Source: Thalassobaculaceae bacterium (lineage in GTDB: Bacteria > Pseudomonadota > Alphaproteobacteria > Thalassobaculales > Thalassobaculaceae). From it: DNA of 43,391 nucleotides. The stretch covers positions 6,002-49,392 of the forward strand of contig JARGOG010000014.1 of NCBI GenBank assembly GCA_029212785.1, given 5' to 3'. The notes under the pieces are model-generated. The model ran no database searches and was not told the origin of the DNA. It saw only the letters and a program-made list of their open reading frames with translations. Below are positions 1 through 43,391 of the stretch, piece by piece. The translations under genes were made by a program, and so were the position numbers. The first letter of the stretch is position 1. Each line of letters starts with the position of its first letter.

Positions 1-11
1 AGCGACGGGAC

Positions 12-728
12 ATGAACGATCTCGGTCAGATCTGGGTCTATCTTTCCTCCAGCCCGCTGCTGCATCTGACGCTGACGCTGGTCGCCTACCTGATCGGGGC
101 GCGGCTGTACCGGCGTTTCAATCTGCATCCGCTGCTCAATCCGGTACTGATCGCCGTTGCGATCCTGGTCACCGTGCTGCTCGTGACCGACACCGACTAC
201 GCGACGTATTTCGAGGGCGCGCAGTTCGTGCATTTCCTGCTTGGACCGGCAACCGTGGCGCTCGCCGTTCCGCTCTACAATCAGATCGACCGGGTGCGAC
301 GCTCGGCCTTCTCGCTGTTGAGCGCGCTGATCGTCGGCTCGCTCTCGGCGGCGGCCAGTGCGGCGGCCATCGCCTGGGCGCTGGGCGCGACGCCGCAGAT
401 CGTGGCCTCGATCGCGCCGAAATCGGTAACGACGCCGATCGCCATGGGTATTTCCGAGAAGCTCGGCGGTTTGCCGTCGCTGACCGCTGTCCTGGTGATC
501 CTGACCGGCGTGCTGGGCGCGACGCTGGGCCCGCTGGTGCTGAACCTGCTCCGAATCCGGGACTGGCGCGCCCGCGGCCTCGCCATCGGGGTCGGCGGCC
601 ATGGGATCGGCACCGCCCGGGCGATGCAGGTCAACGAGGTCGCCGGCGCCTTCGCCGGGCTCGCCATGGGTCTGAACGCGCTTGCGACCGCAATTCTTCT
701 GCCGCTGCTCTGGGCATGGTTGTTCTAA
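12..728 (+). CDS. lrgB: LrgB/CidB-family inner-membrane protein
   Basis: A 238-residue, highly hydrophobic protein with about six to seven membrane segments. The central stretch SVTTPIAMGISEKLGG and the C-terminal GVGGHGIGTARAMQ followed by GAFAGLAMGLNALAT are the hallmarks of the LrgB/CidB family. These proteins partner a small LrgA/CidA holin-like protein and are linked to control of autolysis and to export of small metabolites such as pyruvate or glycolate in other bacteria. The first bases of the window (codons agc gac ggg aca tga) could be the end of an upstream gene overlapping this ATG by ATGA, as expected for lrgA, but too little is visible to claim it. The family call is firm; the physiological substrate is unknown. 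Confidence 0.9.
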   Translation: MNDLGQIWVYLSSSPLLHLTLTLVAYLIGARLYRRFNLHPLLNPVLIAVAILVTVLLVTDTDYATYFEGAQFVHFLLGPATVALAVPLYNQIDRVRRSAFSLLSALIVGSLSAAASAAAIAWALGATPQIVASIAPKSVTTPIAMGISEKLGGLPSLTAVLVILTGVLGATLGPLVLNLLRIRDWRARGLAIGVGGHGIGTARAMQVNEVAGAFAGLAMGLNALATAILLPLLWAWLF

Positions 729-790
729 TTCCCATATCCAAACGACGGAAATGCCGCCAGGCGGCGTTAGTGCTGTTCAAGCCGTAACGC

Positions 791-1576
791 GTGGGAGTGT
801 GGAAAGTGGTGCTATCTCACTGGTTGTGTCGTGTCGGGCCGACCGTCCGGCATCCGCTCGCCCCCCTGCTTGTCGTGCTCATCACCCTTGTCGGTTGCGC
901 CGGTCAGCAGACGGTGGCGCCGCCGGAACTGGCCTTCGGTCCCGGAGACGGGCGCGCCCTGGTTCTGGTCGGGATCAGCGCGGGACAGCGCGACGGGACC
1001 GTGACCTTCACGAAGCTGACGGACGACGCCAACCGCCTGGTTTCCGCCCAGGCGACGGAAGCGCCGGTCGAGTTTTCGGTCTCGAACAAGGACGCTGCGA
1101 CCGTCTACGTCGTCGCCCCCGGCCGCTACGTGGTCAGCGAGGCCGCCATCGTTACCCATCGGGGCAGCGAGTACCGGTCCGGATTTCACGACTACACGGG
1201 CTTCCGGTATGGCCATCACGGTTTCCACCCGTACCACTTCCATCACGGCTGGTACCATGACTGGGGGCCGCGCCGGATCTCGGTGACGGAGGGAGAACGC
1301 TTTGCGCTCAAGAACGGTCCGCACGGGATCGAGAACCAATCCTGGATCATCACCGTCCCGCCGGGTCAGGTGACGGCGCTCGGCCATTTCGCCTTCGAGT
1401 GGAACCGATCGAGCAACGTGCTGAACGTCGCCCAGACCCCGTTCACGGAAGCCGCCGTCACCCAGGCGCTCGCTGTCTATCCGCGTGTCACGGCAGCCGT
1501 GGTGGAGGCCGAGTGGGACCTGTACGGCCCCGACCTGCCACCGCCGCCGATGATGCGCTGGTCGACTGCGTATTGA
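791..1576 (+). CDS. Putative histidine-rich lipoprotein
   Basis: A 261-residue protein that I do not recognise as a named family. The N-terminus carries a hydrophobic segment ending in a lipobox (LVGC, Cys36), so it is probably an outer- or inner-membrane lipoprotein. The GTG at 791 gives a long signal sequence, and later GTG codons (797, 806, 809) are possible starts. Residues 133-156 hold eight histidines mixed with Tyr, Phe, Trp and Gly, suggesting metal binding or a surface-exposed aromatic loop; this is inference. The rest looks like a beta-rich domain. A near-palindrome (gccgcc-a-ggcggc, 753-765) lies just upstream in the short gap after lrgB. Confidence 0.7.
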   Translation: MGVWKVVLSHWLCRVGPTVRHPLAPLLVVLITLVGCAGQQTVAPPELAFGPGDGRALVLVGISAGQRDGTVTFTKLTDDANRLVSAQATEAPVEFSVSNKDAATVYVVAPGRYVVSEAAIVTHRGSEYRSGFHDYTGFRYGHHGFHPYHFHHGWYHDWGPRRISVTEGERFALKNGPHGIENQSWIITVPPGQVTALGHFAFEWNRSSNVLNVAQTPFTEAAVTQALAVYPRVTAAVVEAEWDLYGPDLPPPPMMRWSTAY

Positions 1577-1648
1577 CCGAGGCGCACGGCAGTTGCTCGA
1601 CGCCGATGGCCGCGTCCAGGCTATCCCCGCCGGCAGCCGACCCAAGCG

Positions 1649-2017
1649 TCATTTGCCGATCGCGAAGTCTCGCGTCGCAGCGTTGGCGATATCGGTCAGG
1701 TACGCAGTCCAGATCCCGTGGACAACCTTGCCGCCGGCGGCCAAAGCACTGACCTCCCCACCCATGGCCCCGCCGACGACGTTGCCGAGATAGGCGGCGG
1801 TCGAACCGCCGGACGAGTCGGTGATGGCCATGCTGAGGTAACTGTTCGGAAACCCTTGAACGACCCCTTTGAACTGACCGCCGCTGATCGAGATGCTCCC
1901 ATCGGCGGCAATCGTCATATTGAAGGTGTACCCGGGGTCCCCCGTCCATTTCTGCCAGACACACCAGTCCCCAGGGACGAAACCCGCGCTCGTATCAAAA
2001 GTTGCATCCGCGCTCAT
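1649..2017 (-). CDS. Hypothetical small protein, glycine/alanine/serine-rich
   Basis: A 122-residue orphan that I do not recognise. The ATG at 2017 is preferred because a strong GGAGGAGGAGG ribosome-binding site sits directly upstream; the longer frame from a GTG at 2035 would translate that site itself. There is no signal peptide. The N-terminal half has Trp/Cys/Tyr-containing segments (GDWCVWQKW) and the second half is rich in small residues (STAAYLGNVVGGAMGG), ending in a charged tail. The pattern suggests a small beta-rich fold, perhaps lipocalin-like or secreted by a non-classical route, but no function can be given. It is convergent with the lipoprotein gene and is preceded by an A/T-rich promoter-like region. 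Confidence 0.65.
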   Translation of the reverse strand: MSADATFDTSAGFVPGDWCVWQKWTGDPGYTFNMTIAADGSISISGGQFKGVVQGFPNSYLSMAITDSSGGSTAAYLGNVVGGAMGGEVSALAAGGKVVHGIWTAYLTDIANAATRDFAIGK

Positions 2018-2272
2018 CACACCCTCCTCCTCCACCGCTACAGCAGGTCGTTCCCGCTATTTTGGTCGGTTGGATTTTCAGAAATACTCGGTATGAGGGC
2101 ATTATGAGCATGTAGTTATTATTTTCAATATTTTTCTCGTTATACGAGTAACAATCAACCAAACGACCGAAGCGTGAACGCCAACCGCCATCCACAGCGA
2201 TTGCCGTCCCGTCCAATCCGACTTTGACTAAAGGTCCCAATCAGGCACTCGGTGAATTCCGATGTCTTCGGA
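2018..2272. promoter_or_regulatory. A/T-rich intergenic region with short inverted repeat
   Basis: This 255-base gap holds no convincing gene. It is markedly A/T-rich from about 2050 to 2160 compared with its surroundings and contains a perfect inverted repeat CTCGT-TAT-ACGAG at 2136-2148, a plausible operator. It should contain the promoter of the minus-strand small gene starting at 2017, whose ribosome-binding site is at about 2021-2034. The 3' end of the decarboxylase gene borders it at 2273; no T-tracted terminator is evident there. Confidence 0.4.
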
Positions 2273-3688
2273 TTACGAAGCCGCCGCCAACTGGCGGATC
2301 ACCGCCCACCCCTCTTCCACATGGCGCTGCTCGGTCGTGGTCTGGCCGATCGACATGCGGATGACGTAGTGCCCGTTCACTCGGTTCTGGGTCAGATAGA
2401 TCCGGCCATCGTCGTTGATCCGATGCAGCAGTGCTTCATTCAGCCGGTCCAGCTCCGCCGCGTCATCGACGCCGCGCGGATGGTAGCGGAAGTTGATCAG
2501 CGACAGCACCGGCGGCGCCATCACCTCGAAATCCGGCTCCTCTTCCACCCACTCGGCGAACAGGCCGCCCAGACGAACATGCTCGCGAATGATCGTGCGT
2601 AGTCCCTCCACCCCGTAGCTGCGGATCACGAACCAGAGCTTCAGCGCCCGGAACCGGCGGCCGAGCGGCACGCCCCAGTCCCGATAGTCGATCACCGCAT
2701 CGGCCTCCCGGCTCTTCAGGAATTCCGGCAGGATCGAGAAGGTGCGGATCAGCGCGTCCGGGTCCTTCACGAAATGGGCCGAGCAGTCGAAATTGGTCAA
2801 CAGCCACTTATGCGGGTTGAATACCACGCTGTCGGCCAGCTCGATCCCGTCGAACATCCAGCGGTGTTCGGGACAGATCAGCGCGCTACCGGCCCAGGCC
2901 GCGTCCACATGCAGGAAGATGTCGTGCCGGCGGCACAGTTCGCCGATCGCCCGAAGCGGATCGGCCGCGCCGACGCCGGTCCCACCGATCGAAGCGACGA
3001 CGCAGGCCGGCCGGATGCCGGCGGCGATATCGGCCTCGATGGCCGCCTCCAGGGCATCGACACGCAGCCGGAACTCCGCATCGACCGGGATCTTGCGGAA
3101 CCCGGCGAGGCCGAGTCCGGCGATCTTGACGTTCTTCTCGGTAGCGGAATGGGTCTGCTCGGAGGTGTAGACGGCGAGCGGCGGATGCGCGGACAACCCG
3201 TCGGCATTCACGCCCCAGCCCGTCGCCTTCTCCCGTGCCGTGAGGATGGCGGCCAGAATGGCGCTTGAGGCGCTGTCCTGGATCACCCCGGTAAAGCCCT
3301 CCGGCATGCCGACCATCTGGCGCAGCCAGTCGAGGACCTTGGTCTCCATCTCGGTCGCCGCCGGGCTGGTCTGCCACAGCATGCATTGCGCACCGAGGGT
3401 CGCCGTCAACATTTCCGCCAGCACCGAGGGCGGGCTGGAATTGGCCGGGAAATAGGCGAAGAAGCGCGGATGCTGCCAGTGGGTGATGCCCGGCATCACA
3501 TCGCGTTTGAAATCCTCGAAGATGGTCTCAAGCGTTTCGCCGTCCTGCGGCGGTCCGTCGGGCAGCTTGGCGGCGATCTCGCCGGGCCGGGTCTGGGCGC
3601 GCACCGGGTACTGCTCCACGCCCTCCAGGAAATCCGCCATCCAGTCGACCATCGCGTGGGCGTGACGGCGAAACTCGTCGGGGGTCAT
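2273..3688 (-). CDS. Pyridoxal-dependent aromatic-L-amino-acid decarboxylase family protein
   Basis: A 471-residue group II PLP-dependent decarboxylase, the usual length for aromatic-L-amino-acid (DOPA/tryptophan/tyrosine) decarboxylases. The N-terminal FRRHAHAMVDWMADFLE, the WQHPRFFAYFPANSS segment, His180 in TSEQTHSA (stacks on PLP), Asp262 in HVDAAWAG (binds the PLP ring nitrogen) and the Schiff-base Lys294 in FNPHKWLL are all present. It would convert an aromatic L-amino acid to the amine and CO2 in the cytoplasm; the exact substrate cannot be read. Its ATG overlaps the stop of the upstream oxygenase gene by 4 bases (ATGA, 3685-3688), so the two are translationally coupled and probably act in one pathway. 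Confidence 0.9.
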   Translation of the reverse strand: MTPDEFRRHAHAMVDWMADFLEGVEQYPVRAQTRPGEIAAKLPDGPPQDGETLETIFEDFKRDVMPGITHWQHPRFFAYFPANSSPPSVLAEMLTATLGAQCMLWQTSPAATEMETKVLDWLRQMVGMPEGFTGVIQDSASSAILAAILTAREKATGWGVNADGLSAHPPLAVYTSEQTHSATEKNVKIAGLGLAGFRKIPVDAEFRLRVDALEAAIEADIAAGIRPACVVASIGGTGVGAADPLRAIGELCRRHDIFLHVDAAWAGSALICPEHRWMFDGIELADSVVFNPHKWLLTNFDCSAHFVKDPDALIRTFSILPEFLKSREADAVIDYRDWGVPLGRRFRALKLWFVIRSYGVEGLRTIIREHVRLGGLFAEWVEEEPDFEVMAPPVLSLINFRYHPRGVDDAAELDRLNEALLHRINDDGRIYLTQNRVNGHYVIRMSIGQTTTEQRHVEEGWAVIRQLAAAS

Positions 3689-4476
3689 CGGTTGAGACCT
3701 ACGACACTGTCGAACTGCTGAGCTGTCAGATCGACGCGGCCCGAGGGGCCCTGAATGAACAGATCAAGCTCACCGCCCGCATCAAGCGTCGCGTAGAAGG
3801 CTGAATTTGACTTCGGATAGATCGGAAGATTGCCGATATCAACCATCCGAAACTCGATTGAATGCCGATCCCTGGTCGCTGCCTCCAGAACCTGGGTGCG
3901 ATGCATGATCCACTGATCGAACACCGCTCCAGATCCCGCCGGCGCAACGAGAGGCTTAGATGACCAAGCATCTTTGCCGAAAAGTTGGTCTAATTCATCG
4001 CTATGGAACGAGAGGCGCCGCTGCTGATCTGTTCGCTGCTTTATCTCATCCAGCAGCGTCTGAAGCCTTAATGGTGCGCCATTTGGCACGCAGATATCGA
4101 GCGCAGCACAGTCAACACCAACATCCTCGATTGCGGTCCAGGAGACCAGGAAAGGGCTCATGTCTCCGGCAAAGTTCAGATCAAGATGCCAATCGACCAT
4201 CTGCGCGCTGTCCTGCGCCTTCTGCCGACGAACGGTGGTGATGCTCAGACATAGACTGGGACTAACGCCATGGAGCGAGCGAAAGATGTCCGGCACCGGT
4301 CCCTTCAGGAAGGCATGCGCGATTGAGAAAAGCCCCCTTCGCTCACTAGGCGTAGCACGAGCGGTATCGAATGAGAACTTTCCGCCGATACGGGCCGCCA
4401 ACGCTTCGATGAGAGGCGCTGCGTCAATCACCGTTGTCGCCGGTAACGCGTCTCGAGTGACCTTGAAAACGGGCAT
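3685..4476 (-). CDS. Putative 2-oxoglutarate/Fe(II)-dependent oxygenase-like protein
   Basis: A 263-residue protein without a close named match that I can recall. A His97-x-Asp99 pair (DWHLDLNF) followed about 90 residues later by His192 (FDQWIMHRT), with Arg203 or Arg210 close behind, fits the iron-binding facial triad and 2-oxoglutarate-anchoring arginine of cupin-fold dioxygenases such as the PhyH family. That assignment is inference from motif spacing. The gene is clearly poorer in G+C than its neighbours: three sampled 60-base lines count 47-53%, against 75% in a pcm line. It lies 24 bases downstream of the LysM/M23 gene and is coupled by ATGA overlap to the decarboxylase, suggesting oxidation of an amino acid before or alongside decarboxylation. 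A ribosome-binding site AAGGAA precedes the ATG. Confidence 0.6.
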   Translation of the reverse strand: MPVFKVTRDALPATTVIDAAPLIEALAARIGGKFSFDTARATPSERRGLFSIAHAFLKGPVPDIFRSLHGVSPSLCLSITTVRRQKAQDSAQMVDWHLDLNFAGDMSPFLVSWTAIEDVGVDCAALDICVPNGAPLRLQTLLDEIKQRTDQQRRLSFHSDELDQLFGKDAWSSKPLVAPAGSGAVFDQWIMHRTQVLEAATRDRHSIEFRMVDIGNLPIYPKSNSAFYATLDAGGELDLFIQGPSGRVDLTAQQFDSVVGLNR

Positions 4477-4500
4477 AAAAATTCCTTCAGATGAACCGCT

Positions 4501-5619
4501 TTACCCGGCCTCCAGCATCGATATCTGCGCCGGCGGCAACTGCTTGCGCGGATCGACCGGGCGCGGGCCCTTGCGGATCTCGAAATGCAGCTGCGGCTGC
4601 GAGACGTTGCCGGTCTGGCCGACCGTGGCGATGACCTGGCCGCGCTGGACCTTGTCGCCCCGGCTCACCAGCAGCCGGTCGGCATGGGCGTAGGCCGTGG
4701 TGTAGCCGTCCTCATGCTTCACCAGCAGCAGGTTGCCGAAGCCGCGCAGCTCGTTGCCGGCATAGACGACGATGCCGTTCTCCGCCGCTCGCACCTCGGA
4801 GCCGGCGGGGGCCAGGATGTTGATTCCGTCATTGTGCAGCCCGCCCTCGCGCGGGCCGAAGCCGGAGATCACCCTGCCCTTCACCGGCCAGGTGAAGCCC
4901 CGACCCGTCGTGGCCGGCGGCGTCAGCGAAACCGTCCGTGTCCGACCGGCCGATGGCGGCGGCGCAGCCGTCGTCCGGGCGACGGTCGGCGGCGCCGATC
5001 CGGGACGCGGCTCGGGCGTTGGAATGCCCGGCGCCGCCGCGGCGGTCTGTGTGCCGCCGCCGGTTACGGGGAAATGTCGCTGGCCGCCGCCGCTCCACGG
5101 TTGGGAGACCGATCCGGCGGCACCCGATGGCGGCGGCGCGGCCCGCGCCGTCGCCGGCGGCTGGGGCACCGCTTTCGGCTGGCGCGCGGCGACGCTCACA
5201 CCGACCGGCTCCTCGCCGCCGGACGGCAGACGCAGACGGTCACCGATATGGATCGTATAGGGCGGGCGCAGATCGTTCAGCACGACGAGCGAGCGCATGG
5301 ACACGCTGTAGCGTTCGGCGATCTCCGACACCGTGTCGCCTGACCGCACCACGTGAATCGAACTCGCCGGCAACCGCAGGCGATCCCCCGGCCGCAACAG
5401 ATAGGGTGGGCGCAGTCCATTGGTGTCGATGATGGTGCGCGGGCTGACACCATAGCGTTGAGAGATCACGTAGACGTTGTCACCGGGCCGCACGACGACC
5501 AGGCCGCTCGCTGGCAGTCCGGCCGCGGCGCGCGGCGCATTGACGGCGCGCGGTGTCGCGCTCATGGCACAGCCCGCCATGAGTAGAGCGACAACGGCAA
5601 TGAGAACGGCCGGCTTCAC
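4501..5619 (-). CDS. LysM/M23 lipoprotein, NlpD/DipM-like, catalytically degenerate
   Basis: A 372-residue lipoprotein with a signal peptide ending at lipobox LMAGC (Cys17), two LysM peptidoglycan-binding domains (about 39-84 and 87-132), a long Pro/Ala/Thr-rich linker, and a C-terminal M23/LytM domain (about 245-360). The GTG at 5619 is preferred over an ATG at 5640 because it has a GAAGGTGG site and gives a normal signal peptide. In the LytM domain the usual H-x-G-I-D ligands read Asn263 and Asn267, and the first His of H-x-H is Gln343; only His312 and His345 remain. It is therefore probably a non-catalytic activator of cell-wall amidases, as NlpD/EnvC are in enterobacteria. It follows pcm, as in many Alphaproteobacteria. 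Confidence 0.88.
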   Translation of the reverse strand: MKPAVLIAVVALLMAGCAMSATPRAVNAPRAAAGLPASGLVVVRPGDNVYVISQRYGVSPRTIIDTNGLRPPYLLRPGDRLRLPASSIHVVRSGDTVSEIAERYSVSMRSLVVLNDLRPPYTIHIGDRLRLPSGGEEPVGVSVAARQPKAVPQPPATARAAPPPSGAAGSVSQPWSGGGQRHFPVTGGGTQTAAAAPGIPTPEPRPGSAPPTVARTTAAPPPSAGRTRTVSLTPPATTGRGFTWPVKGRVISGFGPREGGLHNDGINILAPAGSEVRAAENGIVVYAGNELRGFGNLLLVKHEDGYTTAYAHADRLLVSRGDKVQRGQVIATVGQTGNVSQPQLHFEIRKGPRPVDPRKQLPPAQISMLEAG

Positions 5620-5772
5620 GTCACCACCTTCAGGACACATGGGAAGGACGATATCGTGTCACACCGTTCTTATGACCTCAAACGTCGAATTATTCAATGA
5701 ATTCCGCATCATCTCAGTCGATTTTAACGATCAAGGTGATGACCAGTTCCCGAATCGGGCAGCGGGGACGCC

Positions 5773-6432
5773 TCAAGCCTTGCGACGCGCCTCAGATTTG
5801 ACTTCGCCCGGGACCAGGGGAACGAAGCGGACATCGAGCAGCGGCTCCTCCACGATCCCGTCCGCCGTGCGGCGATAGCGCACCAGTTTCTGCACATCGG
5901 ATGACCGCCCCACCGGGATCACCAGACGCCCGCCCTCGCCCAACTGGTCGAGCAGCGCCTGGGGAACCTCCGACGCGGCGGCGGTGACGATGATCGCCTC
6001 GAACGGCGCCTGTTCCGGCCAGCCTCTCCAGCCATCGCCGATCCGGGTGTGCAGGTTGTGCAGTCCCATTTTGGCGAACCGCGCCTCGGCGGTCGCCATC
6101 AGTTCCTTGTGCCGCTCGATCGTGTAGACCCGGCGCGCCACCTTCGCCAGCACCGCTGCCTGGTACCCGGACCCGGTGCCGATCTCCAGCACCTTGGTGC
6201 GGTCGGTCAGGTGCAGGGCCTGGGTCATGAAGGCGACGACGAAGGGCTGGCTGATGGTCTGGCCCTGGGCGATTGGCAGCGCCCGATCCTCCCAAGCCTG
6301 ATCCAGGAAGGCCGGGTCGACGAAAATCTCGCGCGGGACCCGCTCCAGCGCACCGAGAACCCGCGAATCGGTAATGCCACCGCGCCGCAGGCCCATGATG
6401 AGCCGGATCTTACGGGCCTCGTCGTGACTCAC
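5773..6432 (-). CDS. pcm: Protein-L-isoaspartate O-methyltransferase
   Basis: A 219-residue cytosolic repair enzyme that methylates L-isoaspartyl residues in aged proteins using S-adenosylmethionine. The family signature is clear: ALPIAQGQTISQPFVVAFMT ahead of the SAM-binding motif VLEIGTGSGYQAA (81-92), then acidic motif YTIER and the LGEGGRLVIPVG segment. Length is normal. It starts with GTG, overlapping the surE stop by 4 bases (GTGA, 6429-6432), and surE-pcm adjacency is widespread in proteobacteria. About 150 bases of relatively A/T-rich sequence separate it from the LysM/M23 gene, which may have its own promoter there. Confidence 0.96.
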   Translation of the reverse strand: MSHDEARKIRLIMGLRRGGITDSRVLGALERVPREIFVDPAFLDQAWEDRALPIAQGQTISQPFVVAFMTQALHLTDRTKVLEIGTGSGYQAAVLAKVARRVYTIERHKELMATAEARFAKMGLHNLHTRIGDGWRGWPEQAPFEAIIVTAAASEVPQALLDQLGEGGRLVIPVGRSSDVQKLVRYRRTADGIVEEPLLDVRFVPLVPGEVKSEARRKA

Positions 6433-7211
6433 CCAAGCACCCCCTTCAACGCCTCCAACGCCACCCGGTCGGTCGCGTCGAGCGCCACCGGCGTCACCGA
6501 AATCGCATTGTCACGCACCGCCGCCACATCGCTGCCCGGCTCGGCGTCGCGTGCCTTCAGCATCGCGCCGACCCAGAAATAGGACCGCCCCCGCGGATCC
6601 GTGCCGCGGACGATCTCGTCTCCCGTCTTCTGCCGGCCCTGGGCCGTCGCCCGCACGCCGACCACCGCCTCCGGACCGCAGGCCGGGAAGTTGATGCTGA
6701 TCACCGTGTCGGTCGGCCAGCCGCCGGCGCAAAGCCGGCGAATCAGCTCTGGTGCATGGGTCTCGGCCGTCTCCCAAGGCGCTTTTCCGCTCGGCGGCAC
6801 GAACTGGCTCATGGCGATCGAGGGAATACCGAGCACCATGCCTTCCATCGCCGCCGAGATCGTTCCCGAATACCGCACGTCCTCACCGAGATTATATCCC
6901 TGGTTCACCCCGGACAGCACAAGTGTCGGCGGGCGGTCCTTCAGCACCTCGTTGACCGCCAGAAGCACGCAGTCCGTCGGTGTTCCATCGACCGCAAAGC
7001 GCCGTTCCTCAACCTCGCGCAGGCGCAGCGGCCGCTGCAGTGTCAGCGAATGACCCGTGCCGCTCTGATTGGTTTCCGGCGCCACCACCCACACATCGTC
7101 GGAAAACGTCCGCGCGATGCGGGTCAAGACCGCGATGCCCGCCGCGCTATAGCCGTCGTCGTTGGTGACGAGAATCCGCGCGCCGTGAAGATCGACCGGG
7201 GAGTTGGTCAT
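6429..7211 (-). CDS. surE: 5'/3'-nucleotidase SurE
   Basis: A 260-residue metal-dependent nucleoside monophosphatase (survival protein). The N-terminal [14 protein letters not shown] (metal ligands Asp18 and Asp19), [29 protein letters not shown] and the INFP segment are all conserved. It hydrolyses 5'- and 3'-nucleotides in the cytoplasm and is tied to stationary-phase survival in E. coli. It overlaps serS upstream (ATGA, 7208-7211) and pcm downstream, so the three are co-translated. Confidence 0.96.
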
Positions 7212-8494
7212 GCCGCCGGCTCGATCCGGTCGCGGCCGAAATACGGCTTCAGCACCTCAGGGATGGACACCGACCCATCCTGCTCCTGATAGGTTTCCAG
7301 GATTGCGATCATGGTGCGGCCGATGGCGAGGCCGGAACCGTTCAAGGTGTGGACGAACTCGGTCCGCTTCTCGCCCTTGGCCTTGAAACGCCCCTTCATA
7401 CGACGCGCCTGGAACGGCCCGCAGGTTGAACAGGAAGAGATCTCGCGATACTGGCCCTTGCCGTCGTCCTGGCCCGGCAACCAGACTTCCAGATCGTAGG
7501 TGCGGCGCGCGGTGAAGCCCATGTCGCCGGTCGACAGCTTCATCACCCGATAGGCGAGGTCCAGCTTCTGTAGGATGGTCTCCGCGCAATTGGTCATGCG
7601 CTCCAGCTCCTCGTCCGACTTGTCGGGGTGGACGATGGAGACGAGTTCGACCTTGGTGAACTGGTGCTGGCGGATCATGCCGCGGGTATCCCTGCCGGCG
7701 GAGCCCGCCTCGGAGCGGAAACAGGGGGTGTAGGCGGTGAAACGCAGCGGCAGCTCCTCCTCCTCCACGATGGTGTCGGCGACCAGGTTGGTCAGCGGCA
7801 CTTCGGCGGTGGGGATCAGCCAGTGCCCGTCGGTGGTCTGGAACAGGTCCTCGGCGAATTTCGGTAGCTGACCAGTGCCGAAGACGGCGGCGTCGCGCAC
7901 CATGAAGGGCGGAATCACCTCGGTGTACCCGAATTCGCTGGTATGGGTGTCGAGCATGAAGGAGGCGATCGCCCGTTCCAGACGGGCCAGGTCGCTCTTC
8001 AGCACCACGAATCGTGCGCCGGCCAGCTTGGCGCCCAGCTCGAAATCCATCATGCCGAGCCCCTCGCCAAGGGCAACGTGGTCCAGGGCGGGAAAATTGA
8101 ATCCGCGCGGCGTCCCGACCGTGCGCATGAGGGCGTTGGCGCTCTCATCCTTGCCGTCCGGCACGTCGTCGGCCGGAATGTTCGGCAGGGTCGCCAGGAC
8201 CGCCTCAAGCTCCGCCAGCAGATTGCGGTCGAGCTCCTCTAGTTCGGCCATACGGTCCTTGAGCGCCGCCACTTCGGCCATCAGCGCGCCGGCATCCTCG
8301 CCGTTGCGCTTGGCGATGCCGATCTGCTTGGACGCCTCGTTGCGCCGCTGTTGCGCGGTCTGCAGCTCGGTCGTGACGGATCGCCACTGCGCATCCTTGG
8401 CCAGAATGGCGTCGGAGGACGGCGCCAGGCCCCGGCGGGCTAGACCTTTGTCGAAGGCGGCGGCGTCGTCGCGGATGCTGCGAATATCGTGCAT
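7208..8494 (-). CDS. serS: Seryl-tRNA synthetase
   Basis: A 428-residue class II synthetase that charges tRNA-Ser (and tRNA-Sec) with serine. The N-terminal 110 or so residues form the typical long antiparallel coiled coil that grips the tRNA. The catalytic domain shows motif 2 ([20 protein letters not shown]) and motif 3 ([15 protein letters not shown], ending in the usual [18 protein letters not shown] tail). Length is normal. It lies downstream of tatC and overlaps surE. A stem-loop-forming inverted repeat sits between tatC and serS. Confidence 0.97.
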
Positions 8495-8512
8495 GACCGG
8501 CTCTGCGGGCTG

Positions 8513-8550
8513 GTTTCGGGTCCGGCGGTTATATCGGCGGCGCCCGAAAC
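8513..8550. repeat. Inverted repeat between tatC and serS
   Basis: Perfect 8-base arms GTTTCGGG (8513-8520) and CCCGAAAC (8543-8550) flank a G/C-rich interior that can extend the pairing. There is no T-tract, so it is not a textbook terminator. It could attenuate read-through from the tat genes into serS or protect the upstream transcript's 3' end. The tatC-serS gap is only 90 bases. Confidence 0.45.
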
Positions 8551-8584
8551 GGTCCAGTGAGCCTTACGGGGGATATCCGCCGGA

Positions 8585-9397
8585 TCAGCTCTCGCCTGAA
8601 TCTTCCGCCTCGGCCGCCTCTTCGCGTTTCTTCTCGATGAACTGCGCGGCGAAGATCGAAATCTCGTAGAGCAGGATGATCGGCACCGCCAACAGGACCT
8701 GGCTGATGACATCCGGCGGCGTGAGGATGGCGGCCGCCACGAAGGCGACCACGATGGCGTATTTCCGCTTGGCGCGCAGACCGTCGGCACTGACGATCCC
8801 GACCTTGGCCAACAGGATCAGCAGCACCGGCAACTCGAACGCGACGCCAAAGGCGAAGATCAGTCGCATCACCAGCGACAGGTACTGGTCGACCTTCGGC
8901 TCCAGCGTCATGGCGAGATTGCCATCGACACCGGAGGTCTCGAAGCTGGCGAAGAACTGCCAGGCAAGCGGGATGACCACGTAGTAGACCATCGACGCGC
9001 CGATCAGGAACAGAACCGGCGTCGCCACGATGAACGGCAGAAAGGCCTTGCGCTCGTGCTTGTACAGGCCCGGCGCGATGAACAGCCACAATTGTGCCGA
9101 GACGATCGGGAACGACACGCAGGCGGCGAAGAAAAAGCCGACCTTGATGTAGGTGAAGAACGCTTCGTGCAGGGCGGTATAGATCAGCCGTCGATTCTCC
9201 TGGCCGGCCCACATCTGGTGCAGCGGCTCGACCAGGAAACGGAAGATCGGCTCGGCCAGATAATACCCGACGAAGAAGCAGGCGATGAATGCGGCGACCG
9301 CATAGATCAGCCGGCTGCGCAGCTCGATCAGATGGTCGAGCAACGGCATCTTTCCGCCTTCGAGGTCAGTATCCGGATCTTTCGTGCCGTCGGCCAT
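8585..9397 (-). CDS. tatC: Sec-independent protein translocase TatC
   Basis: A 270-residue inner-membrane protein with six predicted membrane segments, the twin-arginine signal receptor of the Tat pathway that exports folded proteins. The cytoplasmic N-terminus carries the conserved MPLLDHLIELRSRLI (HLxELR motif with its essential Glu), followed by a first helix and the periplasmic region with FLVEPL. A charged C-terminal tail (KKREEAAEAEDSGES) is cytoplasmic. It starts 3 bases after the tatB stop, so tatB and tatC are tightly coupled. Confidence 0.97.
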   Translation of the reverse strand: MADGTKDPDTDLEGGKMPLLDHLIELRSRLIYAVAAFIACFFVGYYLAEPIFRFLVEPLHQMWAGQENRRLIYTALHEAFFTYIKVGFFFAACVSFPIVSAQLWLFIAPGLYKHERKAFLPFIVATPVLFLIGASMVYYVVIPLAWQFFASFETSGVDGNLAMTLEPKVDQYLSLVMRLIFAFGVAFELPVLLILLAKVGIVSADGLRAKRKYAIVVAFVAAAILTPPDVISQVLLAVPIILLYEISIFAAQFIEKKREEAAEAEDSGES

Positions 9398-9400
9398 GGT

Positions 9401-9949
9401 TCAGCCCTGTCCAGAGGCGGCGCTGTCGGCGGCCGGGCGCGGTTTCTCGGGGGCGGCCGGCGCGGTGGTGCCGGGCGCGGATTCGGTCTTCGGTTCGGCC
9501 GGCGCAACCGACTTGGCGGCGTAGTCCTCGGCCGTCTCGATCGGTGGCGTTTCAGCCTTCGGGGCGTCGACAGACGGGGTCACCGGCGCGGACGCGGCGC
9601 TCCTGGTCTCCTCGTCGAGCGCCTTCAGGTCCGCCTCGATCTCCTCGGCATTGGCTGATTTGCGCGCCTGCTCGACGCCGTCACGCATGGAGCCGTCGGG
9701 ATCGATCTGCTTCTCGATGCTCTTGCCGATCCCCTCCTTGGAGATCGACTGGACCTCGCGGCGCACATCGTCGAGCTCCGCCTCGCGGGCGACCTCTTCA
9801 AGACTGTTCTGGAATTCCCGCGCCATGGATCGCGCCTTGCGCACCCATTGGCTGATGGAACGGACCACACGCGGCAGGTCCTTCGGACCCACCACGATCA
9901 CGGTAATGATGGCGACCAGGATAAATTCCTGCCATCCAAGATCGAACAT
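9401..9949 (-). CDS. tatB: Sec-independent protein translocase subunit TatB
   Basis: A 182-residue single-pass membrane protein. The N-terminal DLGWQEFILVAIITVIVVGP with the Gly-Pro hinge (VGPKDLPRVVRSI) and the following amphipathic helix are diagnostic of TatB rather than TatA. The remainder is a long acidic, Ala/Pro-rich cytoplasmic tail. TatB forms the substrate-receptor complex with TatC. A hairpin (9981-10003) separates it from tatA. Confidence 0.95.
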   Translation of the reverse strand: MFDLGWQEFILVAIITVIVVGPKDLPRVVRSISQWVRKARSMAREFQNSLEEVAREAELDDVRREVQSISKEGIGKSIEKQIDPDGSMRDGVEQARKSANAEEIEADLKALDEETRSAASAPVTPSVDAPKAETPPIETAEDYAAKSVAPAEPKTESAPGTTAPAAPEKPRPAADSAASGQG

Positions 9950-9980
9950 GGCGGCCCTCGCTGCGCCCGCTTATGCCCGG

Positions 9981-10003
9981 AGCCGCGCCACTGGGGCGCG
10001 GCT
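9981..10003. promoter_or_regulatory. Intercistronic stem-loop between tatA and tatB
   Basis: Perfect 9-base arms AGCCGCGCC (9981-9989) and GGCGCGGCT (9995-10003) around a 5-base loop lie in the 65-base tatA-tatB gap. There is no T-tract. In a transcript running from tatA to tatB it could act as a partial terminator or as a 3' stabiliser for tatA RNA, which would help keep TatA in excess over TatB and TatC. That role is inference. Confidence 0.5.
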
Positions 10004-10014
10004 GCGAACGGGGA

Positions 10015-10248
10015 TCAGCTTTTGACGGTTTGATCGGTCGTCTTGTCGACGCCCGGCTTCTCGCCGCTGTCGTCGGCGACGGACTTGCTGGCTTCCGCCT
10101 CGTCCTCCTCCGACTTCATACCCTGCTTGAAGTTCTTCAGCCCTTTGCCGAAGTCCCCCATCAGGCTGGAGATTTTACCTTTGCCGCCGAACAGCAGAAG
10201 CACGACGGCCAGGACAACGAGCCAGTGCCAGATGCTGAAGCTACCCAT
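10015..10248 (-). CDS. tatA: Sec-independent protein translocase subunit TatA
   Basis: A 77-residue single-pass protein that oligomerises to form the Tat pore or to thin the membrane. The start at 10248 gives the canonical [20 protein letters not shown] with the FGG hinge, followed by amphipathic helix [20 protein letters not shown] and an acidic tail. A TTG-initiated extension to 10260 is unlikely because the TTGGAGAG there is the ribosome-binding site. First gene of tatABC; its promoter should lie in the 135-base gap after the ABC ATPase gene. Confidence 0.95.
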
Positions 10249-10383
10249 GAAACTCTCCAAACACTCAGGTCAGGGGATGATTCTCCGACCGTACCAGGCG
10301 ATTGCGGCCGGACCATGCCCATGAATTCGAGCGGACCATACACGACCAACCCCGCGGGCGGCAACGCACTCCCGCCTGCTCTT

Positions 10384-11550
<1,167 letters not shown>

Positions 11551-11612
11551 GGGATGTCAGATACACACCGGATGACCTGGGGACAAGGAGGGGACCGGCG
11601 ACTCCCCCGCGG

Positions 11613-12320
11613 TCACGGCTGGTCGCCCTCATCCGGATCGTTGGTGTCAGGCAGGAAGTCGAGCTGGATGTCCTCGTCGTCTTCCTCGTCGTCGTCCAGA
11701 TCCTCCTGGCGCATGGCGATGCTGGTGGCACCGCTGCGGCGATCCAGCAGGCCGGCGGCGCGGAGTTCCTCTATGCCCGGCAGTTCCCTGACCGACTCCA
11801 GACCGAAATGGTCCAGGAAAGCGTTGGTCGTGCCCCATTGCAGCGGTCGGCCCGGCGTCTCCCGGCGGCCCCGCGGGGCGATCCAGCCCGCTTCCAGCAA
11901 CGTGTCGATCGTCCCCTTTGACAGGGCGACGCCGCGGATCTCCTCGATCTCCGCCCGTGTCGTCGGCTGGTGGTAGCCGATGATGGCCAGTGTCTCCATC
12001 GCCGCCCGGGACAGTTTACGGCGCTGCGGACGCTCGTGGCGCAACATCGGACCGAGGTCGACGGCCGTGCGAAAGGCCCAGCGGGTTCCCGATCGGGTCA
12101 GCACCACCCCGCGCTCGGCATAGTGCTCGGCCAGATCGCCGAGCAGGCCCTTCATGTCGATTTCCTCCGGGACGCGGCGGCGCAGCTCGCCCTCGTCGAT
12201 CGGCTCGGCGCTGGCGAACAGCAGGGCCTCGACGAACCGCAGCCACCGACTCCGCTCGGCCGGGTCGACCAACAGGTCGGGCAGTTCGGCCTCGTCATCC
12301 CTGTCTCGGGCATCAGTCAT
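11613..12320 (-). CDS. scpB: Segregation and condensation protein B (ScpB)
   Basis: A 235-residue winged-helix kleisin-interacting subunit of the SMC-ScpAB condensin complex that compacts and segregates the chromosome. Characteristic segments are FVEALLFASAEPI near the N-terminus, the ETLAIIGYHQPTTRAEIEEIRGV helix-turn-helix region and the WGTTNAFLDHFGLESVRELP motif. The acidic C-terminal tail (EDLDDDEEDDEDI) is typical. It overlaps scpA by 4 bases (ATGA, 12317-12320). Confidence 0.95.
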   Translation of the reverse strand: MTDARDRDDEAELPDLLVDPAERSRWLRFVEALLFASAEPIDEGELRRRVPEEIDMKGLLGDLAEHYAERGVVLTRSGTRWAFRTAVDLGPMLRHERPQRRKLSRAAMETLAIIGYHQPTTRAEIEEIRGVALSKGTIDTLLEAGWIAPRGRRETPGRPLQWGTTNAFLDHFGLESVRELPGIEELRAAGLLDRRSGATSIAMRQEDLDDDEEDDEDIQLDFLPDTNDPDEGDQP

Positions 12321-13126
12321 CCGCTGGCATCCTCACGCGCTTCGGAGGAGCGCAGCCAGATCGGCCCGAAGGCCTCGTCCTGGCGCAGCTCCGCCGCTCC
12401 ATCCTTGGCGAGCTGCAGCCCCGCCACCAGATGCGAGGCCATGGCCGAGCGGATCAGCAATGAGCCGCGCAGCCCGTCCGGCAGAAAGGTGAACAGCATG
12501 CGCCATCTCGGGATCCGGCCGATGAAGGCGGCCAACCGTTCCACCGCGTCCTCGACGGCATAGAGGTCCGTCGGGGCAATGCGCAGGGTCTGATGCTGGT
12601 TGCGGGCATGCTGGTCGCCATAGGCCCGCAGCAGGTCGTAGAGCGTGACGTCGTAGACCGAGCGGAACCGGGCGGACACGTTCTCCGGCGCGCCGCGGGC
12701 GAAGACATCGACCCCGAGCTGGGCCCGGCCCATCAGCTTGCGGCCGGCCTCCTGCATCGCCTCCAGGCGCTGCAGCTGGAAGCGCAGGGCCTCGGCCAGG
12801 GCGGCGGGATCCATCTCCTCCTCGTCGCTGTCGTCCGGCGGCAGAAGCAGACGCGACTTCAGATAGGCGAGCCATGCAGCCATGACCAGGTAATCCGCCG
12901 CCAGTTCGAGGTTCAGGGTCTGGGCCTGCTGCACGAACTGCAGATACTGCTCGGCGAGCGCCAGGATCGAGATCTGATGCAGATCGACTTTCTGATCGCG
13001 CGCCAGGGTAAGCAGCACGTCGATCGGTCCCTCGAAGCCGTCGAGGTTGAGGAACAGCGACAGCTGTACCGGCTCGGGACGGCGGTATTCCGGTTGCGGG
13101 CTCTCGAACGGTTCGATCGTCGCCAA
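12317..13126 (-). CDS. scpA: Segregation and condensation protein A (ScpA)
   Basis: A 269-residue kleisin subunit of the SMC-ScpAB complex. The N-terminal LNLDGFEGPIDVLLTLARDQ and the downstream KVDLHQISILALAEQYLQF are the SMC-neck-binding region, followed by MAAWLAYLKSRLLLP and a C-terminal winged helix. Length is normal. It is coupled to scpB by overlap and lies 43 bases after the M50 protease gene. Confidence 0.95.
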   Translation of the reverse strand: MATIEPFESPQPEYRRPEPVQLSLFLNLDGFEGPIDVLLTLARDQKVDLHQISILALAEQYLQFVQQAQTLNLELAADYLVMAAWLAYLKSRLLLPPDDSDEEEMDPAALAEALRFQLQRLEAMQEAGRKLMGRAQLGVDVFARGAPENVSARFRSVYDVTLYDLLRAYGDQHARNQHQTLRIAPTDLYAVEDAVERLAAFIGRIPRWRMLFTFLPDGLRGSLLIRSAMASHLVAGLQLAKDGAAELRQDEAFGPIWLRSSEAREDASG

Positions 13127-13169
13127 TGGGACGCGTACCCTCCTCAGTGATCGATCTGCGCGATCGGTC

Positions 13170-13865
13170 TCAATGACCCGTCAACGTCGCGATCACCGAC
13201 ATCAGAAAATCCACCGGCGCCCAGATCAGCACGCCGCTCACGTCCAAAGTATAGCCCAGTTCGCGCGCCAGGTACGGCAGCAGGAACAGGACACCAATGA
13301 CGATGAACAGCCCCGCCCGCTCGAGCCGCGCCACCTTCCACGCAGCCCAGTCCGGCAGGATCGAGACCAGGATCCGTCCGCCGTCCAAGGGCGGGATCGG
13401 CAGCATGTTGAACACCGCCAGGATCAGGTTCAGCAGCACCAGGCGCTGCAACATCTCCGCGCCCCACTGGGTGGCGAAATCCGGCAGCGACGGCACGAGA
13501 TGGAAGGCCAGCGCGCCGAGAATGGCGAGCAGGATGTTCGATGCTGGCCCCGCCAGGGCGACCAGGGCCATGTCCCGGCGCGGGTTTCTCAGGCGCGAAA
13601 AATTGACCGGCACCGGCTTGGCATAGCCGAACAGGAAAGGCGCCTGCATCACCAGCAGCGCGAGCGGGATCAGGACCGTTCCGACCAGATCGACATGGGC
13701 GAACGGGTTCAGCGTCACCCGCCCCATGAGCCGCGCCGTCGGGTCACCGAGCTTCGCCGCCGCCCAGCCGTGGGCCGCTTCGTGCAGCGTGATCGCCAGC
13801 AGCACCGGCAGCGCCCAGATCGACGCGTTCAGGAGGAAGCTGTTGATGTCGAGGTCGGACATCAT
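13170..13865 (-). CDS. Site-2-protease-family (M50) membrane zinc metalloprotease
   Basis: A 231-residue polytopic membrane protein with the zinc motif HEAAH (His28, Glu29, His32) in the first membrane segment and the third ligand Asp161 in MLPIPPLDGGRIL. GRVTLNPFAHVDLVGT is also conserved. These short forms lack a PDZ domain and resemble SpoIVFB/YwhC-type proteases with unknown substrates. The ATG overlaps the nagZ stop (ATGA, 13862-13865). Placement between nagZ and scpA is typical of Alphaproteobacteria. Confidence 0.92.
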   Translation of the reverse strand: MMSDLDINSFLLNASIWALPVLLAITLHEAAHGWAAAKLGDPTARLMGRVTLNPFAHVDLVGTVLIPLALLVMQAPFLFGYAKPVPVNFSRLRNPRRDMALVALAGPASNILLAILGALAFHLVPSLPDFATQWGAEMLQRLVLLNLILAVFNMLPIPPLDGGRILVSILPDWAAWKVARLERAGLFIVIGVLFLLPYLARELGYTLDVSGVLIWAPVDFLMSVIATLTGH

Positions 13866-14908
13866 GTCCGCAGATCCTTCAACAAGGCGTCGAGGCGCTG
13901 GATAACGCCGGCAGTATCCGTGGAACGCCGCGCCGAAGAAACCGCCGATCGATGCGCATCCGCGCGTACCGCACGCCGAGCCGCATCGACCGTCATCTCA
14001 CCGACCGCCTCGGCCACGGCGCGCATTTCGTCCATGTCACCGTTGCAGTGCAGGACGATGTCGCACCCAGCCTCGATCGACCGCCGGGAGCGCTCACCCA
14101 GCGGGCCGCCGCGGGTCTCCGCAAGCGCGCCCATGGAAATGTCGTCGGTGAACAGCAGCCCGTCGAAGCCGATCTCGCCGCGGATCACATCGCCCACGAC
14201 CTTGGGCGAGAGCGTCGAGGGTCGCCCGGCGTCGATGGACGTGTAGAGCAGATGGCCGGTCATGCCGTAGGGGACGCGGCCGGCGAAATGCTTGAACGGG
14301 ACATAGTCGACGGCGCTCAGGTCCTGCGCCGACGCCTCGATCCGCGGCAGGTCGGCGTGGCTGTCGACGACGGAGCGTCCGTGGCCGGGCAAATGCTTGA
14401 TGACCCCGACCACCCCTGCCCGCTCGATCCCCTCCACCATCGCCTCGCCGAGGCGGATCACGGTCTGGGAATCGTCGCCCAGCGCCCGGTCGCCGATCAC
14501 CTGTGTGTCGGAGTCCGACTGGCGGACGTCCAGCATCGGCACGCAATCGACGTCGATGCCGATCTCGAACAGGTCCGCCGCCATCAGCTCGGCCGACAGA
14601 GCGAACGCTTCCAGCGCCATCTCCGGCCGGGCCGCATAGGCGTCGGTGAACACGCCCGGTGCCAGATAGTCGCGCCATTGCGGCGGCCGCATGCGGCGCA
14701 CCCGGCCCCCTTCCTGGTCGATCAGCACCGGCGCGAACGGATGGCTGACACAGCCCCTCAGGTCGTCGACCAGGGAGCGGACCTGCTCTCGGCTCTCGAT
14801 ATTGCGGGCGAACAGGATGAAGCCATAGGGATCGGTCTCGCGGAAGAACGCCCGCTCTTCGTCGTTCAGCACCGGTCCGGCGCAGCCGAATACGATGGCC
14901 CGCGACAT
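13862..14908 (-). CDS. nagZ: Beta-N-acetylhexosaminidase NagZ (GH3)
   Basis: A 348-residue cytoplasmic family-3 glycosidase that removes N-acetylglucosamine from anhydro-muropeptides during peptidoglycan recycling. Conserved features are LIDQEGGRVRRM (63-74), the KHLPGHG loop (171-177) with the catalytic His/Asp region SHADLP, and the nucleophile Asp255 in FTDDISMGA. It begins one base after the stop of the SPOR-domain gene. In many bacteria NagZ activity generates inducers of beta-lactamase genes; no ampR/ampC is present here. Confidence 0.96.
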   Translation of the reverse strand: MSRAIVFGCAGPVLNDEERAFFRETDPYGFILFARNIESREQVRSLVDDLRGCVSHPFAPVLIDQEGGRVRRMRPPQWRDYLAPGVFTDAYAARPEMALEAFALSAELMAADLFEIGIDVDCVPMLDVRQSDSDTQVIGDRALGDDSQTVIRLGEAMVEGIERAGVVGVIKHLPGHGRSVVDSHADLPRIEASAQDLSAVDYVPFKHFAGRVPYGMTGHLLYTSIDAGRPSTLSPKVVGDVIRGEIGFDGLLFTDDISMGALAETRGGPLGERSRRSIEAGCDIVLHCNGDMDEMRAVAEAVGEMTVDAARRAVRADAHRSAVSSARRSTDTAGVIQRLDALLKDLRT

Positions 14909-14909
14909 T

Positions 14910-15932
14910 CTAGGGACGGACCAATAGGCAAGGCTGGTTGCGGGACTTCAGGGTCGCGCAGGCCTGCTCGGCCTCGTCCTCGGTCAGCATTCCGCCCTGA
15001 ATGCGATGGAACACGCCCTTGTTCGCCCCGAGGTCGACCGTCTGGATCCTGAGCTGGAGACCGGACAGCGCTTCGGGATAGCGCTTGGTCAGCCGGTTCC
15101 ATTCGCTGCGTGCCGCCGCCTCGTCTCGGAAGGCGCCGAGCTGGATCCGGAACCGTCCCGCGGGCGCGGAGACCACCGGCGGCGGCGATGGCGCCGGAAC
15201 CGCGGCCGGCGCGGGTTGGGGCGCGGGCACGGCCTCCGGCTTCGGTTCCGGCACAGGCGGTGGCGGTGGCGGTGTAGCGGCGGCCGTCTGCGGCGCCGGT
15301 GCCTGCGCCGGCGGAATGTCGTCGGCCGCCGGCTGCGGGACCGGCTGCGGAGCGGGCGGCGGCGGAACCGGAACCGCCGTGCCGGGCGGCGGGATGGCAG
15401 CGGCGGCGGATTGGGTCGGTGCGGTCACCGGTTGCGGCGTGCGCGCCGGGATCGGCACTGTCGTCGACCCATTCGCAGCCGACGCCGTGCCGGTCGGGGC
15501 ACCCCGGTCTTCGGCCGGTTGAGCGGTTTCGCTGACCCCGGCGGCCGGTGCAGCCACCGGTTCCGGCTGCGGCGGCTCGACCGGCTTCTCCGGCGGCGGC
15601 AGCAGCCGCTCGACGGTGGCACCATCCTCCTGGCCGGGGCGCAACGCGCCATAGACCAGCTTGTCCTGATTCGGCACGTCGAGCCCGCCCGGTTGTTCTG
15701 GACGGACCTTGATCGGCGACGGATCGGCCTGGATCAGCGGCGCGGTCGCCTCGCTGCCGGCCTGCAGGCCGCGGTCATAGGCGTACCAGACCACGCCGGC
15801 GAAAGCCGCCAGTGCGAAGGTCGCGAGGAAAGCGCCGAGCGCGCGGGACCGGCGGGGCGGATCGCGCAGTTCCGGCGGTGGACCGGGCCGGTCGTATGCG
15901 TCCGCTTGCAGGCCGTCGCCGTCTTGGCTCAT
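14910..15932 (-). CDS. SPOR-domain membrane protein
   Basis: A 340-residue protein with a short cytoplasmic N-terminus, one membrane segment ([20 protein letters not shown]), a very long Pro/Ala-rich periplasmic linker, and a C-terminal SPOR domain (about 260-338: [20 protein letters not shown] through [18 protein letters not shown]). SPOR domains bind glycan strands stripped of stem peptides at the division septum, so this is probably a cell-division protein. It overlaps argS by 4 bases (ATGA, 15929-15932). The linker's biased composition explains the low-complexity GC-rich DNA here. Confidence 0.9.
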
Positions 15933-17683
15933 TCCCTAAGCTCCTCCACCGGCGTGACGCCCATGACCCCAAGTCCGGACGCGATCACCGTAGCCGTCGC
16001 CCGCACCAGGGCCATCCGGGCCAGGGTCATGTCGCGGTCGTCTTCCAGAATGAAGCGCAGCCGGGCGTCTTCCCTGCCCTTGTTCCACAGGCCGTGGAAC
16101 GCGGCGGCCACGTCACCGAGATAGAACGCGACGCGATGCGGCTCATGTGCCTCCGCCGCGCTCTCGACGATGCGCGGCCAGCCCGCGAGCAATTTGATCA
16201 GACCAATCTCGTCCGGGTCGGTCAAGGAAGCCATGGAAGCCTTGGAAAGTGCGGGATCCAGGAGTTCGTCCGCGCCAAAAGTCTCACCGGCGTTGCGAAT
16301 CACCGAACACGCCCGCGCATGGGCGTACTGCACATAGAACACCGGATTGTCCCGGCTGTGCTCGCTGACCTTCTGGTAATCGAACTCCAGGGTCTGGTCG
16401 TTGCGTCGCGTCAGCATGATGAAGCGCAGCACGTCCGGGCCGACCGCATCGAGCACGTCGGACAGGGTCACGAAGGTCCCCGCCCGCTTCGACATGCGCA
16501 CCGGTTTGCCGCCGTCGAACAGGTGGACGAGTTGGCAGAGCTTGACGTCGAGATCGCCCGCGCCGCCGGTGATCGCGGTGACCGCCGCCTTCATGCGCTT
16601 CACATAGCCGCCGTGATCGGCGCCCCAGACGTCGATCATCTCCGGAAAGCCGCGCTCCAGCTTGTCCAGATGATAAGCGATGTCGTTGGAGAAATAGGTC
16701 CAGGAACCGTCGGACTTCTTCAGCGGTCGGTCGACGTCATCGCCGAAATCCGTGGCCTTGAACAGAAGCTGCGGACGGGGTTCCCAGTCGTCCGGCGTCT
16801 TGCCCTTCGGCGGCTCCAGCACACCGGTATAGACCAGCCCGTCCGCCTCCAGCTTGGCCAGAACCCGATCCACGGCCCGGTCCTGGACCAGGGCACGCTC
16901 GGAGGAGAACCGATCCATCCGGACGCCGAGGGCGATCAGATCCTTGCGGACATCGGCCATCATCAGGTCGATGGCGAAACTGCGGATCGGCTCGAGCCAG
17001 GCTTCCTCGGGTTCCGAGAGCCACCGGTCGCCATCGCGTTCGGCGATCGCCTTGCCGACATCCTTGAGATATTCGCCGGGATAGTGTCCCTCGGGGATCG
17101 TCACCGTCTCGCCCAGCGCCTCGCGGTAGCGCAGGTAGGCGGAGCGGGCGAGCGTGTCGACCTGGGCGCCGGCGTCGTTGATGTAATATTCCCGCGCCAC
17201 GACGAATCCCGCCTTCTCCAGCAGGGCCGCGAGCGCATCGCCGAACACCGCGCCGCGCGCATGGGCGGCGTGCAGCGGGCCGGTCGGATTGGCCGAGACG
17301 TACTCCACGTTGACCTTCCGTCCGGCACCGACGGAGGACGACCCGAAAGCGGCGCCGGCCTCCAGGATCGCGCCGACCTGCGCGCGCCAGACATCGGATG
17401 CGAGGCGGATATTGATGAAGCCGGGCCCGGCCACCTCCACGCTGTCGACGGCATCGAGCGCCTGCAACGCCTCGGCCAGTGGCTCGGCGATGGCGCGCGG
17501 CTTGGCTCCGACCGGTTTCGCCAGGATCATGGCGGCGTTGGTCGCGATATCCCCGTGGGATGGATCACGGGGCGGCTCGGCGGTGACACGGTCGAACGGA
17601 AGCCCCTCCGGCCAGCCTTCCTTGGCGGCCAAACCCTCCAGCGCCGCTTTAATTTCGTCTTTCATCCAATTGAAAATATTCAT
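15929..17683 (-). CDS. argS: Arginyl-tRNA synthetase
   Basis: A 584-residue class I synthetase. The N-terminal additional domain is followed by [18 protein letters not shown], containing the HIGH-equivalent HAAH, the KMSKS-equivalent MSKRAGT and a C-terminal all-helical anticodon-binding domain ([12 protein letters not shown] onward, ending [19 protein letters not shown]). It charges tRNA-Arg. It heads the long minus-strand gene chain; the 221-base region upstream (17684-17904) must hold its promoter. Confidence 0.97.
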
Positions 17684-17904
17684 TTTAGATATTTGCCTGG
17701 AGCCGGTGGACTAGTGGTAGGTCAGGGCAGTGGTCGCAGATCGAACCGCTGTCGACGGTTTCCCTGTCGCTGTAGTGCCGACGCGGGCGCCGGAACGCAA
17801 CGGATTTCACCGCCCATGACCGTCGTCGGCATCGCCCCTTCGACAGCGGGCGCCCGGGTCGATATCGTGAACGGGCATTAACCGGAACAGGAAATGGATC
17901 CGCC

Positions 17905-18414
17905 ATGGATGCCCAAGCGCTTCGCGCCCTGCAGGCCCCGCTGAAGGACAAATACAAGGACGACCCGACCACCGCCGAACTGGTGCTGAGTGCGCAGGGA
18001 CGGCTTGGCGAAGGCGTTTCCTGCTCGCTCGAGACCGGCCGGGCGATCGCCGAGGCGGGCCTGCACCCGCTGGCCGGCGGCGACGGCACTCAGCTCTGCT
18101 CTGGCGACATGCTGCTCGAGGCCCTGGTCGCCTGCGCCGGAGTGACACTGAAGGCGGTGGCGACCGCCCTTGGTATCGAGGTCCGCGACGGCACCGTGAA
18201 GGCCACCGGCACGCTGGATTTCCGCGGCACGCTCGGCGTCGACCGGGAAGCGCCCGTCGGGTTTCGCGACATCCGTCTCGACTTCGAGATCGACGCCGAT
18301 GCCGATGCCGAGCAATTGGCCTCTTTGATCAAACTGACCGAGCGCTACTGTGTGGTGTATCAAACACTGAAGCGCACTCCCGACCTGCCGCCGCCGGCGA
18401 TCAGACTGGCCTAG
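17905..18414 (+). CDS. OsmC-family protein (putative peroxiredoxin-like)
   Basis: A 169-residue OsmC/Ohr-fold protein. The two cysteines expected of the family are Cys77 in LEALVACAGVTL and Cys149 in TERYCVVYQTL, which in characterised members form a reactive pair reducing organic hydroperoxides. Cys40 and Cys65 are additional. An AGGAAATGG ribosome-binding site precedes the ATG. The PhyH-family gene follows 35 bases downstream on the same strand, so the two are likely co-transcribed. Peroxidase activity is a family inference. Confidence 0.88.
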   Translation: MDAQALRALQAPLKDKYKDDPTTAELVLSAQGRLGEGVSCSLETGRAIAEAGLHPLAGGDGTQLCSGDMLLEALVACAGVTLKAVATALGIEVRDGTVKATGTLDFRGTLGVDREAPVGFRDIRLDFEIDADADAEQLASLIKLTERYCVVYQTLKRTPDLPPPAIRLA

Positions 18415-18449
18415 GCGAAAACGAAGCGGGAGGCGACAAGGAGGATCGC

Positions 18450-19313
18450 ATGGCTACCCCATCCCAGACGCCCGCTTCCGGCTCCCCACTTGCCAAGGCC
18501 TTCGCCCGCGACGGCTATGCCTTTCCGATCCGGGCCCTTGCCGCGGACCAGGCCACCTCGCTGCGCCGACGGCTGGAGCGCGCGGAGGCCGACGCCGCGA
18601 CGCAGGGGAACATGAAGGCCATGGTCACCGGGCTGCCGCACCTGGTCATGCCCGAATTCCACGACATCGTGCGCGATCCGGCCATCACCGACCCGGTTTC
18701 GGAAATCCTCGGCCAGGACCTGCTTGTCTGGGGCTGTTCCTTCTTCACCAAGGAGCCGCGCACCAAGAGCTTCGTGTCCTGGCACCAGGACCTGACCTAC
18801 TGGGGCCTGGATGACGTGGACAAGGTCACGGCCTGGGTGGCGCTGTCTCCGGCAACCTTGGAGAGCGGCTGCATGCGCTTCGTGTCGGGCAGCCATACCC
18901 AGCAGATCGTGCCGCACAAGGACACGTTCGATCCGGACAACCTGCTGACGCGCGGCCAGGAGGTTGCCGTCGAGGTGAAGGACGAGGACGCGATCGACGT
19001 CGAGCTGCAGCCGGGCGAGATGTCCCTGCACCACGGTCGGATCTTCCATGCCTCTCACCCGAACGCATCCGACGATCGCCGGATCGGGCTCGCGATCCGC
19101 TACATCAAGCCGAGCATGCGTCAGACATCGGGCGTCAAGACCTTCGCCGTTCTTGCCCGCGGCGAGGACCGTGTCGGCAATTTCGAGTTGGCGGCGCGGC
19201 CGGAGGGCGGCTTCAGCGACGCCGATGTCGAGCGCTGCCGCGAAGCCTTCCGCCGACGCGAGAGCATCCTCTACAGCGGCGCCACCGACGACGGCCGGCG
19301 GAAGATGGCTTAG
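18450..19313 (+). CDS. Phytanoyl-CoA dioxygenase (PhyH) family protein
   Basis: A 287-residue 2-oxoglutarate/Fe(II) oxygenase. The iron triad is His112-x-Asp114 in SWHQDLTYWG and His200 in RIFHASHPN, with a 2-oxoglutarate-binding arginine (Arg210/Arg211) in DDRRIGLAIRY. ALSPATLESGCMRFVSGSHT is a typical PhyH core. Substrates of bacterial members range from ectoine to small natural products, and this one is unassigned. A GGAGG site lies just before the ATG. It is unlike the oxygenase-like protein at 3685-4476 beyond the shared fold motif. Confidence 0.9.
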   Translation: MATPSQTPASGSPLAKAFARDGYAFPIRALAADQATSLRRRLERAEADAATQGNMKAMVTGLPHLVMPEFHDIVRDPAITDPVSEILGQDLLVWGCSFFTKEPRTKSFVSWHQDLTYWGLDDVDKVTAWVALSPATLESGCMRFVSGSHTQQIVPHKDTFDPDNLLTRGQEVAVEVKDEDAIDVELQPGEMSLHHGRIFHASHPNASDDRRIGLAIRYIKPSMRQTSGVKTFAVLARGEDRVGNFELAARPEGGFSDADVERCREAFRRRESILYSGATDDGRRKMA

Positions 19314-19337
19314 CGGCGGGTCACCGATCGCCCTAGC

Positions 19338-19356
19338 CCCCGGCACGAGGCCGGGG
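19338..19356. terminator. Hairpin between convergent genes
   Basis: Seven-base arms CCCCGGC and GCCGGGG with a 5-base loop lie in the 80-base gap between the convergent PhyH-family and panE genes. No T-tract follows on either strand, so it is at best a weak bidirectional terminator. Confidence 0.35.
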
Positions 19357-19393
19357 CGCGGGTGCCAGGCCTAACCCAGTCGGGCGAGAGCCC

Positions 19394-20314
19394 TCACCCG
19401 CCGTTCACCCAAGGCTTCAGCGCCGCCCACGCCATGGTGTGCAGCGGCACGGAAATACCGTGCGCCCGGCCCCGCCGCGACACCAACCCGGACAGGCTCT
19501 CCGCCTCGATCCGGCGATTGCGCGCAAGGTCATGATACATTGAGGCATACATGCCCGGCGGAAACGTGCGGGTGAGCGCGAGCGACTTGTCGACCGTATC
19601 GGAGGCGATGGTCACGCCCTCCGCCACGGCCAGCGCGGCGACCTCCTCCATCATTTCCCGGGCGATGCCGGCGAGTTCGCCGTCGGTGTAGATTTCCCCC
19701 GCCGGCTTCCGCAGCACGCTGGTGAGCGCCGAATTGGTGGCCAGCAGGACAAACTTCTCCCACAGGGTCGCACGGATATCGGGCGACACGTCGGCGCTGA
19801 ATCCCGCCGCATTGCAGGCCTCGGCCAGCGCCGCCGCCCGATCGGACACACTGCCGTCGAGCTCGCCGAACACGATCCGCGACATGTCCGAGGTGTAGCG
19901 CACCACGCCCGGCTCGGCGATCAGGGCGGAGACATAGGCCGCCCCGCCGAGCACCGTCTGCGCGCCCAGCACACCGGCAAGCCGGTCGGGACCGTCGACG
20001 CCGTTCTGCAGGGTCACGACCATGGTCTGCGGGCCGACGATCGGCATCAGCGCAGCGCCCGCCGTTTCCGTGTCGTAGAGCTTGACCGCGAACAGGATGA
20101 CATCGGCCACACCGCCCAAGGTCGCCGGATCGTCAGTCGCCGTCACCTCGGGAAGCACGATATCGCCGCGCGCGCCTTCCAGACGCAGGCCGCCTTTCTG
20201 CAAAGCCGCGAGATGGGCGCCCCGGGCGACGAAGGCCACATCGTGGCCCGCCCGGGCCAGATACGCGCCGAAATAGCCGCCGACCCCGCCGGCCCCCATG
20301 ATCACAATTCGCAT
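19394..20314 (-). CDS. panE: 2-dehydropantoate 2-reductase (PanE/ApbA family)
   Basis: A 306-residue NADPH-dependent ketopantoate reductase-like enzyme. The N-terminal MRIVIMGAGGVGGYFGAYLA is the Rossmann nucleotide-binding motif, followed by VVTLQNGVD and the catalytic-lysine segment LWEKFVLLATNSALTSVL. The C-terminal helical domain is complete. Pantothenate biosynthesis is the textbook role, but PanE paralogues are common, so the substrate is not certain. An AGGGAG ribosome-binding site precedes the start. A near-perfect palindrome lies upstream at 20341-20356. Confidence 0.88.
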   Translation of the reverse strand: MRIVIMGAGGVGGYFGAYLARAGHDVAFVARGAHLAALQKGGLRLEGARGDIVLPEVTATDDPATLGGVADVILFAVKLYDTETAGAALMPIVGPQTMVVTLQNGVDGPDRLAGVLGAQTVLGGAAYVSALIAEPGVVRYTSDMSRIVFGELDGSVSDRAAALAEACNAAGFSADVSPDIRATLWEKFVLLATNSALTSVLRKPAGEIYTDGELAGIAREMMEEVAALAVAEGVTIASDTVDKSLALTRTFPPGMYASMYHDLARNRRIEAESLSGLVSRRGRAHGISVPLHTMAWAALKPWVNGG

Positions 20315-20340
20315 CGCTTCACTCCCTGAACGCCTTTTTT

Positions 20341-20356
20341 GCTGACATATATCAGC
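20341..20356. promoter_or_regulatory. Candidate MarR-type operator upstream of panE
   Basis: GCTGACATATATCAGC is a 16-base palindrome with one mismatched pair, of the size typical for MarR-family operators. It sits in the 71-base gap between the LdtR-like regulator gene and panE, on the promoter side of panE. A weaker half-site resemblance (CTATATCTGC, 21035-21044) is in the regulator's own upstream region. Binding is inference. Confidence 0.45.
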
Positions 20357-20385
20357 GCGGAATCCGGCGAAAAGGGAACCGGCGG

Positions 20386-20949
20386 TCAGCCGAAGCTGAG
20401 AAAATCCGCCCAGACCCGATCCAGCTTCTTCAGCGTTCTGAGCGCATCCCCCATGGCGACTCCAAGCCCCTCCTCCTCCGCCGCGATCCGTGCCAACCGG
20501 TCGTCGAGCGCGCGCAGACGGTCGGCGACCAGACGGCCGGACGGGCCGAGACGCAGGCGGACGGCGCGTCGGTCATGCTCGGAGCGGATCTGTTCGAGAT
20601 AACCGTAATCGACCAGCTTCTTAATGTTGTAGGTCGCCGAACTCGCCTGGTAATAGCCGCGCTGAATCAGGTCGCGCACCGGTATCTCGCCGTCACCGAT
20701 GGTCAGCAGCAGCAGACCCTGGCTTGCATTGATCTCGGTCACGCCGATCCCTTCGAGGCCGAGCCTCACCACATCCAAGTGGCGGCGGTGCAGCCGCTCC
20801 AGCAGGCCCGTGAGATCGGAATAGAGCCCGCGGACCGCCGCGTCGTCCGGCTCCCGGTCGGGCCGGCCATCGGCAGCCGTCCGTTCCTGAAGCGCGTCGT
20901 CGCCCACCGGAACGGCTGCCTCAGCCGACCGGACTGTCGCGTCCCGCAT
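20386..20949 (-). CDS. MarR-family transcriptional regulator, LdtR-like
   Basis: A 187-residue winged-helix protein. After about 45 poorly conserved residues come a dimerisation helix (LLERLHRRHLDVVRLGLEG), the helix-turn-helix region with RGYYQASSATYNIKKLVDYG, and the wing SEHDRRAVRLRL. The RGYYQ...YNIKKLV signature closely resembles LdtR, the alphaproteobacterial regulator first described in Liberibacter as controlling an L,D-transpeptidase gene. No transpeptidase gene is adjacent here; panE lies downstream on the same strand and a secreted TPR gene diverges upstream, so these are the nearest candidate targets. Confidence 0.88.
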   Translation of the reverse strand: MRDATVRSAEAAVPVGDDALQERTAADGRPDREPDDAAVRGLYSDLTGLLERLHRRHLDVVRLGLEGIGVTEINASQGLLLLTIGDGEIPVRDLIQRGYYQASSATYNIKKLVDYGYLEQIRSEHDRRAVRLRLGPSGRLVADRLRALDDRLARIAAEEEGLGVAMGDALRTLKKLDRVWADFLSFG

Positions 20950-21102
20950 TCAAACCTCCTAGCGGCCGATTTCCATTGCAGGTAAGGAACAATTAACTAT
21001 TTCAAAAATATATTACAGAATGAAAAGCATTTTTCTATATCTGCTTTCAGATTCTCGAATTCGAATCGGATCTGATCGCTAGACTCGGGGGTGGATTTTA
21101 AG
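20950..21102. promoter_or_regulatory. Divergent promoter region of regulator and TPR genes
   Basis: A strongly A/T-rich 153-base region between divergent genes, including long A and T runs at about 21000-21035 and a perfect palindrome TCGAATTCGA at 21055-21064. It should hold promoters for both the LdtR-like regulator and the TPR protein. No exact -35/-10 pair is called. Confidence 0.5.
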
Positions 21103-21699
21103 ATGGGGCGGCTGATCATTCTCGCCGGCATGCTGCTGGCGGTCACGCTGACACCTTACGTCGCAGCGCGAAGCGCGTTGGCCGACGACTCCGGCTTCGC
21201 CCGGCCGACGGACCTAGTCGCGATGGCGGAGATTGCCGAGGCGCGCGGCGACAGCCAAATGGCCATCGCGCTCTATCGCCGTGCCCATGAGGCCTTTCCC
21301 TGGGCCAGCGCGCCGCTGACGGGTTGGGGACTGCTCGCCGCCCGCCTTGGTGCGACAGATCAGGCGGCCACGCTTCTCACCGCGGCCCTCGACGTCGCCC
21401 CCGATGACATCGAAGCGGCATCCGGGCTGGCCGAAGTCCTGGTCGATCTGGACCGACCGATCGAGGCGCTGGCGCTCTATGAGGCGGTGCTGGAAGTCGA
21501 TCCCGCCGACATCGCCGCGCGCGATGGCCGTCTCTATGTCCTGGCGCTGATCGCCAGTCCGGCGCAGACCGCCATCCCCTCGACCTTGGCGGCTGCCACG
21601 GGCACAGAGTCCGGCAAGTCGACCCCGGCGGCGGCACCAGCCCTGACCAGAACCACTGCTCCCGCTGAACCGGAGTCGACGACCGCCGTCTGGCGGTAG
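21103..21699 (+). CDS. Secreted tetratricopeptide-repeat protein
   Basis: A 198-residue protein with an N-terminal signal peptide (MGRLIILAGMLLAVTL, cleavage probably after ARSALA). Three TPR-like helical pairs follow: MAEIAEARGDSQMAIALYRR, LGATDQAATLLTAALDVAP and LVDLDRPIEALALYEAVLEV. A Thr/Ala/Pro-rich tail ends the protein. The ATG at 21103 has GGGGTGG upstream; a GTG at 21091 would add four residues. It is probably periplasmic and would act as a protein-protein scaffold. It diverges from the LdtR-like regulator, and its partners are unknown. Confidence 0.75.
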   Translation: MGRLIILAGMLLAVTLTPYVAARSALADDSGFARPTDLVAMAEIAEARGDSQMAIALYRRAHEAFPWASAPLTGWGLLAARLGATDQAATLLTAALDVAPDDIEAASGLAEVLVDLDRPIEALALYEAVLEVDPADIAARDGRLYVLALIASPAQTAIPSTLAAATGTESGKSTPAAAPALTRTTAPAEPESTTAVWR

Positions 21700-22020
21700 C
21701 AGCTCCGATAGGCTGCGGATCTGTCCGTTGGAAAAAGAAGCGACGACCGGCGCTGGGCGGTTGGGATGGTGAGCGACCGGCCGTCGCCCGGGGCAGCCCT
21801 GAAGGCCCCTCCCCGTTTCAATTCCTCATGCTCTTCATCCAGACAGTAGTCGATGGGGAACGGTTTCTGCCCGGTGATCGCAAATATCACGCTCGTGTTG
21901 CTGAGACCGTACCGGCCAATATTCAAACTTTCCAACAAATCATTCTGCTTTGATTTGATATCGAAACGTTACTGTTTCACTGTATTTTTTTGATAAAATT
22001 CGAACTTCTTGAAATTGATA
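21700..22020. other. Intergenic region without a convincing gene
   Basis: About 320 bases between the TPR gene and the terminator of the pentapeptide-repeat gene. Base composition falls from G/C-rich to clearly A/T-rich after about 21880. A TTG-initiated minus-strand frame from 21938 runs into the antisense of the TPR gene and has no good ribosome-binding site, so I do not accept it as a gene. No repeat or RNA structure stands out. Confidence 0.5.
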
Positions 22021-22045
22021 AAAAAGGACCCGCCGAAGCGGGTCC
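22021..22045 (-). terminator. Intrinsic terminator of the pentapeptide-repeat gene
   Basis: On the minus strand an 8-base perfect stem GGACCCGC/GCGGGTCC closes on a TTCG tetraloop with a C-G closing pair (the very stable cUUCGg form), followed immediately by TTTTT. It lies 36 bases after the stop of the minus-strand gene ending at 22081. This is a textbook Rho-independent terminator. Confidence 0.9.
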
Positions 22046-22080
22046 AGGTCTCGAACTCGGGTTGGGAAGTCACTCGCCGG

Positions 22081-23373
22081 CTACGCGGACGGAAGCCGGG
22101 TCGTCTCATCCACACGGGCGCCAGCACGCGTCGGATCGGTCAGTCGTGCGTCGCTCAGATCGGCGCCACGCAGATCCGCCCCTTGCAGGGCGGAATGGGA
22201 AAGATCGGCCTTCGTGAGATCGGTTCCTCTCAGATCGGCGCCCCGCAGGTCGGCAAAGCGCAGATCGGCGCCGCTCAGACGGGTCGCCACGCTGCGTCCG
22301 GTCTCGGTCACCAGGGAGCGCAGGTTGGCCCCCGCCAGACACGCATTCTGTAACCGGGCGTCGGTCAGGTCGGCGCCACGCAGATCGGCACCGTCCAGGG
22401 CCGTGAAACGAAGGTCGGACCGGGCCAGGCGGCCGGCGGCCATCCGGACCCCGGTCAGGTCCATCGAACAGAAGATGGCGTCCTCGGCAACCAACGCCGT
22501 CAGGTCGAAACCCGCCAGCGCCTCGACGGCGCGCAGATCCATGGTCGACAGGTTGAGTTGCATACCCTGGGCACTCGACGAGGCGACCCAGATCTCATGG
22601 CGGTCCAGCAGGATGTCGATGGGGACGTCCATCTCCTCGGCAGTGCGGCCGGCCGGTCGATCGGTCAAGGCCCCGGTCAGGTCGGCGCCCCCGAGTTCGG
22701 TCATGTTCGTGGTGATACGGGTGAAAACGGCATCCCGCAGCACCGCCCTCTCCAGGCTCGCCCAACTGAGATCGGCGCCGTCCAGGTTCGCCCCCGTCAG
22801 ATTGGCGCCGCGCAGATTGCAGCGGACCAGCCGCGTATCCCTCAGGATGGCATCCGAGAAGTTGGCGTTGATGCAGACCGCGCCGGAGATCTTCGCCCGG
22901 GTCAGGTCGGCGCCGGCCAGATCGGCCTGATGCAGCTCGGAAACGGCGGGCTTGATGTCGATCCAGTACAGGTCGCGGTCGATCTCCCCGCTCTCCGCCA
23001 GGTGGCTTTCCCGCAGATCGGCATCGATCAAGGTGGCTCCGACCAGGCGCGCGCCACGCAGGCAGACACCCCGCATATCCGTCTTCACCAGGCTGGCGCC
23101 GTCCAGATTGGCGCCCTGCAGGTCGACCGCGAAGAGCGAGGCGTAATCCAAAGTCACCCCGGCGAGTGCCGCCCGCGACAAGGACGCACCGGTGAAGTCG
23201 GCATCGGTCAGGTCGGCGCCGTGAAAGTCGAGCCAAGCAAGGTCGAAGAAGGAGAGGACGGCGCGCGCACCGCCGAGCCGCCCGTTGCGGAAGCGGGTAT
23301 GGCGCTTGATCAGACTGTCCAGATCCTGCTGGGACAGTCGCTCGAGCTCTCGGGAGTGTCTGGCTGCATCCAT
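22081..23373 (-). CDS. Pentapeptide-repeat protein
   Basis: A 430-residue protein dominated by A(D/N)Lxx pentapeptide repeats (for example ADLTDADFTGASLSRAAL near the N-terminus and ADLRFADLRGADLRGTDL near the C-terminus), which fold as a right-handed quadrilateral beta-helix. The first 35 residues form a charged helical cap (SRELERLSQQDLDSLIKRH). Around residues 245-280 the repeat is broken by a non-repeat segment (MDVPIDILLDRHEIWVASSS). The ATG at 23373 has CGGAG upstream and is preferred over a GTG at 23409. There is no signal peptide. Family members include DNA-mimic gyrase inhibitors and effectors, but most have no known role. It diverges from the PAS-GGDEF-EAL gene. Confidence 0.9.
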   Translation of the reverse strand: MDAARHSRELERLSQQDLDSLIKRHTRFRNGRLGGARAVLSFFDLAWLDFHGADLTDADFTGASLSRAALAGVTLDYASLFAVDLQGANLDGASLVKTDMRGVCLRGARLVGATLIDADLRESHLAESGEIDRDLYWIDIKPAVSELHQADLAGADLTRAKISGAVCINANFSDAILRDTRLVRCNLRGANLTGANLDGADLSWASLERAVLRDAVFTRITTNMTELGGADLTGALTDRPAGRTAEEMDVPIDILLDRHEIWVASSSAQGMQLNLSTMDLRAVEALAGFDLTALVAEDAIFCSMDLTGVRMAAGRLARSDLRFTALDGADLRGADLTDARLQNACLAGANLRSLVTETGRSVATRLSGADLRFADLRGADLRGTDLTKADLSHSALQGADLRGADLSDARLTDPTRAGARVDETTRLPSA

Positions 23374-23532
23374 CTGGACGGCTCCGGCGTTCTGCAGAAA
23401 GCATCCCACAGGGCGAAATGCCCTTCTGCATTCATTATCTAGAACTGATTCCCTTAAATCAATTGCAATTCTTAAAGTGAAATGTGAATCTGGGCATCGG
23501 CACGGAAGATCTACTCAGAGTTTGGACGAAGG

Positions 23533-25605
23533 ATGGCAGGGCTTACGCTCGCATCGCTGTATGACACGATTCACACGCTCGAGCGGGTGATCGGGGCCTT
23601 CCCTGTCCTGATCATCGCCACCGATCGTGCTGGGCGGATCGTGATGACCTCGGAACGCACGCGGGACGTCCTGGGCTTGTCCGAAGTCGAACTCCTGGAC
23701 CGCCCGATCGGCGTCATTATTCCGGGGCTTGTCCTGTCGGTGTCGCCGGCGACGGATCACGGTGACATCCAGGTCGATATCGGGCCGAGCCGGCGGCGCG
23801 CGCTGCGCCGGGATGCCAGTTCGTTCCCGGTCGACATCCAGGCCAGCGCCCATCGGCTGGGCGACGACATGATCTGCGTCTTCGCCCTGCTCGACATGAC
23901 GGAGCGGCTGCAGGCCGACCGTGCCCTGCGCGACTCCCAGGCTCTGCTGGACGCGGTTCTGGCCGGGCTTCCGGCAATGGTCAGCGCCAAGACCCTCGAC
24001 GGCACCTATGAATTCGTCAACGCGTACCAGGCCGAGGTGTTCGGGATCGCGGCGGAGGACGCCATCGGCAAAGCGGCGGTCGATCTCCTGGGGGAAGAGG
24101 TGGGTCGGCCGATCGACGGAGCCGACCGCAAGATTGCGAGCGGCACGGCGCTGTCCCAGCTCGGCCCCGAAAAGCTGGTCGATGCCGAGGGCCGGACCCG
24201 CACCTTCATGACCACCCGGGCGGCGATGCACGACGCCAAGGGGCATGTGCAGCGCGTGCTGACCGTGGGCATCGACATCACCCACGCCACGGCGGCGGAG
24301 GAGCGGTTGGACCGGCTGTCACTGCTGGACGACATGACGGGCCTGCCCAACCGGGGCGCGCTGCAGCAAATCCTGAGCGCCCAGGTTCGCAGCGCCAAGC
24401 GGGATACACGGCGGATCGGATTGATACTGCTCACCGTCACCAATCTCGGAGAGATCGCCGACGATCTCGGGGACGTCCTACGCGACAGCGTGCTGCGCCG
24501 CCTGGCCATCCGCTTCGGCGGACTGATGCCGGAAAGCTGCGTCCTCTCGCGCTTCGACGACACCACTTTCGCCCTCGTCGTACCCAACCCGGAGGATGCC
24601 GGCGCGCTGGAGCGCGAAGCGGCCCGGCTGATCGCGCGAGCGCAACGGACGCTGACGGCCGCCGGGACCACGGTCATACCGAAATGCCGGGCAAGCCTCG
24701 CGGTCTACCCGGAGACCGGCACCGACGCAGAAACCCTTCTGCATGCCGCCGAACACGGACTGCGCAGCCGCTCCCGGGGACCGGTGGCACCGGCGCCCCG
24801 CGGCAGCGGCGAGATCGACGCCTATTTCGAGGCCCGGCGGGAAGCCGCGAAGACGCTGCGCAGGGATCTGGAGCACGACCGCCTGCGCCTCCGCCTGCGC
24901 CCGGTTCGAAGCCTTGGCGACAACAGCCTGCAAGGCTTCCAGGGCTGCCTGTTCGACAGCCTGGACCGGCCACTGATGAATGGGGGCATGGACCCGGCGC
25001 TCGCCGGGGCAGCCGAGGGAATGGCGACGGACCTCTGCGAGCGGCTGCTGCGCGACGCCTGCCATGTCGTCGCGGGATGGGCCGACAACCGACCGTGTCC
25101 TCCGCAGATCTCCCTCCCTTTGGCCGCCGATATGCTGCTGCAACCGGATCTGCTCGACATGGTCGACGATGTGCTGCGCCGCTCGAAGCTGCCGGCCGGC
25201 AGACTGGATCTCTTGGTCGATGAGAGCGTCCTTGCGGTCGACCCGGACGCGGCGGCGGATGTTCTGGATCAGCTCGCCGGGCTTGGGGTGCGGCTCTCGC
25301 TCAACGGATTCGGGTCCGGCGGCAATCCCATGCTGGCCCTGGCGCGCCAGCCGTTCCGTCACGTGATCCTGTCGACCCCCGCCCTTGGCCCGCTCGACGG
25401 GACCGTCGCGGCAGCGATCCGCTTCGCCCAGGCATTGGACCGAACCGTGGGCGCCGAGGGGGTACAGACCGCCGACGAGCTTGAATTCCTGCGCGGCTGT
25501 GGCTGCACCCAGGCAAGCGGCCCGGTCTTCGGCGACCCGATCGACCCGGTGGACGCCCAAATGCTTGACGTCGGCCCCGCCCGCCCCGGAATCCGCCACG
25601 CCTGA
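23533..25605 (+). CDS. PAS-PAS-GGDEF-EAL protein with degenerate catalytic motifs
   Basis: A 690-residue cytosolic sensor with two PAS domains (about 17-125 and 132-250), a GGDEF domain (about 262-415) and an EAL domain (about 435-680). DDMTGLPNRGAL at 267-276 marks the GGDEF start. The active sites are lost: the GG(D/E)EF site reads DDTTF (342-346), the EAL motif reads QGC (470-472), the DDFG motif reads NGFG (591-594), and the lysine of the K-I-D segment is gone. Some second-shell residues remain (Glu564, Glu642). It is therefore probably neither a cyclase nor a phosphodiesterase, but may bind a ligand or a partner protein. A GAAGG site precedes the ATG. Confidence 0.9.
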   Translation: MAGLTLASLYDTIHTLERVIGAFPVLIIATDRAGRIVMTSERTRDVLGLSEVELLDRPIGVIIPGLVLSVSPATDHGDIQVDIGPSRRRALRRDASSFPVDIQASAHRLGDDMICVFALLDMTERLQADRALRDSQALLDAVLAGLPAMVSAKTLDGTYEFVNAYQAEVFGIAAEDAIGKAAVDLLGEEVGRPIDGADRKIASGTALSQLGPEKLVDAEGRTRTFMTTRAAMHDAKGHVQRVLTVGIDITHATAAEERLDRLSLLDDMTGLPNRGALQQILSAQVRSAKRDTRRIGLILLTVTNLGEIADDLGDVLRDSVLRRLAIRFGGLMPESCVLSRFDDTTFALVVPNPEDAGALEREAARLIARAQRTLTAAGTTVIPKCRASLAVYPETGTDAETLLHAAEHGLRSRSRGPVAPAPRGSGEIDAYFEARREAAKTLRRDLEHDRLRLRLRPVRSLGDNSLQGFQGCLFDSLDRPLMNGGMDPALAGAAEGMATDLCERLLRDACHVVAGWADNRPCPPQISLPLAADMLLQPDLLDMVDDVLRRSKLPAGRLDLLVDESVLAVDPDAAADVLDQLAGLGVRLSLNGFGSGGNPMLALARQPFRHVILSTPALGPLDGTVAAAIRFAQALDRTVGAEGVQTADELEFLRGCGCTQASGPVFGDPIDPVDAQMLDVGPARPGIRHA

Positions 25606-25675
25606 CGCCGCGTCACAATCGTTCATCGCCGCGCCACTCCCCGCTACACTGCGCACCGCAGTGGAGGGAGTGACC

Positions 25676-26974
25676 ATGGAACCGACCAGCGGTGGATTCG
25701 GCGGATATATCGATAGCTACTACAGCCGCACGCGCGATGACGGCGCCGGCTTCCCCCCGATGGACGGCGATCTCGATGTCGAGGTTTGCGTCGTCGGTGG
25801 CGGCATGGCCGGCGTGTCGACGGCGCTGGGCCTGGCCGAGCGCGGCCGGTCGGTCGCCCTGGTCGAGGCCAGGAGGATCGGCTGGGGTGCGTCTGGGCGC
25901 AATGGCGGCTTCGTCGGGGCGGGGTTCTCCCGCGGACTGCGGGCCCTGATCTCCCGCGTCGGCCAGGAGCACGCGCTGCAGCTCTACCGGCTCAGCGAAG
26001 ACGGCGTCGCACTGGTCCGCAAGCGCGCAGATGCGATCGCCGGCGGAGTCGCCCCGATCGTCGACGGCCGCGTCACATGTTCGTGGTTCGACGACGCGGA
26101 CGGGATCAGACGCGAAGCCGATTGGATGAACGACCTGACCGACGCCGGGATCGAGGTCTGGGACCGGGAAAAAACGCGCTCGATCTGGCGGACGCAGCGT
26201 TACTACGAGACCCTGTGGAAGCCCCAGGGCTTCACCTTCCACTCGCTCAACTTCACCCGCGGTAATGCCCGCACGGCGGCGGCGGCCGGTGCGAAGATCT
26301 TCGAGACGACACCGGCGCGCCATATCGAGCTCGGCCGCGATCCGAAACTGATCCACACCGACACCGGCATCATCCGCGCAGAGCATGTGGTGGTCTGCTG
26401 CTCCGGCTATATCGAGGGTCTTGTGCCGCGCCTCTCCGCCGCGACCCTGCCGATCGGCACTTATGTGGTGCTGACCGAACCGGTGGGCGAGCGTCTGAAG
26501 GATGTGATGGGCCTGCCGAACGGCGTCGGCGACACCCGCTTCGCCGCCGACTACTACCGCCCGCTGCCGGATACCCGGATCCTCTGGGGCGGACGGATCA
26601 GCCGTTGGACCGACCCGGCTCATCTCTCCGACACGATGATGGCGGACCTGAAGAAGGTCTACCCGCAGCTCGCCGAGCTGAAGGCGGAGGTCGCCTGGCC
26701 CGGCACCATGGGCTATGCGGCCCACAAGATGCCACAGATCGGACGCCTGCGGCCGGGCGTGTGGTACAGCCAGGGATATGGCGGTCACGGCATGGCCACG
26801 ACCACCATGGGCGGCGAGCTGATTGCCTCGGCCATCGCCGAGGGCGACGATCGCTGGACCCTGTTCAAACCGTTCGGCCTCACCCCCGTCGGCGGGCCGA
26901 TCGGCGCCTGGTACGCGCAGATGGTCTATTGGGGCTATCAGGCCCGCGACGCCTGGCGCGAGAGCCTGGGATAG
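25676..26974 (+). CDS. FAD-dependent oxidoreductase, DAO/PuuB-like
   Basis: A 432-residue flavoprotein. VCVVGGGMAGVSTALGLAER is the FAD-binding GxGxxG motif, followed by GWGASGRNGGF, typical of gamma-glutamylputrescine oxidase (PuuB/OrdL) and related amine or amino-acid oxidases. The C-terminal GYGGHGMATTTMGGELIASAI closes the FAD site. Such enzymes oxidise secondary or primary amines to imines, releasing hydrogen peroxide or passing electrons on. The ATG at 25676 has GGAGGGAG just upstream. The 6-phosphogluconate dehydrogenase gene starts 8 bases after the stop, so they share a transcript although no obvious metabolic link is visible. Confidence 0.9.
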   Translation: MEPTSGGFGGYIDSYYSRTRDDGAGFPPMDGDLDVEVCVVGGGMAGVSTALGLAERGRSVALVEARRIGWGASGRNGGFVGAGFSRGLRALISRVGQEHALQLYRLSEDGVALVRKRADAIAGGVAPIVDGRVTCSWFDDADGIRREADWMNDLTDAGIEVWDREKTRSIWRTQRYYETLWKPQGFTFHSLNFTRGNARTAAAAGAKIFETTPARHIELGRDPKLIHTDTGIIRAEHVVVCCSGYIEGLVPRLSAATLPIGTYVVLTEPVGERLKDVMGLPNGVGDTRFAADYYRPLPDTRILWGGRISRWTDPAHLSDTMMADLKKVYPQLAELKAEVAWPGTMGYAAHKMPQIGRLRPGVWYSQGYGGHGMATTTMGGELIASAIAEGDDRWTLFKPFGLTPVGGPIGAWYAQMVYWGYQARDAWRESLG

Positions 26975-26982
26975 GAACCGCG

Positions 26983-28374
26983 ATGACAGTCACATCTTCC
27001 CCGCTGGGGATCATCGGCCTCGGCACCATGGGCCGGAATCTCGCCCTGAACCTCGCCGATCATGGCGTCCCCCTGGTCGCCTGGGAACGCGATGGCGCGC
27101 TTGCGGCCCGGGCCCGCGCGGAACTGCCCGCAGCAACCGATTGGGCGCAGGATGCAGGCGACCTCGCCCGCCGCCTCTCCGCCCCCCGCGCCGTCCTGCT
27201 GATGGTGACCGCCGGGGCCGCTGTCGACGCGGTGATCGAGGCGCTCAGGCCGCATCTGTCCGCCGGCGACGTGATCATCGACGGAGGCAATACCGACGCC
27301 GCCGACACCGCCCGGCGGCAGGCTGCCGTCGCGACCGATGGAATTCGGCTGATCGGTCTCGGAGTCTCCGGCGGCGAGGAGGGTGCGCGCCACGGCCCCG
27401 CCCTCATGGCCGGCGGAGACCCGGACGCCTGGGCGCGGATCGCGCCGACCCTGCGGGCAATCGCCGCTTGTGCCGCCGACGGTACACCATGCTGCGACCG
27501 GCTTGGCGGCGGGGCGGCGGGTCATTTCGTGAAGACCGTCCATAACGGTATCGAATACGCGGTGATGCAGGCCCTGGCGGAATCCTACGATCTGATGCGC
27601 CATGGCCGCGGCATGGATGTGGATGCCATCGGCGCGGTCTACGCCGCCTGGAACCGGGGTCCCGGCGGTGGTTATCTGGTCGAGATCGCCGCCGATGTGG
27701 TGCGCACCCGCGACGGCGACGGCGGCCCCTTGCTGGACAAGGTGGTCGACCGCGCCGGGCAGAAAGGCACCGGGCGCTGGGCATCGCTGGCCGCCCTCGA
27801 TCTCGGCGTCGCCGCGCCTTCGATCGCCGAGGCGGTCTTCGCCCGCGCCGTCTCCGCCGCGCGGGACGAGCGCCAGGCTCTGTCCGGCCCGGCCCTGGGG
27901 TCCATCGACATCGCGGTTGCCGATCTGGAGGCCGCGATCCGGGCGGCCACCCTGCTCGCGTTCCTGCAGGGCTTCGCGCTGATTTCGGCCGCCGATGCCC
28001 GCGATGGCTGGTCGGTCGATCCGGTTGCCGTCGCCCGGGTGTGGCGGGCGGGCTGTATCCTGCGGGCACCACTGCTCGACCGGCTGGCCGACGCCTTCGG
28101 CGCGCTCCCGGCCGGCGCCCACCCGCTCTGCGCTCCCGCCCTGCGCGTGGAGCTGGCCGAGACGCTGCCGGGTCTGCGCCGGGTCGCCGCCACGGCGATC
28201 ACCGCCGGCTACGCGGTCCCGGCCCTGACCTCGGCGCTGTCCTGGCATGACGGGATGATCCGGCGCCGGGTGCCCGCGGATTTCCTGCAGGGTCTGCGCG
28301 ACAGGTTCGGCGCCCATACCTTCGAGCGGATCGACGCGCCCGGCAGCCACCATGCCGACTGGAGCGGATCGTGA
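26983..28374 (+). CDS. gnd: 6-phosphogluconate dehydrogenase (decarboxylating)
   Basis: A 463-residue enzyme of the long NADP-dependent type that converts 6-phosphogluconate to ribulose-5-phosphate and CO2. Seen are the Rossmann motif GIIGLGTMGRNLA (about 9-21), IDGGNT (99-104), GVSGGEEGARHGP, and the catalytic segment HFVKTVHNGIEY with Lys184, Asn188 and Glu191. KGTGRWASLAALDLGV is also conserved. The true start is the ATG at 26983 with AGGAAC upstream. It overlaps gntK by GTGA, so gluconate phosphorylation and oxidation are coupled genetically. Confidence 0.95.
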   Translation: MTVTSSPLGIIGLGTMGRNLALNLADHGVPLVAWERDGALAARARAELPAATDWAQDAGDLARRLSAPRAVLLMVTAGAAVDAVIEALRPHLSAGDVIIDGGNTDAADTARRQAAVATDGIRLIGLGVSGGEEGARHGPALMAGGDPDAWARIAPTLRAIAACAADGTPCCDRLGGGAAGHFVKTVHNGIEYAVMQALAESYDLMRHGRGMDVDAIGAVYAAWNRGPGGGYLVEIAADVVRTRDGDGGPLLDKVVDRAGQKGTGRWASLAALDLGVAAPSIAEAVFARAVSAARDERQALSGPALGSIDIAVADLEAAIRAATLLAFLQGFALISAADARDGWSVDPVAVARVWRAGCILRAPLLDRLADAFGALPAGAHPLCAPALRVELAETLPGLRRVAATAITAGYAVPALTSALSWHDGMIRRRVPADFLQGLRDRFGAHTFERIDAPGSHHADWSGS

Positions 28375-28910
28375 GCGCCACCGGGATCAGGCCGGATCCG
28401 ATCGTCATCGTCCTGATGGGCGTTTCCGGAGTCGGCAAGACGACGATCGGCACCCTGCTGGCCGACCGCCTCGGCTGGGGCTATGCCGAGGGCGACAGCT
28501 ATCATCCGCCGGCCAATGTCGAGAAGATGCGCGCCGGCACACCGCTCGACGATGCCGACAGACTGCCCTGGCTGGCCGCCATCGCCGCCGATATCGACCG
28601 CTGGCGGGCATCCGGTCAGGGCATGATCGTCGCCTGTTCCGCTCTCAAGCGCAGCTACCGGGAAATCCTGATCGGAGACCGAGCGGATGTGCAACTCGTC
28701 CGCCTGGCCGGCGACGAGGCGCTGATCCGGGCCCGCATGGAAATGCGCACCGACCACTATATGCCGGCGAGCCTGCTGGCCTCGCAGCTCGCCACGCTGG
28801 AGCCACCGACAGCCGACGAGGGCGCGATCACCGTCGACGTCACCTGGACGCCGGAAGCTTGCGCCGAACACGTCCTGAAACACCTGGGCTCCGGCGGCGA
28901 CGGGCCCTAG
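28371..28910 (+). CDS. gntK: Gluconokinase
   Basis: A 179-residue small kinase that phosphorylates gluconate to 6-phosphogluconate. P-loop GVSGVGKTT (17-25), the substrate segment EGDSYHPPANVEKMRAGTPL followed by DDADRLPWL, and ACSALKRSYREIL are signatures of the GntK family. It starts with GTG overlapping the gnd stop (GTGA, 28371-28374). With gnd it forms a route from gluconate to ribulose-5-phosphate that bypasses glucose-6-phosphate dehydrogenase. No gluconate transporter is adjacent. Confidence 0.95.
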   Translation: MSATGIRPDPIVIVLMGVSGVGKTTIGTLLADRLGWGYAEGDSYHPPANVEKMRAGTPLDDADRLPWLAAIAADIDRWRASGQGMIVACSALKRSYREILIGDRADVQLVRLAGDEALIRARMEMRTDHYMPASLLASQLATLEPPTADEGAITVDVTWTPEACAEHVLKHLGSGGDGP

Positions 28911-28988
28911 GCGGGCACTCCATGTTATTCACGGACCCGGCTTGCGCGTAGGATAGGTGACGGCACCCGATACCGAAGGGACTCCCTG

Positions 28989-29381
28989 GTGGCAGGCAAA
29001 GTGGATTCCGGACTTCAGGTCTCTACGGTCTATTTCGACCCGACGGAGATGCTGTTCCACGAAGGCGACCCACCCACCGGCATGTTCCTGATCGAGGACG
29101 GCACCGTGGAAGTCTTCCGCGACAATGGAGGCCGCATCGTAACCGTGGCGAAGCTCGGCCGCGGCGAAGTCGTCGGCGAGCTGGCTCTGATCGAGGGCAT
29201 TCCCCATACCCGCAGCGTCCGCGCCGCCACCCACGTGACCGCGCTCAAGGTCGACCCCGGCCAGCTGGAACAGACGCTGGGCCACAGCCCGGCCCTGATC
29301 CGCATGATCCTGAAGCGCGTGGTTCGCAAGCTACACCGGACCAACACCGTCGCCTTCGGGCCGTCCCGCCGCCCGAGCTGA
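28989..29381 (+). CDS. Single-domain cyclic-nucleotide-binding-fold protein (copy 1)
   Basis: A 130-residue protein consisting only of a CNB (Crp/PKA-type) beta-barrel domain with no DNA-binding helix-turn-helix. The phosphate-binding cassette is GEVVGELALIEGIPHTRSV (59-77); the position normally held by the cyclic-phosphate-binding arginine is His73, with an arginine two residues later (Arg75). A GTG start is used, with GAAGGGA upstream. It is a tandem paralogue of the next gene. It may be a stand-alone sensor or regulator of an enzyme or channel; its ligand is unknown. Confidence 0.85.
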   Translation: MAGKVDSGLQVSTVYFDPTEMLFHEGDPPTGMFLIEDGTVEVFRDNGGRIVTVAKLGRGEVVGELALIEGIPHTRSVRAATHVTALKVDPGQLEQTLGHSPALIRMILKRVVRKLHRTNTVAFGPSRRPS

Positions 29382-29498
29382 CGCTCCCGCGCGTCCCGGC
29401 ACCGACATCCCAGCGGTCCGCCATGGCGCCTGCGATGGAACCCGTCACCGCGTCGCGCGTAGTACCCCATGGGGCCTTCAAAGTTGAGGACGACCAAG

Positions 29499-29933
29499 AT
29501 GGGGACCGGATCCGGTGACGGGCTGACCGTCTCGAAGCTCTATTTCGACATCCAGGAGGTTCTGTTCAAGGAAGGCGATCCGGCAACTTCGCTGTTCATC
29601 ATCGAAGACGGTGAGGTCGAGGTCTATCAGACATCGGGAGCCCGCACGGTCTCGCTGTCCCGGCTGGGTCCCGGCGAGGTCGTCGGCGAACAGGCCCTGA
29701 TCGACAGGGCGACCCATAGCCGCGGCGCACGCGCCATAACCCCGGTCATCGCACTCGAGATCCCGCCCGATCAATTGAAGGCCGTTCTCGAGAACAGCCA
29801 CACATTGGCCCGCCTGCTGTTGCAGCACATGGCCCGCAAGCTGGACCAGACCGCCGATATCGCCTTCGGCACCCCGCGTCCCGCCGAAGAGCCGGAACCG
29901 TCAGAGGGCGTCGGCGAGATCCTCGGCCAATAG
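29499..29933 (+). CDS. Single-domain cyclic-nucleotide-binding-fold protein (copy 2)
   Basis: A 144-residue paralogue of the preceding gene. Aligned without gaps over residues 11-124 the two share 58 identities by my count (about half). The cassette reads GEVVGEQALIDRATHSRGA and shares the His73/Arg75 arrangement. Divergence inside the cassette (Leu65 to Gln, Gly70 to Arg, Pro72 to Thr) suggests different ligand behaviour. A 20-residue acidic tail is unique to this copy. The ATG at 29499 with GAGGA eight bases upstream is preferred over an ATG at 29469. Its 3' end overlaps the convergent NAD(P)H-hydrate repair gene by 33 bases. Confidence 0.85.
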   Translation: MGTGSGDGLTVSKLYFDIQEVLFKEGDPATSLFIIEDGEVEVYQTSGARTVSLSRLGPGEVVGEQALIDRATHSRGARAITPVIALEIPPDQLKAVLENSHTLARLLLQHMARKLDQTADIAFGTPRPAEEPEPSEGVGEILGQ

Positions 29934-31358
29934 CGCCTGACCTCCTAGGGTGCGTGCCGCGTCGGCGTGATGCCAGGCGCCGGCGCAGGCCGCCTCGAAC
30001 GGCGGCAGGCCTCGTCCGAGCAACGCGGCGATCGCGCCAGCCAGCACATCCCCCGTCCCGCCCGTCGCCAGTGTCGGTGGCGCGCCATCGAGAATGGCGC
30101 AGCGGCCATCTGGGGCCGCGATCGTGGTGTCCGGCCCTTTCAGCAACACGGTCTGCCCGCATTTCCGCGCCGCCCGCGTCACCGCGGCGACCCGACCTTC
30201 CGAGGGCACATCAATCTGCGGAAACATCCGGGCGAACTCGCCGCCATGGGGCGTGAGCACTGCCGGTCCACCCTCGGGAAGCGTCCGGCCGGCGAACAGC
30301 GAGAACACGTCGGCGTCGAGCACCACCGGTACGCCGCTGAGCATCGACGCGTGGACCAGACGCCCGGCACCGCTGCCCCGACCCAGCCCCGGCCCGACCA
30401 CGATCGCCGCCACCTTGCGGGCCGTCACATAGGCCTCCAGATCATAAGGCATGTCCTGGACGATCAGACCGGGCGCATCGCCGGCGATCGACGCGACGTC
30501 GGCGTCCGGCGCGCAGACCGTGACCAGACCCGCCCCCATCCGGCGAGCCGCGCGCGCGGCCAGGCGTGCAGCACCGGGCATCGTCCCGGCCAGGACCAGG
30601 ACATGCCCGCGCGTGTACTTGTGATCCGCCGGCCCGGCCGGAGCCAGCCGGTCGCCCCAGATCGCGGGACCGACGGTGCGGACTGTCGGTCCGACCGCCG
30701 CCAGGGCCGCAGGATCGACGCCGATATCGATCACCCGGATCCCGCCGCAGACCGCGCGGCCCGGCTGCAGCAGGTGGCCCGGCTTGCGGCAATGGAATGT
30801 GAGGGTGAGGTCGGCCGGACAGGCGATGCCCAGGATCTGGCCGGTATCGCCGTGCACGCCACTCGGCATGTCGATCGCCGCGACCTTCAGGCGACCGCTG
30901 GCCGCCCGACCGGAGGCATGGGCCAGGAACGCGGCCGCCTCGCCGTCGATCTCCCGGGTCAGACCGGCGCCGAAAAGCGCGTCGACCAGGATGTCTGCGT
31001 TGGTCAGCAGATCGGGGGAGAGGACGGCAACCGGACCGTCCCAGCAGGCGGCCGCCTCGGCCGCGTCACCCTTGAGGGCGACGCGCGATCCGATCAGCGC
31101 CACGCCCACGTCCCAGCCATGGGCGCGCAGATCCCGGGCAATGACGAATCCGTCGCCGCCGTTATTGCCGGGCCCGCAGGCAACCAGCACCCGGCCCGGC
31201 CGGAACGCGCGGCGGATATGCCGTGCCGCTCCCTCACCCGCCCGCTGCATCAGCGTGACGCCGGGCGTGCCGCGCGCGATCGTAAAACGGTCACACATCC
31301 CCATCTGCGCGCAAGTGAGCAGCGCGTCGCGAGGATACATGTCCGCCGGCATGGTCAT
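29901..31358 (-). CDS. nnr: Bifunctional NAD(P)H-hydrate epimerase / ADP-dependent dehydratase
   Basis: A 485-residue fusion of YjeF_N epimerase (N-terminal; GPGNNGGDGFVIARD at about 62-76, VDALFGAGLT) and YjeF_C carbohydrate-kinase-like dehydratase (C-terminal; TPHGGEFARMF and TGGTGDVLAGAIAALLG). It repairs hydrated NADH and NADPH damaged by heat or by side reactions. The open frame extends upstream through the tRNA-His gene, but the real start is the ATG at 31358 or the one 6 bases later, 19 bases after the tRNA's CCA. It may be read from the tRNA promoter. Confidence 0.94.
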   Translation of the reverse strand: MTMPADMYPRDALLTCAQMGMCDRFTIARGTPGVTLMQRAGEGAARHIRRAFRPGRVLVACGPGNNGGDGFVIARDLRAHGWDVGVALIGSRVALKGDAAEAAACWDGPVAVLSPDLLTNADILVDALFGAGLTREIDGEAAAFLAHASGRAASGRLKVAAIDMPSGVHGDTGQILGIACPADLTLTFHCRKPGHLLQPGRAVCGGIRVIDIGVDPAALAAVGPTVRTVGPAIWGDRLAPAGPADHKYTRGHVLVLAGTMPGAARLAARAARRMGAGLVTVCAPDADVASIAGDAPGLIVQDMPYDLEAYVTARKVAAIVVGPGLGRGSGAGRLVHASMLSGVPVVLDADVFSLFAGRTLPEGGPAVLTPHGGEFARMFPQIDVPSEGRVAAVTRAARKCGQTVLLKGPDTTIAAPDGRCAILDGAPPTLATGGTGDVLAGAIAALLGRGLPPFEAACAGAWHHADAARTLGGQALLAEDLADAL

Positions 31359-31377
31359 GCCGTCAGTATAGGGGAAT

Positions 31378-31454
<77 letters not shown>

Positions 31455-31520
31455 CACCGGGCGCCGGACCGTGCGGCCCAGCGGACGCCGTTGCTATCGC
31501 AGCACCGGCCCGTCGTCAAC

Positions 31521-32705
31521 CTAAATGCCGAGCCCGACTTCCTTGAGATAGCTGTCGAGACGCTCGACCGCCCCATCGAGCACCGCGTCCTGCTTGGCGA
31601 AACAGAAACGGATATAGTTGCGGGGCGCGCTCTGCGGGTCGAGATAGAAGGCCGAGACCGGCACCGCGGCGACCCCGGCATCGGTCACCAGCCGCCGGCA
31701 GAACCCCTCGTCGGTCTCGGCGTCGTAGAGATGGGCGGCGACATCGACGAACAGAAAATAGGTCCCCTGGCAGGTCACCGGTTCCAGACCGATCGAGGTC
31801 AGACCGTCGGCCAGCCGGTCACGCCGCCGCCGCATGTCGTCACGCAGTCCGTCGAAATAGGACTCGTCCTGATTCAGGCCGAAGGCGACCGCACGCTGCA
31901 GATTCGGCGCGGTGGTGAAGACCAGGAACTGATGCGCCTTGGAGATCGGTGCGAGCAGGTGCTCCGGCGCCGTGACGTAGCCGACCTTCCAGCCGGTCAG
32001 CGAGAAGGTCTTGCCGGCCGAACCAATCCGCACGCAGCGCTCGCGCATCTCCGGCAGCGTCATCATCGAGACATGCTCGTGGCCGTCGAAGGCCAGATGC
32101 TCGTAGGCCTCGTCGCACAGCGCATAGGCGTCGTACTTGCGGCAGAGATCGGCGATCGCCGACAGCTCCTCGCGGCTGTAGACCTTGGAGGCCGGGTTCT
32201 GCGGATCGTTCACCACGATCATCTTGGTGCGCTCGCTGAACGCCGCTTCCAGTGCCGCCAGATCCAGCTTCCATTCCGGCGGGGTCAGGCGCACCGGGCG
32301 CGGGATGCCGCCGGCGCGTCGGATCATCGGCAGGTAGCAGTCGTAGAGCGGTTCGATCACCACCACCTCGTCGCCCGGCTCGATCAGGGCCAGGAAACAC
32401 GCCGCCAGCCCCTCGGTGGCGCCGGTGGAGACCATCACCTCTTTCTGCCAATCGACGTCGAGGCCGTAGAACCGCTTGTTATGGGCCGCCACCGCCTGAC
32501 GCAGCTCCGGCACGCCCATCATCGGCGGGTACTGGTTCGGCGGGTCGTACAGCGCCTTGGCGGCCTGCTCCAGCACCGGGTCCGGGCCGCGATCGTCGGG
32601 GAAGCCCTGGCCGAGATTGATCGCCTTATGCTCGATGGCGAGCCGCGACATCACCTCGAACACGGTCGTGCCGTAGGAGGACAGCAGGGAATTGGCGGGT
32701 TTCAT
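31521..32705 (-). CDS. Class I/II PLP aminotransferase (kynurenine/methionine-aminotransferase-like)
   Basis: A 394-residue fold-type I aminotransferase. INLGQGFPDD at the N-terminus, VSTGATEGLAA, NDPQNPASKV (normally N-x-P-x-NP-x-GK), Asp198 in LCDEAYEHL, the Schiff-base Lys232 in GSAGKTFSLTGWK and RFCFAKQD near the C-terminus place it with the YbdL/kynurenine-aminotransferase group. The amino donor is probably methionine or an aromatic amino acid, by family. The ATG at 32705 fits the conserved N-terminus. It follows the LysR gene on the same strand after a 74-base gap. Confidence 0.92.
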   Translation of the reverse strand: MKPANSLLSSYGTTVFEVMSRLAIEHKAINLGQGFPDDRGPDPVLEQAAKALYDPPNQYPPMMGVPELRQAVAAHNKRFYGLDVDWQKEVMVSTGATEGLAACFLALIEPGDEVVVIEPLYDCYLPMIRRAGGIPRPVRLTPPEWKLDLAALEAAFSERTKMIVVNDPQNPASKVYSREELSAIADLCRKYDAYALCDEAYEHLAFDGHEHVSMMTLPEMRERCVRIGSAGKTFSLTGWKVGYVTAPEHLLAPISKAHQFLVFTTAPNLQRAVAFGLNQDESYFDGLRDDMRRRRDRLADGLTSIGLEPVTCQGTYFLFVDVAAHLYDAETDEGFCRRLVTDAGVAAVPVSAFYLDPQSAPRNYIRFCFAKQDAVLDGAVERLDSYLKEVGLGI

Positions 32706-32779
32706 GGGGCGGTCCCCGAAGCATCTCGAAAAAGTGGCGCGGTTTACCACCGGGGGTCAGGGCGCGCAACGGCTGCCGG

Positions 32780-33673
32780 CTACCGCACCGCCGCCTCCAG
32801 ATACTCCACCAGCCGGGCCTCTGCGGCGGAGAAGTCGTGGCCCTTGCGCCAGACCAGTCCGATTTCCATCGGCGGCGGGGCGTCGGTGATCGGGATCCAT
32901 TCCAGCCGCCCACCGTCCAGCGACCAGGGACGGAACAGCATGCGGGACAGGATCGTCACCCCCTGCCCGGTCGCCACCATACTGCGCAGCGCCTCCAGCG
33001 ACGTGGTCTCGAACAGCACCTTCGGCGCCAGCCCGGAGGCAGCCAGATATTCGCGCGACGCCCGGTCTGCCTCGTCGATCTGATAAAGAATGTAAGGGAA
33101 CTCGATCACGTCGGCGCGGCTGACGGTATCGCGGCTGGCGAGCGGATGGTTGGTCGCCACCCAGGCGCCGCGCGGGCTCTGAAACAGGCCGCGATGCTCC
33201 ACATCCGGCGCGTTCGACAGGTTGGAGGTCAGCAGCAGGGCGATGTCGACCGTGCCGGCCAGGACCTGTCCCTCCAGTTCCTCGCGCTCGCGCTCCAGCA
33301 GTTGCACGGTGACATTGGGAAAGGCACGGCGGAAGCGGGCCAGTGGCGGGATCAGGAAATACCCCGCCCCGGCATTGGTCACCCCGAGCTTGACCGTCCC
33401 CTCCACATCGGTGCGGTCCGGGTGCATGTCGGCCACGGCATCGGCGACGGCCGCCTCGATGTTGCGGGCATGACCGATGAAGTTCTGGCCCTCGCGGGTA
33501 AGCGCCACGCCGCCGACCCGCCGTTCGAACAGGGTCACGCCCAACTGGTTCTCGAGTTCCTTGACCGACAGCGTGATCGCCGACTGGGAGATCCCGAGAT
33601 TGGTGGCGGCGGCGGAAACCTTCTCGGTCTCGGCCACGGCGAGAAAGTAGCGGACCTGGCGCAGGGTGATCAT
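32780..33673 (-). CDS. LysR-family transcriptional regulator
   Basis: A 297-residue regulator with the N-terminal winged helix-turn-helix (RQVRYFLAVAETEKVSAAAT, LGISQSAITLSVKELENQLG, LFERR) and a C-terminal periplasmic-binding-protein-like effector domain (about 90-295). The ATG at 33673 has GGAGGA eight bases upstream. It diverges from the 66-residue protein gene across a 175-base A/T-rich region with a 6-base-arm palindrome, and is upstream of the aminotransferase gene. The effector is unknown. Confidence 0.94.
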   Translation of the reverse strand: MITLRQVRYFLAVAETEKVSAAATNLGISQSAITLSVKELENQLGVTLFERRVGGVALTREGQNFIGHARNIEAAVADAVADMHPDRTDVEGTVKLGVTNAGAGYFLIPPLARFRRAFPNVTVQLLEREREELEGQVLAGTVDIALLLTSNLSNAPDVEHRGLFQSPRGAWVATNHPLASRDTVSRADVIEFPYILYQIDEADRASREYLAASGLAPKVLFETTSLEALRSMVATGQGVTILSRMLFRPWSLDGGRLEWIPITDAPPPMEIGLVWRKGHDFSAAEARLVEYLEAAVR

Positions 33674-33745
33674 CGGATGGCTCCTCCATGGGCCCGTGCA
33701 TTCTACAATCGATCCATTATGAGTTTTTTTAAATTTGCTTCTTTG

Positions 33746-33763
33746 AATTACGAATTTGTAATT
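33746..33763. promoter_or_regulatory. Candidate LysR operator
   Basis: AATTAC-GAATTT-GTAATT is a perfect 6-base-arm inverted repeat and contains the T-N11-A pattern favoured by LysR proteins (T33748 to A33760). It lies in the A/T-rich region between the divergent LysR gene and the small-protein gene, 73 bases before the regulator's start and 86 before the small protein's. LysR regulators commonly bind such divergent regions. Confidence 0.5.
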
Positions 33764-33848
33764 GTGCAGTGCGAAGATCAGATTGTGTCTCAGCAACGGA
33801 CGGCCACCAACCTCCCCACGTCCGGTTGCCCCAGACAGGAGACATGCC

Positions 33849-34049
33849 ATGAGCACCCAGACGATCCAGATGCGCACCATCACCGAGCAGGACATCGCGC
33901 GCGGTATCGCTGTCGGTCGACGCCTTCGCGCCCTCGCGGTTCAGTCCGCGATGAAGAGCGCCTTCGCGGCAGTGACCAAGCCGGTTGTCTCGCTTTTCAC
34001 CGGTTCCAAAACCGCCTCCCACGGCGGCGCTCACCCGGCAGCCGTTTGA
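33849..34049 (+). CDS. Small protein of unknown function (66 residues)
   Basis: A 66-residue orphan that I do not recognise. The start ATG has AGGAGA seven bases upstream. The N-terminal half is charged and helical (MRTITEQDIARGIAVGRRLR), followed by an amphipathic Ala-rich stretch (ALAVQSAMKSAFAAVTKP) and a short His/Gly tail. It has no signal peptide and no clear membrane segment. A strong terminator follows 25 bases after the stop, so it is a stand-alone transcription unit under the divergent LysR gene. The small size, strong translation signals and own terminator argue that it is a real gene. Confidence 0.72.
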   Translation: MSTQTIQMRTITEQDIARGIAVGRRLRALAVQSAMKSAFAAVTKPVVSLFTGSKTASHGGAHPAAV

Positions 34050-34074
34050 TCCCTGCTTAACGGCTGCCGTACGA

Positions 34075-34114
34075 GCGGCGCCGCCCCCGCCCCGGGGCGG
34101 CGCCGCACTCTTTT
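34075..34114 (+). terminator. Strong intrinsic terminator
   Basis: A perfect 13-base G/C stem, GCGGCGCCGCCCC (34075-34087) with its complement (34094-34106), around a 6-base loop and followed by ACTCTTTT. It ends the transcript of the 66-residue protein gene. Confidence 0.85.
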
Positions 34115-34194
34115 CCGGGATCGCCATGAGCCGACGACGCGGTATCCGCCTTCCCGCGCGCCTCGCAAATATCTCGCTGCAATGCAGCATGAGT

Positions 34195-34935
34195 TTATCC
34201 GATAGCCCTTCGGTAGAGGGCGATCAGACGCTCCCAGTGACGCTCGGCGGCGGGTTTGTCGTAGCACCAGCGCCCCGGGAACGCGAAGCCGTGATGGGTG
34301 CCCGGATGGACCTCCAGCTCTCCCGCCGCCCCTGAGGCATCGAACAGCCGCTTCAGCTCCGCCACCATGTCCGGGGGCGCGAGGTCGTCGGTTTCCGCGC
34401 AACTGATATAGAGCTCGCCCTTGGCCTGGCCGAGCGTGGCGTGCGGACTCTCCTCGGCATCGCTGACGATCCAGGTGCCGTAGAACGACGCGGCCGCCGC
34501 CACGCGATCACGATAGCGCGCCGCCGCCGCCAGGGCGTAAGGCCCACTCATGCAATAGCCATGAACACCGACCGAGCCTGGCCGGGCGATGCCGGTGCGG
34601 TCGATATGCTCCAGCATCGCCGCGATATCGGACATCACCGGGGGAATCGTCATCTTGGTGCGGATCGCGCGCATCGCGGTATGGTCGGCACTCCCTTTGG
34701 TCAGGACGTCGGGCCCGTACTTGGTGTCCCGGCCGGCGCGGTAGTAAAGATTCGGCAGCAGCACGGAATAACCGACCGCCGCCAGCCGACGGGCCATGTC
34801 ATAGAGCTCCTCGCGGATACCCGGCGCATCCATCAGCATCAGCACGGCGGGATACGGCCCGTCCCGCTCCGGACGCACAAAGAAAGTCTCCATCGCTCCG
34901 TCCGATGTGGCGATGTCCTCGATGGCTTCGATCAT
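34195..34935 (-). CDS. Dienelactone hydrolase family protein
   Basis: A 246-residue alpha/beta hydrolase. The nucleophile is Cys128 in GVHGYCMSGPYAL (dienelactone hydrolases use cysteine rather than serine), with Asp183 or Asp184 in AETDDLAP and His214 or His215 in GTHHGF completing the triad. The carboxylate-binding APGIREELYDMARRLA segment is conserved. The ATG at 34935 has a GAGGGG ribosome-binding site. It diverges from the aspartate-type aminotransferase gene. The substrate may be a lactone or ester; no aromatic-degradation genes are nearby. Confidence 0.9.
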   Translation of the reverse strand: MIEAIEDIATSDGAMETFFVRPERDGPYPAVLMLMDAPGIREELYDMARRLAAVGYSVLLPNLYYRAGRDTKYGPDVLTKGSADHTAMRAIRTKMTIPPVMSDIAAMLEHIDRTGIARPGSVGVHGYCMSGPYALAAAARYRDRVAAAASFYGTWIVSDAEESPHATLGQAKGELYISCAETDDLAPPDMVAELKRLFDASGAAGELEVHPGTHHGFAFPGRWCYDKPAAERHWERLIALYRRAIG

Positions 34936-34957
34936 GTACGGCGGTTCCCCTCGATTG

Positions 34958-34976
34958 CAGACAGTTTCGCTGTCTG
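34958..34976. repeat. Inverted repeat in divergent promoter region
   Basis: Perfect 7-base arms CAGACAG and CTGTCTG around a TTTCG spacer lie between the divergent dienelactone-hydrolase-like and aminotransferase genes. It is a candidate operator or leader hairpin. Confidence 0.4.
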
Positions 34977-35063
34977 GCGATTTTCCGACGGTCAGCGTAT
35001 CACTGCCGGTCCGAGCGTCGCCAGAACGCACCTGACATCCAATCGACCCCGAGGAACCGCCCG

Positions 35064-36236
35064 ATGCCCGCCATGCTCGCCGACCGTATGTCCGTTCTCG
35101 GAACCGAGACCGCCTTCGAAGTGCTCGCCCGCGCCAACGCCCTCGCCGCCTCCGGCAAGGACATCATCAATCTCGGCATCGGCCAGCCCGACTTCAAAAC
35201 GCCCGAGCATATCGTGGAGGCCGGCATCAAGGCGCTGCGCGACGGCCATCACGGCTATACGCCGGCCGCCGGCATTCCGCAGCTGCGCGAGGCGGTGGCG
35301 CGCGACCTGAACACCCGCCACGGGGTCACGGTCGATCCGAACACGGTCATGATCATGCCCGGCGGCAAGCCGACCATGTTCTTCGCCTGCCTGCTCTTCG
35401 GCCAGCCCGGCACGGAGATTCTGTACCCGAATCCGGGCTTCCCGATCTATGAGAGCTCGGTGAAGTTCTCCGGCGCCACCCCGGTCCCCTACCGGCTCAC
35501 CGAGGAGACCGGCTTCGCCTTCTCCGCCGACGAGATGCTGGCCCAGGTCACCGAGCGCACCCGGCTGATCATTCTGAACTCGCCCGCCAATCCGACCGGC
35601 GGGGCGGTGCCGAAGGCGGAGATCGACAAGCTGGTGGCCGGCCTGCAGAAGTGGCCGAACGTCTACCTGCTGTCGGACGAGATCTACAGCCAGATGCTGT
35701 ATGACGGCCGCGAGCATGTCAGCCTGCTGACCTATCCGGAAATCGCCGACCGCGTGATCCTGCTGGACGGCTGGTCCAAGACCTATGCGATGACCGGTTG
35801 GCGCCTCGGCTTCTCGGTCTGGCCGAAGGAGGTCTTCGGACACGCGGAGAAACTGGCGGTGAACTGCCACAGCTGCGTCAACGCGCCGACCCAGTTCGCC
35901 GGGCTTGCCGCCCTCGACGGTCCGCAGGACGCGGTGCGCGACATGGTGACGGCGTTCGACGGCCGTCGCCGGGTCATCGTCGGCGAGCTGAACCAGATCC
36001 CGGGCTTCCGTTGTGTCGAGCCGGGCGGCGCCTTCTATGCCTTTCCGAATATCGAGGGCACCGGCATGACAGCCAAGGAGCTACAGACCCGACTGCTGGA
36101 GGACGCTGGCGTGGCGGTCATCGCCGGCACCAGTTTCGGCGCCTATGGCGAGGGCTATCTGCGGTTCTCCTACGCCAACTCGACAGAGAATATTCGGGAC
36201 GCCATCCGCCGCATCAAGGAGATGCTGTCGGCGTGA
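35064..36236 (+). CDS. Class I PLP aminotransferase, aspartate-aminotransferase-like
   Basis: A 390-residue fold-type I aminotransferase. INLGIGQPDFKTPEHI, the YTPAAGIPQLREAVA substrate-anchoring segment, NSPANPTGG, Asp205 in LLSDEIY, Lys239 in GWSKTYAMTGWRLG and the C-terminal FSYANS arginine-bearing strand (LRFSYA) match the Thermus-type aspartate/prephenate aminotransferase group. The start at 35064 has GAGGA upstream. Likely donors are aspartate, alanine or aromatic amino acids. Confidence 0.92.
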   Translation: MPAMLADRMSVLGTETAFEVLARANALAASGKDIINLGIGQPDFKTPEHIVEAGIKALRDGHHGYTPAAGIPQLREAVARDLNTRHGVTVDPNTVMIMPGGKPTMFFACLLFGQPGTEILYPNPGFPIYESSVKFSGATPVPYRLTEETGFAFSADEMLAQVTERTRLIILNSPANPTGGAVPKAEIDKLVAGLQKWPNVYLLSDEIYSQMLYDGREHVSLLTYPEIADRVILLDGWSKTYAMTGWRLGFSVWPKEVFGHAEKLAVNCHSCVNAPTQFAGLAALDGPQDAVRDMVTAFDGRRRVIVGELNQIPGFRCVEPGGAFYAFPNIEGTGMTAKELQTRLLEDAGVAVIAGTSFGAYGEGYLRFSYANSTENIRDAIRRIKEMLSA

Positions 36237-36391
36237 CGGCCGGCCGCGATTCCGTCGACCGCCCATCGGTTAGGCAATCCATGACTAACATTTATGCGAG
36301 TGGTCAAAATTGGGGCAATATGCCTGTCATCCGAAAGATGATTTTCGAGCTGAACGCTTGGGAATCAAGGCTCTAACCAAAATGCAGGGGT

Positions 36392-36407
36392 TGGCACACA
36401 GCGTGCT
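36392..36407 (+). promoter_or_regulatory. Sigma-54 (RpoN) promoter of glnB-glnA
   Basis: TGGCAC-ACAGC-GTGCT has the invariant GG (36393-36394) and GC (36405-36406) exactly ten bases apart, matching the -24/-12 consensus TGGCAC-N5-TTGCW with one mismatch. It lies 63 bases before the glnB ATG. NtrC-activated sigma-54 promoters ahead of glnBA are established in Azospirillum, Rhodospirillum and Rhizobium. No NtrC site was convincingly seen. Confidence 0.8.
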
Positions 36408-36409
36408 AA

Positions 36410-36808
<399 letters not shown>

Positions 36809-36916
36809 CGGACTTGCGAGGTCCGACGCGCTGGCCGTCGTCCGGCCGGTTTATCGAGAGGGAGTGTGGTCCCCACGGAGTTTCCGGGGCGCCACGATAA
36901 CGATAGGAAGGGTACC

Positions 36917-38329
36917 ATGTCTGACGACGTGAAGAACGTTATGAAGATGATCGAGGAGCACGACGTCAAATACGTCGATCTCCGCTTCACGGACCCGCGC
37001 GGCGCGGTCCAGCACGTCACCCAGCACGTGCGCACGATCGATGAGGAGAGCCTGATCGAAGGCTTCATGTTCGACGGCTCCTCCATCGCCGGCTGGAAGG
37101 CGATCAACGAGTCCGACATGGGTCTGAAGCTGGACCTTTCCACTGCGGTGATGGATCCGTTTTTCGCTCAGCCGACCCTGGCGATCACCTGTGACATCGT
37201 CGAGCCGTCCACCGGCCAGCCGTACGAGCGCGACCCGCGGTCGACCGCCAAGGCCGCCGTCAAGTACATGGACAGCCTCGGCATCGGTGACACCGCGTTC
37301 TTCGGTCCGGAAGCCGAATTCTTCCTGTTCGACGACGTGAAAATCGAAGTCAGCATGAACAAGGGTTACTACGAGGTCGACAACGAGGAAGGCCCGTACA
37401 ACTCGTCCCGCGATTACGAGGAAGGCAACCTGGCGCACCGTCCGGGTGTCAAGGGCGGCTACTTCCCGGTGCCGCCGGTCGATAGCGGCCAGGACATCCG
37501 CTCCGAGATGCTCTCCGTCATGGACGAGATGGGCGTCAAGGTCGAGAAGCACCACCACGAAGTGGCGCCCTCGCAGCACGAACTCGGTATGGAATTCGGC
37601 ACGCTGATCCAGACCGCCGACCACCTGCAGATCTACAAATACGTGGTGAAGCAGGTTGCCGCCGCCTACGGCAAGACGGCGACCTTCATGCCGAAGCCGA
37701 TTTCCGGTGACAACGGCTCGGGCATGCACGTCCACCAGTCGATCTGGAAGGACGGCAAGCCGATGTTCGCGGGTTCGGGTTATGCCGACCTGTCGGACAT
37801 GGCGCTGTACTACATCGGCGGCATCATCAAGCATGCCCGTGCGATCAACGCCTTCACCAACTCGACGACCAACAGCTACAAGCGCCTGATCCCGGGCTTC
37901 GAGGCTCCGGTGCTGCTGGCCTATTCGTCGCGGAACCGGTCGGCGTCCTGCCGCATCCCGCACGTCAACAGCCCGAAGGGCAAGCGCGTCGAGGTTCGGT
38001 TCCCGGATCCGGCCGGCAACCCGTATCTCGGCTTCGCCGCGATGCTGATGGCCGGTCTGGACGGTATCCAGAACAAGATCCATCCGGGCGACCCGATGGA
38101 CAAGAACCTCTACGACCTGCCGGCCGAGGAACTGGCCGACATTCCGACCGTCTGCGGCTCGCTGCGCGAGGCGCTCGAGAACCTGGACAAGGACCGGGCG
38201 TTCCTGACCCAGGGCGGCGTGTTCACCGACGACCAGATCGACGGCTTCATCGAGCTGAAGATGGAAGAGGTGTACACCTTCGAGCACACCCCGCATCCGG
38301 TCGAGTTCGACATGTACTACTCGAGCTGA
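36917..38329 (+). CDS. glnA: Glutamine synthetase type I
   Basis: A 470-residue dodecameric glutamine synthetase making glutamine from glutamate, ammonia and [14 protein letters not shown], the metal ligands in [21 protein letters not shown] and the [17 protein letters not shown] blocks are conserved, as is the adenylylation tyrosine at 399 (KNLYDLP). The true start is the ATG at 36917 with AGGAAGGG upstream, not the longer open frame from 36866. It follows glnB and ends before a double terminator. Confidence 0.97.
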
Positions 38330-38335
38330 TCCCAA

Positions 38336-38364
38336 TCGATCCGATCCCCGGTGGATCGGATCGA
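38336..38364. repeat. Perfect 12-base inverted repeat after glnA
   Basis: TCGATCCGATCC and GGATCGGATCGA flank a 5-base loop immediately after the glnA stop. It forms a stable stem without a T-tract and may protect the glnA transcript's 3' end ahead of the true terminator. Confidence 0.7.
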
Positions 38365-38379
38365 CATCAGACTGCTGGC

Positions 38380-38410
38380 GGGCCGTCCTTCGGGGCGGCC
38401 CGTTGCTTTT
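38380..38410 (+). terminator. Intrinsic terminator of glnBA
   Basis: A 9-base stem GGGCCGTCC/GGGCGGCCC (one G-T pair) closes on a TTCG tetraloop and is followed by GTTGCTTTT. It terminates the glnB-glnA transcript and may also slow the convergent small-protein gene. Confidence 0.88.
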
Positions 38411-38451
38411 GGGGGGATCTGGCCTCAGGTCGCCCTGCCCCGCCCGTCCGC

Positions 38452-38817
38452 TCAACGCGGCAGCTCCACCGTCATCACCGCCCCGCCATAGCCGTGCACG
38501 TTGTCATGGGCACGCAGGGTGACCGTCGCAACACTCTCGGGGATGACGACACTGCCGAGGCTACGGGTGAAGGGCTGCTCGTCCACATGCGGGTGATGGA
38601 GCGTCCGCGTCGCCAGCACGCGACCGTCGGACGCGACCACCTCCCATTTGTCGGCAAAATGATCCCAGCCGGTATCGTCGTGGCGCAGCGTGACATCGAA
38701 GGACCAGGTGTCGCCGTTTCGGTGAGCCTCGACGCCCACGACATCCGCCTCTCCGGCGAGACCCGGCGTGCCTGCGGCCAGCAGCAGGATGGCGGTCATA
38801 CGGATCAGTCGGGGCAT
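38452..38817 (-). CDS. Small secreted protein of unknown function
   Basis: A 121-residue protein with a clear signal peptide (MPRLIRMTAILLLAAGTPGLAG). The mature part has regularly spaced hydrophobic strands (TWSFDVTLRHDDTGWDHFAD, DGRVLATRTLHHPHVDEQPF) and ends in MTVELPR, suggesting an immunoglobulin-like beta sandwich. I do not recognise a named family. The ATG at 38817 has GAGGT upstream; the longer open frame is unlikely. It is convergent with glnA and upstream of nothing obvious. Confidence 0.7.
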   Translation of the reverse strand: MPRLIRMTAILLLAAGTPGLAGEADVVGVEAHRNGDTWSFDVTLRHDDTGWDHFADKWEVVASDGRVLATRTLHHPHVDEQPFTRSLGSVVIPESVATVTLRAHDNVHGYGGAVMTVELPR

Positions 38818-38947
38818 GGCGACCTCGCTTGGCTGTCGGCGACGGGGGCAGCTTTCTCCGAAACATGAGGGGCCGGGCCGATCGCGTCCATATACAGGCG
38901 CGTGAGCGACGGCCCGGCTCAAACCGACCCTGACTCGCACCGGGACC

Positions 38948-39340
38948 TCACCCGATGGGTCGCTTCCTGCCGGTGTCGTCGATCGCCACGTAGGTAAACC
39001 GCCCCTCGGTCACCAGCAGACGCTCCTCGCGCTCCTGGAACCCACGGATCTTCCAGACCTCGATGGCGACGGTGATCGAGGTGGTGCCGACCCGTTCGAC
39101 ATCGCCGTAGCAGCAGATCACATCGCCGACGCTGACCGGGCGGATGAAGGTCATCGCCTGGATCCCGACGGTCGCGACCCGCCCATGCGCCCGGTGCGCC
39201 GCAGCAAGCCCGCCGGCGATATCCATCTGACTCAGCACCCAGCCGCCGAAAATGTCGCCATTGGGGTTTGTATCCGCCGGCATGGCGATGGTACGGATCT
39301 GCATCTCGCCGCGCGGCTCGCGGCCCGACTCGGTTTCCAT
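38948..39340 (-). CDS. yciA: Acyl-CoA thioesterase, YciA type
   Basis: A 130-residue hotdog-fold thioesterase. NPNGDIFGGWVLSQMDIAGG holds the family active-site segment, followed by AMTFIRPVSVGDVICCYG and ITVAIEVW. It hydrolyses short- to medium-chain acyl-CoAs in the cytoplasm. Met13 (39304) is an alternative start. It diverges from parE across a 106-base region. Confidence 0.92.
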   Translation of the reverse strand: METESGREPRGEMQIRTIAMPADTNPNGDIFGGWVLSQMDIAGGLAAAHRAHGRVATVGIQAMTFIRPVSVGDVICCYGDVERVGTTSITVAIEVWKIRGFQEREERLLVTEGRFTYVAIDDTGRKRPIG

Positions 39341-39446
39341 CCAAGGAACCCCCTGTTAAGAGAGGCGCACTATATCTTGCGCTCGCGCTTCTAGCGGCTA
39401 CACGATAGACTAACGCGTTATCGTCCAACTCGCACAGTCAGACACC

Positions 39447-41459
39447 ATGGCAGACCTGTTCGCAAGCAACGCCGCGGCCGACACATCCGGCTACTCCGCC
39501 AAGGACATCGAGGTCCTTGAGGGGCTGGAACCGGTCCGCCGGCGCCCCGGCATGTATATCGGCGGCACCGACGAGCGTGCGCTGCACCATCTGGTTGCCG
39601 AGGTGCTGGACAACTCCATGGACGAGGCGGTTGCCGGGTTCGCCAACCGGATCGAGATCGAGCTCGCCGCCGACCACACCATCACCGTGCGCGACAACGG
39701 CCGCGGCATTCCGGTCGACCCGCATCCGCGCTTCCCGGACAAGTCGGCGCTGGAGGTGATTCTCACCACCCTGCATTCCGGCGGCAAGTTCTCCGACAAG
39801 GTCTACGCCACCGCCGGTGGTCTGCACGGTGTCGGCATCTCCGTCGTCAACGCCCTGTCCGACCGGCTCGAGGTCGAGGTCGCCCGCGACAAGCGGCTCT
39901 ATGCCCAGCATTTCGCCCGTGGCGTGCCCCAGGGCCGGCTGGAGACGATCGGCGCGGCGCCGAACCGCCGCGGCACCACCGTGCGCTTCCACCCCGATGC
40001 CGAAATCTTCGGCCCCAACCTGAAATTCCGCCCGGCCACCCTGTTCCGCATGGCCCGCTCCAAGGCGTATCTGTTCAAGGGCGTCGAGATCCGCTGGAAA
40101 TGCGATGCGGAGATGCTGCGCGACGGCGACGAGACCCCGGCCGAAGCGACCCTGCACTATCCGGGCGGTCTCGCCGACTTCCTGGCGACCGCCATGGAAG
40201 GCCGGCGCACCGTCGCCACCAAGCCGTTCACCGGCGATATCGAGGCGCCGGGCGAACAGGGCCGGGTTGAGTGGGCGCTGACCTGGCCGGACGACCAGGA
40301 TGACGGCTTCCTGCACGCCTATTGCAACACCATTCCCACCCCCCAGGGCGGCACCCACGAGGCCGGGCTGCGCGCCGCGCTGGCCCGCGGCGTGAAGGCC
40401 TATGGCGAGTTGGTCGGCAACAAGAAGGCGGCGCAGATCACCGCCGAAGACGTGATGGTCGGCGCCTGTGTCATGCTCAGCGTCTTCATCCGCGACCCCT
40501 CGTTCCAGGGCCAGACCAAGGACAAGCTTTCCAGTCCGCATGCGACCAAACTGGTCGACCAGGCGGTGAAGGACCATTTCGACCACTGGCTCTCCGGCGA
40601 CCCGGAGACCGCCAACCTGCTGCTGGAACACCTGATCGAGCGCGCCGAGGATCGGCTGCGCCGCCGCCAGCAGAAGGAGGTCAGCCGCAAGACCGCCACC
40701 CGCAAGCTGCGCCTGCCGGGCAAGCTCGCCGACTGCTCGCGCTCGGACAATGACGGGACCGAGATCTTCCTGGTCGAGGGCGACAGCGCCGGCGGCTCCG
40801 CCAAACAGGCCCGCAACCGCGCGACCCAGGCGGTCCTGCCGCTGCGGGGCAAGATCCTGAACGTCGCCAGCGCCTCGGCCGACAAGCTGCGGGGCAACCA
40901 GGAACTGAGCGACCTGATGCTGGCACTCGGCTGCGGCACCGGCGCCTCGTACAAGGAGGACGCGCTGCGCTACGAGAAGGTCGTGATCATGACCGATGCC
41001 GATGTCGACGGCGCGCATATCGCCTCGCTGCTGATGACCTTCTTCTATCGCGAAATGCCGCGGCTGATCTCCGACGGCCATCTGTATCTCGCCATGCCGC
41101 CGCTCTACCGGTTGGTCCAGGGCGGCAAGACGGTCTACGCCCGCGACGACGCCCATCGCGTGCAGTTGATGGCCTCGGACTTCAACCCGCGCAGCAAGGT
41201 CGAGATCAGCCGCTTCAAAGGCCTGGGCGAGATGCCGCCCAAGCAGCTCAAGGAAACCACCATGGATCCGACGACCCGTCAGCTCCTGCGGGTCAGGATC
41301 CCGCCGAGCGGCGGCCCCAATCTGATGCTGGAGCCGGAGCAGGAATTCGAAACCGAACGCACCCGCGAGATCGTCGAGACCCTGATGGGCAAGAAGGCCG
41401 AGAAACGCTTCGACTACATCCAGGCGAACGCGAAATTCGTGCTGGAAGTGGATATCTGA
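39447..41459 (+). CDS. parE: DNA topoisomerase IV subunit B
   Basis: A 670-residue type II topoisomerase ATPase subunit that decatenates replicated chromosomes with ParC. The GHKL ATPase motifs EVLDNSMDEA, DNGRGIPV and TAGGLHGVGISVVNAL and the TOPRIM motifs LVEGDSAGGSAKQARNR and MTDADVDGAHIASLL are intact. Length and the lack of the GyrB-specific TOPRIM insertion favour ParE over GyrB. It ends beside a 14-base palindrome shared with the convergent transporter gene. Confidence 0.95.
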   Translation: MADLFASNAAADTSGYSAKDIEVLEGLEPVRRRPGMYIGGTDERALHHLVAEVLDNSMDEAVAGFANRIEIELAADHTITVRDNGRGIPVDPHPRFPDKSALEVILTTLHSGGKFSDKVYATAGGLHGVGISVVNALSDRLEVEVARDKRLYAQHFARGVPQGRLETIGAAPNRRGTTVRFHPDAEIFGPNLKFRPATLFRMARSKAYLFKGVEIRWKCDAEMLRDGDETPAEATLHYPGGLADFLATAMEGRRTVATKPFTGDIEAPGEQGRVEWALTWPDDQDDGFLHAYCNTIPTPQGGTHEAGLRAALARGVKAYGELVGNKKAAQITAEDVMVGACVMLSVFIRDPSFQGQTKDKLSSPHATKLVDQAVKDHFDHWLSGDPETANLLLEHLIERAEDRLRRRQQKEVSRKTATRKLRLPGKLADCSRSDNDGTEIFLVEGDSAGGSAKQARNRATQAVLPLRGKILNVASASADKLRGNQELSDLMLALGCGTGASYKEDALRYEKVVIMTDADVDGAHIASLLMTFFYREMPRLISDGHLYLAMPPLYRLVQGGKTVYARDDAHRVQLMASDFNPRSKVEISRFKGLGEMPPKQLKETTMDPTTRQLLRVRIPPSGGPNLMLEPEQEFETERTREIVETLMGKKAEKRFDYIQANAKFVLEVDI

Positions 41460-41473
41460 GCCTGAATTCAGGC
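41460..41473. repeat. 14-base perfect palindrome between convergent genes
   Basis: GCCTGAATTCAGGC begins at the last base of the parE stop codon and covers the transporter gene's stop at 41468-41470. It could serve both convergent transcripts as a weak terminator; no T-tract is present. Confidence 0.55.
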
Positions 41474-42520
41474 GCGCGGGACCGTCAGAGCATTGGTGTG
41501 AGCGGCTTGATCCTGATTTGCATCAGGATCAAGCGGTGCTGTCTCGCACGCGCCGCCTCTCCGTCGACTCCTCGGCCGCACTGAGGTGCGCTGCGGCAGG
41601 CTTGCCAGCACCGCCGACCCGCCGATCAGCGCCACGCCGAGCCCGCCGCTAACGCTCGGTATTTCGCCGAAGAACAGCACAGCCCAGAGCGTCGCGAACA
41701 CCAGGTAGGCATTGTCGAACACACCGACCACCGGCGCCGGGGCGAGTTGGTAGGCCTTGGCGACGGCGGTGGCGATGATCGCCATGAACAGGCCGAGCAG
41801 TCCGACCAGCATCCAGTCCTTAGTGCCCAGATCCGGCCAGACCGAGAGAAGGAACAGGTGTTCACCGGTCGGCAACCCCAGTAATGCCAGCCCCAAGACA
41901 GCCCCCGTTCCCGCCAGCCCGAGGCAACAATTCAGGTTCAAGGCCATACCGAGCGGTTCCTCCTCCCGGCACCAACGCCAGGTGATCACGCCGGCCAGGG
42001 CATAGAGCAAGGCGGCCAGCAGCGGCAGCAGGGCGGCGGGCGAGACGGTCCCGGCATCCGGCCGCAGCACCAGCAGCACGCCGCCGAACCCGATCGCCAC
42101 CGCCGCCCAGCGCCTCGGGCCCACCCGCTCGCGCAACAATACCCGCGACAGCACCGCCATCCAGAGCGGCGAGGTGTAGAACGCCGCCGCCGCAAGGGAG
42201 AAACTCAGGCTCGGCAGCGAGGCGTAGTACGCCGTCCACATGCCGGTCAGGCACAGGCTGCGCGACCAGACCGCCCTGCCCCATCGCCAACGGCGCGCCG
42301 AGCGCGGCACGGAAATCCGGATCAGCCCGGCGACCACCAGAGCGGCGATGGCCGAGCGCAGGACGAAGAGCTGTCCCAGTGCCAGCCGGTCGCTTGCCAG
42401 CTTCACCAGGGCGTCGGACAGGGAGAGCAGGAAGACGGCGGCGAGAATCACCAGTGCTCCCTGAACGGTCGGGGCCAGACCGAGGCGCATGCCGGCCTGT
42501 ACATGAAGGATCAGTTCCAT
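41468..42520 (-). CDS. EamA/DMT-family exporter
   Basis: About 350 residues, ten membrane segments in two EamA-type halves (for example LVILAAVFLLSLSDALVKLA in the first and VVGVFDNAYLVFATLWAVLF in the second), typical of drug/metabolite exporters. The start is uncertain: ATG at 42520, ATG at 42490 and GTG at 42553 are all possible. The last 50 or so residues are polar, unlike the family, and are partly encoded by a perfect 13-base inverted repeat (41505-41534), so the frame has probably been extended by a REP-like insertion. A GcvA-type LysR gene diverges upstream and may control it. Confidence 0.85.
   Translation of the reverse strand: MELILHVQAGMRLGLAPTVQGALVILAAVFLLSLSDALVKLASDRLALGQLFVLRSAIAALVVAGLIRISVPRSARRWRWGRAVWSRSLCLTGMWTAYYASLPSLSFSLAAAAFYTSPLWMAVLSRVLLRERVGPRRWAAVAIGFGGVLLVLRPDAGTVSPAALLPLLAALLYALAGVITWRWCREEEPLGMALNLNCCLGLAGTGAVLGLALLGLPTGEHLFLLSVWPDLGTKDWMLVGLLGLFMAIIATAVAKAYQLAPAPVVGVFDNAYLVFATLWAVLFFGEIPSVSGGLGVALIGGSAVLASLPQRTSVRPRSRRRGGACETAPLDPDANQDQAAHTNALTVPRA
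41505..41534. repeat. REP-like perfect inverted repeat in the exporter's 3' end
   Basis: GCTTGATCCTGAT and ATCAGGATCAAGC are perfect 13-base arms around TTGC. It lies inside the coding frame near the C-terminus of the DMT exporter, where it encodes a polar segment (LDPDANQDQA). Its form resembles dispersed intergenic palindromes of Alphaproteobacteria. Only one copy is seen in this window. Confidence 0.7.
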
Positions 42521-42589
42521 GTGGTTGTTGAAACCGATCCAGTACTCCGGCACAAATGACTAAGACGCCATTACACATCACCTCACGTT

Positions 42590-43391
42590 ATGTATCTCAA
42601 TGCCCGCCACCTGCCCCCGCTCGCCGCCCTGCGCTGCCTCGAGGCTGCGGCGCGCCATGAGAGCTTCACGCTCACGGCCGACGAGCTCGGCCTGACCCAG
42701 GCGGCGGTGAGCAAGCAGATCCGGCTGCTGGAGCAGAATCTCGGCGCGGCACTGTTCGAGCGGCGCAACCGGGCGGTATTCCTCACCGAGGACGGACGGC
42801 GCCTTGGCCGTACGGTCAGCGCCGCACTGGGCGACATCGCCGCCGAGGCGGTCCGTATCCGCGGCCGGCCCGAGACGGGCGAGGCCGTCCTGCTCTGCCA
42901 GCTCTGCGAGGCATTCTACTGGCTCATGCCCAGGCTCTCGCGCTTCCATGAGCGGCATCCGGAGATCGCCGTGCGGGTGATCTCCACCCTGCAGCCGGTG
43001 ACGGAGGCGACCCAGCCCTACGACGTGGCGCTGCAGACCGCCTCGCGCCCCTTCGGTTCGGCCGCCCTCGCCTTCTCCGCGAGCGACGAGGTCTTCCCGG
43101 TCTGCGCGCCGTCCGTGGTCGCCGGGCGCGCTCTGCCTCTGGCCCCGGAGGCGCTGGCGGGCTTCCCGCTGCTCGCCCATAGCGTGGTGCCGCAGGCCTG
43201 GATGGAGTGGGACGGCTGGTTTGCGGCGATCGGCGCCTCCCGGCGCGCCGGTTCCCGTCTGCGGAGCTTCGATAGTTTCCCGTTGGTGCTCCAGGCCGCC
43301 GTCGCCGGACAGGGCATGGCGCTCGGTTGGCGGCGGACCGTGGAGGGCCTGTTGAACGAGGGAAAGCTGGTGCGCCCCTGCCGGGAGAGCG
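42590..43391 (+). CDS. LysR-family regulator, GcvA-like (partial, runs off the window)
   Basis: An open frame of 267 codons with no stop before the window ends, so the 3' end is missing. The N-terminus MYLNARHLPPLAALRCLEAA, helix-turn-helix LTADELGLTQAAVSKQIRLL and LFERRNRAVFLTEDGRRLG are typical of GcvA-group LysR proteins, and the effector domain follows. The start lies 69 bases from the divergent exporter's ATG at 42520, and regulation of that exporter is the simplest reading. GcvA-group proteins often control a neighbouring transporter or metabolic gene. Confidence 0.9.
   Translation, partial: MYLNARHLPPLAALRCLEAAARHESFTLTADELGLTQAAVSKQIRLLEQNLGAALFERRNRAVFLTEDGRRLGRTVSAALGDIAAEAVRIRGRPETGEAVLLCQLCEAFYWLMPRLSRFHERHPEIAVRVISTLQPVTEATQPYDVALQTASRPFGSAALAFSASDEVFPVCAPSVVAGRALPLAPEALAGFPLLAHSVVPQAWMEWDGWFAAIGASRRAGSRLRSFDSFPLVLQAAVAGQGMALGWRRTVEGLLNEGKLVRPCRES

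Follow-up and report, generated by a model that had tools for sequence, protein, structure and literature searches.

Horizontally gained genes in existing operons were reportedly treated by Omelchenko et al. in 2003. The entry of foreign genes into existing operons is known, as stated in PMC2259305, and the locus analyzed in this study resembles these cases, as a foreign gene lies within an existing co-directional chain. Unlike in those cases, a single divergent enzyme subfamily supplies several insertions here, in related genomes. The closest described enzymes are, on the one hand, PtlH, PHYH, EctD, GriE, and SnoN/SnoK of the PhyH superfamily, with which the oxygenase of this locus shares an HxD...H motif, a downstream arginine, a length of about 260 residues and, by model and fold search, a double-stranded beta-helix. 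It differs from them in lying beyond the reach of the Pfam PhyH profile and in the changing genomic sites of its relatives. On the other hand, the neighboring decarboxylase resembles the aromatic-L-amino-acid decarboxylases (7xin, 6eei, and 1js3) by a full-length match and by its PLP motifs; compared to these enzymes nothing unusual was seen in it, and the congeners that were read have it as a native gene of the chain. Nothing relevant to the oxygenase-decarboxylase pair, the oxygenase subfamily or the organisms was found in open-access literature, judged by titles and the beginnings of abstracts.

The window, i.e., the whole stretch of 43,391 nucleotides that was analyzed, contains a chain of genes on the minus strand in the order serS, surE, pcm, a LysM/M23 peptidase gene, an ORF of 263 codons and an ORF of 471 codons. 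The names serS, surE, tatC, hslV, ppa, panE, and eamA are presumed from the translations, without a family search. The following features are of importance:

1649-2035, minus strand: genome-specific ORF of 128 aa beyond the decarboxylase gene, as seen from the oxygenase gene; at most a candidate for belonging to the oxygenase insert
2273-3688, minus strand: PLP enzyme of the aromatic-L-amino-acid-decarboxylase type, 471 aa, native
3685-3688, minus strand: ATGA overlap of 4 bp, formed by the oxygenase stop and the decarboxylase start
3685-4476, minus strand: PhyH-type Fe(II)/2-oxoglutarate oxygenase, 263 aa, an inserted and most likely solitary gene
4477-4500, minus strand: leader of the oxygenase gene, 24 bp, holding a Shine-Dalgarno-like GAAGGA
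4501-5640, minus strand: LysM/M23 peptidase gene, NlpD/DipM-like, native by synteny

The locus is very probably explained by a single foreign PhyH-type oxygenase gene, which was inserted between the M23 and decarboxylase genes of a native serS-surE-pcm-M23-decarboxylase chain and would have no link to the metabolism of the decarboxylase. The two ORFs with their ATGA overlap had already been reported in the first-pass annotation, and strand, coordinates and the 4-bp overlap at 3685-3688 were reproduced from the sequence. The LysM/M23 protein was assigned by Pfam (Peptidase_M23, 2.2e-31; LysM, 3e-24). The 128-aa ORF had no match in Pfam, PHROG, or PADLOC; together with the oxygenase gene it brackets the native decarboxylase gene.

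The 263-aa protein alone gave no match in Pfam, NCBIfam, PHROG, or PADLOC, none by phmmer in PDB chains and none in plasmid or phage records. The subfamily carries no name in the libraries searched and is strongly divergent. From 24 matches, an alignment of 22 sequences including that of the window was built, leaving out L010 and L015. Ten residues are invariant in all 22 sequences (H97, D99, W113, G181, F186, H192, T194, R204, E208, and R210). Among them is the iron-binding triad H97/D99/H192, so that the motif His97-x-Asp99...His192 named at first pass was confirmed. R204 follows 12 residues past H192; we take it to be the arginine for the 2-oxoglutarate carboxylate, which is expected about 10-12 residues past the distal histidine. 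A profile of the alignment matches PtlH at 5.2e-11. Pfam PhyH (PF05721) recognizes 14 of the 22 members at E<=0.1, the best of them at 4.6e-9, and no Pfam family recognizes the window protein itself.

An AlphaFold2 model built from four sequences is of middling quality (mean pLDDT 60.5, pTM 0.61). With this model, the top rows of a Foldseek search are Fe/2OG enzymes, namely PtlH (2rds, the best at 3.4e-06), ColD, CurA halogenase, SnoN, PHYH, and EctD. VIA-align places it on the proline hydroxylase 7dt0 (Z 12.2, rmsd 3.9, 205 aligned) and on human PHYH 2a1x (Z 11.5, rmsd 3.5, 194 aligned). Both programs thus find a double-stranded beta-helix, on a model with a pLDDT of 60.5. The fold match and the presence of the iron site residues bear out the earlier suggestion of a putative 2-oxoglutarate/Fe(II) oxygenase, and by alignment and model the 263-aa ORF is assigned to a divergent PhyH-type Fe(II)/2-oxoglutarate oxygenase. 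It most likely binds Fe(II) via H97/D99/H192 and 2-oxoglutarate via R204, and would accordingly be expected to be catalytically active.

The 471-aa protein matches Pfam Pyridoxal_deC (PF00282) over nearly its full length (3.9e-109) and the DOPA decarboxylase 7xin at 2.7e-134. Its residues H180, D262, K294, and Y335 sit in the expected motifs; K294 is presumably the PLP lysine and Y335 the catalytic loop tyrosine. These results agree with its first-pass description as a group II PLP aromatic amino acid decarboxylase. It is predicted to be a group II enzyme of the aromatic kind, with the substrate class assigned by likeness.

The two genes differ in base composition. The oxygenase gene has a G+C content of 56.3% and a GC3 of 0.606, the lowest in a comparison of 15 ORFs, called mechanically, from the first 16 kb. 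Among all 43 mechanically called ORFs of the window, two (25786-26265 and 33729-34190) have a lower GC3, and both were taken for putative shadow ORFs. The GC3 of the M23 gene, pcm, surE, serS, and tatC is 0.82-0.86, and the decarboxylase gene is host-like (GC 66.0%, GC3 0.862). The composition argument therefore covers one gene of the two, and the foreign look is seen in the oxygenase gene only. The gene had been noted before as G+C-poor, which is correct, but the values given (47-53% against about 75% for pcm) fit shorter stretches only, because windows of 300 bp inside the oxygenase gene reach 53-57% and the whole pcm gene has 67.6%.

The junction was found empty in relatives. In the congeners G002, G003, and G004, and in G009, which belongs to another genus of the same family, the M23 gene is directly followed by the decarboxylase gene, and hence the oxygenase is absent from this junction in all four relatives with the same locus. 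The spacing of the M23 and decarboxylase genes is 1 bp in G002 and G003, 10 bp in G004 and -4 bp in G009, compared to 812 bp around the 792-bp ORF in the window, where no further room and no recombinase gene of its own were found inside the insert. The decarboxylase is 91-92% identical in the three congeners, a value like that of its neighbors, and 83% identical in G009. Its position and conservation mark it as native to the chain. Horizontal acquisition, which had been proposed for the locus, thus holds for the oxygenase gene with its empty site and low GC3, and does not hold for the native decarboxylase gene.

The same comparison bears on the overlap. The decarboxylase gene begins with ATGA in all four syntenic relatives, and in G009 the stop codon of the M23 gene overlaps this ATGA just as the oxygenase stop does in the window. 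Since relatives without the oxygenase start with ATGA and the M23 gene of G009 overlaps likewise, the overlap appears to be a property of the receiving gene, namely the decarboxylase's own start. The overlap from which it had been concluded that both proteins are made together is real, but co-production is a conjecture, as the ATGA pre-exists without the oxygenase. Furthermore, three ORFs of the mechanical set of 43 lack a counterpart in the regions fetched from G002, G003, and G004, i.e., the oxygenase ORF, the 128-aa ORF (1649-2035) and an OsmC-like ORF on the plus strand (17905-18414, Pfam). The latter adjoins an ordinary PhyH oxygenase gene on the plus strand (18450-19313), which is conserved in the congeners.

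Of 98 genomes, 8 contain relatives of the oxygenase, its own included (E<=1e-3), and so do 2 of 385 genomes of the class at E<=1e-10, its own and that of one congener. Within the family, members are present in 12 of 36 genomes at E<=1e-10, in some cases only as short matches. An initial scan of genome contigs with the oxygenase alone and a scan of viral contigs found none, and a contig scan with a three-sequence oxygenase alignment found two loci. The set of 24 members leaves out weak or short profile matches. The nearest relatives of the window oxygenase are located at other loci and share 38-45% identity with it where aligned. Its own genome contains five strong members (profile, E<=1.1e-48) and three weak matches. 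The five form five separate lineages in a tree of the 24 members, where well-supported branches force five changes. One is found at the hslV/hisB junction, a second between ppa and a CoA-transferase gene, a third in a capsid cluster, a fourth beside tetR, and the fifth at the M23/decarboxylase junction of the window.

A comparison of eight sites showed that at six of them the genes flanking a member adjoin in relatives. Between hslV and hisB the spacing is 1036 bp with the member and 90-222 bp without it in 8 of 10 other genomes; of the remaining two, one was not measurable and one holds a MazE-like/PIN pair (L111, 2243-2922), which fills the junction occupied by the oxygenase in the own genome. 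The spacing of ppa and caiB is 856 bp with the member and 93-244 bp without it in 4 of 9 others, the other five comprising two with about 0.87 kb of other sequence and three that were not measurable. In G010, caiB and an aldehyde dehydrogenase gene are 895 bp apart, compared to -4 bp in 7 of the 9 other genomes, with two that were not measurable, and pgeF and the M24 gene 786 bp, compared to 2-25 bp in all 9 others. The panE/regulator junction measures 969 bp in G009 and 11 bp in the window (71 bp by ORF ends). In L124 (contig 1 of G010), an internal TAG is present in the CoA-transferase gene that precedes the inserted oxygenase.

The capsid cluster site contains genes for terminase, portal, scaffold and major head protein (PHROG). 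Here the member (L049, 7353-8141) lies on the opposite strand between the genes for the head scaffolding and major head proteins of a phage- or GTA-like cluster. In the five relatives read, the capsid/scaffold gap varies and holds other sequence but no oxygenase, and no clean empty site was seen. At the eamA/tetR site no member is found in G002, G004, and G009, and a different member in G003; the tetR matches in G007, G018, and G026 have no eamA within reach. The window's own genome (G000, contig 114; L133 and L141) has, next to the member and the intact tetR, a second tetR copy that is broken and 77% identical where best aligned; this block looks as if imported from a relative. Across the set, 22 of the 24 members have a GC3 below the median of their neighbors (Wilcoxon p 3e-5, indicative only, as the members are related and the neighbor ORFs mechanically called); in L046 and L095 it is not low.

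The first-pass annotation had interpreted the two genes as a two-enzyme biosynthetic unit. Such a functional pair, in which an aromatic amino acid, or else the amine made by the decarboxylase, is the substrate of the oxygenase and both genes form a route to a hydroxylated amine, would fit two intact, overlapping genes on the same strand and a decarboxylase that keeps what we take to be the PLP lysine and loop tyrosine of true decarboxylases. The survey of neighborhoods makes it very improbable. A decarboxylase match at E<=1e-60 was obtained in 30 of the 98 genomes searched, and the oxygenase adjoins it in one of these, the window's own. Five of the 30 also have an oxygenase match at E<=1e-3 (G000, G002, G003, G007, and G009): in G002, G003, and G009 the M23/decarboxylase site is empty, and in G007 the decarboxylase match is only 33% identical, and the nearest oxygenase match on its contig is about 62 kb away. 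The decarboxylase flanks were read for 20 of 31 match rows (L025-L044). Among 105 loci, both genes occur together only at the window's own place (L001, L025, and L063), and in 22 fetched surroundings of the 23 other members no decarboxylase relative was found at E<=1e-4. The pair is thus conserved in no other genome searched, an outcome that the first-pass annotation had itself named as refuting its proposal. The decarboxylase is conserved without the oxygenase, the 23 other members adjoin other genes, and the overlap stems from the decarboxylase's first bases. The apparent partnership is probably an accident of the landing place; as the oxygenase ORF is intact, a partnership may have been acquired after the insertion.

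Other readings concern the history and the target of the oxygenase. That it is an old resident, which was lost in the relatives instead of gained here, would suit the 12 family genomes with members, but it requires that the gene disappeared from the other congeners as well as from G009. The low GC3 and the distance of the closest relatives, all at other loci, also speak against it, and we regard it as quite improbable; a gain is favored over parallel losses by parsimony on five genomes. Scarcely credible is an action on a target of the host chain, e.g., on cell wall metabolism through the M23 protein, instead of a free small molecule. Its position in the chain speaks for this, whereas other members lie in unrelated chains for histidine synthesis, with CoA transferase and aldehyde dehydrogenase genes, or among capsid genes.

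The insertion of a foreign gene is thus the preferred explanation, and the oxygenase is, most likely, a solitary hydroxylase of horizontal origin. The foreign gene would have entered the M23/decarboxylase junction by recombination, without evident harm, and would have brought its own Shine-Dalgarno-like sequence, as GAAGGA in its leader may be read. It is probably transcribed from the promoter of the host chain. The decarboxylase would stay coupled in translation, since the stop codon of the oxygenase falls within the ATGA of the decarboxylase. The oxygenase would then hydroxylate a small molecule other than the substrate or product of the decarboxylase.

How the genes move was analyzed with two oxygenase copies at different loci of G007 and G026 (L096, 6415-7212; L097, 6187-6984), which share 91% DNA identity. 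The homology of this one pair covers 809 bp, beginning at the start codon and ending 10-11 bp beyond the stop; outside the gene, the sole further match across two 13-kb stretches is one of 36 bp elsewhere. With this single pair, and with a transposase-like ORF about 220 bp upstream of the G007 copy, one flank may have been replaced later. No shared terminal motif was seen in the flanks of 23 members by pairwise BLAST and by eye. A 60-bp match past the stop of two G007 copies overlies, by its coordinates, the 3' end of a neighboring ORF at one of them; we read it as a copied flank. Proximity to tRNA genes was discarded as a general insertion rule, since two of the 22 scanned loci (L054 and L097) have a tRNA gene near the member.

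A more far-reaching proposal is that the subfamily spreads as bare coding sequences. Single genes that bring neither recombinase nor promoter would repeatedly enter housekeeping chains of one bacterial family at their gene junctions, perhaps carried by phage- or GTA-like particles, and would be kept by borrowed expression; the start and stop codons themselves may be the ends of the moving unit. The phage- or GTA-like carriage is suggested because one member lies inside a capsid gene cluster. We consider this proposal unlikely. Transposase-, recombinase- or integrase-like ORFs were recognized by eye near L046, L095, and L096, and members are not always solitary, as two stand in tandem in G007 (L047) and the L098 member adjoins a G+C-poor ORF in a small-island-like arrangement. 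Additionally, strain-specific insertions are not confined to oxygenases, with two others among the 43 ORFs of the window. Strain-specific genes at similar junctions, mobile-like ORFs nearby and tandem members speak against a special mechanism.

In conclusion, a tempting minimal pathway is dropped as unsupported, and a 4-bp gene overlap alone is poor evidence of partnership; here it says little, because it pre-existed as the decarboxylase's own start. Less ordinary is the repeated insertion by one divergent subfamily within one bacterial family. A divergent oxygenase subfamily was brought to light, whose members appear singly at differing places in related genomes, and if the bare-gene boundary holds in more pairs, their mode of movement would be worth finding.
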